Source: Thalassolituus sp. | GTDB taxonomy: Bacteria > Pseudomonadota > Gammaproteobacteria > Pseudomonadales > Oceanobacteraceae | Assembly: GCA_006212115.1 (NCBI GenBank) | Contig: PDUK01000004.1 | Location: forward strand, 1-64,000 | Length of the DNA stretch: 64,000 bases | Direction: 5' to 3' | In this document: piece after piece, positions 1 to 64,000 of the stretch | Layout of the letters: each line of letters starts with the position of its first letter | Numbering within the stretch: position 1 is the first letter of the stretch | Position numbers and translations under genes: made by a program | Notes under the pieces: model-generated | Databases searched by the model: none | What the model was told of the DNA's origin: nothing | The model's input: the letters and a program-made list of their open reading frames with translations, nothing else

Positions 1-70
1 GGGAAAGGAGGCTCGAACTCCCGACCCCAACCTTGGCAAGGTTGTGCTCTACCAACTGAGCTATTCCCGC
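1..70 (-). tRNA. tRNA-Gly (GCC), 3' end cut by window
   Basis: Read on the minus strand from base 70, the sequence gives a GCGGGAA acceptor arm, a D-arm with AGCTCAGTTGGTAGAGC, an anticodon loop TTGCCAA (anticodon GCC, glycine), and a T-arm with GTTCGAGCC. The partner strand of the acceptor runs off the window, so the last few bases are missing. It lies downstream of pgsA in the same direction, as in pseudomonads, and has its own promoter. Confidence 0.96.
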
Positions 71-83
71 TTAAGTGCTGCGC

Positions 84-111
84 ATTTTAAATAACATCCG
101 CAGCCAGTCAA
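84..111 (-). promoter_or_regulatory. Sigma-70-type promoter of tRNA-Gly
   Basis: On the minus strand TTGACT (106-111) and TAAAAT (84-89) are separated by 16 bases, and the tRNA 5' end follows 13 bases after the -10 box. An inverted repeat (TAAGTGCT near 72-79, AAGCACTTA near 129-137) brackets the promoter. Its role is unknown. Confidence 0.7.
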
Positions 112-167
112 GTCTTTTTTCTTACTTTTTAAGCACTTAGAGGATCTACAGGGAAAACCTCTCAGCA

Positions 168-710
168 CTACCGCTTCAGCTCCGGCCAGGCCGCCCGGAG
201 GTAGATCAACATAGACCACAAGGTCAAAAGTGCCGCACCGTAGAGTGCATATATACCGAGAGTCTCGAGCAAGCTGCCCTCTGCCGCACCTAATAACACT
301 GTGATTGATATCATCTGCAACGCAGTTTTTATTTTACCCATCTGACTGACAGCAACATTGGCGCGCTTTCCGAGTTCCGCCATCCACTCTCGAAGTGCAG
401 AGATCACGATCTCCCGACCAACAATAATCATGGCAGGAATCGTCAACCAGGGGTGCGCAAAGTGCTCTACAAGCAACACAAGCGCCACAGATACAATTAG
501 CTTGTCGGCAACTGGATCAAGAAATGCACCCAGAGCCGTCGATTGATCCAACTTGCGAGCCAGATACCCATCAAACCAATCGGTTACCGCCGCCGCTGCA
601 AACAACAAAGCAGCCCAAACCCGACCACTCTCTCCTAACCAATAGAAACATACGACCATAAGGGGGATCATCAATATCCGACCCATCGTCAGTATATTTG
701 GGATATTCAT
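168..710 (-). CDS. pgsA: CDP-diacylglycerol--glycerol-3-phosphate 3-phosphatidyltransferase
   Basis: Makes phosphatidylglycerol phosphate from CDP-diacylglycerol and glycerol 3-phosphate at the inner membrane, the committed step to phosphatidylglycerol and cardiolipin. The 180-residue protein carries the complete CDP-alcohol phosphatidyltransferase signature: D44, D47-G48, A51-R52, G61, D65 and D69, at the expected spacing. Several hydrophobic segments flank it, and the length is normal for PgsA. It lies 8 bases after the uvrC stop codon, so the two are probably co-transcribed with gacA, with tRNA-Gly next. Confidence 0.97.
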   Translation of the reverse strand: MNIPNILTMGRILMIPLMVVCFYWLGESGRVWAALLFAAAAVTDWFDGYLARKLDQSTALGAFLDPVADKLIVSVALVLLVEHFAHPWLTIPAMIIVGREIVISALREWMAELGKRANVAVSQMGKIKTALQMISITVLLGAAEGSLLETLGIYALYGAALLTLWSMLIYLRAAWPELKR

Positions 711-718
711 CGGGCGTA

Positions 719-2545
719 CTACTCCTGTTCCTCACCATGCAGAGCTGCAAAAATCTGCCCTGCCAATGCTTTACTGATTCCCGGGACCTTTTCAAACTCT
801 TCCCGCGGCGCACCGCGCATATTACGCAGACTGCCAAAGTGAAGCAAAAGCTCTCGGCGTCTTTTGGGCCCCACGCCCGGTAATTTTTCCAGATCGGATT
901 GTCCGCGCTTTTTCGCCCGCTCTTTCCGGTGGCCTGTAATCGCAAACCGATGAGCCTCATCCCTGACGTATTGCAACAACCGAAACCCTTCATTATGAGC
1001 ATCAGGAGTAATAGGTATTGACGTCGCTGGGCGCCACAAATATTCCCAGCCGGACTTACGCGTCGTCCCCTTTGAAATTCCCAGCAGATAAACGTCTGTG
1101 ATACTCAGCTCCTCAAGCACTTGTTGGACACGGGATACCTGCCCCTTACCGCCGTCGATCAACAACAGGTCCGGTAGGTCTTCCTGCTCGAGCATTCGGG
1201 TAAGATGGCGACGAACAGAATCCTCAAGCGCAGCGTAGTCATCCCCGGCGGTGACATTACGCACCGAGAAACGGCGATAGCGTGATTTATCTAAACCTTC
1301 CTTCCCGTAAACAACGCATGATGCGTACGCAGCCTCTCCCTGAGAGTGACTAATATCAAAACACTCAATCCGCCCAATAGAAGAATTCATACCCAGCAAA
1401 TCCGCCGCCGCATCGAGCTTCCCAAGTGCAGCCTGTCGTCCTGAGAGAACCGACTGTATGCCCGCACGAGCATTTTCCTGCGCCATCGCCAACCACTGAC
1501 GACCATCACCTCGAAGCCCACGCTGCAGAGACATTGAGACACCGCGCCCCTTTAGCACCTCTAGCATAGGAGCAAACCCGTCGAGATCCGCGTCCATAAT
1601 CAGCACTTCTGGCAGGCTCTCTGCAGAATGCCCGTTAAGATAAAACTGCTCGAGATAGGACACAAAAAGCTCGTCCAGCTCCATACCCGCTTTGTTGTCC
1701 GGAAAGAAACTCTGGGAGTTGATCAAGCGACCTTTACGGAAGGTCAGTCGCTGAACACAAGTCATGGCTTGCCATTCAACCAGACACCAGACGTCAGCAT
1801 TTTTATCGCCTGCTTCTGTTCTCTGGCGCTCCTGAATACGGCGTAACAGATCGACCCTGTCGCGGTACTCGGCCGCCTTTTCAAATTCGAGTTGCGCCGC
1901 TGCCCCGTCCATTGCCAGCTGAAGATCTGATATCAACTCACGGGACTTACCTCCCAGAAACATACGCGCACGCTGGATGTCACTGTCGTAGTCCTCACGG
2001 GATATAAGCCCAACACACGGAGCCGAGCATCGATTAATTTCGTACTGAAGACACGGTCGGCTGCGGTGATTGAAGTAGCTATCCTCGCAATTTCGCAATA
2101 GAAACAGACGCTGCAGATAGTTCTGCGCCTCACGCGCAGCTCCAGGATTAGGATACGGCCCAAAATAAAACCCTTTTTTCCTACGACGGCCACGCGCATA
2201 AGAAAGCAAAGGGTAAGGATGATCAGATATGTGGAGATAAGGGTAAGACTTATCGTCTTTCAGCAGGATATTGTAGGGAGGTCGGTGTTTCTTGATCAGC
2301 GTCTGCTCAAGAATCAGTGCTTCGGCCTCACTGCCCGTCACCGTCACTTCGATATAATGTATACGCGAGACCAATGCGACTGTCTTCGCGTTCAAACCTC
2401 GCGCACGAAAGTAGCTCGATACGCGATTTTTAAGGTTCTTCGCCTTACCGACGTACAACAAGCCGGACTCCTCGTCGTACATGCGGTAAACACCCGCACG
2501 CTGAGTCAGCGACTTCAGAAATGCCTTAATGTCGAAGCTGGACAT
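719..2545 (-). CDS. uvrC: Excinuclease ABC subunit C
   Basis: Makes the dual incisions of nucleotide excision repair together with UvrA and UvrB. An N-terminal GIY-YIG nuclease (GVY at about 18-20, YVG at about 31-33) is followed by a UVR UvrB-binding segment (about 205-240), an RNase H-like endonuclease region with the FDISHSQG motif, and a C-terminal double helix-hairpin-helix (LPGVGPKRRRELL). I chose the ATG at 2545 over the TTG one codon upstream, because the N-terminus then matches UvrC starts (MSSFDIKAFLK). This ATG shares one base with the gacA stop codon (TGATG), so translation is probably coupled. The length of 608 residues is normal. Confidence 0.96.
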   Translation of the reverse strand: MSSFDIKAFLKSLTQRAGVYRMYDEESGLLYVGKAKNLKNRVSSYFRARGLNAKTVALVSRIHYIEVTVTGSEAEALILEQTLIKKHRPPYNILLKDDKSYPYLHISDHPYPLLSYARGRRRKKGFYFGPYPNPGAAREAQNYLQRLFLLRNCEDSYFNHRSRPCLQYEINRCSAPCVGLISREDYDSDIQRARMFLGGKSRELISDLQLAMDGAAAQLEFEKAAEYRDRVDLLRRIQERQRTEAGDKNADVWCLVEWQAMTCVQRLTFRKGRLINSQSFFPDNKAGMELDELFVSYLEQFYLNGHSAESLPEVLIMDADLDGFAPMLEVLKGRGVSMSLQRGLRGDGRQWLAMAQENARAGIQSVLSGRQAALGKLDAAADLLGMNSSIGRIECFDISHSQGEAAYASCVVYGKEGLDKSRYRRFSVRNVTAGDDYAALEDSVRRHLTRMLEQEDLPDLLLIDGGKGQVSRVQQVLEELSITDVYLLGISKGTTRKSGWEYLWRPATSIPITPDAHNEGFRLLQYVRDEAHRFAITGHRKERAKKRGQSDLEKLPGVGPKRRRELLLHFGSLRNMRGAPREEFEKVPGISKALAGQIFAALHGEEQE

Positions 2546-3195
2546 CAATTCACTTCATTTGCATCGACCAATCCATGTCGGAGAGCGAGGTGCGTCAGCT
2601 GCACATCACTTTTCTCTATGCCGAGCTTCTCAAATATCCTGTAGCGGTAGCTGTTTACTGTCTTTGGGCTAAGAAAAAGCGCATCACTGATAACCGACAC
2701 CCGCTGACCTTTCGCAATCATGATCGAAATCTGGAGCTCCCTCTCAGAGAGAGTATCAAAAGGTGAACCGGCATCATCCTGAAATGGCCTCAGCGCCAGC
2801 TTCTGTGCAATTTCAGGGCTGATGTATTTCTGCCCCGAATTAACTTTGATGATGGCACGAAGCATCTCATCATAATGCGCGCCCTTGGTCAGATAACCCG
2901 AGGCCCCAATTTTAAGCAGCCTGGATGTATAGGGGTCGCCATCGTATACAGTGAGAGCAATAATCTGAGTTTCTGGTTGGCGCTGAAGAATTTTCTGGGT
3001 TGCCTCGAGGCCACCTATACCCGGCATATTTATATCCATCAGTACAACATCGGGCTCCAGGTCCCGCGTCTTCTGGACGGCCTCTTCACCGCTTGCTGCA
3101 TCGCCGACAACGTCGACCTGCTCTGCGTCAGCCAAAAGTCTGCATATCCCCGAGCGCACGAGATCCTGATCATCCACTACTAAGACACGTATCAA
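2545..3195 (-). CDS. gacA: GacA/UvrY-type response regulator
   Basis: Two-component regulator of the NarL/FixJ class. The receiver domain spans about residues 1-120 with the acidic pocket VDD at 7-9 and phospho-acceptor D54 (LMDINMPG). A LuxR-type helix-turn-helix follows at about 145-205 (LSERELQISIMIAKG...LSPKTVNSYRYRI). Length (216 residues) and placement directly upstream of uvrC are the classic gacA/uvrY arrangement. GacA activates small RNAs that titrate RsmA/CsrA; no such RNA gene was recognised here. Its cognate sensor (GacS/BarA) is not in the window. Confidence 0.93.
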   Translation of the reverse strand: MIRVLVVDDQDLVRSGICRLLADAEQVDVVGDAASGEEAVQKTRDLEPDVVLMDINMPGIGGLEATQKILQRQPETQIIALTVYDGDPYTSRLLKIGASGYLTKGAHYDEMLRAIIKVNSGQKYISPEIAQKLALRPFQDDAGSPFDTLSERELQISIMIAKGQRVSVISDALFLSPKTVNSYRYRIFEKLGIEKSDVQLTHLALRHGLVDANEVN

Positions 3196-3244
3196 ACTCT
3201 TTACTCCAGACCGGGTATGTTGGCACGCAAATATACCAAAGCTC

Positions 3245-5959
3245 TCACATAGGGTACATGCGCTTGGCCTGCCAGGCGTATTTTTCTTTATTGAGCTTCA
3301 TCGCCACCTCAACTATGCCATCAGCCGAATTCAGTTTACTGACAAACCCAAGCCGTTCTGCCAGTTTAAGCATAGGGCCATTCTCTGGCAGTACAGACCC
3401 ATAGATCTGCAACACCCCGCGTTCGCGAAGGTAGTCGATAATGCGGGACATCAAATGAAAGCCCAGGCGTTCGCCTCGACTATTGTCGTCAACGATAACA
3501 GAGAACTCCGCGGTAACATCATCAGGATCAAGCCATACTCGGACAACACCGAAAAGAGCCGAACCTTTCGTAGCTACAAATGCCATTTCACGGTCGTAAT
3601 CAATCTGCGTCAGCCGTGCTAGTTCTGTGTGGTCAAAGCGCCGCCGCGCAGAAAAAAACCTCAGACGAAGACTCTCCGCACTCAGGCGATGGTAAAACGC
3701 CTCCAGCTCTGGCTCGTCCTCTCCGCGAATAGGTCGCACGTGGTACTCACCGCCTGAGGGGCTAGTGTAGTTGGCAGCAAGCTCAGTCGGGTATGGCAAA
3801 ATAGCGCACTTCACAGGCTCACCCACTTCTGCCGCTACCCCAATCACCCTGTAACGACCGATTTGTTGCCGGATTGCATTAACCTCCAGACCTGCCAGCC
3901 ACGGATGATTCAAAGCAATATGAGACATTGCCACCAACCAGCGCTCAAGCGTCAGCAAATCCTTATCCGGGTACTCTGATCGCTCCTGCAGCACTTGGTA
4001 AAAATGCGACTTTCTGATCAGCTTTTCAGCCAGATTGGCATTAAGCGGAGGCAGTGCAACCTGTCGGTCAACGAGGATGTCAGCAGTACTGCCGCCACCG
4101 CCAAAAAAGATAAATGGACCGATTTCATTATCGCGGCCTATTCCAAACGAAAACTGCAGGTTGTCCAACGCACGATGCATGGTCTGAATGGTATATCCAA
4201 GTATTGGACTATCCGGAAATCTCTCACTGATTACATTCGAGAGAGCGTCGATCGCAGGTAGGATCTCTTTCTCATCATCCAAATCCCGAACCACACTTCG
4301 AACACGCTCACGAGGGTTGTCGCCGTATGCAAACGGAAACAAGTAATCGCGATGATGCACTCGCAACACCCATGGCTTTGGAATACCCGAAGCATCACTT
4401 ACAACATCATGAATAGTTGACCGAAAAATATTGTCGGCGCAGGAGTAGCCGTACGCCCTGAGCAGTTCATACGCATCGGGCGGAGAAAGATAATCACCAG
4501 ACTGATAACGACCGCGAATGTCTTTGTTCAGATTTGCGTGCTGCGCCGACACCGGAATCTCTATACTTTCTGGGATTTCGCGGAGTAGCTCCTGAGTCCG
4601 TTGATGCTGCACCATATACATGTAGGACTTAATAGCGTTGTCGGGCGTATCAAATGTCGGGATTTTCGCTCTGTCAAATGCAGCTCGCGCCTCCTCAACG
4701 GAGTACTCCCCAATCCAACTGGTCAACACTGCTTTTTGAGTGTGCGCTGCAACTTCAATCAATGCCTTAGCATTATCCAACGGATTAGTCCCCAGACCCG
4801 GGGTATAAATCACAAGCAATGCATCTACCTGGCGGTCGGCCAATACTGTACGTGCAACCGCCGTTAACTGCTCAGGCTTAAGCTCCGGATTCAGCAACAG
4901 TGGATTCTCGGTACTGACGTAGGAAGGAAGATCTCGTTTGAGTACCTGCTTGCTCTGATCGCTCAACTCAGCCAACTCACCACCGTCATGCAGCAAGCGA
5001 TCAAGCGCTATGATTGCTGGGCCACGGCCATTCGCTATTACCGCAAGCCGCGGACCGAAGCGCTCGCGCCGATCACTCAGCGCATCAACACAGTCAAAGA
5101 GCTCATCGGTAGCGTCAACTCGCAGTACACCGGCCCGGGCAAGGACTTCATTGATCAGATCATCACGCTTGGCCAGCCCTCGCGGAGCTGAAACCGAACT
5201 CAGAGGTGAATTTGAAAATCGATTATTTTTAACTGCCAGAACAAGCTTGTGCCTTGATGCTGCCCGAAGCGACCGAATCAATGACCGGCCAGATCGTATC
5301 TCATCCAGCTGAACCAATAAGGTCCGTGCCTTGGGTTCCTGAGCGATGTAATCGATCAGATCAGGAAGTGTCACATCTTCACTTCGCCCCAGCGTGGCAA
5401 CATGCGAAAAACCGATTCCGCGACTGTAAGCCCAATCCATCACCCCAGATGCCAGCGTGCCGGACTGCCCTATGTATGCGATGGAACCACGTTTCACAGG
5501 AACATGCAGTACGCTCGCGTTTACAGACCGATGAGGAATAACGATACCGAGACAGTCCGGCCCGAGAATACGCATACGTGTGCGTTTCACAATCCGATCA
5601 AGGCGCTCGGAACTCGGCCGAAACTGCCAGGAACGGGCCCTCGCCATGCCGCCAGTCAGGATCATTGCCGCTTCCACACCCAGTGAGTGCAGTTGCTTAA
5701 CTACGCGAGCGACCGAATCAGCCGGCGTACAGATGATCGCGAGGTCAGGTACGGGAGATAGCTGACTCACCTTGGAGAAGGCAGGCAGCCCATAGATCTC
5801 TTTGTAGCCCTTACTGTTAACAGGCTGAATATTACCGCCATAACCGGAGCTCTGAAGGTTTCGCACAATGGCGCCCCCCAAGCTCCCCTGCCTGTCTGAA
5901 GCGCCGATCACGGCAATCGTTTCTGGCTGAAAAAAACGTTCCAGCGAACGGGTTCCCAT
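3245..5959 (-). CDS. PatZ-like protein lysine acetyltransferase (acyl-CoA synthetase-like + GNAT)
   Basis: About 700 residues resemble NDP-forming acyl-CoA synthetases: a CoA-binding Rossmann domain (FFQPETIAVIGASD near residue 10), a succinyl-CoA-ligase-like region, then an ATP-grasp-like region. A GNAT domain follows from about residue 737 to 880, with the acetyl-CoA motif SRGERLG at about 827-833. At the position where true ADP-forming synthetases carry the phospho-histidine motif SHTGALAG, this protein reads SAPRGLAK, so the catalytic histidine is absent, as in E. coli PatZ. That favours a protein acetyltransferase, typically acting on acetyl-CoA synthetase, over a synthetase. I start at the ATG at 5959, with GGAGG 4 bases upstream, rather than the TTG at 5962. 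Divergent from the deacetylase gene. Confidence 0.92.
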   Translation of the reverse strand: MGTRSLERFFQPETIAVIGASDRQGSLGGAIVRNLQSSGYGGNIQPVNSKGYKEIYGLPAFSKVSQLSPVPDLAIICTPADSVARVVKQLHSLGVEAAMILTGGMARARSWQFRPSSERLDRIVKRTRMRILGPDCLGIVIPHRSVNASVLHVPVKRGSIAYIGQSGTLASGVMDWAYSRGIGFSHVATLGRSEDVTLPDLIDYIAQEPKARTLLVQLDEIRSGRSLIRSLRAASRHKLVLAVKNNRFSNSPLSSVSAPRGLAKRDDLINEVLARAGVLRVDATDELFDCVDALSDRRERFGPRLAVIANGRGPAIIALDRLLHDGGELAELSDQSKQVLKRDLPSYVSTENPLLLNPELKPEQLTAVARTVLADRQVDALLVIYTPGLGTNPLDNAKALIEVAAHTQKAVLTSWIGEYSVEEARAAFDRAKIPTFDTPDNAIKSYMYMVQHQRTQELLREIPESIEIPVSAQHANLNKDIRGRYQSGDYLSPPDAYELLRAYGYSCADNIFRSTIHDVVSDASGIPKPWVLRVHHRDYLFPFAYGDNPRERVRSVVRDLDDEKEILPAIDALSNVISERFPDSPILGYTIQTMHRALDNLQFSFGIGRDNEIGPFIFFGGGGSTADILVDRQVALPPLNANLAEKLIRKSHFYQVLQERSEYPDKDLLTLERWLVAMSHIALNHPWLAGLEVNAIRQQIGRYRVIGVAAEVGEPVKCAILPYPTELAANYTSPSGGEYHVRPIRGEDEPELEAFYHRLSAESLRLRFFSARRRFDHTELARLTQIDYDREMAFVATKGSALFGVVRVWLDPDDVTAEFSVIVDDNSRGERLGFHLMSRIIDYLRERGVLQIYGSVLPENGPMLKLAERLGFVSKLNSADGIVEVAMKLNKEKYAWQAKRMYPM

Positions 5960-6033
5960 CAAACCTCCGGGCTAACTATGGCGTTTTCACAACTAACGAG
6001 TACACTGGGCAAAAACAGCCCGATCAATACTGA

Positions 6034-6954
6034 ATGCCAATAGCTTACTACACTTCAGAAGCGCATTTCTCGCACAATACTGATGCAGATCACCCTGAGC
6101 ATGCAATGCGCATCATGGCGATCGAACAAGCACTTAAGCAGACTGGCTTGTGGAATGAACTTGAGCATCATGAAGGGAAAAAAGCCGACCTTACAGATAT
6201 CAAACGTGCGCACAGTGAAGGCTACATAGAGCAGCTGCATTTAATCCAGCCAGATCACGGGCAAATACTTGTCGATGAAGATACGGCCATGACCCCAGGC
6301 TCACTTGAGGCCGCGCTTTGGTCGGCTGGGGCTTGCGCATTGGCATTGGACAACACAGGCTCCAGCACTGGCCAACATGCCTTTGTCGCAACCCGCCCTC
6401 CCGGCCATCATGCCGAACACCGAAAGGCCATGGGCTTTTGCTTTTTTAACAACATTGCCATAACCGCCTTGCGCGCAGCGGACGTCCATCACTATCAGCG
6501 AATCGCCATTTTGGACTTCGACGCACATCAGGGAAACGGCACCATCGATATATTGGGTAACGATAAACGTTTCCTCCTCTGCTCAAGCTTTCAGCACCCC
6601 TTCTATCCCTATAGCCATTACGAGCAGGCAAAGTTTAACAACGTGATCAATGTTCCGCTCTGCGAAGGCACAGGGAGCGCAACCTTTAGAGCCTTGATAG
6701 AGGAACACTGGCTGCCTAAGCTTAAAGCCTACGCACCTGAGATCATCCTTGTTTCAGCGGGCTTCGATGCGCATAAAGATGACCCGATGGCAGAGCTTTC
6801 TCTGATAGAGGACGATTATCTGTGGCTCGGGCGTCAGATCCGGAAACTGGCCAGCAAGAGAAACACACCAAGCATCAGCATTCTTGAGGGCGGCTACAAT
6901 TTAAACGCGCTCGGCGCCAGTGTCGCGGCGTACTTGCGTGGATTATCTGACTAG
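6034..6954 (+). CDS. Histone deacetylase family amidohydrolase
   Basis: Zinc-dependent deacetylase of the arginase/deacetylase fold (HDAC, AcuC and acetylpolyamine amidohydrolase group). The tandem catalytic histidines are H125-H126 in RPPGHHAEH. Zinc ligands are likely D163 and H165 (DFDAHQGNGT) and D245 (SAGFDAH). The GGY tail motif sits at 286-288, so the active site looks intact. The length of 306 residues is typical. Only 74 bases separate it from the divergent PatZ-like gene, suggesting the substrate could be acetyl-lysine, though acetylpolyamines are equally possible by family. Confidence 0.92.
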   Translation: MPIAYYTSEAHFSHNTDADHPEHAMRIMAIEQALKQTGLWNELEHHEGKKADLTDIKRAHSEGYIEQLHLIQPDHGQILVDEDTAMTPGSLEAALWSAGACALALDNTGSSTGQHAFVATRPPGHHAEHRKAMGFCFFNNIAITALRAADVHHYQRIAILDFDAHQGNGTIDILGNDKRFLLCSSFQHPFYPYSHYEQAKFNNVINVPLCEGTGSATFRALIEEHWLPKLKAYAPEIILVSAGFDAHKDDPMAELSLIEDDYLWLGRQIRKLASKRNTPSISILEGGYNLNALGASVAAYLRGLSD

Positions 6955-7189
6955 TCATTGCACGACTTTGCGCACCCCCTGACCGTAACCCACTGTTTCT
7001 CACGTTCACAAAAGACGACAAAGCAATCACGACCCAGTCACAGACTTCCTGGGGCGACACATGCATTCTGTAAATGTGTGGAGCTAGAGACGTCCCTGCG
7101 ATCTGCCTACCGATTCGGTACGCTGTTGTTCGCTAATGTTGGCTGATACTGGCCGATGGTGAGAGACCAAAGACTGTGAGAGAAACAAT

Positions 7190-7342
7190 ATGACAAAAAG
7201 AAATGAAGAAGGCGTGATTCATTCATTGGTTGCATCGGCAGAACGCTTGGAAAAAGTGACCCGAATAGAAATTGGCCTCGTCTTAATGACGGCTTGCTGT
7301 AGCGCCTCTGTCCTTATCGCTTCCATTCAAAGCTGGCTGTAG
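7190..7342 (+). CDS. Small hypothetical membrane protein, 50 residues
   Basis: ATG to TAG open frame. The N-terminal half is charged and helical (ASAERLEKVTRIE) and the C-terminal half is one hydrophobic segment of about 22 residues ending at the stop, so a single-pass inner membrane protein is likely. GAGAGAAAC lies just upstream of the start as a weak ribosome-binding site. A strong intrinsic terminator follows 43 bases after the stop, which supports a real transcription unit. No homologue recognised and no function proposed. Confidence 0.6.
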   Translation: MTKRNEEGVIHSLVASAERLEKVTRIEIGLVLMTACCSASVLIASIQSWL

Positions 7343-7385
7343 CCCGAACTCAAGCAATCGAATTAAGACATTCAGAACACAACGA

Positions 7386-7420
7386 AAAAGGCCCGCTGGT
7401 TTTCACCAGCGGGCCTTTTA
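7386..7420 (+). terminator. Intrinsic terminator, probably bidirectional
   Basis: Perfect stem AAAAGGCCCGCTGG / CCAGCGGGCCTTTT around a 6-base loop, with A-run before and T-run after. It can end transcripts of the small membrane ORF on the plus strand and of tRNA-Ser on the minus strand. Confidence 0.9.
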
Positions 7421-7448
7421 AATAATGGCGGAGGGATAGGGATTCGAA
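7420..7448. repeat. Duplicated tRNA-Ser 3' end (att-like copy 1)
   Basis: This 29-base stretch is identical to 7565-7593, which covers the 3' end of the intact tRNA-Ser from the T-loop through the encoded CCA and a few flanking bases. Beyond base 7448 the sequence no longer matches a tRNA. This is what a tyrosine-integrase attachment event at a tRNA 3' end leaves behind. Confidence 0.85.
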
Positions 7449-7472
7449 TATCTGCCCTGCCTAAAACGAAAA

Positions 7473-7523
7473 AAGCTGCATTTATTCCCAGCTTTGTTCC
7501 CAAAACCTTCATAAATGCAGCTT
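7473..7523. repeat. 13-bp inverted repeat enclosing two direct repeats
   Basis: AAGCTGCATTTAT (7473-7485) and its exact reverse complement (7511-7523) are separated by 25 bases. Inside are TTTATTCCCA (7481-7490) and TTTGTTCCCA (7493-7502), a 10-base direct repeat with one mismatch. The whole lies between the two copies of the tRNA-Ser 3' end, so it may be the recombinase-binding part of an integration scar (inference). Confidence 0.7.
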
Positions 7524-7570
7524 CTTATCATTCTAAAAAATCTAAGTCACTGATTTTTAAGAAAAAATAA

Positions 7571-7661
7571 TGGCGGAGGGATAGGGATTCGAACCCTAGA
7601 TAGGCTATTAACCTATGCCGGTTTTCAAGACCGGTGCTTTCAACCGCTCAGCCATCCCTCC
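7571..7661 (-). tRNA. tRNA-Ser (UGA)
   Basis: On the minus strand the acceptor GGAGGGA pairs with TCCCTCC. The anticodon loop CTTGAAA gives anticodon TGA (serine, UCA codons), and there is a long class II variable arm (ATAGGTTAATAGCCTAT). The T-loop is GGTTCGAATCC, the discriminator is G and CCA is encoded. It is intact. Its 3' end is duplicated at 7420-7448. Confidence 0.97.
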
Positions 7662-7739
7662 GAACGCCATAAATTTCCACGTCAACTTCTTTTTTAAAAT
7701 CAATTCGTTACCCAACAATCTGACGAGCTGACACTCACT

Positions 7740-7770
7740 CTTTGCGGCGGTATCATAGCGCCACGCAAAG
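7740..7770 (+). other. Hairpin in the leader of tusD
   Basis: CTTTGCGGCG and CGCCACGCAAAG pair around a 9-base loop with a small bulge, ending immediately before the ribosome-binding site GAGGAAA of tusD. It could affect translation or mRNA stability. There is no T-run, so it is not an intrinsic terminator. Confidence 0.45.
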
Positions 7771-7781
7771 AGGAAATTCCG

Positions 7782-8168
7782 ATGAAGTTTAGCCTGCTAA
7801 TAACCAGTTCACCGTTTGAGACGACGCAGCACGAAAGCGCATTGCGGTTCGCGAAAGCGGCACTAGCAGATGGGCATACCATACAGCGTATTTTCTTCTA
7901 TAAGGACGCCGTCCTTGCAGCGAATGCAATGACCACCCCTCCGCAAGGTCAAACGTCAGCATTCCAGGACTGGCAAGATTTTTCAAAGCAGACAGGTGTC
8001 ACGCTGCACGCCTGCATCGCCAACAGCTTAAGGCGCGGTATCGTCGACTCAACCGAAGCTGAGCGATATCAGTTAACTGGAAGCAACCTGGGTTCTGCTT
8101 TCAGCCTGGCGGGTCTGGGTGAAATGACTGAAGTGATGTCAGACAGTGATCAGCTGGTGCAATTCTGA
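7782..8168 (+). CDS. tusD: Sulfur relay protein TusD/DsrE
   Basis: First subunit of the TusBCD complex, which accepts persulfide sulfur from TusA and passes it to TusE for 2-thiolation of tRNA wobble uridine by MnmA. The 128-residue protein has the DsrE-like start (MKFSLLITSSPFE) and the conserved cysteine region (GVTLHACIANSLRRG; C at about 79). Start supported by GAGGAAATTCC upstream. It overlaps tusC by one base (TGATG), so it heads a coupled run tusD-tusC-tusB-tusE-ybiB. Confidence 0.94.
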   Translation: MKFSLLITSSPFETTQHESALRFAKAALADGHTIQRIFFYKDAVLAANAMTTPPQGQTSAFQDWQDFSKQTGVTLHACIANSLRRGIVDSTEAERYQLTGSNLGSAFSLAGLGEMTEVMSDSDQLVQF

Positions 8169-8506
8169 TGAGTAGTTACATCCTTGTACATATCAGACAC
8201 ATCCCCACTCAGGATTGCGAGGCGCTTGAATACGCCCTTGCCATGGCAGCCTTCGATCTACCTGTACGACTGCTTTTCTCTGGCAACGGGATACACTGGT
8301 TAAATAAGCAACACGGCGCTTTAAAGGATGGCAGCAAGAGTCCAAGGAAACTCCTGGCCGCTTGCTCGATGTACGAGATCGATCATATAGGCCTGACAGG
8401 TGATCCGGAACTCGACGACGACTCCCTCGTCAAAGATGTGACCATCTTAAATTCAGGCGAGGCCGCCAGCTGGATGGCAGCTGCTCACCACGTGGTATCT
8501 TTCTAA
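8168..8506 (+). CDS. tusC: Sulfur relay protein TusC/DsrF
   Basis: Second DsrE/F-type subunit of the TusBCD sulfurtransferase. It has 112 residues with the usual fold pattern (ALAMAAFDLPVRLLFSGNG). TusC, unlike TusD, does not carry the acceptor cysteine in the family. A cysteine-containing loop (LLAACSMYEIDHIG) is visible in the second half. Order and one-base overlap with tusD identify it. Confidence 0.9.
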   Translation: MSSYILVHIRHIPTQDCEALEYALAMAAFDLPVRLLFSGNGIHWLNKQHGALKDGSKSPRKLLAACSMYEIDHIGLTGDPELDDDSLVKDVTILNSGEAASWMAAAHHVVSF

Positions 8507-8509
8507 CTT

Positions 8510-8767
8510 ATGACCATACACATGCTCTTCACCGCTAACCAGCAAACGCTCAGCGAAGCGAGTGCTATGCTCAAGGACAAAGATACGCTTCTACTTGTCG
8601 GTAATGGATGTTATCTCGCGGGACAAGTCAAACACAGCAGCTCATTTGCCCTAAGTCAGGATATGACAGCGCGCGGCCAGACAAACACCGCTATCAAACT
8701 GATCAGTGATTCTGAATGGGTAGAGTTAGTTGCTTCTTCAGACCAGGTTATAAGTTGGTTGGATTAA
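8510..8767 (+). CDS. tusB: Sulfur relay protein TusB/DsrH
   Basis: Smallest subunit of the TusBCD complex (85 residues). The pattern DTLLLVGNGCYLAG, then a C-terminal end near SDSEWVELVASSDQVISWLD, is characteristic of DsrH proteins. It starts 3 bases after tusC and is followed 13 bases later by tusE. Confidence 0.9.
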   Translation: MTIHMLFTANQQTLSEASAMLKDKDTLLLVGNGCYLAGQVKHSSSFALSQDMTARGQTNTAIKLISDSEWVELVASSDQVISWLD

Positions 8768-8780
8768 GAACGGAATTCGT

Positions 8781-9122
8781 ATGACATCGCCCCCCAGCAA
8801 CTCCACCGCGCTTGATATCGACCTCGACAAAGATGGTTTTTTATTGAATCTATCGGACTGGAGCCCTGAGGTCGCGGAGACACTCGCGGAATCCGATGGA
8901 ATACACTTAACCGAAGCGCACTGGGAAATACTCTATGCGATTCGTGACTTTTATGAGGAATTCGACCTCTCGCCCGCAATGAGGCCGCTTTCCCGCTATA
9001 TTAAACAGAAGCTGGGTACTGAAAAGGCCAGTAGCATATATCTGATGACCCTTTTCCCTGAGAGCCCAGCTAAAAGAGCAGCCCGCATCGCCGGACTGCC
9101 CAGACCGGAGAACTGCTTGTGA
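8781..9122 (+). CDS. tusE: TusE/DsrC family sulfur carrier
   Basis: Carrier that receives sulfur from TusBCD and hands it to MnmA, which is encoded at 26.5 kb in this window. The 113-residue protein ends GLPRPENCL, with the invariant penultimate cysteine C112 on the flexible C-terminal arm. Only the single TusE-type cysteine is obvious, not the second cysteine of dissimilatory DsrC. The stop codon overlaps the GTG start of the next gene. Confidence 0.93.
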   Translation: MTSPPSNSTALDIDLDKDGFLLNLSDWSPEVAETLAESDGIHLTEAHWEILYAIRDFYEEFDLSPAMRPLSRYIKQKLGTEKASSIYLMTLFPESPAKRAARIAGLPRPENCL

Positions 9123-10075
9123 ACAAACACCCTCTCGCCAACTGCGTCAGGATACTGGCCAGAGGCAAGACCGCCAGTCGTAACATGTCCTACGAGCAGG
9201 CACGCTTCGCAATGACCGAGATGCTCGCGGGCCGCTACGAAGATGTTCAACTTGGCGCCATGTTCACACTGATGCGCGTACTTGAAGAAACGCCAGATGA
9301 AATCGCGGGCTTTGCCACAGCAATCAATGAGTACTGGCCAGAAGGGTCCGAACGCTTCGATCTGGTCTGGTCGAGTTACGCGGGCAAACGCCGTCAGCCA
9401 TTATGGTGGGTTTTATCAGCACTCCTCCTGTCACAAATGGGCTATCGCATATTGGTGCATGGCACCTTGGCACACACAGAAGGACGGGTTTACGCACATG
9501 AAGTATTTCAGGCGCTAAAGCTTCCAACCGCGACCGCTGCGTCACTTTCGACGTGTGAAGACAGTCTGATTTACCTGCCCTGCTCAGAAATCCATGAGTC
9601 CCTGCAAAAATGGCTGAGTCTGAAACCTATCCTGGGTGTCAGAACCCCAATCAACACCGTACTGAAAACCATCGCTCCGCACGGCGTACCATCCGTTCAG
9701 GGAATCTATCACCCCGACTACCGCACAACACACTCAGTCGCCGCTGAAATAAAACAGGAGACCGCAGTGATCATCAAAGGGGATGGTGGCGAGTTTGAAG
9801 TCAACCCGGAACTGCCCTGCCAGGCAACACTGATGGTTGAAGGTGAAGAAGCGCAACTGCGAATCTCCAATGACCGCAGCGAATACGAAGACAAAGCAAG
9901 AAGTCCAAACACTGAGCACCTGATTCGTCATTGGCAGGGTATCGAGCACTCTTCTTACGGTCACGATGCCGTATTGCGCACCGCAGCACTGGCTTTGTGT
10001 GCGATGCTCAAATCAACGGACTATGTTGCCGCCCTGTCAGAGTGCAGCAAGGCATGGACAGAAAGAAACACAGAG

Positions 10076-10087
<12 letters not shown>
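9119..10087 (+). CDS. YbiB-type protein, anthranilate phosphoribosyltransferase paralogue
   Basis: The 322-residue protein has the nucleoside phosphorylase/phosphoribosyltransferase family layout: an N-terminal helical domain (YEQARFAMTEMLAGRYEDVQLGAMFTLMRV) then an alpha/beta domain with LGVRTPINTVLKTIAPHG. E. coli YbiB/TrpD2 proteins of this type bind nucleic acid and lack proven phosphoribosyltransferase activity. In pseudomonads the gene also follows tusE, and it is unlikely to act in tryptophan synthesis. Starts at GTG overlapping the tusE stop. Its 3' end overlaps the convergent cysG by 12 bases. Confidence 0.88.
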
Positions 10088-13147
<3,060 letters not shown>

Positions 13148-13151
<4 letters not shown>

Positions 13152-14476
13152 TCCTGTCCTTCTTCCGGGGTTGGATAACGTTTCATCTGGCTTTGTTCAT
13201 TGAGCTGGCGCAGATGCGTTAGTTTCGCCCCAATTTTCTGTTCCAGACCGCGATCGACCGGCTGATAATAAAGTTCGCCAGCAAGAGCCTCCGGGAAATA
13301 ACTCTCGCCTGCGGCAAATGCGTCGGGCTCGTTATGGGCATAGCGATACTCTGCACCATAGTCCATGCCCTTCATTAACTTCGTAGGGGCGTTTCTGAGA
13401 TGCAATGGTACCTCATACCCCGGGGAGGTCTGCACGCGTTTCATCGCAGCTTTGTACGCACTGTACACTGCATTACTTTTAGGTGCGCAGGCGAGGTACA
13501 CAACAGCCTGCGCAAGCGTCAATTCTCCTTCAGGACTTCCCAGCCTTTCCTGGGCATCCCAGGCCGATGTCGCAACCGACAGAGCACGCGGATCGGCATT
13601 ACCAATGTCCTCGCTTGCCATTCTCACCAGACGACGAGCGACGTACAGAGGATCACACCCTCCATCCAACATGCGGCACATCCAATACAGAGCAGCATCA
13701 GGGTCTGAACCCCGCACGGATTTATGGAGTGCTGATATTTGCTCGTAGAAAGCATCTCCGCCCTTATCAAAGCGCCTCAGACTACTCACCAGAACGGCTT
13801 GAGCGTCCTCAATCGACAGCGGTCTGACTCCGTTCAGTTGCAGGGCCTGCTCTAACAGATTCAGCGCTCGTCGAGCATCACCATCGGCGGCCTCAGCCAT
13901 AATACGGACAGGTTCCTGGTCGGCTTGCTCCACCCCTTCGACAGACAGACCATTTAATATCACCTGCGTCAGATCATCAGCCGTCAATGACTTCAGAACA
14001 TATACCTGCGCCCGCGACAGAAGCGCATTGTTCAGTTCAAACGAGGGATTCTCTGTTGTCGCACCAATAAAGATGAATGTGCCATCTTCAACGTAAGGGA
14101 GAAACGCATCCTGCTGAGACTTGTTAAACCGGTGCACCTCATCAATAAAGAGCACCGACTTTCGACCCATTGAGGCGGCTTGTTTCGCACGATCAACTGC
14201 CTCTCTGATTTCCTTAACGCCCGCGAGTACGGCACTGACCGAGAGAAATTGAGCATCAACGTAATGGGCAATCAATCTTGCCAGCGTAGTCTTTCCGACA
14301 CCCGGAGGGCCCCAGAAGATCAGAGAATGGACCTGACCACTATCTAATGCCTTGCGTAGCGGTGCACCTTCACCGACCACGTGTGTTTGTCCAACATAAT
14401 CTTCCAGCTTGGACGGCCTGAGTCTTGACGCCAGCGGTTCGTACGGACGCGCATCCTCGAAAAGGTCACCCGCCAT
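13148..14476 (-). CDS. rarA: Replication-associated recombination protein A (AAA+ ATPase)
   Basis: RarA (MgsA) acts at stalled replication forks. The 442-residue protein has Walker A GPPGVGKTT (about 56-64), Walker B LFIDEVHRF, sensor 1 IGATTENPSF and the C-terminal tetramerisation region with ACAPKSNAVYSAY. It overlaps lolA by 11 bases and crcB by 4. The order ftsK-lolA-rarA is widely conserved. Confidence 0.95.
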
Positions 14477-15110
14477 GTCGGCCGTCTATCACATCGACAT
14501 CGTCAGGAATCACAAAAGTAAATGCCACTTCATCAAGCATGGGATTAACCTGCTGGTCAGTAAACTGTATTTCGGTGATCTGTCCGGCCGCATCGTAGAT
14601 ACGCATATAGGCAACCTGGTCACCTGCGTAATCGAACTCAAGCGAATCAAATAACTGACTGGCGTCGAGAGGCTTCAGTCGGAAACGGACCACCTCTCCT
14701 ACCATCTCTCGCGATACCGTATAGCTGTCGGATATACCACTGACGTCCCCACTCAACAACAGAGCCGGCGTTTCCTGCAGACGCATTTCGAGATCACGAA
14801 CAGTGACCTGCTCAAGATCCATGTCATATACCCAAACCACCTTTCCGTCTGACACAACCAATTGCTCATACGGTGGGCGCGTTTGCCAGCGCATTTTCCC
14901 GGGACGCATTACCGCCAAGGTACCAGACAAACTCTGGAGGATCTCGCCACTCTGATCCATGGTCACTTGTTGGAACTGAGTTTCCATTGCATTGAGAGAC
15001 TCAAGTCTTTTGGTGAAGTCCGTCAGTGCCGAGGACTGATCGGATGCAAGAACAGGGAGAGCAAAGACTGCTGCCGCAACCAGCGACGCTCTTAAGAATT
15101 TGACGAACAT
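14466..15110 (-). CDS. lolA: Outer membrane lipoprotein carrier protein LolA
   Basis: Periplasmic chaperone that takes lipoproteins from LolCDE to LolB. It has a signal peptide of about 22 residues (basic start, hydrophobic core, cleavage near ALPVLA-SDQ), then the LolA beta-barrel pattern (METQFQQVT, GTLAVMRPGKMRWQTRPPYEQLVVSDGKVVWVYD). Its 214 residues are typical. It sits 21 bases after ftsK. Confidence 0.95.
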   Translation of the reverse strand: MFVKFLRASLVAAAVFALPVLASDQSSALTDFTKRLESLNAMETQFQQVTMDQSGEILQSLSGTLAVMRPGKMRWQTRPPYEQLVVSDGKVVWVYDMDLEQVTVRDLEMRLQETPALLLSGDVSGISDSYTVSREMVGEVVRFRLKPLDASQLFDSLEFDYAGDQVAYMRIYDAAGQITEIQFTDQQVNPMLDEVAFTFVIPDDVDVIDGRHGG

Positions 15111-15131
15111 AAAGAAATTACACCTTACTAA

Positions 15132-17867
15132 TCAGGATGGCGGTGGCGCGATCACTTCGCGACTGCCGTTGTGCGCGGGTGGTGACACCACGCCTGCTGA
15201 CTCCATGGTTTCGACGAGGCGAGCCGCGCGGTTGTAGCCAATCCGCAACTTACGTTGCACAGAGGAGATGGAACACTTACCTGACTCAGTAACAAAAGCG
15301 ACCGCTTGATCATAAAGGTCGTCTTTTTCTCCATCACCATCGTCGCCACCTGCACCCGGTAACGAACCATCTTCGCCTACTTGTGTGATCTCTTCGAGGT
15401 AGTCAGGTTCCCCTCGCTGCTTCCATTCGGCGACAACGCGGTGCACTTCATCATCATCAACAAACGCGCCATGTACCCTCTCAGGGAGTGCATTGCCGGG
15501 CGGCATATACAGCATATCGCCGTGTCCAAGAAGCTGTTCGGCACCGCCCTGATCCAGAATAGTTCTCGAATCGATTTTCGAAGATACTTGAAATGCTATC
15601 CGGGTCGGCACGTTTGCCTTGATCAGTCCGGTAATAACATCAACGGAAGGTCGCTGGGTTGCAAGAATCATATGAATACCCGCAGCACGAGCCTTCTGCG
15701 CGATACGAGCGATCAGTTCTTCCACTTTCTTGCCGACCATCATCATCATGTCGGCGAATTCGTCGACCACGATAACGATGTAAGGAAGAGGCTCCAATGT
15801 TGGGGGCGTTGTATCAAATGACTGATCAATCTGCCACAAGGGGTCAGCCAGGGGCTGCCCAGCCTCAATAGCGTCTTTTACCTTCTTGTTAAAACCAGCG
15901 ATATTCCGGACGCCCATGGCAGCCATCAACTGATATCGACGTTCCATCTCTGCGACAGACCAACGAAGTCCGCTGGCTGCTTCTTTCATGTCCGTAATCA
16001 CGGGCGTCAGCAGATGAGGAATTCCTTCATAAACCGACAACTCCAGCATTTTTGGATCGACCAGAATCAGGCGCAATTCATCTGGTGTCGACTTAAACAG
16101 TAACGACAACAGCATGGCATTAACCCCAACAGACTTACCTGAGCCCGTTGTACCTGCCACAAGTAAGTGAGGCATTTTTGCAAGATCGGTAATGATTGGG
16201 TTGCCTGCGATGTCGTGACCAAGAGCAAGCGTCAGCGGTGATTTGGACTTGTCGTAGTCTTGAGAAGACAGCACCTCACCCAATGTCACCATGGCGCGGT
16301 TTTCATTAGGCACCTCAATACCCATTACCGACTTACCGGGTATTACCTCTACAACACGCACTGCGACCATCGCCATCGAACGAGCCAGGTCTTTTGCCAG
16401 ATTGGATATCTTGCTCGCTTTAACGCCCGGTGCAGGCTGAATTTCGAAACGGGTAATTACCGGACCGGGCGCAACCGCGGCCACCTCAATTTTCACACCG
16501 AAATCAGCTAGCTTCTGCACTAACAGTTCCGACAGGTCTCGCAGTCGATCTTCTGAAAAACCAGCTTTGCCGTCCTGTTTAGGAGGATCAAGCAGCGCTA
16601 TTGATGGCAGCGGCTCACTGCCTTTAAACAGACTCCCTTGCAGATCCCGCTTCGCTCTGTCACTAGGGGCGGAATCACGCTTTTCCAATGGTTCAATCTT
16701 AATAGACTTAACCGGCTCGCTAGCTGACTGCTCCGCCTCGCTTACCGCGACCGATGCATTGGCGTTCGTGCGCTTGGGCTCTTCCTGCCATGGCACGTCA
16801 ATAAAATCTGAATCAGCCGCAGCGCCGTCAATGTCGGACGCCCTGGCCTTCAGGGATTCGCGCTTTGAGCCACTAGCTTCTGATCGTACGCTACCCAACG
16901 TCCCAAGCTGGCTCGGCTGAACAGATGCACCGCGTTGAGCTTCGACTTGGAAGTCATCATCGTCCAGAGCGTTAAAACCGGATAAACCACCCAGCGGGTC
17001 AGCATCAACCTGCTGCCCGGTATTGTTATGCTGCTCGGCATTGCTCTGCGGCTCGACACCATCGTGTGTTTCAACACGCTTTTTGTCTTGGGCGGAGCCG
17101 CGTTTTCTGAACAAGCGCGAAAGCAGTCCACCCTTGCTGGCCCAATTTTCAGACAGGTCGACTCCGCTCATGGCGTCATCCTGGAGAGTTGATTCAGGCG
17201 TAGAGGGAGACTCTGCTTTAGCGGTAACATCATCTCCGGCAGCAAGGTCTTTTTGTCTTTTCGAATTGAATGTCGAGACCAACGCCAACGCCTTCCCACC
17301 CAGCCGTTCGAAGAACATCAACCATGAGAACTCAAGAAACAAGACCAGTCCAAGGGCAAGGCCGATCAGCAATATCACCGTTGTACCAACAAAACCGAAC
17401 AACGGTTGCAAAAGGAGATTCAGACCTTCGCCGACGATACCGCCAGCACCAGCAGGCAGAGCATCCCCCGACCAGATACTGACATGTGCCAATGCCGCCA
17501 GAGTGATAAGTGTCAGTAGAAGTCCAGAAGCCCGGAGTACCCATACACGCCCTTCCAATGCAGGCGCTTTACGGAACAACAACCAGGTTTTAGCGAGAAT
17601 CAATGTCGGAAAGGCAAATGCGAGATAGCCGAGGCCGTGCAGAAGAAAGTCCGCAAGGTACGCACCGACCTGACCGATAGAATTTTCAGCCTGACCTGTG
17701 CCGACAACAGACCAAGCGACATCTTCCGGATCGTATGACACTAAGGCGAGAAACAGGAGGATACAACCGAGCGAAAGCAGAAGAAATGCGATGTCGTGGC
17801 GTTTACGCCAGCCTCGAATTGCGGCATCTTCTTCAACGGTATCGATTTCAGATTGCTGTGGTGCCAA
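15132..17867 (-). CDS. ftsK: DNA translocase FtsK
   Basis: Couples division to chromosome dimer resolution by pumping DNA toward dif. About four membrane segments occupy the first 200 residues. A variable low-complexity linker runs from about 200 to 430, followed by the translocase motor with Walker A GTTGSGKS (about 570-577) and Walker [12 protein letters not shown] (about 700). A C-terminal gamma winged helix (about 845-905) contains the motif [21 protein letters not shown]. At 911 residues it is shorter than E. coli FtsK, mainly in the linker. First gene of the minus-strand operon running to cysG. Confidence 0.96.
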
Positions 17868-17932
17868 AATACCTACCTGTACTATTTGAATCTGCGACAG
17901 TCTAACACGGCTACAAGGGCCTGTTCACAACT

Positions 17933-18628
17933 ATGATCGATTGGCTAGACGAGTTCCGTCCACCCGAGTTCCCCGACACCTCCCGTGCCTTGGCCGAACC
18001 TCAGGGACTGTTAGCAGCAGGCGGAGATCTGACACCAGCATGGCTGGACTGTGCATACCGAAAAGGCATATTCCCCTGGAACGACCCAGATGAAGCAAGA
18101 CTCTGGTGGACCCCTACCCCTCGCGCGGTAATCACACCCGACTCATTCCGCATACCCAAGCGCCTGAATCGGGAAGTCCGCAACAGCGACCTCAGAGTCA
18201 CCACCAACCTCGCCTTCCGTCAGGTTGTCGAAGGCTGCTCAATGCCCAGACCAGACAGCGAAGGCACCTGGATAGACGGCGATATCGAAGCACAATACCC
18301 AAGGCTCAATAAAGCCGGGCGCGCCCTGTCCGTAGAATGCTGGGACCAGCACGGCGAGATTGCTGGTGGGTTCTACGGCATTATTATTGGTGCAGCCGTA
18401 TTTGGTGAGAGCATGTTTACTCGCCACAGTGGTGCCTCGAAAGTCGCGTTCGCCACTGCAGCCCCGGTACTTTTTGAACTTGGAGTGAAGCTTATTGACT
18501 GCCAGATGAAGACGTCTCACCTGGCACGCTTCGGAATGCTGGAGATGAACCGCGAAGAGTTTGAGTCCCGATTGCAAAGCGCTGTCGAGCAAGGCCCCAT
18601 CCCACCCTTGCCCGGAGTGCTGAAGTGA
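17933..18628 (+). CDS. aat: Leucyl/phenylalanyl-tRNA--protein transferase
   Basis: Adds Leu or Phe to N-terminal Lys/Arg of proteins, creating N-degrons that ClpS (encoded at 21.9 kb) delivers to ClpAP. The 231-residue protein has the family patterns FPDTSRALAEPQGLLAAGGDLTP-like start, GIFPWNDPDE, WWTPTPRAVI and GESMFTRHSGASK. It is divergent from ftsK and overlaps bpt by 4 bases. Confidence 0.96.
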   Translation: MIDWLDEFRPPEFPDTSRALAEPQGLLAAGGDLTPAWLDCAYRKGIFPWNDPDEARLWWTPTPRAVITPDSFRIPKRLNREVRNSDLRVTTNLAFRQVVEGCSMPRPDSEGTWIDGDIEAQYPRLNKAGRALSVECWDQHGEIAGGFYGIIIGAAVFGESMFTRHSGASKVAFATAAPVLFELGVKLIDCQMKTSHLARFGMLEMNREEFESRLQSAVEQGPIPPLPGVLK

Positions 18629-19344
18629 GGTCGATTCCATTATTTACGCCAGCCGAGACGCATCCATGCCCTTATCTCGATGACCTCGAGGCTCAGAGCC
18701 AATACGTCGACCCTCGAATTTCTCCGGACATCGATACTCTCAGCGCTCTGAGTAGGCTGGGTTTCCGTCGCAGCGGGAAATTACTGTACCGCCCAGCGTG
18801 TCCATCCTGCTCTGAATGCAAATCTGTACGACTCCCCGTCGGCAACTTCAAAGCAAGCCGAAACATGAAGCGCCTGTTGAGCAAAACCCGTCACTGGCGT
18901 CTTTCTGTACAGAAGCCATCAAGGAATGATGAATTCTACGAACTCTATGCCCGGTATATCACAGAACGGCATTCGGATGGTGACATGTATCCTCCGTCGC
19001 GCCAGACCTATACGGAATTTCTGACCGAGGATTTCGGTAATACCTATTTCCTCCTGGCTGAAGATCAGGATGGTTTGATTGGGGTTCTGGTTTTCGATGT
19101 ATTCAATGATGGCCTCTCTGCCGTCTACTGCTTTTACGCACCAGAGCGAGAGTCTGAGTCCGTTGGTACCAACCTGATCATCCGCCTGACACAACTCTCG
19201 ACCTTACTTGGCCTTCACTTCAACTATTTGGGCTATCTCGTCGAGGGGTGTCGCAAAATGGAGTACAAGAAACGATTCAAACCGCTAGAGGTATTTGAAC
19301 AAAATCACTGGGTAACGCTAAATCCCGACGATTCTTTGCCATAG
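18625..19344 (+). CDS. bpt: Aspartate/glutamate leucyltransferase (Bpt type)
   Basis: Transfers leucine to N-terminal Asp/Glu, feeding the same N-degron pathway as Aat. It belongs to the R-transferase family and is often annotated as arginyltransferase (ate). Features: the cysteine cluster CPSCSEC in the N-terminal domain, and the C-terminal GNAT-like half with SAVYCFYAPERE and KYKKRF-type residues. Bacterial members without the eukaryotic N-terminal extension are mostly leucyl-specific, hence the name chosen. Length 239, GTG start overlapping the aat stop. Confidence 0.92.
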   Translation: MRSIPLFTPAETHPCPYLDDLEAQSQYVDPRISPDIDTLSALSRLGFRRSGKLLYRPACPSCSECKSVRLPVGNFKASRNMKRLLSKTRHWRLSVQKPSRNDEFYELYARYITERHSDGDMYPPSRQTYTEFLTEDFGNTYFLLAEDQDGLIGVLVFDVFNDGLSAVYCFYAPERESESVGTNLIIRLTQLSTLLGLHFNYLGYLVEGCRKMEYKKRFKPLEVFEQNHWVTLNPDDSLP

Positions 19345-19399
19345 CACGAATTTTAGGGCAGAATGCGCGCGCATTGAACAAGATTCAGACAGGTGACGA

Positions 19400-19618
19400 A
19401 TGGCAAAAGATGATCACATTGAAATGGAAGGCGAAGTAATCGATACACTTCCTAACACAATGTTCCGCGTAAAATTGGAAAACGGTCACGTTGTGACCGC
19501 GCATATCTCCGGCAAAATGCGTAAAAACTACATCCGCATCCTGACCGGCGATAAGGTAAAGGTGGAGTTGACTCCATACGACCTGAGCAAAGGACGCATT
19601 ACTTACCGCGCACGCTGA
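19400..19618 (+). CDS. infA: Translation initiation factor IF-1
   Basis: Binds the 30S A site during initiation. The 72-residue OB-fold protein is full length with [19 protein letters not shown] and the conserved [20 protein letters not shown]. The ribosome-binding site AGGTGACGA precedes the start. It is convergent with clpA, 27 bases between stops, with a small palindrome CGGCAGCTGCCG (19630-19641) in that gap. Confidence 0.98.
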
Positions 19619-19645
19619 TCACATGCCTACGGCAGCTGCCGGCGA

Positions 19646-21904
19646 TTAAGCCGGCATTGCCTCAGGTAACTCGAGTACAAGCTCCCCTTCCGATACTGTA
19701 ATATCAATCTCTCCACCCTTAGCAAGATCTCCGAAGAGAATTTTCTCAGCCAGTGGTTTCTTGATTTTATCCTGTACCAGTCGAGCCATTGGACGAGCGC
19801 CCATCTTCTCGTCATAGCCGTGCTCGGCGAGCCATGCCCGTGCTTCGTCATCAACATTGAGCAGCACGCCCTTGTCATCGAGCTGCCCCTGCAATTCTGA
19901 CAGGAACTTATCGACAACGTGCAACGTTGTATCACGAGACAGCGGCGCAAACTGGATGACACTGTCCAGTCGGTTGCGGAACTCTGGAGTAAAGAGCTTC
20001 TTGAGCTCTTCCGCACCGTCTGTGGTGTGATCCTGTTGAGTGAAGCCGATACTGGAGCGACTCATCTGTGCCGCACCCGCATTGGTCGTCATCACCAGAA
20101 TGACATTCCGGAAGTCCGTTTTACGACCATTATTGTCGGTCAGAGTACCGTGATCCATTACCTGCAGCAGGATATTGAATACTTCCGGATGCGCCTTCTC
20201 AATCTCGTCAAGCAACAACACACAGTGCGGAGTTTTATTGACCGCTTCAGTCAACAAACCACCCTGGTCGTAGCCAACGTAACCCGGAGGTGCACCGATC
20301 AGACGACTGACAGTATGGCGCTCCATATACTCAGACATATCAAAGCGGACCAATTCCATCCCCATGACAGAGGCCAACTGCTTAGTCACCTCTGTTTTAC
20401 CGACACCGGTCGGACCTGCAAACAGGAAGGAACCGATAGGTTTTTGAGGATTGTTAAGGCCTGCACGAGACATCTTGATCGCTGTCGACAGGGTCTGAAT
20501 CGCTTCATTCTGACCAAAGACAACCATTTCAAGCTTATCTTCGAGCCCAAACAGCAGCTCCTTGTCAGATGCGGACACCGACTTCGGCGGAATGCGCGCT
20601 ATCGCAGCGACGACTTCCTCCACCTCACCGACATTAATCGTTTTCTTGCGTTTGCTTGGCGCAACCATCTGCTGTAGCGCACCGACTTCATCAATAACGT
20701 CGATCGCCTTGTCAGGCATATTGCGGTCGTTGATATAACGATCAGCCAACTCTGACGCTGCGCGAAGTGCTTTATCGGTGTATTTCACCTGATGGTGCTC
20801 TTCAAATCGAGACTTCAGACCTTTCAGAATCTTGTAAGTATCTTCAACTGAAGGCTCAGCAACATCAATTTTCTGGAAACGACGCGTCAGTGCACTGTCC
20901 TTCTCGAAAATTCCACGGAACTCGGTGAAGGTTGTAGAACCAATGCATCTCACTTCACCCGAGCTCAGCAGCGGCTTAAGAAGGTTACTTGCATCCATCA
21001 CACCGCCGGACGCAGCACCTGCGCCAATAATGGTGTGAATCTCGTCGATAAACAGAATGCCGTGAGGCTGACGTTTCAGTTCAGCAAGCAGTGCCTTAAA
21101 TCGTTTCTCAAAATCGCCGCGATATTTCGTACCGGCCAGTAATGCACCCATATCAAGACTGTAGACAACGGCATCACTGATCACATCCGGGACTTCTTCA
21201 TCCACAATGCGTTTTGCCAGCCCTTCAATAATCGCTGTTTTACCAACGCCAGAATCGCCTACCAGTAACGGGTTGTTCTTTCTGCGGCGCGCGAGAATCT
21301 GAACAAGGCGATTCACCTCAAACTCACGACCGATCAGCGGATCAATCTTACCTTCACGCGCCTGACGGTTGAGGTTGGTAGCGTACCCTTCCAAGGCGGA
21401 CTTTGAACCCGACTCGGACTCTTCCTCAAGGCCTTCGGACGCCTGATCTGCAGACTCTTCTGGGCCGCTGACCTTAGAAATACCATGAGAAATAAAGTTA
21501 ACGACATCAATACGGGCGATATTTTGCTGCTTCAGGAAATACACCGCCTGACTTTCTTGCTCGCTGAAGATGGCAACCAGTACGTTCGCACCCGACACTT
21601 CGGTTTTACCGGACGACTGTACGTGGAATACCGCTCGCTGAAGCACTCGCTGGAATCCCAATGTTGGCTGAGTCTCCTGTTCACCGTTCGCTTCTGGGAT
21701 AAGTGGCGTAGTGGAATCAACAAAGTCGTCGAGATCTTTGCGCAGTTTGACGATATCAGCACCACATGCCTGCAGTACTGTGGACGCCGCATCGTTATCA
21801 AGTAGCGCCAACAGCAGGTGTTCGACTGTCATAAATTCGTGACGCTTAGCACGAGCTTCCTTGAACGCTTCATTCAGGGTCTGCTCGAGTTCTCTATTCA
21901 GCAT
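19646..21904 (-). CDS. clpA: ATP-dependent Clp protease ATP-binding subunit ClpA
   Basis: AAA+ unfoldase that feeds ClpP. The N-domain (about 1-145) binds ClpS. The first AAA module has Walker [10 protein letters not shown] at about 215. The second has GPTGVGKTE at about 501 and sensor region [13 protein letters not shown]. Length is 752 residues. GGAGGC lies 4 bases before the ATG. clpS is 14 bases upstream, so the two are co-transcribed. clpP is not in the window. Confidence 0.97.
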
Positions 21905-21918
21905 AAAGCCTCCTGGTC

Positions 21919-22245
21919 TCAGTCTTCTGCTGGTGCCAGCTCACACTTAAGTGGGTGCTGGCAGTCTATGGAGTATTGATTCACAAATTCTGCTTTAGTT
22001 TCAGCAATATCTTTAGTGTAGACGCCGCAGACGGCACTGCCCTTCATGTGCACCGCGAGCATAATCTCAGTTGCCTGCTCCGGTGACTTGCCGAAAAACT
22101 TCTGCAAAACCTCCACCACAAACTCCATGGGAGTGTAATCGTCATTCAACATAACCACGCTGTACATCGACGGGCGTTTCAGCTCCGGTTTCGATTCCTG
22201 AACCGCGATGCTTCCGTCACCGTCGTGATGTGTGTCCTGACTCAT
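21919..22245 (-). CDS. clpS: ClpA adaptor ClpS
   Basis: Recognises N-degron substrates and docks on the ClpA N-domain. The chosen ATG at 22245 gives 108 residues (MSQDTHHDG...), matching family length. A longer in-frame reading back to 22338 adds 31 residues unlike ClpS. Key motif [12 protein letters not shown] binds the N-terminal residue, and [11 protein letters not shown] follows. With aat, bpt and clpA, the whole N-end rule pathway apart from ClpP is encoded within 5 kb. Confidence 0.95.
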
Positions 22246-22396
22246 TAAGCTTAGTTGATATTTGTACATAAGGCGCCAATGGAATTCTGTGTTTGCCAAA
22301 TTAGTCACATGATAACGTCGTGAGCCAATTGCGACCACTTTCGTCGTGGGTATACCACCATAGTCGTAGAAAACGACATTTTGTCCGAATTATGTC

Positions 22397-22425
22397 TTGA
22401 CGGGCCACTTTGGCCATCGTAACTT
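22397..22425 (+). promoter_or_regulatory. Possible promoter of cspD
   Basis: TTGACG (22397-22402) and TAACTT (22420-22425) are 17 bases apart, about 75 bases before the cspD start, leaving a short structured leader. Neither box is a perfect consensus. Confidence 0.35.
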
Positions 22426-22499
22426 TTTGAACGTAACGGGGCGTAACTCCCCCGGAACCTCAAAAACGCACTATATCTGTAGTTATAAGGAGATTTGCG

Positions 22500-22772
22500 A
22501 TGAAAACAGGGACTGTAAAATGGTTCAATAACGCGAAAGGTTACGGCTTCATCCTCAGTGATGACACTAACGAAGATCTTTTCGCACACTACTCCGTTAT
22601 CGACATGGACGGGTACCGCACTCTTAAAGCGGGACAATCTGTTCAGTTTGACATCAAACCCAGCGACAAAGGTCTGCACGCCATCAACATCCGTGCACTG
22701 GATGCAGCAACTCAGCCAGCAACCCCCAATGAAGAGCAACCGCAACAGGCTCAGCAACCAGAGCTGGCCTGA
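22500..22772 (+). CDS. cspD: Cold-shock-domain protein CspD
   Basis: Single-stranded nucleic acid-binding protein. The cold-shock domain fills the first 67 residues, with RNP1 KGYGFI (13-18) and RNP2 LFAHYSV (27-33). A Gln/Pro-rich tail follows (about 70-90). CspD proteins act as stationary-phase replication inhibitors in E. coli. The divergent arrangement with clpSA is conserved. AAGGAG lies 7 bases before the ATG and a strong terminator follows, so it is monocistronic. Confidence 0.94.
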   Translation: MKTGTVKWFNNAKGYGFILSDDTNEDLFAHYSVIDMDGYRTLKAGQSVQFDIKPSDKGLHAINIRALDAATQPATPNEEQPQQAQQPELA

Positions 22773-22790
22773 AACACTCGCTCAGAAAAC

Positions 22791-22817
22791 AAAAAAACCG
22801 CCACTGGCGGTTTTTTT
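22791..22817 (+). terminator. Intrinsic terminator of cspD
   Basis: A-run, GC stem ACCGCC / GGCGGT around a 3-base ACT loop, then seven T. It begins 18 bases after the cspD stop. Confidence 0.93.
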
Positions 22818-22844
22818 GACCCTAACGGATCGCAGTTTAATCAG

Positions 22845-22883
22845 CGAGAACGGAATAACGCAATATGCGCCGTTCCGTTCTCG
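22845..22883 (-). repeat. Long hairpin downstream of icd
   Basis: Perfect 11-base arms CGAGAACGGAA (22845-22855) and TTCCGTTCTCG (22873-22883). The loop itself contains a second small stem, CGCA-ATA-TGCG. It starts 9 bases after the icd stop on the minus strand. There is no T-run, so it may stabilise the mRNA end or act as a Rho-linked stop. Confidence 0.6.
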
Positions 22884-22892
22884 TCGATACTA

Positions 22893-25256
<2,364 letters not shown>

Positions 25257-25273
25257 TTATCAAACGCCGCTAA

Positions 25274-25292
25274 TTTGTAGTTTTTCTACAAA
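25274..25292. promoter_or_regulatory. Inverted repeat between icd and rluE, possible operator
   Basis: TTTGTAG and CTACAAA flank five T residues in the region between two divergent genes. It could be a regulator-binding site or a small hairpin. No regulator can be assigned. Confidence 0.35.
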
Positions 25293-25335
25293 AAATGCAA
25301 GCTAGACGAAAGAATAAGTAGTTTTCTTACACGAT

Positions 25336-25986
25336 ATGGCTCAACTGTTACTGTTAAATAAACCCTTCAACGTTTTGTGCCAGTTCACGGACAACGAAGG
25401 TCGAAAAACGCTCGCAGACTACGTGAACACCCCGAACGTTTACCCTGCCGGAAGACTCGACTACGACTCAGAAGGCTTAGTGTTACTGACCGATTCGGGT
25501 GCACTACAAGCAAGGATAGCCGACCCGAAAAATAAGATGGTAAAAACTTACTGGGTGCAGGTTGAAGGTTCTCCAGATAATAACCAACTCGATGCACTGC
25601 GTAAGGGTATTACTCTGAATGACGGCCCGACTCGTCCCGCCAAAGTGGCCATTATAGAGTCACCTGATATCTGGGATCGCTCACCACCGATTCGCCAACG
25701 GGCGAATGACCTTACAACCTGGCTTCAAATTGAAATAAGCGAAGGCCGCAACCGACAAGTCAGAAGAATGACCGCGCACATTGGCCACCCGACACTCCGA
25801 CTGGTACGCGTTGCAATCGGCCCATGGTCACTCGATGGGATAAAGCAACCCGGCACTTCTCACGCTGTCGAGGTTCACCTCCCGAAAACTATGAAATCTA
25901 AGGAAACACGCCCACGCCGCACTCAAACGCGAAATGGAGCTGGCTCGCATCGTAAGTCAAACCGTCCTCCCCGAAGAAAGTCTTAA
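25336..25986 (+). CDS. rluE: 23S rRNA pseudouridine synthase RluE
   Basis: RsuA-family pseudouridine synthase; RluE modifies U2457 of 23S rRNA. The protein starts directly in the catalytic domain without an S4 domain (LLLNKPFNVLCQFTD), as RluE does. Catalytic D42 lies in AGRLDYDSEG. The family patterns EGRNRQVRRMTAHIGHPTLRLVR are present. A strongly basic tail of about 27 residues (roughly 190-216, rich in R, K and S) follows the fold. Divergent from icd. Confidence 0.92.
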   Translation: MAQLLLLNKPFNVLCQFTDNEGRKTLADYVNTPNVYPAGRLDYDSEGLVLLTDSGALQARIADPKNKMVKTYWVQVEGSPDNNQLDALRKGITLNDGPTRPAKVAIIESPDIWDRSPPIRQRANDLTTWLQIEISEGRNRQVRRMTAHIGHPTLRLVRVAIGPWSLDGIKQPGTSHAVEVHLPKTMKSKETRPRRTQTRNGAGSHRKSNRPPRRKS

Positions 25987-26081
25987 TAGTTACCGTGACA
26001 GGTATCACCTCCACTCCTCTGAGGCGTGCTCATCGGAGCGGATTCCGGTAAACTGCACCGCCTCATTATTCAGGAGGCTTC

Positions 26082-26531
26082 ATGACTGAACGCTGGACAC
26101 CTCACGCCACTGTCGCCACGATCGTCGTAAAGGACGATCAGTTTTTAATGGTTGAAGAATGGAGCAATGGCCAGCAGGTACTCAATCAACCTGCAGGTCA
26201 CATTGAGCAGGGAGAAACCGTGATTGAAGCCGCTGAGCGCGAAACCCTGGAAGAAACCGGCTGGATAGTAAAGGCAACGGGCTTGCTTGGTCTCTACACC
26301 TACACCGCCCCAAGTAACGGCATTACGTATCATCGTTATTGCCTGATTGCTGATGCGATCAATGAAGTCCCCAACGCCACACTCGACGAGGGAATTATTG
26401 GCCCTCAATGGCACTCTATAGAGTCGCTGCGCAAGGCCAACAACCTGAGAAGCCCGATGGTACTGACCTGCGCAGAGGACTACCTCACGCGCAAGCATTA
26501 CCCGTTAGACCTGATTATTGAGCACCCGTAA
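26082..26531 (+). CDS. nudJ: NUDIX hydrolase, NudJ type
   Basis: Pyrophosphohydrolase; E. coli NudJ hydrolyses HMP-PP and nucleoside di- and triphosphates. The Nudix box is complete, GHIEQGETVIEAAERETLEE followed by TGW (about 46-68). Its 149 residues are normal. AGGAGG lies just before the ATG. The stop codon abuts the mnmA start, and nudJ-mnmA-hflD is a conserved order. Confidence 0.93.
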   Translation: MTERWTPHATVATIVVKDDQFLMVEEWSNGQQVLNQPAGHIEQGETVIEAAERETLEETGWIVKATGLLGLYTYTAPSNGITYHRYCLIADAINEVPNATLDEGIIGPQWHSIESLRKANNLRSPMVLTCAEDYLTRKHYPLDLIIEHP

Positions 26532-27629
26532 ATGACCAATAACGCGAACACCAAAGTCATCGTCGGCATGTCCGGCGGCGTAGACTCATCCGTCTCAGCC
26601 TATCTATTGATACAGCAGGGGTATCAAGTTGAAGGCCTGTTCATGAAGAACTGGGACGAAGACGACGGAACAGAATACTGCACGGCAAAAGAAGACCTAG
26701 CAGACGCTCAACAGGTCTGTGACACACTTGGAATCAAGCTTCATCAGGCTAACTTTGCGGCTGAGTACTGGGACAACGTGTTCGAGCACTTTCTGCATGA
26801 GTATAAAGCCGGCCGAACCCCTAATCCGGATATCCTTTGCAATCGCGAAATTAAGTTCAAAGCGTTTCTTGAATACGCCAAAGTGCTTGGTGCCGACCTG
26901 ATAGCGACAGGCCACTATGTGCGCCGGGGCGAGCTGAATGGAGAAGCCGTACTGCTGAAAGGGCTGGATACGAACAAAGATCAGAGTTACTTCCTGCACG
27001 CCGTGGGCAGCGATGAAATCGGCATGACTCTCTTCCCTGTCGGCGAACTGGAAAAAACTGAAGTCCGGAAAATAGCCGAGGCCAATAATCTGGTCACCGC
27101 GACAAAGAAAGACTCCACCGGTATCTGCTTTATCGGCGAACGCCGCTTTAAGGATTTTCTGCAGCAGTACCTGCCCGCTCAACCCGGACGCATTGAAACC
27201 CCGGAAGGCGACGACATCGGCGAACACAGTGGGCTGATGTACCACACACTGGGACAACGTCAGGGCCTGAGAATCGGCGGTCTGAAGAACTATCCGGATG
27301 CTCCGTGGTTTGTCAGCGGGAAGGACCTTGATCGCAACGTGTTAATCGCAGTACAGGGTAAAAACCACCCTCTCCTGTTTACCGACTGGCTAACAACCAC
27401 TGAGGTGTTCTGGGTTAATCAGGCGCCGGAAACCCCACTGCGCTGCAAGGCTAAGGTTCGCTATCGCCAGGACGACCAGAGCTGCACTATCGAGGCAGCA
27501 GAATCAGGCTTCCGCGTTGTATTTGACGAACCGCAGCGAGCCGTCACACCCGGCCAGTCAGTCGTATTTTATCTGGACGACCTCTGCCTCGGCGGCGGAG
27601 TCATCGAAACAACAGGCAAGAACGCATGA
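26532..27629 (+). CDS. mnmA: tRNA-specific 2-thiouridylase MnmA
   Basis: Thiolates U34 of Glu, Gln and Lys tRNAs, using sulfur delivered by TusE (encoded at 8.8 kb). The PP-loop is GMSGGVDSS (12-20). The catalytic cysteine pair is C103 (LCNREIKF) and C199 ([10 protein letters not shown]). Length is 365 residues. It starts immediately after nudJ and overlaps hflD by 4 bases. Confidence 0.97.
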
Positions 27630-28264
27630 ACACGCCACACACCGAACAGACAATCGCGCTGGCAGCCGTTTTTCAGGCTGCCGCATTAGTCGAAGAACTT
27701 GCCCGTACAGGAGACGTCTCGCAGACGGCATCTGAGCCATTGATCAAAAGCTTGTTTGTGCAGAACCCTGATGACTTTAACAGCATTTACGGAGACCCGA
27801 CCGAGCATCTTGGTCGTGGTCTCGAGACACTGCTCAAAATAAGTGATCGCGCCACCTCCAAAGACAGCCCGGACATCACCCGCTACGCACTCAGCATGCT
27901 GCATCTTGAGCGCAAGCTCAGCAAAGCGCCGGGAATGATGGACGCATTGGGCGAAGGCATCCACAAGGCATCGAGACAAGCGGACCATTTTTCCATCACA
28001 CACCCCAATACCGTCGCTGCCCTGGCTGATCTGTACAAACAGACGCTGAGCCAGCTTAGCTTTCGAATCCGGGTAACGGGCAATCCCAATTACCTTCAGA
28101 ACGCAGCCACAGCGGACAAAGTTCGGGCTCTACTTTTATCTGGTATTCGCGCAGCAATTCTGTGGCGACAGGTAGGCGGACGACGCTGGCAGCTGTTGTT
28201 CAGCCGGAAACGCTATTCCTCAGTGTGCCGCGACCTGCTTACTGAAGCGGATCATCACGAATGA
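27626..28264 (+). CDS. hflD: High-frequency lysogenization protein HflD homologue
   Basis: All-helical, membrane-associated protein (212 residues). Family signatures include [22 protein letters not shown] near the start and [34 protein letters not shown] near the end. In E. coli it affects lambda CII stability, but its normal cellular role is unclear. Overlaps both neighbours by 4 bases. In pseudomonads purB usually follows; here dusA does. Confidence 0.94.
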
Positions 28265-29295
28265 CGATGGACTCACCTGCAGCAGACAAGCATGCGAACG
28301 ACAAACAAGCGATGACGGGCCAAACATCCTCAACCGTGAACCGTCGCTTCTGCACAGCGCCCATGATGGCGTGGAGTGATGCACAGTGTCGATATTTCTG
28401 GAGGCAGCTGACAAAGAACAGCCTGCTTTATACCGAAATGGTCACGACTGGCGCCCTGATACACGGTGATCGCGCACGTTTTCTTGAATACAACGACATT
28501 GAACACCCCCTCGCCCTTCAGCTAGGCGGCAGTAACCCGCAGGAACTGGCAACCTGCGCACGTTATGCCGAAGACTGGGGGTATGACGAAGTAAATCTCA
28601 ATGTTGGCTGCCCGAGCGACCGGGTGCAGAACAACATGATTGGCGCGTGTCTTATGGGGCACCCGGAACTCGTCGCCGATTGCATCAAAGCCATGCAGGA
28701 CGCCACTAAAATCGACGTTACCATCAAGCATCGCATCGGTATCGATGATCAGGATAGCTACGAGGAAATGCGTGATTTCGTTGGCACAGTTGCGGCGACA
28801 GGTTGCAAAACCTTTGTTGTGCATGCTCGCAAGGCCATCCTTCAGGGGCTTTCCCCAAAGGAAAACCGAGAAATTCCGCCTCTGCGCTACGAAGATGTGT
28901 ATCGATTGAAGCGGGACTTCCCCGAGTTAGAGATCATCATCAACGGTGGCATTCAGACGCACGAACAAATCGCCGACATGTTGCCCCACGTTGATGGTGT
29001 CATGCTAGGCCGGGAGGCCTATCACAATCCTTCCATCCTGATGGCTGCTGATGAACTCTACTTTGGAGCAGAGCCAAGTACGCTGAGCGCACATGATGCC
29101 GTGCGCGCACTCTATCCATTCATAGAAGAGCTGGTAGCAAAGGGAGCCCCCCTCCATCACATCAGTCGTCACACCCTTGGCTTATTCAACGGCCGTAAAG
29201 GCGCACGCTTATTTCGCCGCTATCTGAGCGAAAACGCACATCTGAAGGAGTCAGGTGTTGATGTCATGGAAGCCGCTCTGCAATTAGTGGAATAG
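28261..29295 (+). CDS. dusA: tRNA-dihydrouridine synthase A
   Basis: FMN-dependent reductase making dihydrouridine at positions 20/20a of tRNA. A TIM barrel begins near residue 30 (FCTAPMMAWSDAQCRYFWR). The catalytic cysteine lies in NLNVGCPSDRVQNN, and FMN-binding patterns are HARKAIL and GGIQT with VMLGREAYHNP. The first ~28 residues are polar and variable, so the true start could be later. It ends the nudJ-mnmA-hflD-dusA operon. Confidence 0.95.
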   Translation: MTMDSPAADKHANDKQAMTGQTSSTVNRRFCTAPMMAWSDAQCRYFWRQLTKNSLLYTEMVTTGALIHGDRARFLEYNDIEHPLALQLGGSNPQELATCARYAEDWGYDEVNLNVGCPSDRVQNNMIGACLMGHPELVADCIKAMQDATKIDVTIKHRIGIDDQDSYEEMRDFVGTVAATGCKTFVVHARKAILQGLSPKENREIPPLRYEDVYRLKRDFPELEIIINGGIQTHEQIADMLPHVDGVMLGREAYHNPSILMAADELYFGAEPSTLSAHDAVRALYPFIEELVAKGAPLHHISRHTLGLFNGRKGARLFRRYLSENAHLKESGVDVMEAALQLVE

Positions 29296-29297
29296 TC

Positions 29298-29627
29298 TTA
29301 TTCCACTTCCATCTTGCCGTACAGCGCCTCTGCCTCGGCCAGGCTGCCGACATTGGTCACATTGGTGTAGCCCATAGACTCAAGCTCCGCCTTCGCTTTC
29401 CCTGCACGATTACCTGAACGGCAGTAAAGGTAGACCTCGGCGTTTTTATCCACCGACAACTCTGGCAGCCGCGCACTGATCTCCCCATGGGGAATATTGG
29501 TTGCAGCTGCCAGATGACCATTCTGGAACTCACCCGCGGTCCTGACGTCTACCCATATCGCGTCACCGGCGCTTACGATGCTGGACAGAAAACCCAAAAA
29601 CAATACGGAAAGAAGCTTACCTTTCAT
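29298..29627 (-). CDS. Periplasmic rhodanese-like sulfurtransferase
   Basis: Single rhodanese domain of 109 residues with an N-terminal signal peptide (MKGKLLSVLFLGFLSSIVSA, cleavage near residue 20). The active-site loop CRSGNRAG has C69 as the sulfur acceptor. PspE-type exported rhodaneses look like this. Start chosen at the ATG at 29627, with GAGGG 7 bases upstream, rather than the in-frame TTG 7 codons earlier. Convergent with dusA, 2 bases between stops. Confidence 0.92.
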   Translation of the reverse strand: MKGKLLSVLFLGFLSSIVSAGDAIWVDVRTAGEFQNGHLAAATNIPHGEISARLPELSVDKNAEVYLYCRSGNRAGKAKAELESMGYTNVTNVGSLAEAEALYGKMEVE

Positions 29628-29838
29628 ATTCAACCCTCTGTTTTTCAACGATATTAGTAGCCAATGCGGGCAAGGCGAATTGACCTGAAAACGATCTTAA
29701 GACACTCTAGGGCAACTCTGGGCAATACACAACGTAGCAGTTTGCTCCCTACGCTCGTGAAACCACTGTCGACTGTGCACTTCTCAGAGGCGCCTCGCAC
29801 GAACCTTTGCACTCATGGAATTGAACCGGAATATCGAT

Positions 29839-30786
29839 ATGAACAAGCTTGAAACCCTTCGTGGCATGACAGTGGTAGTCGCTGATACAGGCGACATCGA
29901 CGCCATAAAAGCAACCAAGCCAGTTGATGCAACCACCAACCCTTCGCTGATACTGAAAGCCGCCGCAATCCCCGCCTATCGACCGTTACTCGAAAAAGCC
30001 GCCGCATGGGCCAACCAGGCAGATAACGGCGATTCCGTTATCACCAACGCATGTGACTACCTGTCAGTTGCCATAGGTAAAGAGATCCTTGAGGTAATCC
30101 CCGGTCTTATTTCAACGGAAGTTGATGCGCGCCTGTCATTTGATACCGAAGCAACGATTACGAAGGCGCACAAACTGATTAGCATGTACGAGGCGGAAGG
30201 CATTGGTCGCGAGCGCGTACTGATTAAAATCGCATCCACCTGGGAAGGCATACAAGCAGCCCGCGCACTTGAGGCTGAGGGCATATCCTGCAATCTGACG
30301 CTTCTGTTTAACTTCCATCAGGCAGTAGCGTGCGCCGAAGCCGGGGCCACACTGATTTCGCCTTTTGTCGGCCGTATTCTTGATTGGCACAAAGCAAACC
30401 AACCAGAGGCAGACTTCAGCGGTGATAACGATCCTGGCGTTCAATCTGTTGCCCGCATTTACCGTTATTACAAAACCTACGGACACGACACCATCGTAAT
30501 GGGTGCTAGCTTCCGCAACACCGGCGAGATCGAAGCCCTCGCCGGCTGTGACAAACTAACCATCAGCCCGGATCTGCTAACTCAACTGAGCGAAGACGAC
30601 GCTCCAATGATTCGTCGGTTAGAGCCGCAACTGCAGAGTGCAGACGAGAAGATTTCCGTTTCTGAAAGCACGTTCCGGTGGGCAATGAACGAAGATGCCA
30701 TGGCGACAGAGAAGCTGTCCGATGGTATCCGTCGATTCGCCGCTGACCAGGTGCTTCTTGAACAACAGCTGACGGAACTCCTGTGA
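29839..30786 (+). CDS. tal: Transaldolase
   Basis: Pentose phosphate pathway enzyme exchanging dihydroxyacetone between sugar phosphates. The start at 29839 gives [20 protein letters not shown], which aligns with E. coli TalB; an ATG 8 codons upstream is less likely. The Schiff-base lysine is K130 ([11 protein letters not shown]). Other signatures are [10 protein letters not shown] and [10 protein letters not shown]. The length of 315 residues is normal. The stop overlaps the next start by 4 bases, coupling it to the TerB-family and Tus-like genes. Confidence 0.96.
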
Positions 30787-31211
30787 TTCGTCGTTTTCTC
30801 GAGAAACTTACCGCCGAGCAGTATCAGCCAGAGCCCGCCGATACTGCCATGGCGGCCGCTGTACTGATGACCGAAATCGTACGCGCCGACTACCAGATTG
30901 ACGAAAGCGAGAAAGCGGCCATGACGCAGGCCCTGTCCACGCTCATACCCGACCGCGATGCGGAGGCCTTGGTCAAAGAGGCATTTGAAGAAGCAGGCGC
31001 AAACAATGACCTGCAGCACTTCACCTCCGCCATACATGGCCAATGGAGTAACGAGCAGAAATCCGACCTACTGGTCGCACTATGGCGCATTGCCTATGCC
31101 GACGATCAATTGGATAAGTACGAAGAACATATGGTGCGAAAAATAGCCGACCTGTTATACATCCCGCACTCCGAATTTATCCGAACCAAGCTCATCGCTC
31201 GTGATCAGTGA
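30783..31211 (+). CDS. TerB-family protein
   Basis: The 142-residue helical protein resembles the TerB/DUF533 group (COG4103-like). It has a repeated helical half pattern, [24 protein letters not shown] and [30 protein letters not shown], with acidic DxxxDExE motifs in each half that could bind metal. Despite the family name, no other tellurite-resistance genes are nearby, so a tellurite role is unlikely. It lies between tal (4-base overlap) and the Tus-like gene (11-base overlap). Confidence 0.85.
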
Positions 31212-32091
31212 TCTCAAGGAACAATTTGATGAACTGAAAGCCAGTCTGGCCGACCTGAGCGGTCAACTGGCGACCGAAAAACCCCGGTGTTTCTTCCCTC
31301 TTTCAGACGCAGAACGACTTATTGATCCAAACCCGATCAACTGGGTCAACGATCTCCTCAGCGACCTCTGGTATCACGACGCAGAACAGGATGGTCGCGT
31401 AACGCGCTGCCGTCACGGCCTTGTACTGGCGAGCCCTGTAACACTCGAAAAGATCACGCAAGTTAACGAGAGCAAAGCGGCTTTCACAGAGATCGCCCGG
31501 AAGTTGCGCAACCAATCTGGCCAACAATCCGGCGGCCGCGCTAAAAACATTGGCGATACACCGTGGTCCGAGGCGTGCCAGCTTCTGACTCACGATGGCT
31601 CTTCGTTTCGGAATTTAGCGAAAAACAGCGGGATGTCCCGACTTCACCTGAAGCAGTGCAACCGACTCATCCCAGTCATTCCTGAGCAGCCAGTCAGTTG
31701 TCGTTTTAGCTGGTACACCAATGGCCGAAGTATCAAGAAGCTGAGCGTTAAAGACGTTGAGACCATGCTATTGGAAATCGGCGAGCATAAAACCCACATT
31801 CAGGTGCAGCTTGAACGACTGAAGCAACTCCCGGCACATACACCGTTAGCAAGAATTCAACCTTTGGCACCCACAGTGCGGGCAAATCTGGTTTTCGAGA
31901 ATCGTCGCAAAGCAATGAACTGTCCGTTGCCGCTCTTTGTCGCGACAGAGGACCCACACGGCCCTTTGCCGGACATCAAGGACGTTCCGCTACATCCGCC
32001 AGAGGGGCGAACGAGAAAAGCCCGGGAGGACAATCAAATCAGTGATGATCCGATTTTCCCGAGCCTTAGGGTTTATACCTACAGGAGATAA
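31201..32091 (+). CDS. tus: Tus-like replication terminus site-binding protein
   Basis: In enterobacteria, Tus binds Ter sites and blocks replication forks in one direction. By eye, the C-terminal half aligns well with E. coli Tus. RFSWYTNGRSIKKLSVKDVE corresponds to the Tus RFGW...IKNLHRDEV segment. LARIQPLAPTVRANLVF with NCPLPLFVA corresponds to the KIKRPVKVQPIARVWY...ACPTPLIAL beta-strand DNA-binding region. The end SLRVYTYRR corresponds to RLHLYVAD. Length is 296 versus 309. The N-terminal third is weaker ([20 protein letters not shown]). GTG start inside the end of the TerB-family gene. No Ter site was found by eye. Confidence 0.8.
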   Translation: MISDLKEQFDELKASLADLSGQLATEKPRCFFPLSDAERLIDPNPINWVNDLLSDLWYHDAEQDGRVTRCRHGLVLASPVTLEKITQVNESKAAFTEIARKLRNQSGQQSGGRAKNIGDTPWSEACQLLTHDGSSFRNLAKNSGMSRLHLKQCNRLIPVIPEQPVSCRFSWYTNGRSIKKLSVKDVETMLLEIGEHKTHIQVQLERLKQLPAHTPLARIQPLAPTVRANLVFENRRKAMNCPLPLFVATEDPHGPLPDIKDVPLHPPEGRTRKAREDNQISDDPIFPSLRVYTYRR

Positions 32092-32100
32092 GCGTCTGAA

Positions 32101-33492
32101 TCAGAGACGATTCAGACCATTGAGCGCCGCGACACGATAGGCTTCCGCCATCGTTGGGTAGTTGAACGTCGTGTTGACGAAGTAGCGCAACGTGTTGCCC
32201 TCTCCCTTTTGATTCATGATTGCCTGGCCGATGTGAACGATCTCGGCAGCCTGGTCACCAAAGCAGTGAATACCCAGCAGTTCCAGCGTCTGACGGTGGA
32301 ACAGAATCTTCAGCATCCCAACTCCCTCGCCTGTGATCTGGGCGCGTGCGATGTTCTTAAAGAACGCCTGGCCAACTTCGTACGGGATCTTCTCCTCCGT
32401 CAGCTCACGCTCATTCTTACCAACAGAAGAAATCTCAGGGATGGTGTAAATGCCGGTTGGCACCTCGTTCACGAAGCGGAATTCTTCCGGTGACGAGATT
32501 ACTGCCGCCGCGGCTCGACCCTGGTCGTAGGCAGCCGATGCGAGAGCCGGCCAGCCGATAACATCGCCAATAGCGTACACATGTGGCACAGCAGTGCGAT
32601 ACTCACCGTCCACTTCAATATGTCCGCGGCTGTTTGGTTCAAGACCCACAGTTTCAAGTCCAAGATCAGCGGTATTACCGGAGCGTCCAGCAGCCCACAT
32701 AAAGGCATCAGCCTTCACCTTCTTGCCAGACACCATGGTCATAGTCACATGGCGATCACTGACTTCAACTGATGAGAACTGCTCGCTATGACGAATCAGC
32801 GCACCTTTATCACGGAGGTGGTAACTCAACGCGTCGGAGATTTCGTCATCAAGGAAATTCAATAAACGATCGCCCGGATGAATAAGGTCGACCTTCACGC
32901 CCAGACCAGAGAAGATTGAAGCGTATTCACAGCCAATAACACCCGCACCGTAAATGATGATCGTGCGCGGCGTATGCTCCAGATTAAGAATGGTGTCGGA
33001 GTCGTAGATGCGCGGGTGATTAAAGTCGATACCTGGCGGACGCCACGGACTGGAACCCGTCGCGACAACAAATTCGTCTGCGTGCAAACGAATATTCGCC
33101 TGAGCGCCCTGCATCACATCCAGCGTATGGCTATCAACAAACTGCGCTTTGCCCGTGTACACACTCACGCGGTTACGGCCATAGAACTCAGTACGTAACT
33201 TAACCTGCTTCGCAATAACCTTTTCCGCGCTCTTCAATACCTGAGGAAAGGAGAACCATCGAGGCTCACCAATTTCGCGGAACATTGGATTGGTATTGAA
33301 CTGAATGATCTGTTTCACAGCGTGACGAAGGGCCTTAGAAGGGATCGTCCCCCAGTGCGTACAGTTACCGCCGACCATTTTTTTGTCTTCGACAACCGCA
33401 ACTTTCTTACCCTTCTTCGCCGCATTCATCGCTGCGCCTTCGCCCGCAGGGCCGGCACCGATGATAACGACGTCGTAGTGATATTCCGCCAT
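32101..33492 (-). CDS. sthA: Soluble pyridine nucleotide transhydrogenase
   Basis: FAD enzyme that interconverts NADPH and NADH. It has the N-terminal FAD motif [17 protein letters not shown] and the SthA signature [16 protein letters not shown], which retains only one of the two redox cysteines of disulfide reductases. An NAD motif ([15 protein letters not shown]) lies mid-protein and a dimerisation domain is C-terminal. Length is 463 residues. With the NADP-linked isocitrate dehydrogenase at 23-25 kb, it could balance NADPH. Convergent with the Tus-like gene. Confidence 0.96.
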
Positions 33493-33557
33493 GAACTTAG
33501 AACTCCGTTAAAGCTTTAGATAAGGATATTGTAGGCAAAATTGACGCGACTGCAGGA

Positions 33558-33791
33558 TTAGCGCTTAGTCGCATCGTAGAAATCGCCACTTTCCGCTTTG
33601 GCAGCGGCATCATCGCTTTCTTTTTCGCAGCGCGTTTTGTCGCCGCCACAGACATCACAGGCCTGTTCCATACCGATCGCGCTCATTCCACCGCAAGATC
33701 CCGAGATCGGCTTGCGGCCCATAATGACGCCAATTGCCATCGCAGCAACGATCGTGAGCATAACACCAAAGGCAACAAGAATTGTCGACAT
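33558..33791 (-). CDS. nqrM: Na+-translocating NADH:quinone reductase maturation protein NqrM
   Basis: Small membrane protein (77 residues) needed to deliver iron for the NqrD/NqrE Fe site. One hydrophobic segment (about 4-25) is followed by a conserved cysteine cluster in GSCGGMSAIGMEQACDVCGG and RCEK, giving four cysteines. Start chosen at the ATG at 33791, with GGGGTG 8 bases upstream. It follows apbE by 24 bases. The structural nqrA-F genes are not in the window. Confidence 0.93.
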   Translation of the reverse strand: MSTILVAFGVMLTIVAAMAIGVIMGRKPISGSCGGMSAIGMEQACDVCGGDKTRCEKESDDAAAKAESGDFYDATKR

Positions 33792-33815
33792 AATCACACA
33801 CCCCTATTCATCAAA

Positions 33816-34862
33816 TCACGGCTCTTCTGAGCCAAACATCTTCGTAAACGCCGTCGAAGCCACTTCTTTGTAGCCATCGCCGTCCCTGACGATGAAGTAC
33901 GCAGGCAGATCATTCGCTTCGGCTAACGCAAGCCCTGCCTCTGGCCCAGCAACATTCAGGGCGGTCGACCAGGCATCAGCCAAAGAACACGTCGGCAAAA
34001 CCACAGTAACGGACGCCAGCGCATGCTTTATAGGATAGCCAGTTAAAGGATCAATGGTGTGCGAATATCGCTGACCATTATCCTCAAAGTAATTCCGATA
34101 ATCACCAGACGTTGCTACGGCATGATCACCCGGCGCCAGAATACGCTGAGCGGACTGGCCTACTGCCATAACGGGACGCTCAACTGCGATGCGCCACTCA
34201 CCGTCGGGCTTACTGCCTCGAATGCGAACTTCGCCGCCTATTTCGACAAGGTAATCATTGATCCCCATCGTTTCCAGCAGCAGACCAATATCATCAACCG
34301 CCCAGCCCTTTGCTACAGATGAGAGATCAATATAAAGGGGACGTTCCATGCGAATGCTTTTAGTGTCCGCATCAATCGTCAGAAACTTCATGCCAGTATT
34401 TTCGAGACGTTCCTGAACCTCAGCCTGACTAGGCACACCTTCTCGCTTCTGCGGACCAAACCCCCAAAGGTTAACCAAAGGACCAACCGTTACATCGAGG
34501 CGGCCCATGCTGTAACGATTGATGTAGCTCGCATCAAGCAGCACCGACATCAACTCCGGGCTGACCTCGACGACCTGCCCAGCAAGGTTCGAAGCATTTT
34601 CATTAAGACGGCTTAACTCAGAATCCGGTTCGTAGGTAGAAAACACGGAAATAAGGTGGCTAAGTCGGTCTTCCACCTGTTCATGCACCTCGGACGGTGT
34701 TGCCTCCCCACCATACCAGCTGATGTGGTACTGAGACCCCATCGTATAGCCCGACACCTTCAACTTCTCCGGTACCGGCTTTTCACATCCCGCAAGCAGA
34801 GTCACTGCCAACATACACAAGATAAAGCTTGCTACATGACGGATTTTTAACACGAACTTCAC
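33816..34862 (-). CDS. apbE: FAD:protein FMN transferase
   Basis: Attaches FMN covalently to threonines of NqrB and NqrC. It is a lipoprotein: signal peptide with lipobox LLAGC, modified cysteine C26. ApbE-fold patterns are YTMGSQYHISWYG, LDVTVGPLVNLWGFGP, DLSSVAKGWAVDDI, and YSHTIDPLTGYPIKHALASVTV. The length of 348 residues is normal. With nqrM downstream it forms an Nqr maturation pair. Confidence 0.95.
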   Translation of the reverse strand: MKFVLKIRHVASFILCMLAVTLLAGCEKPVPEKLKVSGYTMGSQYHISWYGGEATPSEVHEQVEDRLSHLISVFSTYEPDSELSRLNENASNLAGQVVEVSPELMSVLLDASYINRYSMGRLDVTVGPLVNLWGFGPQKREGVPSQAEVQERLENTGMKFLTIDADTKSIRMERPLYIDLSSVAKGWAVDDIGLLLETMGINDYLVEIGGEVRIRGSKPDGEWRIAVERPVMAVGQSAQRILAPGDHAVATSGDYRNYFEDNGQRYSHTIDPLTGYPIKHALASVTVVLPTCSLADAWSTALNVAGPEAGLALAEANDLPAYFIVRDGDGYKEVASTAFTKMFGSEEP

Positions 34863-35082
34863 ACCCTAATAAACGATAGCCGGAGTATAACGACAGAAGC
34901 CCGTCCGCTCTACGCTTGCAGTGAGCAACTTATCGAAAACAGAGCCAAACAAACGACACAACAACAGTAGCCCAAGGGCCCCTCTCAACAATTCAACCCC
35001 AAGACAAATTCCTAAGCAGTTATGTATCTGCGCCAGTGATAGGTGTAAGCTAGGGCCATTATCGATTAACTACGGATCTAAG

Positions 35083-35418
35083 ATGCAACCGACCGATATT
35101 CCAATGTCCGACGAAATGCTTGACCTTATTGCACAGAGGTTTCGTCTGCTTGCTGACCCAATGCGCCTGAAGATCCTGCATCAGCTACAAAGCGGTGAGA
35201 AATCAGTCACCGAGCTGGTTGAACGCACAGGGGCGTCACAACCTAATGTCTCCAAGCACCTCTCAACATTAAAAACCCACAATCTTGTTAAGCGACGCCA
35301 GGAAGGCAATATGGCGTTTTTCAGCATTGCGGCGCCGTTTGTGTTTGATGTGTGCAACACAGTATGTGACAGCATGAGAAGCGAGCTGGAACAACGCTCT
35401 AATTTACTGGGCGGCTGA
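35083..35418 (+). CDS. ArsR-family transcriptional regulator
   Basis: Winged-helix repressor of 111 residues. The helix-turn-helix region is SVTELVERTGASQPNVSKHLSTLKTHNLV (about 46-75). The typical metal cysteine pair of ArsR/SmtB (CxC in the recognition helix) is absent, so any inducer is unlikely to bind there. Two cysteines occur near the C-terminus (VCNTVCDS). The start at 35083 is preferred: GGA lies 7 bases upstream, and the longer upstream reading is polar sequence unlike the family. Confidence 0.9.
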   Translation: MQPTDIPMSDEMLDLIAQRFRLLADPMRLKILHQLQSGEKSVTELVERTGASQPNVSKHLSTLKTHNLVKRRQEGNMAFFSIAAPFVFDVCNTVCDSMRSELEQRSNLLGG

Positions 35419-35437
35419 TTTACAACCCGACTTCAAA

Positions 35438-36328
35438 TCAGGCAGGGAGCGACCAGATCGTTCTGGCGCCCTGCTTCATGTCTACGACAAAACCACCACT
35501 GGCCCAGTCTTGCAGTAACTTACGGAATTGATTGCGTTCGATTTTTACGCCATCTACAGCATGGCTGCCGGGGTGCTCAGACAAAAGCCGCGCTTTCACT
35601 TCCGCAGCCAACACCTGCTCCATATGCGAGCGCAGCCGATCTTCACTGGTACCAAGACGTAAAAGCGGCAGAATACTGCGCCATATCCGGTCGGTCTTCA
35701 TGGGAAGTTTGAGCAATTGAGGGGCGAGATTGCCACCACGATAAACGTTCGCCTGAGTCATTAACTCAATCGTCTTACGCTCTGGCAGTGTTCGAGGCGT
35801 ATTACGTACAGCCTGAAGGCGGCTACGAGCCTGACTTTCCGCCTGAGCAGAGTCTTCTTTGAGACTACGCAGAACCGAGACATCCTTAGTCCAACTCTGT
35901 ACAAGCGTTCGTGCATGAACGGTCAGCTCGTCTTTTAAGTGCCAGATCTTGCCTCCGATCTGGGCTCGGACTTGCTGACGCAACTCATTCAATCTGATGT
36001 CGTTAGCTTCGCGACCATCCATGCTGGTATGGGTCAGATGGTAAACAGGCTTATGCAGAGACTGAGCATGTACCAGCTCGCGATGCTGATAACTGATCCC
36101 TGTTGGCGTGGTGGCACCGTAGCTTTCACCAAGAAGCAGCAGAAAGGCGTCCGCTTGCGCAATCTGCCTCTTTACCAATTCCCAGTCGTAGGGCGCGTAA
36201 CGATCATCCCATGCCAACCCCGTACTGACCGCCCCTGCCAGCGCTATCTGCCGATCCACCTCGAATCTCGCCTCGGCATCGGGTGCCAGGCTGGAGACAT
36301 AAACAAGCAGGTGTGATCCATGAGACAT
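35438..36328 (-). CDS. DUF4062 domain protein with C-terminal winged-helix-like region
   Basis: The N-terminal ~100 residues match the DUF4062 pattern: VYVSSLAPDAEARFEVDRQI, a W-DDRYAP loop, then QIAQADAFLLLLGESYGATT and GISYQHRELVHAQSLHKPV. This is a Rossmann-like domain often found at the head of signalling or conflict proteins. The middle (about 140-220) is helical and charged. The last ~75 residues (EDRLRSHMEQVL...RKLLQDWASGGFVV) look like a small winged-helix fold. Function unknown. Convergent with the ArsR gene, 19 bases between stops. Confidence 0.8.
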   Translation of the reverse strand: MSHGSHLLVYVSSLAPDAEARFEVDRQIALAGAVSTGLAWDDRYAPYDWELVKRQIAQADAFLLLLGESYGATTPTGISYQHRELVHAQSLHKPVYHLTHTSMDGREANDIRLNELRQQVRAQIGGKIWHLKDELTVHARTLVQSWTKDVSVLRSLKEDSAQAESQARSRLQAVRNTPRTLPERKTIELMTQANVYRGGNLAPQLLKLPMKTDRIWRSILPLLRLGTSEDRLRSHMEQVLAAEVKARLLSEHPGSHAVDGVKIERNQFRKLLQDWASGGFVVDMKQGARTIWSLPA

Positions 36329-36367
36329 TATTGCGGTTTACCAATTACGAAGCGTTGCGTCGGCGAA

Positions 36368-37309
36368 CTATACCAGTCCGATCAGGTTGATAACATAGAT
36401 AATAGTAGTCACTGTCAGGCCTGAACCCAAGGTGGACAGTGCAATGACGTCGGCGGTAAGGCGACTATCACTGTTCATGGCCTTCGCCATCACAAAAGCG
36501 GCCGCAGCCGTGGGAGATGCAAACATAAGCGCGAGCGTCATTAATTCTGCCCCACGGAAGCCTCCCCAAACAGCGGCTGCGACCACAGCCGACGGCAACA
36601 CAACCAATTTCATAAACACTGCCAGAACAACCGGGGGGTTCATCAATACTGAGCGCGACAGAGTCAGGGACGCGCCAATGCCGATTAGAGCCAAAGGAAG
36701 CGTCAGACCAGCCAGAATATCCCCAGTGCTCAACAACACATTCGGCAGTTCTGGACTTGCTACTCTGACCAGTGCGGCGAGCGCAATCGCGACTATCAAA
36801 GGATTGGTCATCGTCAGGCGTAGCTGTTTCGACCAGGAAATATCATCCTGACCAGACGACAACACCCAAACTGACAGCAGGTTGTAGAGTGGCGTAACCA
36901 CTGCCAGCACCAACGCACCAAGAATAGCTCCCTGTTCTGGGTAAGCGGTAATACAGAGCGCGAGTCCAATAATCCCCAAGTTAGAGCGAAACGCGGACTG
37001 AACAAATGCACCGTATTGCGCATCAGCAAATCCGCCCAATCTGGCAACAACCACAGCCAGCACGAACGCTCCGAGCGCTGCACCGAGGGAGAATCCCACC
37101 AAAGGCAAGTACTCAGACACCTGCATATCTGCAGTTACGATAGCCATAAACATCAAAGCGGGAAGAGAGACGTTAAATACCAGCTTTGATGACGTTGCGA
37201 CGAAAGCATCGTCGATCTGTCCTCGGGCCTTGAGGAATACACCCAGTGCGACAAGAAGAATAACGGGCAAGGTAATGGAAAAGGTCTGAAGCAAAAGATC
37301 GATATACAT
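36368..37309 (-). CDS. AEC-family transporter (auxin efflux carrier-like permease)
   Basis: Inner membrane permease with about ten hydrophobic segments over 313 residues (ITLPVILLVALGVFLKARG at the start, LTLPLALIGIGASL in the second half). The family includes malate, malonate and amino-acid-type carriers, and the substrate cannot be read from sequence. I prefer the ATG at 37309 over a GTG 17 codons upstream, because AEC proteins begin at the first membrane helix. Neither start has a strong ribosome-binding site. Confidence 0.88.
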   Translation of the reverse strand: MYIDLLLQTFSITLPVILLVALGVFLKARGQIDDAFVATSSKLVFNVSLPALMFMAIVTADMQVSEYLPLVGFSLGAALGAFVLAVVVARLGGFADAQYGAFVQSAFRSNLGIIGLALCITAYPEQGAILGALVLAVVTPLYNLLSVWVLSSGQDDISWSKQLRLTMTNPLIVAIALAALVRVASPELPNVLLSTGDILAGLTLPLALIGIGASLTLSRSVLMNPPVVLAVFMKLVVLPSAVVAAAVWGGFRGAELMTLALMFASPTAAAAFVMAKAMNSDSRLTADVIALSTLGSGLTVTTIIYVINLIGLV

Positions 37310-37423
37310 AGCTGGATGCGAAAGTCTGCGTGCAAAATCTGAGAGCACACGAGTATACACGCGGTGAAATAGAGGCGTGACTCAGTTAAAATAGAAACGT
37401 CCACGCAATACCGAGTAGATCTG

Positions 37424-37858
37424 ATGACCCGCAAGAAGAAAACACGCTCCCTCTCACGGATTCATAACGTGAAGACAGGATCGATTAAAAAGCTCAAAAG
37501 AGAGTCAGGCAATGACCGCCAGAGCGGAAAGCGGGTCGCGCGTAAAAACAAATCCGTTTTCGAGAAATTCCTCGAAAGTAATCCTGAAGCCAAGCAACAG
37601 CTCAATACAGAGCAAAAGCAGGCCAGAGAGAACAATAGCGCGACTGCAAAAGCTGTAAAACCAGCAAACAGCAGTCAAAAGGGTAGCAGTCAAACAGGTG
37701 GCAGCCACAAGACCGGCTACAACGAAGGGCGTGCAGCGGACAACAAAGACGCCAAGACCAGTCAACCGCGCCAGCAAGAACAGGATAAGCGCGTCGAGCG
37801 GGATGATGATCTGCTGGGCATGCTGGACAGCATCAAGCGAGACGAAGACCTGTACTGA
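37424..37858 (+). CDS. Hypothetical basic, low-complexity protein
   Basis: The 144-residue protein is rich in Lys, Arg, Gln, Asn and Ser. Its basic N-terminus is TRKKKTRSLSRI, the centre is low complexity and probably disordered (about 55-120), and the end is short and acidic (DDLLGMLDSIKRDEDLY). No domain recognised. The charge pattern suggests RNA or ribosome association, and its stop codon overlaps the ATG of an rRNA methyltransferase gene (TGATG). The layout is loosely like YihI, but sequence support for that is not enough. Confidence 0.75.
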   Translation: MTRKKKTRSLSRIHNVKTGSIKKLKRESGNDRQSGKRVARKNKSVFEKFLESNPEAKQQLNTEQKQARENNSATAKAVKPANSSQKGSSQTGGSHKTGYNEGRAADNKDAKTSQPRQQEQDKRVERDDDLLGMLDSIKRDEDLY

Positions 37859-38952
37859 TGCCACAATGGCCTGCCACCAACCTTTCACTGGACTGCTTCC
37901 CAAGCGTACCAGCTAGTGTCGGTCTACCATGGGATGCAGCGGACGAGTACCTGCTGCGCGAGTTACCTGCAACTGATGAAAATGCAGCGCCCTCCCCCTG
38001 GCTGATACTGAACGATCGCCATGGCGCCCTCGCCACGGCGACAGAACCCGCACACTGGTGGGCTGACAGTTACTGCGCTCGTGTGGCAACCGAACGCAAC
38101 TGCCGCAAGAACAACCGAAAGACGCCCGTCTTTATAGACACGGCAGACTTAGCGTCGCTTAGCGGTACTGCCCCCTCGACGCCCGTCGTCCTGATTCGCA
38201 TCCCCAAGCAAAAAGATCAGCTTGCAGACCAGCTACACGCCATTGGTCGGATCGCCCCAAACGCGCGAGTTCTGCTTGCCGGAATGGCAAAGCACATCCC
38301 TATTCCCTTGCTTAATTGGCTGGAGGACGTTGCAGATACATACCGCCAGGGGCCAGTTGTCAAAAAAGCACGCTTTGTCGAAATCACCGGTCTCTCGGGC
38401 TTTGAGGCTACAGCGATTAAACACTACGATATCAATGACTTCAGATTTGACGCACCGGCGGGTGTCTTCTGCAGTGACCGCCCCGACCCCGGTGCCCAGG
38501 TCATGCTGCAGCACCTGCCTACCGGTGTGCGTGGTGTCATTTGTGATCTTGGCTGCGGCAACGGCATTCTCACCGCTCACCTGGGTCGAGCCAACCCCGA
38601 CGCAACCATGATCGCGACAGACGACTCTCAACTCGCAGCCAACGCAGCCAAAGCCAACATGGAACGAAATGGTATCCACGCCGATGTGCGCCACGGCAAC
38701 ATTCTGTCAGCGGTCGACGAGCCTCTTGATTTGATCGTCTGTAACCCGCCTTTTCATGATGGCCACAAGCAGCTGACCAACATTGCCGAGGACATGTTCA
38801 GGCAGGCGCAGCAACAATTGAACAAAGGCGGAAGATTAATGGTGGTTGCCAACCGCCACCTCCCTTACAGCAAAACGTTGAACCGCCTGTTCAAACGGGT
38901 TGAGCTGATTTCCAATGACCGACGTTTCAACGTTTACGACTGCTACCGCTAA
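37858..38952 (+). CDS. rRNA (guanine-N2) methyltransferase, RlmG/RsmC family
   Basis: A degenerate N-terminal half is followed by a class I SAM methyltransferase. Motif I is ICDLGCGNGIL (about 225) and the catalytic NPPFHDG motif is at about 300. The end LMVVANRHLPYSKTLNRLF resembles RlmG (m2G1835 of 23S rRNA), while NPPFHDG is like RsmC (m2G1207 of 16S). At 364 residues it lies between E. coli RsmC (343) and RlmG (378). I lean to RlmG but leave the symbol blank. Translationally coupled to the basic protein upstream. Confidence 0.88.
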   Translation: MPQWPATNLSLDCFPSVPASVGLPWDAADEYLLRELPATDENAAPSPWLILNDRHGALATATEPAHWWADSYCARVATERNCRKNNRKTPVFIDTADLASLSGTAPSTPVVLIRIPKQKDQLADQLHAIGRIAPNARVLLAGMAKHIPIPLLNWLEDVADTYRQGPVVKKARFVEITGLSGFEATAIKHYDINDFRFDAPAGVFCSDRPDPGAQVMLQHLPTGVRGVICDLGCGNGILTAHLGRANPDATMIATDDSQLAANAAKANMERNGIHADVRHGNILSAVDEPLDLIVCNPPFHDGHKQLTNIAEDMFRQAQQQLNKGGRLMVVANRHLPYSKTLNRLFKRVELISNDRRFNVYDCYR

Positions 38953-39564
38953 ATGCCCATTTACCCTGTTGCAACTCACGAAGCTGAAATCGATGTAAAA
39001 AACAGCCGTTTTATTGCCGAGATCCTCCCCATCACGGATGAGCAACAGCTGCGTATCCGACAACGTGAATTGAAAGCTAATCACCCGAAGGCCAACCATG
39101 TCTGCTATGGCTTTCGACTGGTTAACGCGCAGGGGCAGACAATGGAGGGATTCAGCGACGATGGCGAACCGGGAGGCACCAGCGGCCCGCCCATATTAAA
39201 AGTCATGCAACACCGTGACCTGATTAATTGCGCAATCCTGATCACACGCTATTTCGGAGGCATCAAGCTCGGGACGGGCGGATTGCAACGCGCTTATGGC
39301 GATGCCACCAACGAAGTCATAAGGGCCGCAGGGACTGATAACTTTTACAACTGGAAGCCGACTACAACGCTGACGGTTTCATGTGGTTTTGAGAACGAAG
39401 CATCACTAAGAAGAACGCTTGCGGAGGTAGGTGTTGATCTTGTGAGAGAGAACTATCTTCCGGACGGCCCCGAGCTGACCATCTCGGCAACCAATGAAGC
39501 GCTCGCAACATTGAAGCAGCAGCCATTGGCCCGGTTTCTGATATTCAACTCAGGCTCTGCGTAG
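38953..39564 (+). CDS. yigZ: IMPACT-family protein YigZ
   Basis: The 203-residue protein has an N-terminal UPF0029/IMPACT domain: SRFIAEILPITDEQQ, NHVCYGFRL, DDGEPGGTSGPPIL and LITRYFGGIKLGTGGLQRAYGDA. A C-terminal ferredoxin-like DUF1949 domain follows. In eukaryotes IMPACT regulates GCN2; the bacterial role is unsettled. The ATG follows directly after the stop of the methyltransferase gene. Its end overlaps the convergent gene by 15 bases. Confidence 0.93.
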   Translation: MPIYPVATHEAEIDVKNSRFIAEILPITDEQQLRIRQRELKANHPKANHVCYGFRLVNAQGQTMEGFSDDGEPGGTSGPPILKVMQHRDLINCAILITRYFGGIKLGTGGLQRAYGDATNEVIRAAGTDNFYNWKPTTTLTVSCGFENEASLRRTLAEVGVDLVRENYLPDGPELTISATNEALATLKQQPLARFLIFNSGSA

Positions 39565-39945
39565 TACATCCGGGATGTCCATCCCGTTAATCTGAGACAC
39601 AGACTGCTGCGATACGGCCTGCTGCGTATTAAATTGTGACCCAGAGGCCGCCAGACGATCGTATGCCGTACCTGTCGCCCTCTCGAAGCGCATGCACAAC
39701 ATCGACTTGTCTGCACATATGCGGCGTACAGAGTGCACACGACACATACCTATGCACTCTGTGTTGTCGTCATCATTAGACGCATTCAGACATAAGGAAA
39801 ATTCGCGGAACCGCCCACTGTCGTCACGCAATTCTGACAGCTCTTTCTCGGTGATCTCGGCCTCAAAACCCATCGGCGTGAGCTGACTCACGTCGACTAT
39901 AAATCGTATTCCGCTTTCATCTATCAGTGTCAGCTCAGTGTTCAT
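39550..39945 (-). CDS. Hypothetical protein, possibly PilZ-like
   Basis: The 131-residue protein has a beta-rich N-terminal part (MNTELTLIDESGIRFIVDVSQLTPMGFEAEI) and a variable Gln/Ser-rich C-terminus. The order of strands recalls PilZ domains, but the arginine motif RxxxR is missing and the DxSxxG motif is only approximate (DVSQLTPMG), so c-di-GMP binding is doubtful. Start at the ATG at 39945 (AAGG upstream) rather than a GTG 8 codons earlier. Confidence 0.75.
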   Translation of the reverse strand: MNTELTLIDESGIRFIVDVSQLTPMGFEAEITEKELSELRDDSGRFREFSLCLNASNDDDNTECIGMCRVHSVRRICADKSMLCMRFERATGTAYDRLAASGSQFNTQQAVSQQSVSQINGMDIPDVLRRA

Positions 39946-40164
39946 AAGCCTTGCCGGTTGATTGTACACATATCAGACAATAGACAACGCTGAGTTTTAT
40001 GCAAAGTCAAGGCAATATCTCATGCCACTTTGTAAAATGTGAACTATCCATCAGTAATAAGGATTCGATACAATCGCGGGCATCACCATCCCGCTAAACT
40101 AACGGGTTGCTGCTGCGAAGCGACAATCACGACTGGACCCTTACAGGACAATACAGGAGCCCCC

Positions 40165-40698
40165 TTGGCCGACTCTCAATCAGACCTCAGCCCGATCGCC
40201 CGAAGCACATGGTGCCTCGCCGTTGTTGACGCATGCCTGCCACACCTTGATCTGGAAGAGACGGAATCAGGCGGCGATTTTAAACATTGGCGTAAGGCAC
40301 TTTCGAAGCTACGCGCATTTCTGATCGGTGACCTGAAGTCAGAGTCCAACCTGGAGCGTTTCTACAATGCCTTCTCAGACTGGGAAGCCAATTATGAAAC
40401 CAGCGACTCGCTCAACGGACGTATCACTGCAATGGTCTTTTCGAGTACACACACCGCATTTGCCGCCTTATTTGATGAGGACTCAGACGACAGCGCGCTG
40501 ATACGCGGCAACATCAACGACCTTTATGCCGAGCTCAATACACTCGGCGGCGATGCCGAAGGCCTGCAATCATACTGGCAAGCGCTGGATACAGAATGGT
40601 GCGAAGCACTTAAAACTGTGCGCCAGCGTCCGATCTCAAGTGCCACCATGAAGTTACTGCAGGATACCGATATATCCCCTTTCGGTCTGGCTGCGTAA
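40165..40698 (+). CDS. Hypothetical protein, TTG start
   Basis: Not recognised. The 177-residue protein is helical and acidic, with no membrane segment or signal peptide. AGGAG lies 5 bases before a TTG codon at 40165, a better initiation site than the ATG at 40039, whose extra 42 residues look non-coding (CCCEATITTG). It lies 2 bases upstream of rluA in the same direction, so the two are probably co-transcribed. Confidence 0.8.
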   Translation: MADSQSDLSPIARSTWCLAVVDACLPHLDLEETESGGDFKHWRKALSKLRAFLIGDLKSESNLERFYNAFSDWEANYETSDSLNGRITAMVFSSTHTAFAALFDEDSDDSALIRGNINDLYAELNTLGGDAEGLQSYWQALDTEWCEALKTVRQRPISSATMKLLQDTDISPFGLAA

Positions 40699-40700
40699 CC

Positions 40701-41372
40701 ATGAATAAACCAACGATCCCTGCTCCGCGACTTGATACCAGTCACATCAGTAACGAAGGGCTCATACCGCCACTGTACCTCGATGACGACATCATCGTTG
40801 TCAACAAACCTGCGGGACTGCTGAGTGTGCCGGGCCGCTACCTCAAAGATTCTTGCGTCAGTCGCCTTGAAGAACGCTATGGCGAAATTCTGGTGATTCA
40901 TCGTCTGGATCAAGACACATCAGGCATCCTCGTTTTCGCCCGCGATAAAAAAGCACTCAACACCGTCCAGCGTCAATTTGAAGCACAGACTACACGTAAA
41001 GTGTACGAGGCTGTTGTAATGGGAGAAGTCAGTGGAAATACTGGCTGCATCAACCTGCCAATTATCGTCGACTGGCCGAACCGCCCACTTCAGATGATCA
41101 GTCACACCGATGGCCGATACGCACTGACGCGCTGGAAAAAGCTATCAATTGAGAAGGGAAACACTCGTGTCGCCCTGTTTCCGAAGACCGGGCGCTCTCA
41201 TCAGTTACGCCTGCATATGCAACAAATCGGTCATCCCATCCTTGGCGACACCCTGTATGCAGGCGAGGCAGCCCAATCGGAACCGCGCCTGTGTCTGCAT
41301 GCAAAAGAGTTAGACTTTGACCATCCAACTACCGGTGAGCGGATGAAGTTTAAGCTGGAGCCCGATTTCTGA
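40701..41372 (+). CDS. rluA: Pseudouridine synthase RluA
   Basis: Modifies U746 of 23S rRNA and U32 of several tRNAs. The 223-residue protein has no S4 domain and matches RluA closely: DDIIVVNKPAGLLSVPGR, catalytic D70 in VIHRLDQDTSG, DWPNRPLQ and FPKTGRSHQLRLHMQQIGHP. Convergent with the DUF1461 gene, 25 bases between stops. Confidence 0.95.
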   Translation: MNKPTIPAPRLDTSHISNEGLIPPLYLDDDIIVVNKPAGLLSVPGRYLKDSCVSRLEERYGEILVIHRLDQDTSGILVFARDKKALNTVQRQFEAQTTRKVYEAVVMGEVSGNTGCINLPIIVDWPNRPLQMISHTDGRYALTRWKKLSIEKGNTRVALFPKTGRSHQLRLHMQQIGHPILGDTLYAGEAAQSEPRLCLHAKELDFDHPTTGERMKFKLEPDF

Positions 41373-41397
41373 GCACTCGAAACCCGACCAGGCGAAG

Positions 41398-42156
41398 TTA
41401 ATCCCCAGGTAGCTGCCGCTTCAGGAACGCAATATAAAGCAGGAAAATCACCAGTCCGCCCGCAACCAAAGTGGCTGCTATGCCCCCGAACAAGTCAGGC
41501 GCCTTCATCATGGTGCTCATGAGGGAATCCTGATAATAGAAAAACCATTGATGCTCTTCTGGAAATACCCAGATGTGCAGTTGATAAAACACATCCTTGG
41601 GCCCAACCAGCACGGTAATCAAGCCCAAACCAGCAAGAAAGCCACCGAGCAACATAGCCTGCAGACGCCAACGAATGCGTATCCGCCAGCGAACCAGCGT
41701 TTCCGTGCCGACAGCGGCGATAATCAGAGCAACAATAGCGGCGTAGGTCAGTACATCAATCAGATTGGCCACATCCTGAAGATGGACAACCTCCGGCTCG
41801 CGCAGCAACGTCTTGGTCCGCCCTCGCCCATCAACAAACGACAGCTCATCAAGCCCGCGACCATGATTGTGAACCGACTCGACGATACCGCCAAACAGTG
41901 CAATATGCTCTTCGCTTGATACCTGGTCAAAGCCGCGAATGTATCGATTTTTGGGTCCGTAACGATCGATGTGCGGCCCAATATCCATTTGTTGATACCA
42001 AAACGCATACCCGTAATCGACAGGCTTATGTAAAGCCCAGCTGCCACCCAACGAGGCTAACAACCCAGCAAACAGCACAACAAACCACAGCGCCTGAGTA
42101 GTCCATTTTGCTTCTGAAATCTTATATTGAGCCTGTCGTCGGCCTTGATCATTCAT
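41398..42156 (-). CDS. DUF1461-like integral membrane protein
   Basis: The 252-residue protein has about four to five membrane segments: one near residues 25-45, a large outside loop, then two or three from about 130 on, and one at the end. The patterns EVVHLQDVANLID and YQLHIWVFPEEHQWFFYYQDSL resemble the DUF1461/TIGR01906 family. Function unknown. Its ATG overlaps the upstream hydrolase stop by one base, so the two are translated together. Confidence 0.78.
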   Translation of the reverse strand: MNDQGRRQAQYKISEAKWTTQALWFVVLFAGLLASLGGSWALHKPVDYGYAFWYQQMDIGPHIDRYGPKNRYIRGFDQVSSEEHIALFGGIVESVHNHGRGLDELSFVDGRGRTKTLLREPEVVHLQDVANLIDVLTYAAIVALIIAAVGTETLVRWRIRIRWRLQAMLLGGFLAGLGLITVLVGPKDVFYQLHIWVFPEEHQWFFYYQDSLMSTMMKAPDLFGGIAATLVAGGLVIFLLYIAFLKRQLPGD

Positions 42157-43055
42157 CAGACGAATCCTTGCTGTTTGCGCCAGGTCGCTATGGCCTCAGC
42201 GATTGATCCTACCGACTCAAGCTCCATGTGGAAATGATGATGGCCCGGTAGCTCACATACTTCGACATTGGGCAAATACGACATGCGATGGTCAAAAAAC
42301 GTATTAGGAATAAGTCCGCCGGCCGCCCTTATACTCAGCACAGGACACGTGACGCGTTCCATCAATACCTGAACCTGCCCCTCTGTTAACTTAACCTGCG
42401 AGTCGAGCTTAAGCTGTGGGTCGGTGCACCACTGAAAGCCAGACTCAACAGGCTTGAGATTTCGCGTCACAAGAGCTGATAAAGCCTGGTCAGAAAGTTT
42501 AGGTGTTGCCTTCCTGCGAGCCTCGATCGCATCAGACAGCTGTGTAAACTCACGCGATGATCGCACTTTATCGCGCGCCTCCACGCCCTTTCTCAACTGA
42601 TCTACCCATTGGTTTTCAGGAGTCACCATAGGGCCGGGCGAATCCAGCAACACGATAGATCGAACGACCTCAGGAAACGCCGCAGCAAGGCATAGAGCCA
42701 AAGAACCTCCCAATGAGTGGGCAATGATATCGACGGGCGCAGAACCGCTATGGCCAGAGTCTGATAGCTGTTCCAGAAAAACTTTCAGGTCGTGGGTGTA
42801 TCCCCAGATAGGATAGCCCTGTCCGGCTGCATGCCATGGAGAAAGCCCGTGTCCGGGCAAGTCGACTGCAATCAGGGCGTCCGGCATTCCATCAAACGCG
42901 TCATTACCAATAAATTGACCGGCTAACTGATGAAAACTTGCTGCATTGTCCAACCAGCCATGAAAGCAGATTGTCTTAACCGATTCGGCCTGCCCCCACT
43001 GCAAACCAGCCAGCGTGTATCCTGAAAGCTCGACACTGCCTGTTTCAACGACCAC
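42156..43055 (-). CDS. Alpha/beta-fold hydrolase
   Basis: The 299-residue hydrolase has the oxyanion motif HGWLDNAASF (32-41), nucleophile S114 in AHSLGGSLA, and the C-terminal histidine in PGHHHFHME. The substrate is unknown. GTG start with GGAG upstream. It overlaps the next hydrolase gene by 11 bases and DUF1461 by 1, so three genes form a tight operon. Confidence 0.9.
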   Translation of the reverse strand: MVVETGSVELSGYTLAGLQWGQAESVKTICFHGWLDNAASFHQLAGQFIGNDAFDGMPDALIAVDLPGHGLSPWHAAGQGYPIWGYTHDLKVFLEQLSDSGHSGSAPVDIIAHSLGGSLALCLAAAFPEVVRSIVLLDSPGPMVTPENQWVDQLRKGVEARDKVRSSREFTQLSDAIEARRKATPKLSDQALSALVTRNLKPVESGFQWCTDPQLKLDSQVKLTEGQVQVLMERVTCPVLSIRAAGGLIPNTFFDHRMSYLPNVEVCELPGHHHFHMELESVGSIAEAIATWRKQQGFV

Positions 43056-43839
43056 CCAGCAACTCCCTCAGGGTGTGATGAATAAGATCGGCCGTCGCCT
43101 CAGGATGCTCCAGAGGAAACATGTGCGAGCCCTCAGTCCATTTCAATTTCATGCCGATACCTTTCATATAAGCTCCGTTGACGGGCTTGAAATACTCACT
43201 ACTGCGCCCGCCAATCACCGCGGCGGGAACCGTGAGCTTACCAGCAATTCGTGCATGAATGTTATGAGGTATGGTGCGCCAGATATTCGCTTCCAGCTGT
43301 GGGTCGTAGGTCAGCTTAAGACGACCATCCACTTCTGTCGTACCGCTACGGATATAGTCTTCGAGACAACGCGGATCAAAGTTCCGCATCAACGACTTAC
43401 CTGAAAAGTACGCCCAGGCTTCATCAAAGTCTGCCCAGTCCGTCTTTCTTTCCTCGATTCTACGTATCGGGAAAAGACGCTCATTGAGCCGGGTAAGCTT
43501 CAGAAAACGCATACCATGCGCCTGCCAGGCTGGCATAACGGGGGAATCGAGAATGATCAGTGCCTTCACAAGGTCAGGACGCTTAAGAGAGACCAGCAGA
43601 CTGAGAACGCCGCCAAGTGAGTGACCAACCGCAATTACTGGCTGACTGAACTGCGTCTCAAAATGGTGAATCAGCTCATTGACGAGATGATTCCAGTTAT
43701 CAGTCACCGGAAACGTTGGGTTATGCGCTACCTGATCAATAGCACTGACGCGATAATGAGACGATAAACGCTCAGCCAACGCAGAATAGGTTCCACCGGT
43801 AAAACCATTAGCATGAGCAATATGAAGGGCTTGATTCAT
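43045..43839 (-). CDS. Alpha/beta-fold hydrolase
   Basis: Second hydrolase of the operon, 264 residues. Nucleophile S74 in GHSLGGVLSL, DSPVMPAW after it, and a likely catalytic histidine near GSHMFPLEHP. The sequence is only distantly similar to its neighbour. Start moved to the ATG at 43839, giving MNQALHIAHANGF, rather than the TTG 7 codons earlier. Confidence 0.9.
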   Translation of the reverse strand: MNQALHIAHANGFTGGTYSALAERLSSHYRVSAIDQVAHNPTFPVTDNWNHLVNELIHHFETQFSQPVIAVGHSLGGVLSLLVSLKRPDLVKALIILDSPVMPAWQAHGMRFLKLTRLNERLFPIRRIEERKTDWADFDEAWAYFSGKSLMRNFDPRCLEDYIRSGTTEVDGRLKLTYDPQLEANIWRTIPHNIHARIAGKLTVPAAVIGGRSSEYFKPVNGAYMKGIGMKLKWTEGSHMFPLEHPEATADLIHHTLRELLGGR

Positions 43840-43942
43840 AACGACTTCGTAAGATGGCAATCAAAGCCCAGACCCTACTCTGCCAACGAGTTCATCTCAA
43901 GGTGAAAAAGACACAGATTTCAGTCAGTTAGGACTATACGCC

Positions 43943-44413
43943 CTAACCGATTGAAGCGAGCGCAGGGTACCAGGTCTGCTCTACCGACATGCAGCCGGAT
44001 GCAATAATGTCGCCACTGAGCAACCAGCATTCGGCTGGTGACCACGGCTGATCCAGCTCAAAGCCCTCAACAAGTAGAGACGCAAGACGCCCAACAAGTG
44101 GTAAATGCGACACCAGAACGACATCCCCGTTTTCACTCGCCAACATATCAGCAATCACACGGGCGCTGCCCGACGGTGTAATTGCATCCAGTGTATCGAT
44201 ACTCAACCCTGACGCCGCTGCAATTGCACTAGCGGTCTGTTGAGCACGTCGATATGGGCTGGCATACAAGCCTGCCCCTGGCTGCACTTGAGAGGAAACC
44301 CAGCTTGCTACAGCCGCAGCTTCTTCTTCGCCTTTGTGCGTAAGCACCCTTTCAGAGTCGAGATCCATACCGGGCACAGCACTTCCGTGCCGTATGATAA
44401 ATATACGCGCCAT
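43943..44413 (-). CDS. sixA: Phosphohistidine phosphatase SixA
   Basis: Histidine phosphatase (RHG type) that in E. coli dephosphorylates HPt domains and the PTS-Ntr protein NPr. RHG at about 7-9 (IFIIRHGSAVPG), second conserved region YASPYRRAQQTA, and VVLVSHLPLVGRL with the second catalytic histidine. It has 156 residues. The ATG at 44413 has GGAG 7 bases upstream. It lies 22 bases after gpsA. Confidence 0.93.
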   Translation of the reverse strand: MARIFIIRHGSAVPGMDLDSERVLTHKGEEEAAAVASWVSSQVQPGAGLYASPYRRAQQTASAIAAASGLSIDTLDAITPSGSARVIADMLASENGDVVLVSHLPLVGRLASLLVEGFELDQPWSPAECWLLSGDIIASGCMSVEQTWYPALASIG

Positions 44414-44435
44414 ATGCACTCCGCATGCGGTCTAT

Positions 44436-45461
44436 TCAGATTTGGTGGCTCGGCAAGGCAAACTCTACATCCGACGCAAACGCGCCTGTCATCAAGCCTT
44501 TGGCCACATCCTTCGGGTCGGCATGATTAAACAAAATCTCATACGCTCCCATTACCAGAGGCATATATATATCAAGTTCGATGGCTTTTTCCCTGACATA
44601 GCGCAGGGTATTCACACCTTCTGCCACTTCACCCAGCTCATCGACTGACTCTTCAAGCGACTGACCAGAGCCAATGGCGTAGCCGACCCGGTAGTTGCGA
44701 CTGAGCGGAGACATACATGTCACCACCAGATCTCCCACTCCAGCCAGACCAAGGAATGTCAGCGGGTTAGCACCCATCGCCTGAGCGAACCGGCTCATCT
44801 CCGCCAGTGAGCGGGTAATAATCATAGACTTGGTGTTTTCGCCCATACCCAGTGCAGCAATAAAACCGGATACGATGGCATAAATATTCTTAAGCGCACC
44901 GCCAAGTTCGACACCATAAAGGTCATCCGCCGCATAAACCCGAAAGTAACTACAACTAAGAGATTCTTGAAGGTTGCGACGTAAGTCACTGTTTTTGCTT
45001 GCAATTACAGTTGCAGCCAATTCGCGACGAGCGATCTCTTTTGCCAAATTCGGCCCGCTAATCACCGCCACCGGATTATCCGGACAAAGCTCCTCAAGAA
45101 CCTGACTCATCAGCAAAAAGCGATCTGGTTCAATGCCTTTCGTGGTACTGACCAGAGCCTGCTCCGGCGTCAACTGATCGACAAAGGACGATACAACCTG
45201 ACGAACAAACCGACTTGGTACTGAAACAAAAATAACCTCGGCATCCTGCACCGCCTCGGCCAGATCAGTCGTGGCTTTTAAGGCGGAATTCAGTGTCGTA
45301 TCAGGCAGGTAGTCCGGATTAACATGCTGGGTATTGATGGACTCGGCAACGGCTTCATTGCGCATCCACTGAAGAACTTTAACGCCATTATCGGCAAGAA
45401 TATTGGCAATGACGGTACCAAAACTACCGCCCCCAATCACGGCGGCACGTTGAATAGCCAC
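44436..45461 (-). CDS. gpsA: Glycerol-3-phosphate dehydrogenase [NAD(P)+]
   Basis: Makes glycerol 3-phosphate for phospholipid synthesis, upstream of the PgsA step. NAD motif AVIGGGSFGTVIA near the N-terminus, substrate-binding region GVELGGALKNIYAIVSGF and VGDLVVTCMSPLSRNYRVG. I start at the GTG at 45461, which has AGGGGAAA 4 bases upstream, giving 341 residues. Another GTG lies 6 codons earlier. Confidence 0.96.
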   Translation of the reverse strand: MAIQRAAVIGGGSFGTVIANILADNGVKVLQWMRNEAVAESINTQHVNPDYLPDTTLNSALKATTDLAEAVQDAEVIFVSVPSRFVRQVVSSFVDQLTPEQALVSTTKGIEPDRFLLMSQVLEELCPDNPVAVISGPNLAKEIARRELAATVIASKNSDLRRNLQESLSCSYFRVYAADDLYGVELGGALKNIYAIVSGFIAALGMGENTKSMIITRSLAEMSRFAQAMGANPLTFLGLAGVGDLVVTCMSPLSRNYRVGYAIGSGQSLEESVDELGEVAEGVNTLRYVREKAIELDIYMPLVMGAYEILFNHADPKDVAKGLMTGAFASDVEFALPSHQI

Positions 45462-45505
45462 GATTTTCCCCTGTAACACTGCTTTACTGATTATTTGAAT
45501 ATGAA

Positions 45506-45991
45506 CTAGCGGCCAGCTTCGAGCGTATCGACCAGCTCGCGGAAAGTTTCGGCGTTCTTATGATTCAGGCTCATCAAAACTTTATGCGCTTCAATCACCT
45601 GCTCCCGAGCGCACTCCTCGTCAACCACATCAGCAACCCAGCGCTCAAAACGGCCGTCGTCTTCGATTTCACTATCAACAATGTGAAAGACCTGATCAAA
45701 CCCCATACTAAGAAGGATGCGGGTTATGCCGTCATTGGGACTGCTGATGGTAGGCGTAATACTGAACTGCTCACGGCATAAAATAGAAATCTTGGCGAGT
45801 TGACCAAGCGTGGTGCTATCGACCCCGTCGGCGGCAGACAGGTCAATCATCACGTTGTGAAACTGACCCTGCGCGAGAAACTCATCAACGTAGCGCTCCA
45901 GCGTTGAGCACAGATTCAAACGGACATCTCCACTCAAGCGAATGACGTGCACACCCTCTTCGAATGCGACTTCAACGACACCTGATGTCAT
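45506..45991 (-). CDS. STAS-domain anti-sigma factor antagonist
   Basis: The 161-residue protein has a STAS domain in the first ~105 residues. The phosphorylatable loop is intact: D58, S59, T60 in ADGVDSTTLGQLAKI, as in SpoIIAA/RsbV/CrsA. A C-terminal helical extension of about 55 residues (VDEECAREQVIEAHKVLMSLNHK) is not part of the basic fold. The start overlaps the stop of the phosphatase gene upstream (ATGA), so the two proteins are very likely partners. Confidence 0.93.
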   Translation of the reverse strand: MTSGVVEVAFEEGVHVIRLSGDVRLNLCSTLERYVDEFLAQGQFHNVMIDLSAADGVDSTTLGQLAKISILCREQFSITPTISSPNDGITRILLSMGFDQVFHIVDSEIEDDGRFERWVADVVDEECAREQVIEAHKVLMSLNHKNAETFRELVDTLEAGR

Positions 45992-47160
45992 AGCCCACCT
46001 CTACTCACTGTGGCTACGGCTATATCGTCCGGCACTTCTTCGTGTCCGGCGACGCCTGCTATTGACCAGAAGGAGTCCAGGTTACCTTCCGATTGGCTGG
46101 CCATGGCCAGCAACTTGCTCTCTTTATCATTCAAGGACGGTTCGTCGATAATTTCCAGTATTCCGTCCGAAAAGAGCATAAGACGAAAATCATCAGGCAA
46201 ATCCATAGAGGTGCACTCGTATTGAGCCTCTTTAAACAAACCAACCGGCATACCGCGCCCCTCAAGGAATCTTGCCCCACCCGAATCAATGAGAACCGGC
46301 ATAGGAAAGTGCCCTCCTACAGAGTAAGACAACTCTCCAGTCGACAGAGTCAGCAAGCCGTAAAAGATGGTCAGATGTTTATCTAACTCCGACGCCAACA
46401 ACTCATTATTAATCCGCGACAGAACCACTTCAGGCATAACCACGTCATCACTTGAGCCGCGCTGAAAGTTACGCTTGAGGCGGTAAGTCAGATTCTTAAG
46501 AAGGACGGTCACAAAGGCCGAGGACGCGCCATGTCCGGAGACATCGGCGATGTAGAACGCGAGGCGATCGTCATCAACTTCGATAAAATCCAGAAAATCA
46601 CCGCTCAACATCAGCGATGGCTGGAGACGATGCTCACAGGCGACACCTTTTACGGTGAGTGGCTCAGGCAGCATTCTCAGCTGAGCCTGACGTCCTGCCT
46701 GCTGATCGGCGCGCAACTCATCAAGGCCGAGTTTAAGCTCCCGATTGGTCGCTTCGAGGTGATCACGATAAGCACGATTCTCACGCTCAAGAGCCTGGTG
46801 ATTGAGTGCTTTACGCAGTGCATGAACGAGGACTTCAAGATCGAGGATGGGTTTAACCAGAAAGTCAGCAGCACCCAATCTAAGAGCGCGTACGACATCA
46901 TCCATCACGCCAGCACCGGAAACGACGATAACTGGTAGCCCCGGATGACTTTCGCTGAGTTTCTCGAGTAGCTCTATGCCATTCATACCTGGCATTTTCA
47001 GATCACAAATAACGGCATCCGGAGTTTCGTTTTCCAGTACAGACAAAGCACTTTGCGCACTGTCTGCCGACATCATTTCGTAATCGCAGTCATCAAGGTA
47101 CGCAACAACACTGTCTCGTACAGTCGAATCATCATCAATGACCAGCACGCTCGCGGCCAT
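45988..47160 (-). CDS. Response regulator fused to RsbU/SpoIIE-type PP2C phosphatase
   Basis: The 390-residue protein begins with a receiver domain (about 1-120, phospho-acceptor D53 in ICDLKMPGMNG). A coiled-coil linker (about 125-170) leads to a PP2C-like serine phosphatase with metal residues in LSGDFLDF, IADVSGHGASSA and MLFSDGILEI. It should dephosphorylate the STAS protein encoded next. No HATPase anti-sigma kinase domain is fused, unlike HsbR of Pseudomonas or CrsR of Shewanella. The ATG at 47160 has GGGGAGAGG upstream, better than the ATG 20 codons earlier. Confidence 0.93.
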   Translation of the reverse strand: MAASVLVIDDDSTVRDSVVAYLDDCDYEMMSADSAQSALSVLENETPDAVICDLKMPGMNGIELLEKLSESHPGLPVIVVSGAGVMDDVVRALRLGAADFLVKPILDLEVLVHALRKALNHQALERENRAYRDHLEATNRELKLGLDELRADQQAGRQAQLRMLPEPLTVKGVACEHRLQPSLMLSGDFLDFIEVDDDRLAFYIADVSGHGASSAFVTVLLKNLTYRLKRNFQRGSSDDVVMPEVVLSRINNELLASELDKHLTIFYGLLTLSTGELSYSVGGHFPMPVLIDSGGARFLEGRGMPVGLFKEAQYECTSMDLPDDFRLMLFSDGILEIIDEPSLNDKESKLLAMASQSEGNLDSFWSIAGVAGHEEVPDDIAVATVSRGGL

Positions 47161-47334
47161 CAGCCTCTCCCCAGCGTCGGATATCTGGCGAACGTTACCT
47201 TTAAGTTCTTCCTCATGCAACGGTTATCAACCAATTGTCAGAACCGCTCTGGCCTGACCGTCAAATGGCACGAACCCTGCTTTCTTCAGAATGGAGAGCA
47301 GAGAGTACAACCTACCAACTCAGGAGAACTCAGA

Positions 47335-47661
47335 ATGCAGTCACTGTCAGCAAATCAAACAACACCCAAAAGCCGACACTACGAAGAAAAGCGTCGCCAC
47401 CTGCGCATGCAGATCGACGCCCCTGCCCAAATCACCACTCAGGATGGCAAAACTCAGCACATCGTTTGCATTGACCTCAGCAGTCATGGGGTTCAGTTCG
47501 AGTCTCATGCCGAACTTTCGGACGGACAAACCGCCGAGTTTGTATTAAACCCGGGGCACGGCCCAGTAACGCCACTACAGGCCACAATAAAAGTATGCAG
47601 AGTGACAGAGGTTGCGCCGCAGGTTTACCGCGCAGGCGCAGAAATAGAAGTGATACATTAG
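47335..47661 (+). CDS. PilZ-domain protein (probable c-di-GMP binder)
   Basis: Single PilZ domain in 108 residues. Both ligand motifs are intact: RRHLR (RxxxR, about 20-24) and DLSSHGVQ (DxSxxG, about 46-52). CAGGAG lies 9 bases before the ATG at 47335. A longer open frame upstream is not needed. Divergent from the phosphatase/STAS pair, with about 175 bases between. Confidence 0.92.
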   Translation: MQSLSANQTTPKSRHYEEKRRHLRMQIDAPAQITTQDGKTQHIVCIDLSSHGVQFESHAELSDGQTAEFVLNPGHGPVTPLQATIKVCRVTEVAPQVYRAGAEIEVIH

Positions 47662-47692
47662 ATGCACCCTCACCCGTTAAAGAATGGGGAGC

Positions 47693-47733
47693 GAGAGTGC
47701 TACAAAGTGTGAGAGTGCTACTGCAAGTGCTAC
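47693..47733. repeat. Three short direct repeats of (GAG)AGTGCTAC
   Basis: GAGAGTGCTAC at 47693-47703 and 47711-47721, then AGTGCTAC at 47726-47733, in the gap between the PilZ gene and the convergent nfuA. An imperfect hairpin (GGTTGGTGC / GCACCAATC, about 47745-47780) follows. Function unknown. Confidence 0.5.
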
Positions 47734-47790
47734 TACGGGTAACTGGTTGGTGCCTGACTAAAGAACATCAGAGCACCAATCAGCCACCTG

Positions 47791-48381
47791 CTATTTGAAG
47801 TACGCGTTTTCCGTATCAGTGTGATCGGTCACATCACGTACGCCCGTGATTTCAGGGATTTTTTCCTTCAGAGTCGCTTCTACACCATCTTTCAACGTCA
47901 TATCGACCGCACTACACCCCTGACAACCACCGCCAAATTCCAGTACCGCCACACCTTCGTCAGTAAATTCCACCAGGCTCACTTCGCCGCCATGCGACGC
48001 CAGACCCGGGTTAATCTCGGTATACAGAAGGTATTTAATGCGTTCTTCTACAGGGCTGTCTGCCGTTACTTTGGGCATCTTGGCATTAGGAGCTTTGATC
48101 GTTAACTGCCCCCCCATACGATCTTTGGCAAAGTCGATCTTCGACTCTTCGAGATACGGAATACTCATCGCCTCGACGTACACACGCAGCTTGTCCATCT
48201 GCTGCAACTCATCAGCCGGATTCACTTCCTCCGGACGACAGTATGCCAGACAGGTCTCAGCGTGACGGGTACCCGGCTGAGTGATAAAGATGCGAACGGA
48301 CATGCCTTCAACCGTCTGCTTCTCAAGAAGACCTGCAAGGTACTCTTCCGCATCCGGTGTTATTTCAACGTATGTAGTCAT
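47791..48381 (-). CDS. nfuA: Fe/S biogenesis protein NfuA
   Basis: Carries [4Fe-4S] clusters to client apoproteins. The N-terminal degenerate A-type domain (about 1-100; only one cysteine region, HAETCLAYC) is followed by the Nfu domain, with the cluster cysteines in [13 protein letters not shown] (about 152-157). Length of 196 residues is typical. It is divergent from metH, 202 bases apart. Confidence 0.96.
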
Positions 48382-48583
48382 AAGACTCCCTCAAAAACAG
48401 GCGTGTAGTGTAACTCAATGGGGATGCATTGCGAATATCCAAGCGGAACAGTCAGGTTTACCCACTATTTTGGTTTCATCCCTGAAGAACACGACACATG
48501 CACCATACTCTGGTAGTATTTGCCGCCATTTTTACGTCATCGATTGTCGTTGACTATCAGCCGGACACCATGAGTCAGAGAGC

Positions 48584-51500
48584 ATGAGCCAGACAGTTAC
48601 TGCCAACAAAGAATTACGTCAGCAACGCATCGCCACCCTGAAAAAGAATATGCAGGAGCGCATTCATATTCTCGACGGTGGTATGGGCACACTCATTCAG
48701 AGCCATCAGCTGGAAGAAGCCGATTATCGTGGCGAACGCTTTGCCGACATCCCTCAGGATGTGAAAGGCAACAACGACCTGCTGGTAATCACCCAGCCTG
48801 ACATCATTGCTGGCATTCACCGCCAATACTTTATGGCCGGTGCCGACATCGTCGAGACCAACAGCTTTAACTCGACCCGCGTGTCGCAAGCCGACTACGA
48901 CATGGAAGACTTGGTACTCGAGCTGAACCAGCAAGCCGCAGCGGTTGCCCGTAAAGTGGCTGACGAGGTGGAAGCAGAGACTGGCATTCCACGCTATGTC
49001 GCAGGTGTTCTCGGCCCAACCAGTAAGACCTGCTCTATTTCACCGGACGTAAATGATCCAGGTTACCGCGCGATCACCTTCGATCAACTGGTTGAAGAGT
49101 ACATTGAGGCCACCGAAGGCCTGATGGACGGCGGCGCCGACATCATCCTGATCGAAACCGTATTCGATACCCTGAACGCCAAGGCCGCTATTTACGCGGT
49201 GCAGGAAGTGTTCGAGCAGCGCGGCGAAGAACTACCAATCATGATCTCAGGTACGATCACTGACGCCTCCGGCCGTACGCTTTCGGGCCAGACCGCTGAA
49301 GCCTTTTACAACTCACTGGCACACGCCAAGCCGCTGTCCATCGGCCTGAACTGCGCACTGGGGGCCGAAGAACTTCGCCCTCATGTAGAAGAGCTTTCCA
49401 ACAAGTCTGAGTGTTACGTATCGGCCCACCCGAACGCGGGCCTGCCAAACGAATTCGGTGAATACGATCAGACTCCCGAGGAAATGGCCGTTATCGTTGA
49501 AGAATTCGCATCCAGCGGCTTCCTGAACATCATCGGTGGTTGCTGCGGTACATCGCCTGCGCACATTAAAGCCATTGCCGACGCAGTGAAAAAGCACAAG
49601 CCGCGCACCCTGCCTGACATTAAGCCAGCGTGCCGTCTGTCTGGTCTGGAGCCATTCAACTTCGACGAGACCAGCCTGTTTGTGAACGTGGGCGAACGCG
49701 CCAACGTCACCGGTTCTGCGCGCTTTAAGCGCCTGATTAAAGAAGAAGCCTATGACGAAGCACTGGAAGTGGCTCGCCAGCAGGTTGAAAACGGCGCCCA
49801 GATCATCGACATCAACATGGACGAAGGCATGCTGGATTCAGAAGCGGCCATGGTTCGCTACCTGAACCTGATTGCCTCTGAGCCAGACATTGCTCGCGTG
49901 CCTGTGATGGTCGATTCATCCAAGTGGGAAATCATTGAAGCTGGCCTGAAATGCATTCAGGGCAAAGCCGTGGTGAACTCTATCTCGCTGAAAGAAGGCG
50001 AAGAAGAGTTCATCGACAAAGCCAAGCGCTGTATGCGTTACGGTGCAGCCGTGGTTGTCATGGCCTTCGACGAAGTGGGTCAGGCGGATACCGAAGCCCG
50101 CAAAAACGAAATCTGTGAACGCTCATACCGCATTCTGGTCGACAAGGTGGGTTTCCTGCCACAGGACATCATCTTCGACCCGAACATCTTCGCCGTGGCC
50201 ACCGGCATCGAAGAGCACAACAACTACGCGGTCGACTTCATCAACAGCTGTGAGTACATCACCAGCAATCTGCCACACGCCAAGATCTCTGGCGGTGTCA
50301 GTAACGTATCCTTCTCGTTCCGCGGCAATGAGCCAGTACGGGAAGCCATTCACTCGGTCTTCCTCTACTACGCCATTAAAAACGGCCTGAGCATGGGTAT
50401 CGTTAACGCCGGTCAGCTGGCGGTATACGATGACTTGCCCGCAGAACTGAAAGACCGTGTGGAAGACGTCATCCTCAACAAGCGCGATGACGCCACCGAC
50501 CGCTTGCTCGAAATCGCAGAAAAATATCGCGGTGACGGCTCTGTCCAAGAGAAAGAATCCGAAGAGTGGCGTTCGCTACCCGTGACCGAGCGCCTGACTC
50601 ACGCCCTGGTGAAAGGCATCAACGCTTTCGTTGAAGAGGATACCGAAGAAGCCCGTCAGATGTTCGACCGCCCGATTGAGGTGATTGAAGGCCCGCTGAT
50701 GGACGGCATGAACGTGGTCGGCGACCTGTTTGGTTCCGGTAAAATGTTCCTGCCTCAGGTAGTAAAAAGCGCCCGCGTGATGAAGCAGGCCGTGGCCTAC
50801 CTGCTGCCATTTATTGAAGCTGAGAAAGACGGTAAGTCGGAGTCTCAGGGCAAGATCCTGATGGCCACCGTAAAAGGCGACGTGCACGACATCGGTAAGA
50901 ACATCGTCGGCGTTGTGCTGCAGTGCAACAACTTCGAAGTGGTTGACCTGGGCGTGATGGTCCCTGCCGAGAAAATCCTGAAAGTCGCTAAAGAAGAAAA
51001 CTGCGACATCATCGGTCTGTCTGGTCTGATCACTCCCTCACTGGATGAGATGGTTCACGTTGCCCGTGAAATGCAGCGTCTGGATTACCAGATCCCACTG
51101 ATGATTGGTGGCGCTACGACCTCTAAAGCGCACACTGCCGTTAAGATCGAGCCTCAGTTCCAGAACGACATTGCCGTGTACGTGCCGGATGCATCCCGCG
51201 CTGTGGGCGTGGCTCAGAAGCTGGTATCTCCTGAAGCCAAGAAAGTGTTCATCGAAGAGCGTCGCGAAGAATACGTTGCCGTGCGTGAACGCAACGCCAA
51301 CCGTAAAGCGAAAGCGAACCTCCCTTACGAAAAAGCCTGCGAGAATGCGTTTGATGGTGACTGGGATAACTACACACCACCAAAACCCAACAAAACCGGC
51401 GTTACCGTATACGAAAACTTTGATCTGGCAGAGCTGGTCGACTACATCGACTGGACGCCATTCTTTATGTCCTGGGAGCTTGCTGGCAAATACCCGCGCA

Positions 51501-52294
51501 TCCTGACTGACGAAGTCGTCGGCGAAGCCGCAACCAACCTGTTTAAAGATGCACAGGCGATGCTGAAGCGCATCGTCGATGAGAAGCTGTTCAATGCCCG
51601 CGCCGCGGTCGGCCTGTGGCCTGCAAACCGCCGTGGTGCCGACGACATTGTTGTGTTCAATGAAGATCGCACCGAGGAACTGGCGATCCTGCATCAGCTA
51701 AGACAGCAGTCTGACAAGCCATTCGGTCAGAACAACCGCTCGCTCGCAGACTACATTGCTCCAGAAGGCAGCAAAGACGATTACGTCGGCGCGTTTATTG
51801 TCACAGCAGGCATCGAAGCAGAAACACTGGCCTCTGAATTCGATAAAAATCACGATGATTACAACAGCATCATGATGAAAGCCTTGGCGGATCGACTGGC
51901 CGAGGCGTTCGCCGAGCGAATGCACGAGATGGTCCGCAAGGACCTCTGGGGCTACGACGCTGATGAAGCACTCGATAACGAAGCCTTAATCAAAGAGAAG
52001 TACCGCGGTATCCGCCCTGCACCGGGATACCCTGCTTGCCCGGATCACACTGAAAAAGCCACCTTGTTCAAACTGCTCGACGGCGAACAGAACACCGGCG
52101 TATCTCTGACCGAGAGCTTTGCAATGACACCTGCAGCTTCCGTCAGTGGCTGGTATTTCTCTCACCCAGAATCCCGCTACTTTGGTCTTGGCAAAATCGA
52201 CAAGGATCAGGTTGAAAGCATTGCTAAGCGCAAAGGTATGGACGTCGATGTTATGGAGCGCTGGCTGGCGCCTAACCTGTCTTACGATCGCTGA
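48584..52294 (+). CDS. metH: Cobalamin-dependent methionine synthase
   Basis: Transfers methyl from methyltetrahydrofolate to homocysteine. Four modules are present in 1236 residues: homocysteine-binding barrel (zinc cysteines in GLNCALGA at about 255 and GGCCGTS at about 319-320), pterin barrel (about 365-640, [14 protein letters not shown]), B12 cap and cobalamin domain ([10 protein letters not shown] at about 767, with the cobalt-ligating histidine), and the C-terminal AdoMet reactivation domain (about 910-1236). No cobalamin or SAM riboswitch was recognised in the 202-base leader region. Confidence 0.98.
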
Positions 52295-52309
52295 TCGGGA
52301 CGGAACTGA

Positions 52310-53683
52310 GTGCGATTCAGCCTCCATCTTCTATCCAGGTTAAGCCGGGTCGAACTGACCCGGCTTAGCCGGATACTCGTCATCGGTGTCCCGATTATCG
52401 GCAGCATGCTCTCCCAGAGCATCACCAACCTGATTGACGCAGCCATGGTCGGCCAACTGAACGACGTTGCTCTGGCTGCTGTTGGCATTGGCAGTTACGC
52501 CAACTTTCTCTGTGTATCTGTGATGATGGGGCTATCTGCGGCGGTTCAGGCTATCGTATCCCGTCATTACGGAGCCGGGCGACATCGTAGAACGACCGAA
52601 CCGCTGTTCGCCGGACTGTTACTCACGCTTCTTATCGGCATCCCCTTCACCATCCTGTTTCTGTACTTTGCCGAAGAGTACATCAGTCTGTACACAGACG
52701 ATGCCGCCGTTATTGCCGTCGCATCTGAATACTTTTCCTGGCGCACGGCAGCACTGACATTTGTAGGTATGACCTTTGTATTCCGGGGCTTCTGGAGCGG
52801 CATAGGCGAAAGCGGCGTGTATCTGCGCATTGCCCTCATCATGCACCTGAGCAATATTGTGTTCAGTTATTTCCTGATATTCGGCCTGACTTTGTTTGGT
52901 ACTACCTATTGGGAAGGCTTTGGCGCAGTGGGTTCTGGCATGGGTTCTGGCGCATCACTCTGCCTTGCCGCCCTCCTGTTCTTCTGGAGAACATTCGCAA
53001 TAGACCAGCGCTTCCACACTCAGTACCACCTGACACAGCGCACCATTGCTCAAGTAGTGCGGCTCGCCGTACCAAACTCCATGAATCAGACATTGTTCGC
53101 TCTCGGTCTGTCTGTTCTTTTCTGGATCATTGGCATGGTGGGCACACAAGAGCAAGCCATCGGCCATATCCTCACTCAGCTATCGCTACTGCTGATTATG
53201 CCTTCTGTCGGATTGGGTATTGCAGGGGCAAGTCTGGTCGGACATGCATTGGGCGCTGAAGAGGAAGACAATGCGCATCGCTGGGGCTGGGACGTCGTTC
53301 GCGTGGCCGTAATTATCATGACGTTACTGGGCCTTCCACTCTGGCTAGCACCGGGCTGGGTTCTCGGTCTGTTTACGCATCAGGCAGATCTGATCGAACT
53401 GGGCACCTGGCCTCTTCGTATCCTTGGGTTTGCCATAGCGTTTGAGGTCGCTTCGATTATTTTCACGCAAACCCTGCTCGGAGCGGGAGCCAGTCGTCAG
53501 GTTATGAAAATAAACCTGATCATGCAGTGGCTGGTTTTTCTGCCGGCGGCATTTTTTGTCGGACCATTTCTCGGCTTTGGTCTTACTGGAATCTGGATTC
53601 TTCAGGCGCTGCAGCGCATGTCTCTGTCACTGATATATGGCTCAATCTGGTACCGCCAGAAATGGGTTGATATTAAAGTATAA
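52310..53683 (+). CDS. MATE-family efflux transporter
   Basis: Na+- or H+-driven multidrug exporter of the NorM/DinF type, with about 12 membrane segments in 457 residues. The N-terminal pattern RILVIGVPIIGSMLSQSITNLIDAAMVGQL and the matching mid-protein VVRLAVPNSMNQTLFALGL mark the two halves. The GTG start at 52310 has GGGACGGAA upstream. A perfect 11-base hairpin lies in codons 11-20 of the reading frame. It begins 16 bases after metH. Confidence 0.92.
   Translation: MRFSLHLLSRLSRVELTRLSRILVIGVPIIGSMLSQSITNLIDAAMVGQLNDVALAAVGIGSYANFLCVSVMMGLSAAVQAIVSRHYGAGRHRRTTEPLFAGLLLTLLIGIPFTILFLYFAEEYISLYTDDAAVIAVASEYFSWRTAALTFVGMTFVFRGFWSGIGESGVYLRIALIMHLSNIVFSYFLIFGLTLFGTTYWEGFGAVGSGMGSGASLCLAALLFFWRTFAIDQRFHTQYHLTQRTIAQVVRLAVPNSMNQTLFALGLSVLFWIIGMVGTQEQAIGHILTQLSLLLIMPSVGLGIAGASLVGHALGAEEEDNAHRWGWDVVRVAVIIMTLLGLPLWLAPGWVLGLFTHQADLIELGTWPLRILGFAIAFEVASIIFTQTLLGAGASRQVMKINLIMQWLVFLPAAFFVGPFLGFGLTGIWILQALQRMSLSLIYGSIWYRQKWVDIKV
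52341..52367 (+). other. Perfect hairpin at the 5' end of the MATE gene
   Basis: TAAGCCGGGTC and GACCCGGCTTA pair around GAACT, 47 bases after the metH stop and inside the first codons of the MATE gene. No T-run follows. It may be a metH 3' structure or a translational control element of the pump gene. Confidence 0.6.
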
Positions 53684-53828
53684 ACACGCGCTTGCCTCCG
53701 GCTACAGGACGGTTTAGCGTATACAGAAATCGGCACACGCACACTAAGGTCACGTCGACATGGCTCGCGATATCCCCGGCACCCCCACGGGCACACCACC
53801 CGGCACATTGCCGTCCGTATACGGAAGC

Positions 53829-54563
53829 ATGTCTCAAGTAATCGCCCATCGAGGGGCAAGTGGCAGCGCACCGGAAAACACCGCCGCGGCTATGACCGAA
53901 GCGGTCAAGCAAGGAGCCGACTGGGCCGAGGTGGATGTCACCATCAGCGCCGACGGCCACGCTGTTATTTTCCACGACAACAATCTCAATCGCTGCTCAA
54001 ATGGCAACGGCCTTGTCATACAGAAAACACTGAAAGAACTCGAAGAACTGGATGCCGGTAGTTGGTTCTCTCCATTCTGCGCTGGTGAAAAGATTCTCTC
54101 GCTGGAAGCATTATTGCGACTTGCAGATCAACTCGACCTGAACCTCAACCTCGAGATTAAACCCACCATTGGCCGGGAAGCGGAAACCGTGTGGGCGATA
54201 CAGCAAACGTTGGCGCGGGCGTCATTCGGGCCATCGATTCTTTTGTCGAGCTTCAACTACTTTGCCTTGAAAGAGGCTCAGAGCCTCCTTCCCCACTACA
54301 CTCGTGCCCTGAACGTCGAAGCCATTCCTTCTGACTGGCAGGACCGCCTCGACTCAGTCGGCGCGGAGGGGCTTCACTTCGCGTCGGACTTTATCGACTA
54401 CAACATGATTGAGGAAGTCGTTAATGCTGGCACGCCGCTGGCCTGCTATACAGTGAATGACTTCGAAACAGCTCAGAAGCTTCTGCGCGCAGGTGTATCC
54501 GCCGTCTTCACTGATTATCCGGACAGGCTGTTACTCGACGCTCGACCGGTCTCACAGCACTGA
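53829..54563 (+). CDS. ugpQ: Glycerophosphodiester phosphodiesterase
   Basis: Releases glycerol 3-phosphate from deacylated phospholipids. GDPD barrel with IAHRGASGSAPENT at the start (catalytic H and R), the metal/catalytic region EVDVTISADGHAVIFHD, and NLEIKPT. I start at the ATG at 53829 (244 residues), because GDPD proteins of this group begin just before the AHRG motif. An in-frame ATG at 53760 would add 23 Pro/Gly/Thr-rich residues. Confidence 0.92.
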   Translation: MSQVIAHRGASGSAPENTAAAMTEAVKQGADWAEVDVTISADGHAVIFHDNNLNRCSNGNGLVIQKTLKELEELDAGSWFSPFCAGEKILSLEALLRLADQLDLNLNLEIKPTIGREAETVWAIQQTLARASFGPSILLSSFNYFALKEAQSLLPHYTRALNVEAIPSDWQDRLDSVGAEGLHFASDFIDYNMIEEVVNAGTPLACYTVNDFETAQKLLRAGVSAVFTDYPDRLLLDARPVSQH

Positions 54564-54631
54564 TATTCCTTATTGGCATTATCAAACGAATCTTTCGATA
54601 AATCCGATAAGCAATATCCGCATTTCCTGAT

Positions 54632-54659
54632 TTTCAGATAAGCCCAAAAACGATAGAAT
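54632..54659 (+). promoter_or_regulatory. Possible promoter of cysI
   Basis: TTTCAG (54632-54637) and TAGAAT (54654-54659) are 16 bases apart, 38 bases before the cysI start. The weak -35 box would suit an activator such as CysB (inference). Confidence 0.35.
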
Positions 54660-54697
54660 CCGCGCTCAAAATACAATGAAATAGCAGCCGGATAACT

Positions 54698-56371
54698 ATG
54701 TACGTATATGATGAATACGACCAGCAGTTGCTGAACGAACGTGTTGCCCAATTTAAAGGGCAGACGGAGCGTTACTTTGCTGGGAAAATCGCAGAAGATG
54801 AGTTCCTGCCACTGCGTCTGCAGAATGGTATCTATGTGCAGCGTTACGCGCCTATGTTGCGTATTGCGGTGCCATACGGCGCTCTCAACTCCGCTCAGTT
54901 CCGTAAGCTCGGACACATTGCCCGCACCTACGACAAAGGGTACGCGCACATTTCCACACGTCAGAACGTACAGTTCAACTGGCCAGCACTGGAAGACTGC
55001 CCGCAGATCCTTGCTGAACTTGCTGAAGTACAGATGCACGCGGTCCAGACCAGTGGCAACTGTATTCGTAACACCACCACCGACGAATACGCAGGTGTGA
55101 TTGCTGAAGAGATCGTTGATCCGCGTCCATATTGCGAAGTGATCCGTCAGTGGTCGACCTTCCACCCGGAATTCGCCTTCCTGCCACGTAAGTTTAAGAT
55201 TGCAGTGAACGCCGTACCTACTGAAGATCGTGCTGCGATTGCTATGCATGACGTCGGTCTGAACATCGTCAAGAACGACGCCGGTGAAATTGGCTTCCGC
55301 GTACTTGTTGGCGGCGGTCTGGGTCGAACGCCTATTCTGGGTGACTACATCAATGAGTTCCTGCCAGAAGAAGATCTGCTGACCTACCTGGATGCCATTA
55401 TCCGGGTCTACAACCAGTTTGGTAACCGTAAGCAGAAGTACAAAGCGCGCATCAAGATTCTGGTGAAAGCGCTGGGTATGGATCGCATGCGTGAACTGGT
55501 GAACGAAGAATTTGAGCGCATCAAAGACGGCGAAGGCAAACTGACCCAAGCTGAAATCGAACGCGTTAAGAAACACTTCACCGATCCAGACTACAAAGCA
55601 CTGAGCGACGAGCCGGCCGAACTGGTCTCTGCGCGCGAAGAAAACAAAGCCTTCGCCCGCTGGTTAGATCGCAATGTCCGCAAACATAAGAAGCCGGGCT
55701 ACGCAGTTGTTACTCTGACACTGAAGAAAATTGGTACACCGCCAGGTGATATCACAGCTGAACAGTTTGATCAGGTCGCAGACCTTGCTGACGAATACAG
55801 CTTCGGCGAACTGCGCTCAACGCACCACCAGAACCTCGTTCTGGCTGATGTTGAGCAGACTCAACTGTTCGCACTCTGGCAGAAACTGAAAGCCCTTGGC
55901 TTTGCGACACCGACCCTTGGCCTGCTTACCGATATGATTTGCTGCCCGGGTGGTGACTTCTGTGCGCTGGCAAACGCCAAGTCCATTCCAATTTCTCAGG
56001 ACATCCAGAAGCGTTTCGATGACCTTGATTACCTGAACGATCTGGGCGAAATCGACCTGAACATTTCCGGATGTATGAATGCCTGTGGTCACCACCATGT
56101 TGGCAACATCGGTATTCTGGGTGTTGATAAAGGCGGTGAAGAGTTCTATCAGGTGACACTTGGTGGTAACTCTGGCGGCAACAAAGCCGATGATGCATCA
56201 CTCGGTAAGATCGTTGGACCTTCATTTGCGCGCGAAGAAGTTGCCGACGTGGTTGCTAAGATCCTCGACTACTACGTTGCGCAACGTACCGAAGGCGAGA
56301 GCTTCCTCGAAGTATATCGCCGCTTAGGACATGGGCCATTTAAGGAGGTCGCATATGCCGACGCTAATTAA
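54698..56371 (+). CDS. cysI: Sulfite reductase hemoprotein (CysI/NirB-like)
   Basis: Reduces sulfite to sulfide with siroheme and a [4Fe-4S] cluster; siroheme is made by CysG (10.1 kb). The two cluster motifs are visible: CCPGGDFCALAN (about 415) and ISGCMNACGHHH (about 457). The protein begins MYVYDEYDQQLLNERVAQF, as in the Pseudomonas type (557 residues). No flavoprotein subunit cysJ is adjacent, so the electron donor may differ from E. coli. Overlaps the DUF934 gene by 17 bases. Confidence 0.95.
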   Translation: MYVYDEYDQQLLNERVAQFKGQTERYFAGKIAEDEFLPLRLQNGIYVQRYAPMLRIAVPYGALNSAQFRKLGHIARTYDKGYAHISTRQNVQFNWPALEDCPQILAELAEVQMHAVQTSGNCIRNTTTDEYAGVIAEEIVDPRPYCEVIRQWSTFHPEFAFLPRKFKIAVNAVPTEDRAAIAMHDVGLNIVKNDAGEIGFRVLVGGGLGRTPILGDYINEFLPEEDLLTYLDAIIRVYNQFGNRKQKYKARIKILVKALGMDRMRELVNEEFERIKDGEGKLTQAEIERVKKHFTDPDYKALSDEPAELVSAREENKAFARWLDRNVRKHKKPGYAVVTLTLKKIGTPPGDITAEQFDQVADLADEYSFGELRSTHHQNLVLADVEQTQLFALWQKLKALGFATPTLGLLTDMICCPGGDFCALANAKSIPISQDIQKRFDDLDYLNDLGEIDLNISGCMNACGHHHVGNIGILGVDKGGEEFYQVTLGGNSGGNKADDASLGKIVGPSFAREEVADVVAKILDYYVAQRTEGESFLEVYRRLGHGPFKEVAYADAN

Positions 56372-56801
56372 CACTCAGGGCGTGGTCGAAGATACCGCGC
56401 TCACGCCTGTCACTCTTAAAGAATGGCAAGCAAACCCAAGCGAATATGCTGGGAAAGAGCTTGAACTCAGCGTAAACAGCGACGAAACCGTCGACCTGTT
56501 CGGTGCTGACGCAGATCAATTCAAGCGTATTTGCATCGATTTTCCTAAGTTCGCTGACGGCCGCGGATATAGCGCAGCCAGATTGCTACGTGAAAAGTAC
56601 GGCTACAAAGGTGAGCTGCGCTCAACGGGCGACGTATTGATCGACCAACTCTTTTTTATGAAGCGTTGCGGTTTCGATACGTTCGCATTGCGCGAAGATC
56701 AGGTACTTGAGGATGCGATTGCGGCATTCTCAACGTTCACCAATCCTTATCAAAACGACGTTCAGGATCAGCGACCGCTGTTCCGTCGCCGCCAGGGTTA
56801 A
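56355..56801 (+). CDS. DUF934 protein, sulfite-reductase associated
   Basis: The 148-residue protein of the COG3749 type is regularly found next to cysI in pseudomonads and relatives. Family patterns: IDFPKFADGRGYSAARLLREKYGYKGELR and DVLIDQLFFMKRCGFDTFALRED. Function is not established; a role in assimilatory sulfite reduction is inferred from context. TAAGGAGG lies 7 bases before the ATG at 56355, fixing the start inside the cysI end. Confidence 0.93.
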   Translation: MPTLINTQGVVEDTALTPVTLKEWQANPSEYAGKELELSVNSDETVDLFGADADQFKRICIDFPKFADGRGYSAARLLREKYGYKGELRSTGDVLIDQLFFMKRCGFDTFALREDQVLEDAIAAFSTFTNPYQNDVQDQRPLFRRRQG

Positions 56802-56868
56802 GTAACCCTCTTTTCCTGTGGCGCTCCCGCCCACTGTGTCTTAACCTTAGGGCTCAGTTGGGGGAGTT

Positions 56869-58029
56869 ATGCCACAGGACATCGTTTTTTCGTTTTTTCT
56901 TATTTTCGCTGGTGCTTTGGTTCTAGCGACAGTCGCACTCTACACACGACAACCGGTCCTGGTGGCCTATATCGCACTCGGTGGCATTGCCGGCCCGTAT
57001 GGTATGGGGTGGATTGAACACCCCGACGAACTGATCGACATGGCACACATCGGGATTATATTCCTGCTGTTCCTGCTCGGACTCGACATGCAGCCCTCCG
57101 CGCTCTTTTCGGTGTTAAGAAAAGCCATGCTGGTCGCGCTAATCAGTTCATTACTCTTCTTCGGAATCGGCGCAGGCATTACCTTCCTCCTTGGATTCAG
57201 CACAATGGATGCGGTTATTGTCGGACTCGCGTGCATGTTCTCCAGCACCATCATTGGATTGAAGCTTCTCCCCACCACGGTTCTGCACCATAAGCACAGC
57301 GGTGACCTGATGGTCGGCCTACTCCTGATCCAGGACATGATAGCCATTCTCACTCTGATATTACTGGGTGTAATGGAAGGTGAATCCGACACGCCTGTAT
57401 GGCAGCCTTTTATCGCCCTACCGCTACTCGCAGTCGGCTGCTATCTGATTGTGAAGTTCGTATTATTGCCCCTGATTAAACGCTTCGACCGATATCAGGA
57501 ATACCTCTTTATCATGGCAATTGGATGGTGCCTTGCCGTCGCAGAGGGGGCTGCCATGATGGGTCTGTCCGCAGAAATCGGGGCGTTTATTGCCGGCGTC
57601 ACTCTGGCAACCAGCCCGATTGCCCAGTTTATGGCGATCAGCCTCAAGCCATTGCGAGACTTTTTCCTTGTTATGTTCTTCTTTACTCTGGGCGCAGGGG
57701 TGAATCTTGACCTGTTAGGCGATGTTATTTGGGGCGCAGCGTTACTGGCAGGCGCGGTCCTGATACTTAAACCGGTCATTTTCAGGATGCTACTGGGCAA
57801 AATGAGCGAGTCTTCGACGCTCGCATGGGATGTGGGCTTTCGATTGGGGCAGATCAGCGAATTTTCGTTACTGGTCGCCTTTGTCGCGCTGGAGAGTGCA
57901 CTGCTGAGCGAAAGAGGATCTCTGCTTATTCAGGCAACGGCGATTATTACTTTTATCATTTCGAGCTACATCGTAGTTTTCAATTACCCGAACCCGATTG
58001 CGGTGAAGGATAAGCTGCGGCGAGATTGA
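56869..58029 (+). CDS. CPA2-family cation:proton antiporter
   Basis: Membrane antiporter with about 12 hydrophobic segments in 386 residues, of the KefB/KefC/NhaP2-like group. LVAYIALGGIAGPYG near the start, FLLFLLGLDMQPS, and LLIQDMIAILTLILLG with the conserved aspartate of the transport core. The cytoplasmic TrkA-N (KTN) domain found in KefB/C is absent. GGGGGAG lies 4 bases before the ATG. Confidence 0.92.
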   Translation: MPQDIVFSFFLIFAGALVLATVALYTRQPVLVAYIALGGIAGPYGMGWIEHPDELIDMAHIGIIFLLFLLGLDMQPSALFSVLRKAMLVALISSLLFFGIGAGITFLLGFSTMDAVIVGLACMFSSTIIGLKLLPTTVLHHKHSGDLMVGLLLIQDMIAILTLILLGVMEGESDTPVWQPFIALPLLAVGCYLIVKFVLLPLIKRFDRYQEYLFIMAIGWCLAVAEGAAMMGLSAEIGAFIAGVTLATSPIAQFMAISLKPLRDFFLVMFFFTLGAGVNLDLLGDVIWGAALLAGAVLILKPVIFRMLLGKMSESSTLAWDVGFRLGQISEFSLLVAFVALESALLSERGSLLIQATAIITFIISSYIVVFNYPNPIAVKDKLRRD

Positions 58030-58038
58030 TCTCGCCGC
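58017..58038 (+). other. Hairpin across the antiporter stop codon
   Basis: GCGGCGAGAT and ATCTCGCCGC form a perfect 10-base inverted repeat around TG, and include the TGA stop. No clear T-run follows, so termination is uncertain. Confidence 0.45.
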
Positions 58039-58081
58039 TATATGCACAGAGCCATTAGGCTCAGTGAAAGGTCGAGTGACG

Positions 58082-59074
58082 TCAGGCCTTATTTGGATTC
58101 ACTCGATATCGCCCTACTCCCTTACCAGCCAAAATTGCGGCAAGCACATCAGGAAGCTGATCCCGGCCTATTTCAGTCGTCATATTTTCCAGTGCCGGCA
58201 GTGACCATTCTCCAGCCACCTTATCCAGTACCGCCTGCTTATCCGCGCGCGGTATTTCCACTGAATCAACGCCCAGTAAACTCACACCACGAAGAATGAA
58301 AGGAAAAACGCTCGCTTCGACTTTCACACCAGCGATCATGCCACAAGTCGTCACGGCTCCCTCTGGCATTAGTTGAGGAATAATTGCCGATACCATATCA
58401 CCACCAACAGTATCAACCGCGGCTTGATAAATTGGTTTGGCCATGGCTTTGCCTTTAAGAGCCAGCACATCATCACGACCAACTACCTTCTTCGCACCCA
58501 GGTCGGTCAGCCATGCATTCTTTTCTTCTTTACCAGACAGGGCAACAACGCTATAGCCCAACTTCGACAGCAAAGCGACCGCCACAGACCCTACGCCGCC
58601 AGTAGCACCTGTGACCAACACCGGGCCTTTCTCCGGCGACACGCCAGCTCGTTCAAGCTTCTGTACGCTCAGGGCCGCAGTAAACCCTGCGGTCCCCCAC
58701 GCCATCGCATCTTCCTCAGACAAGCCTTCAGGTTTCTTCAGCACCCAGGCCGCAGGAACACGAATGCGCTGGCTAAAACCACCTTCTGTGTTCATGCCAA
58801 GGTCATAACCGAACACGACGACCTTATCACCGGCTGAAAACCCGGCATCCTCGCTGCTCACTACCGTACCTACAGCATCAATACCCGGCGTATGAGGATA
58901 CTCTTTGGTGACCCCTTTATTACCATTAGCAGACAGCGCGTCTTTGTAATTTACAGACGAATAGCTTACTTCAATCAGTACGTCACCAGCTGGCAACTCG
59001 CCTTCTTCCCGCTCTTGCCAGGATGCTGTGATATCCCGACCAGATACATCCACCCGATATGCTAAAAACGCCAT
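58082..59074 (-). CDS. acuI: AcuI/YhdH-type quinone oxidoreductase (acrylyl-CoA reductase family)
   Basis: Medium-chain dehydrogenase/reductase of 330 residues. AcuI reduces acryloyl-CoA to propionyl-CoA with NADPH, which matters in marine DMSP use. Signatures: SYSSVNYKDALSANG, the nucleotide motif VTGATGGVGSVAVALLSKLG, and TCGMIAGVKVEASVFPFILRGVSLLGVDS. There are no zinc-binding cysteines. The ATG at 59074 with AAGGTG upstream is preferred to a GTG 3 codons earlier. No dddL/dmdA genes are near, so the substrate remains a family inference. Confidence 0.9.
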   Translation of the reverse strand: MAFLAYRVDVSGRDITASWQEREEGELPAGDVLIEVSYSSVNYKDALSANGNKGVTKEYPHTPGIDAVGTVVSSEDAGFSAGDKVVVFGYDLGMNTEGGFSQRIRVPAAWVLKKPEGLSEEDAMAWGTAGFTAALSVQKLERAGVSPEKGPVLVTGATGGVGSVAVALLSKLGYSVVALSGKEEKNAWLTDLGAKKVVGRDDVLALKGKAMAKPIYQAAVDTVGGDMVSAIIPQLMPEGAVTTCGMIAGVKVEASVFPFILRGVSLLGVDSVEIPRADKQAVLDKVAGEWSLPALENMTTEIGRDQLPDVLAAILAGKGVGRYRVNPNKA

Positions 59075-59126
59075 ATTGATCACCTTCTAACTAATAAACC
59101 ACACGACACAAAGAACCGAATCGTTG

Positions 59127-60191
59127 TCAGCCCTTGGACTGCATCTGATTTTGCACCGCCGTCAAAACGCGCGTCAGCGCTCCTTCAAATGCAGATTGAG
59201 CAGCAAACCCCATACGCTCCTGCAATGAGCGACGGTATTCGTAGCTGACACTGTAAACATCAGCACGCTCACAGGCATTAACGAGATAATCGTCACTGGT
59301 GCCGACCTCGTCTATGAGCTTTTGGTCGAGTGCCTGCTGCCCGTACCAGATATCCCCTGTCGCCACGGCATCAATATCGACACGTGGACGGAATTGCTTA
59401 ACGTGCTCTTTGAACAACACGTGAGTTTCGTTCAGGTCCGCCTGAAATTTCTCTTTTGCCTTGTCGGTGTTCTCACCAAACATGGTAACAGTACGCTTGT
59501 ACTCACCAGCAGTGAACAATTCAAAATCGACGTCGTTCTTTTTGAGAAGTTTATTAAAGTTGGGCAACTGGGCTACCACACCAATTGATCCAACAATGGC
59601 AAAAGGCGCTGCCACAACACGATCAGCAAGGCAGGCCATCATGTAGCCGCCGCTCGCCGCCACTTTATCAATGCAGACGGTCAGTTGAATGCCGCGATCA
59701 CGGATTCGCTTCAGCTGTGAGGCTGCGAGGCCGTATGAGTGAACCATGCCGCCGCCACTTTCCAGGCGGACAACCACTTCATCTTCCTTGCTGGCCATCG
59801 TCAGGATCGCTGTAATCTCACGACGCATCAAATCAACGTCCGATGCTTTGATGTCGCCGTCAAAATCGAGCACGTAGACGCGCTTCTTATCCTGCTTAGA
59901 CTCAGCACCAGCTGAAGCCGCTTTCTTCTCGGCTTTCTGCTTGGCCTTTTCCTCTTTTTTTCGTTCCTTAGCCAACTGTTTGAGCGCGGCCTCGCTATTC
60001 AACTCACTTTCCAGCTGATCTTTATAGTCGTCCAGCTGCTCGTTGAGTTTGAGTATTTTGAGCTCCCCCTCAGAAGATCCTTTTTTCTGGCGGCTACCGA
60101 GGGCGATCACGCCGCCAACCACGATTAATATGGCCACAACCAGCGTCACTGTTTTTAACAAAAAGCTGCCGTAATCTGCGATAAACTCCAC
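59127..60191 (-). CDS. sohB: SohB-type inner membrane S49 peptidase
   Basis: Serine-lysine peptidase of the SppA family, 354 residues (E. coli SohB 349). N-terminal membrane segment (about 8-30), a charged Lys/Glu-rich coiled linker (about 60-105), then the peptidase with RLESGGGMVHSYGL and the nucleophile serine in VAASGGYMMACLADRV. I place the start at the GTG at 60191, with AGGAAAA upstream. The in-frame extension of 81 more codons is unlike the family and is not needed. Confidence 0.93.
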   Translation of the reverse strand: MEFIADYGSFLLKTVTLVVAILIVVGGVIALGSRQKKGSSEGELKILKLNEQLDDYKDQLESELNSEAALKQLAKERKKEEKAKQKAEKKAASAGAESKQDKKRVYVLDFDGDIKASDVDLMRREITAILTMASKEDEVVVRLESGGGMVHSYGLAASQLKRIRDRGIQLTVCIDKVAASGGYMMACLADRVVAAPFAIVGSIGVVAQLPNFNKLLKKNDVDFELFTAGEYKRTVTMFGENTDKAKEKFQADLNETHVLFKEHVKQFRPRVDIDAVATGDIWYGQQALDQKLIDEVGTSDDYLVNACERADVYSVSYEYRRSLQERMGFAAQSAFEGALTRVLTAVQNQMQSKG

Positions 60192-60314
60192 TCGGTTTTC
60201 CTTTAGTACTGTCGTTTTGAGAGTGTCAGGATAACTGAAACCAGCGGTGCCGCAAGGCTTGAGAGCGAACTCGCGACACCATAGAGCGATTTTCAAACAA
60301 TCGTTCGAATATCG

Positions 60315-60343
60315 TTGACACCCCCATGTTGGGCACATAGAGT
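60315..60343 (+). promoter_or_regulatory. Promoter of the SCP2 gene
   Basis: TTGACA (60315-60320), 17-base spacer, TAGAGT (60338-60343). The -35 box is a perfect sigma-70 consensus. It leaves a leader of about 105 bases before the ATG. Confidence 0.6.
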
Positions 60344-60458
60344 GTCGACACACCTTTTTGGTATGAATCAGCTCAGGCTTCTTGGTATACAACGGCCCGA
60401 CACAAACCAGAAAGAATCGCACAGTAAGAAACACAACACGTTACTGAAGGATATTGAT

Positions 60459-60773
60459 ATGTCATCTGCTGCTGAATTCATTAATGAAATGAATGCAAAA
60501 TTCAACCCAGCCGCTGCTGCGGGCCTGGATCTGGTTTTCCAGTTCAACATCGAAGATGCTGACACTTACCACCTGATCGTAAAAGACGGTACTTGTGAAG
60601 TTGTTCAAGGTGAAGCAGCTGATCCAAACGTGACTCTGATCATGAACAGCGAAACTCTGCAGGGCATCGTTTCAGGCGACCTGGACGGCATGATGGCGTT
60701 CATGTCTGGTCAGCTGAAAGTTGAAGGCGACATGATGCTGGCAACTAAGCTGGGCGAACTGTTCCCAGCATAA
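60459..60773 (+). CDS. SCP2 sterol-binding domain protein
   Basis: The 104-residue protein consists only of an SCP2 fold: EFINEMNAKFNP, VFQFNIEDADTYHLIVKDGTCEV, ADPNVTLIMNSETLQGIVSG, then GQLKVEGDMMLATKLGELF. Such domains bind lipids or acyl-CoA in a hydrophobic tunnel; the ligand here is unknown. AAGGA lies upstream of the ATG. It has its own strong promoter and terminator, so it is monocistronic and possibly abundant. Confidence 0.92.
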   Translation: MSSAAEFINEMNAKFNPAAAAGLDLVFQFNIEDADTYHLIVKDGTCEVVQGEAADPNVTLIMNSETLQGIVSGDLDGMMAFMSGQLKVEGDMMLATKLGELFPA

Positions 60774-60800
60774 ATCGCGCATGTAACGCGTGATTAAAAG

Positions 60801-60827
60801 AAAAGCGGCCGATTGGCCGCTTTTTTG
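60801..60827 (+). terminator. Intrinsic terminator of the SCP2 gene
   Basis: AAAAGCGGCC-GATT-GGCCGCTTTTTT: GC-rich stem with a 4-base loop followed by a T-run, 27 bases after the stop. Confidence 0.93.
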
Positions 60828-60876
60828 TTGCTTACTCGTTAGCGAGTTAAGCTGGTTTCTCATCACAAAGTAGCGA

Positions 60877-61518
60877 CTACCACTGACCGGCAATCGCCTC
60901 TTCAGCAACATCATTTACCGGGCGTGCAACCAACCCCTTGTTGGTTCTCACGACACTGAAAACCGCACCATTTTCCATCGGCATGTACACTGCACTGCCA
61001 AAGTCCGCATCCAGCCACAGGTCAAAATTTCGCAACCAGCTCCAGACATCAAACCCCTTGGAGCCACCAAACCCATAGACCGTACGCGGCGCACTTCGCT
61101 CCTGCTCTAAACTGAGATATCGACCGGACAAGCGATCAAACCGGTACAGTGGTTCTTTACCCAGAACCAGAAGCGGTCCTGTCCAAACCAGCATACGCAC
61201 ATCCAGCTGCCACTGATCACCGCGTACAATAAAGCGCTCTTCTTCGCCTTCAGAATCGACCAGCGTCAGGTCGAACTCTTGCGGCCCAACTTCGTAGATA
61301 CTGACGGTAGCCAAGGGCCGCTCCTGAATAGCAGAGCGGTAACTCGAAAGATCCCAAACAACTAACCCCAGCCATACCGACACGGCAAGCAACGCAATGC
61401 CCGTCGTACCCCGCAACCACTGGCGAAACCAGGATTGCCGAAACCACAGACCTAAGGTCGCAATCAGAGCGATAAATATAATGAGCCCAACGGCAACGGT
61501 CAGGCTAGTTTGCAACAT
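60877..61518 (-). CDS. Conserved inner membrane protein of unknown function
   Basis: The 213-residue protein has two N-terminal membrane segments (about 5-25 and 38-57), then a periplasmic-type beta-rich domain (VSIYEVGPQEFDLTLVD, RFIVRGDQWQLDVRML) with an aromatic middle (FDVWSWLRNFDLWLDADFG). Relatives are sometimes labelled multidrug transporter without support; two membrane helices cannot form such a pump. The start overlaps the upstream gene end by 14 bases. Confidence 0.85.
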   Translation of the reverse strand: MLQTSLTVAVGLIIFIALIATLGLWFRQSWFRQWLRGTTGIALLAVSVWLGLVVWDLSSYRSAIQERPLATVSIYEVGPQEFDLTLVDSEGEEERFIVRGDQWQLDVRMLVWTGPLLVLGKEPLYRFDRLSGRYLSLEQERSAPRTVYGFGGSKGFDVWSWLRNFDLWLDADFGSAVYMPMENGAVFSVVRTNKGLVARPVNDVAEEAIAGQW

Positions 61519-63145
61519 GACCAGATCTCAAATGGACCATACTCTCCTCTGCCATACGCAGTGCATCCTCCCCACCAGACGATGGCGAATCGTATGTATC
61601 GAGGTAATACTCTACAGCCGTTACTGCATCAGCAAAGGCGTCCATATCCTGTGCCGAAGGCGCGACACGGGCATCCATCACTTGGTGCTCAACAAACTCT
61701 TCAAGCTCTAACAGCATGTCGCGAAGCAACTTCTTCTCCAGAAACACAACTGCACCACTGACATCGCGAAGACTCTTACCGACATTTTTGACGTGCAGCT
61801 TATCGCCACTGTCCACATAGGCCGCAACCGCACGCTTTACCATCACCAGTGCAGTCACTGCTTCAGAGACAACGGCGATGTTTGCTTCCTTCAATGTCAC
61901 AGGATCAATTATCTGTTCACCCTTAAGGTGATTAGATTGAATAATGGCATGAACATCCTGCTCGATCCGGATGATGTCATCCGCCAGGCGCTCGATATCA
62001 AGATTGCCGTTCCGGATCTGACGGATAACACCATCCGCAAGTTCCGCAGTCGGATTCATATCCACCATGATCAAGGTATCGGATATACGCTCAAGACGTT
62101 CAATCAGCTCTGAGTCTTCTGCTGCAAGATCCGGATTACGCTGACTGCGATCAATTATGTCTTTCAGTGCTTCAATTTCATCCTGCAGGGCACGCGCAAA
62201 CGACACTAATGCAGACTGGTCTGGTCCACTCAGGTCATTTCGTGATACACGAAGTTCTCGTTCACGAACATGGTTCTTCAACTGGAAACTATCCTGCAAC
62301 AGAGACAGGCGTTCGCTGTCTGGCTGTGCCAGTGCGATCAGGTAGAGAAATTCTTTAAGAAGCGCATCGGCAGGTGCTTCATTAAAAGCACCTCCATCGG
62401 AGGCCTGCAGCTGTCGAACCAAGCGGTCTAATTGGCCGATCAACGCAATACGCTGAGGCGTCACTTCAAACTCATCCTGCTGTAACGCTTCGAGTGCACC
62501 TGACACCACTTCCCAGAACACCCAGGAGTGGCTAGAACGAGCCGCCTGCTCTATTCGATCAACGGCTCGGGTCAAAACCTGTAATGGCCCACGTTTGCCG
62601 TTGCTACGAATCAATCCCAGCAGACCGAGCTGCAGCATCTGTCGAACTCGTCGATAAGCCACAGTGCGATTTTCAGAACGTGCAGGATGCGGGAGTTTTG
62701 GACGCAGGTTATTCAGAAAGAAGTAACCCTCAGGCAATGCCTTCTCTCCACGTTCCCTCCGGACAATATTAATCGTAGGAACCAGTAACGAAGGGGCGAC
62801 TTCCTGCCCGGCGATAATAAACTCAATGTATCTTTTGAGATAAACAACGGCCTGTGTGCTGGCTTCTAGCATTTTGTCGCTGATGCCGTCACTGAGTGTA
62901 CGACGAGTTGTTTCTGTGATTTCTTCACACAGTCTTTCGCCAGCACGGAAATCCAACATTTTGAAGGTGCCGCGCAGCTGGCGGATTTCTTCGAGAAACG
63001 CCCGGATCGTTTCTTCACTGCCGTCCGAACTGTACGTATCTAGCTGAACGGATGCATGATCCAGGGCGTTCTCGATTTCGCGTCGCACCACGTGCAACGA
63101 CGAAGCGAACTGATTGGACATTTCTGCACTGGATAAATCTGCCAT
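61505..63145 (-). CDS. Stand-alone protein similar to the N-terminal region of ChpA/PilL
   Basis: The 546-residue all-helical soluble protein resembles the long N-terminal part of the pseudomonad chemosensory kinase ChpA. Similar features are the early Hpt-like bundle (REIENALDHASVQLDTY...IRQLRGTFKML), a middle with RRVRQMLQLGLLGLIRSNGK and WEVVSGALEALQQDE, and a late segment with FARALQDEIEALKDIIDRSQRN. No Hpt domain with a phosphorylatable HxxKG histidine, HATPase, CheW or receiver domain is visible. It ends with an ordinary stop and overlaps the next gene by 14 bases, so it is not a cut-off kinase gene. Confidence 0.82.
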   Translation of the reverse strand: MADLSSAEMSNQFASSLHVVRREIENALDHASVQLDTYSSDGSEETIRAFLEEIRQLRGTFKMLDFRAGERLCEEITETTRRTLSDGISDKMLEASTQAVVYLKRYIEFIIAGQEVAPSLLVPTINIVRRERGEKALPEGYFFLNNLRPKLPHPARSENRTVAYRRVRQMLQLGLLGLIRSNGKRGPLQVLTRAVDRIEQAARSSHSWVFWEVVSGALEALQQDEFEVTPQRIALIGQLDRLVRQLQASDGGAFNEAPADALLKEFLYLIALAQPDSERLSLLQDSFQLKNHVRERELRVSRNDLSGPDQSALVSFARALQDEIEALKDIIDRSQRNPDLAAEDSELIERLERISDTLIMVDMNPTAELADGVIRQIRNGNLDIERLADDIIRIEQDVHAIIQSNHLKGEQIIDPVTLKEANIAVVSEAVTALVMVKRAVAAYVDSGDKLHVKNVGKSLRDVSGAVVFLEKKLLRDMLLELEEFVEHQVMDARVAPSAQDMDAFADAVTAVEYYLDTYDSPSSGGEDALRMAEESMVHLRSGHVAN

Positions 63146-63166
63146 TGTTTTCTTCTTTTCTTATTA

Positions 63167-63180
63167 GCGGCTTAAGCCGC
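63167..63180. promoter_or_regulatory. 14-bp palindrome in the leader of the ChpA-like gene
   Basis: GCGGCTTAAGCCGC is a perfect palindrome 22 bases upstream of the ATG on the minus strand. It could be an operator or an RNA hairpin. No regulator is suggested by its neighbours. Confidence 0.35.
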
Positions 63181-63337
63181 CGCGTTCATTATTTTCCGAC
63201 GTTAACACGTCCTTCCATGCGGGTGTCATACCAATCGGACAAACGTCATCGCAATCTGGTAGAACGGTAATCCTGTCAGCCGCTTAAAACCGTGCGCTCT
63301 CTCGCAAAATCAGCGATTGAATCTCGACACATCAACC

Positions 63338-64000
63338 TCAACGGCGCCAGACTGCACCTTCGCTTTTCTTGTCTACGAGATCAAGAAACGCCTCGTGCGC
63401 CGCCACTTCAGCATCAGTTGCGCGAATGACCTTCAGCGCGCTGGCGTCGACGGATACTTCCCCAAGATCCAATTCGACAACAGCAGACTCCGATTCATCT
63501 TCTCCCAGCGCCAGATCAGTCTGACCACCCGTCATCATCAGATAGACGTCAGCAAGAATCTCAGCATCCAACAATGCACCATGCAGCTCACGGTGCGAGT
63601 TGTCTATGCCATAACGCTTACAAAGTGCATCAAGACTGGCGCGTGCACCCGGGTGCATTTGCCTGGCCATGACCAGAGTATCCAGAATGCCGCAGAAGTC
63701 CTTCGTTGGCGACATATTAAGACGCGAGAATTCAGCATCCATCATCCCAACGTCAAACGGAGCGTTGTGAATGACGAGTTGTGCACCGTCGATAAAGCTC
63801 CGGAAATCGTCAACCACCTGAGAAAATACCGGCGCGCCCTGCTCCTCTAACCACTCATTCGTAATGCCGTGTACTTCAGCAGCTTCTTCATCAATTGCAC
63901 GCTGAGGATTAATGTAGACATGATAATGTCGACCGGTCAGTTTGCGTTCAATGACCTCAACGCAGCCAATCTCAATAATCCGGTGCCCTTCACCAATACC
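63338..64000 (-). CDS. dnaQ: DNA polymerase III epsilon subunit, 5' end outside window
   Basis: Proofreading 3'-5' exonuclease of the replicase. Reading the minus strand from 64000 gives 220 codons open to the edge, beginning GIGEGHRIIEIGCVEVIERK, which aligns with E. coli DnaQ from about residue 22. Exo II HNAPFDVGMMD and Exo III HGALLDAEILADVYL are present; Exo I (DTETTG) lies beyond the window. The C-terminal part that binds the alpha subunit is intact (EEVAAHEAFLDLVDKK-like end). A GTG inside the frame at 63817 is not the real start. Confidence 0.96.
   Translation of the reverse strand, partial: GIGEGHRIIEIGCVEVIERKLTGRHYHVYINPQRAIDEEAAEVHGITNEWLEEQGAPVFSQVVDDFRSFIDGAQLVIHNAPFDVGMMDAEFSRLNMSPTKDFCGILDTLVMARQMHPGARASLDALCKRYGIDNSHRELHGALLDAEILADVYLMMTGGQTDLALGEDESESAVVELDLGEVSVDASALKVIRATDAEVAAHEAFLDLVDKKSEGAVWRR

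Follow-up and report, generated by a model that had tools for sequence, protein, structure and literature searches.

A duplicated tRNA-Ser(UGA) 3' end in Thalassolituus sp. is very probably the scar of a collapsed phiCTX-type prophage

The window analyzed here, the whole 64-kb stretch of DNA, contained a single tRNA gene according to ARAGORN, a tRNA-Ser(UGA) on the minus strand. Its neighbors are genes that we take to be host-like, an HDAC-like gene (6034-6954) and a TusD-like gene (7782-8168), both names being our own assumption. A repeat search of 6600-8600 revealed a 29-bp direct repeat with 100% identical copies at 7420-7448 and 7565-7593. Their start-to-start distance was 145, as the first-pass annotation had stated. 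By k-mer count, this pair was the only 29-mer present twice in direct orientation in the window, and all repeated 20-mers in direct orientation derived from it. An exact 29-base repeat at a distance of 145 bp is far beyond chance. The identical bases had been described as running from the T loop to CCA. The identity was confirmed but the extent was not: 23 nt lie inside the tRNA, beginning with the T-loop TTCGAA and ending with CCA, and the remaining six (7565-7570, plus-strand AAATAA) fall past CCA. A 116-bp spacer (7449-7564) separates the copies. Within 6900-7800, the tRNA alone reached its Rfam gathering score, while sX4 and 12 other families (E up to 1) stayed below theirs. From the tRNA outward, the features of the locus are as follows.

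7571-7661, minus strand: intact tRNA-Ser(UGA) gene, the probable integration target (ARAGORN; Rfam tRNA, 61.4 bits)
7565-7593, minus strand: proximal 29-bp copy, covering the tRNA 3' end and a few bases beyond it, probable attL core (repeat search, k-mer count)
7527-7564, no strand assigned: A/T-rich attL flank, putatively phage-derived, with AAGTCACTGATTTTTAAG at 7544-7561, resembling the same place in G024, G028 and UBA1087
7470-7526, no strand assigned: long hairpin with stem 7470-7485 and 7511-7526 and a T-run toward the tRNA, probable terminator supplied by the element
7484-7505, no strand assigned: paired arm-type repeats ATTCCCAG and TGTTCCCAAAA, 11 bp apart, probable integrase arm-binding sites of the P' arm
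7463-7467, no strand assigned: putative deletion joint, AAAAC common to the attR-like side (GCCTAAAAC) and the attL-like side (AAACGAAAAAAG), placed by comparison with G024 attL and attR
7449-7466, no strand assigned: attR stub of about 18 nt adjoining the distal core, probably phage-derived, with GTTTTAGGC before the core as in G024 attR and contig L108
7420-7448, minus strand: distal 29-bp copy, probable attR core, with the original tRNA 3' flank TTATTT (repeat search, k-mer count, G024 comparison)
7386-7419, no strand assigned: original tRNA terminator with a 15-bp stem, apparently shifted by 145 bp when the element inserted (in congeners, a terminator immediately follows the tRNA)

The spacer thus runs from an A/T-rich stretch to a GGGAA-type repeat pair within the long hairpin, then to TTTTAGGCAGGGCAGATA and the second core. 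The repeat pair at 7484-7505 was the sole arm-repeat pair of its type across the window, and such a pair arose in 1 of 5000 spacer shuffles. The segment 7380-7570, which includes both hairpins and with them the native terminator, folded with z = -6.87, a value that none of 200 shuffles equaled. The hairpin at 7470-7526 probably now ends the tRNA transcript. No phage structural genes were found between the repeats. The earlier statement that no integrase or cargo remains holds.

A search of the genus with the tRNA region gave matches in all nine genomes, including that of the window. In all eight congeners the locus, viewed with about 1.5 kb on each side, has one tRNA 3' end followed directly by a terminator-like hairpin with a T-run. 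Seven of these hairpins came from one set of loci, and that of G007 (L016) was recognized by eye. An HDAC-like gene, a TusD-like gene or both adjoin the tRNA in every one of the eight. Whole-genome pattern searches of G001, G002, G004 and G005 found one exact core and one match with a single mismatch in each. The G003 locus (L017) contains a run of N within the tRNA and none in the 3' flank. In the window, the terminator matching that of the congeners (7386-7419) sits beyond the distal repeat. Because the congeners are single-copy and the terminator now lies past the distal repeat, an insertion of the 145 bp between tRNA and terminator most likely took place in the lineage of the window. Conservation of the same spacer across distant genera had been named as evidence against a scar, but the eight congeners all lack the spacer at this locus. 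The single similar two-core structure elsewhere, in Thalassolituus UBA1087, has another tRNA-Ser gene and another spacer.

The paired arm repeats linked the locus to a particular type of integrase. A near-copy of the window pair, ATTCCCAGNNTTGTTCCCAAAAC, had three matches among about 2.9 million viral contigs, and all three contigs (L108 and the contigs of L161 and L162) carry an adjacent phiCTX-type integrase. Scanning viral contigs for the double arm of UBA1087 (G040) and G028 yielded two contigs, L107 and L108. The L107 match falls inside a reading frame and was taken as chance. In the phage contig L108, a tRNA-Ser 3' end is flanked on either side by arm repeats, and an integrase gene ends at these arms. 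The encoded integrase shares 83% identity with one from Halomonas phage vB_HboP_4908 and 56% with phiCTX int, and 251 of the 252 matched phage records were under 60%. The record of phiCTX, a phage reportedly studied by Hayashi et al. in 1993, marks the attP core at 1737-1766. The sequence there is tRNA-Ser 3' end-like, with TTCCCA repeats before the core.

We also examined the DNA downstream of the integrase at 45 loci, keeping the 30 with at least 150 nt and dropping 15 for a short flank. A tRNA-Ser-type core was present in 27 of the 30, at least two arm repeats (by a broad expression) in 27 and both in 26, although these are not 30 independent cases because many are near-copies. The exceptions were L190 and L195, where core and arms are both absent from the first 420 nt (a tRNA-Ser lies further away in L195), L199, with arms but a tRNA-Arg, and L185, with a core whose arms were missed by the expression. 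ARAGORN found a tRNA-Ser in 10 of the 15 integrase loci submitted. The spelling of the arm repeats differs by clade, with GTTCCCAAA, GGTCCCAAA and GGTCACAAA as variants (L169-L183, L194-L199). The last of these goes with a tRNA-Arg neighbor in one locus (L199), so that arm spelling and target might change together.

Of the marks of a phiCTX-type attachment site, the window has the tRNA-Ser 3' end as duplicated core (7420-7448 and 7565-7593) and at least two TTCCCA-type arm repeats, spaced 11-12 bp, on the tRNA side of the element (7484-7505). The adjacent convergent integrase gene is missing from the scar, where 116 bp leaves no room for it. The suggestion that the repeat is the footprint of a tyrosine recombinase was supported, and the arm pair, the core and the integrase loci together allow its type to be named as phiCTX-type.

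Relatives of the spacer were sought with the spacer and a few tRNA bases in 44 family genomes (E up to 0.05). Twenty genomes gave matches, many of them to the tRNA end alone. Two longer partial relatives emerged, in G028:C66 at tRNA-Ser(UGA) and in G040:C5 at tRNA-Ser(GGA). The latter is apparently contig DCCG01000020.1 of Thalassolituus sp. UBA1087 (L124). Its tRNA 3' end is likewise duplicated, with a start-to-start distance of 123, and its spacer aligned with that of the window at 74% over query positions 1-82 of 146, the endpoints differing. Both UBA1087 and the window have the two cores and the arms, and nothing else. G028 retains an attL with arms and an integrase-type terminator. Its genome had no match to the phiCTX-type integrase query, no integrase was seen by eye in frames of at least 120 aa over 18.8 kb beside the attL, and a genome-wide search found no second exact core, one match with a single mismatch lying elsewhere. 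Near 238800 of G028:C1 (L053), a similar A/T-rich AATCAGTGGCTTA flank and TTTCCCAAAC come after a tRNA-Pro and may represent another attL or a remnant.

G024, of the same family, carries an attL and the C-terminus of a phiCTX-type integrase beside tRNA-Ser(UGA), and its ends resemble those of the window. The N-terminal part of the integrase is at one end of C27 and the C-terminal part at the start of C5, with 51% and 61% identity to L130. Because the gene is split over two contig ends, the prophage is seen only in parts. A second core with an attR-like flank occurs in C12 and at the end of C26. Arm repeats and GTTTTAGGC precede both, and in C12 a terminator like that of the window follows. Arms on the attR side are also present in L108 but missing in the window, where the stub at 7449-7466 is all that precedes the second core. 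Comparison of the G024 attL side (CTTTTTTCGTTTCTGGGCC, the end of the integrase terminator) and attR side (CTTTTTCCGGGTTTTAGGC) with the window (CTTTTTTCGTTTTAGGC) indicated that the deletion joint probably lies in T-rich microhomology near 7463-7467, a position read against one diverged relative.

Spacer alignments were scored against 500 dinucleotide shuffles. The G028 attL remnant scored 51 (best shuffle 31), the UBA1087 spacer 41 (best 28) and the P' side of L108 40 (best 28). The P side of L108 and the G024 attL both scored 27, with best shuffles of 24 and 26. The G024 attR scored 22, matched by 8 of 500 shuffles. As this attR aligns weakly as a whole, identification of the stub depends on the short motif before the core. 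As controls, the flanks of seven of the eight congeners scored 16-21 against the spacer, a level reached by 19 to 155 of 200 shuffles. The divergence of the spacer precludes its assignment to a single phage.

Two broader genome surveys were made with strict patterns, so their rates are lower bounds. Among 293 genomes of the order, 14 matched a pattern of two tRNA-Ser-type ends separated by 91-151 bases: eight were tRNA clusters, five had no tRNA and one was the window. With the reversed pattern as control, there were five matches in four genomes. An arm-plus-core scan of about 85,000 species genomes returned 20 matches. An additional upstream core was present in two of them, one from UBA1087 and one from a Chitinophaga MAG (L115, around 4347-4534). 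The latter looks like a plain tandem duplication of a tRNA-Ser 3' half and terminator and seems unrelated. In viral contigs, the window core with the stub had no match, and AAAAATCAGTGACTTA occurred in 44 stretches, whose short contexts showed no tRNA-Ser attachment site by eye. Three matches to TTTGGGAACN{20,50}TTCGAATCCC were judged chance. The class-wide pattern TTTGGGAACN{2,14}TTTGGGAACA was found in none of 369 genomes, being too strict and too spread out. In a blastn search of 7400-7600 against phages and plasmids, mainly the two copies of the tRNA end matched, and no match covered 80% of the query.

Several other explanations of the structure were weighed. The assembly is a draft of 224 contigs, 84.5% complete, so a living prophage might have been collapsed to its ends during assembly. 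We consider this very unlikely. No match to the phiCTX-type integrase L130 was found on the other contigs, incomplete as the assembly is, and UBA1087 independently has a similar structure. The arm repeats common to both ends amount to only about 10 bp, which is short for an assembly join. The Pfam integrase search of the assembly returned two other tyrosine recombinases and presumably no evident XerC or XerD, which indicates that the assembly or the search is incomplete. This genome also contains a 343-aa open frame (G000:C86:741-1343, L129) that looks to us like an integron integrase IntI, suggesting a chromosomal integron, and a truncated tyrosine recombinase fragment (G000:C13:5591-6013, L131), presumably P4-type, which points to a further broken element. 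The latter fragment lends something to the idea that the scar stems from an element with a different integrase, for instance a P4-type one, as does the AATCAGTGACTTA-like flank beside the tRNA-Pro of G028 (L053). Still, paired arms and a tRNA-Ser-type core follow a phiCTX-type integrase at the great majority of loci examined, as does such an integrase accompany the arm pair of the window on every contig matching it, and we find a different integrase scarcely credible.

The 145 bp could be a non-autonomous mini-element of one core and one arm-site cluster, moved in trans between tRNA-Ser genes by phiCTX-type integrases much as a MITE would be, with the UBA1087 unit another such element. The two units are indeed alike in build (core, A/T-rich flank, paired arms, core) and sit at different tRNA-Ser genes, and an attachment site alone would then be a mobile element. 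However, their spacers are similar over part of their length only and end differently, and the window lacks the attR-side arm of the L108 attP and G024 attR. The searches did not turn up near-identical copies at several sites; there is one copy in its own genome and a diverged analogue in UBA1087, the only one of this kind among the 20 matches of the large scan. In the order, the 14 matches other than the window were tRNA clusters or chance matches, though strict patterns such as these may have overlooked some copies. The one-sided remnant in G028 is what erosion predicts. Because the breakpoints differ among G028, the window and UBA1087, erosion by deletion is favored, and the mini-element appears slightly less likely even than an assembly collapse. 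The distal copy might instead be the tail of a lost second tRNA gene left by tandem duplication, as tandem tRNA-Ser(UGA) pairs with similar short spacing occur in another family of the order (f190; L203-L207). Yet the identity ends at the T loop, where phage cores end, the sequence preceding the distal copy does not resemble a tRNA, the spacer matches the attL of phages, and the congeners are single-copy. We regard such a duplication as hardly believable, on a par with the different integrase.

It is thus very probable that a bacterial virus once sat in tRNA-Ser(UGA) and was lost by deletion, leaving a collapsed phiCTX-type prophage scar. The incoming element, a temperate phage or something related to one, would have used a phiCTX-type tyrosine integrase to recombine into the last 23 nt of the gene. 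The attP of the element would have restored the tRNA 3' end, pushing the old 3' end and terminator to the far side. A later deletion would have removed the whole element, including the integrase gene. The residue would be the attL end (core, A/T-rich flank, paired arms and hairpin), fused to some 18 nt from the attR end and followed by the distal core. The first-pass annotation had left open whether an element was almost entirely deleted or an empty attachment site was present. Deletion is favored because an untouched attB would contain no phage-side attL sequence or attR-like stub, and the spacer holds attL arms, an A/T-rich stretch and such a stub. Excision now seems unlikely, since the attR-side arm is gone, while the core may still be usable as a target by new phages.

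Within the family, the genomes look like successive stages of decay, from an integrase with both ends (G024) through an attL remnant (G028) to collapsed scars (the window and UBA1087). The window would represent the last step in the decay of a prophage at a tRNA gene. The scar is of a known and ordinary kind and alters no general view; what was identified here is the type of recombinase. It allows the lost element to be typed from about 100 bp, and the paired arm motif could serve to find other erased phiCTX-type prophages.

Judging by titles and abstract openings, none of the papers listed by a literature search dealt with this locus. Passages of PMC6379469 describe grounded, cryptic or degenerate prophages that lose excision and then undergo deletion; compared with these, the window is an end state in which no phage gene is left. 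Parts of PMC6389784 deal with other P2-like phages, including RSY1 at tRNA-Ser(GGA). The attP/int region of Pseudomonas phage phiCTX (D13409; Peduoviridae, Citexvirus) resembles the window in its tRNA-Ser 3' end-like core, and has TTCCCA repeats between int and the core and a terminator after int. In the window, by contrast, int and the phage are gone and the ends alone remain. The closest spelling and spacing of the arm sites were found in Halomonas phage vB_HboP_4908 and IMGVR_UViG_3300047455_000348 (L108), whose core is likewise a tRNA-Ser 3' end. These carry an integrase gene and have arms to either side of the core, whereas those of the window are confined to the tRNA side. The G024 prophage ends differ from the window in keeping the integrase gene, broken as it is, and share with it the tRNA type, the order of parts and the kind of terminator after attR.
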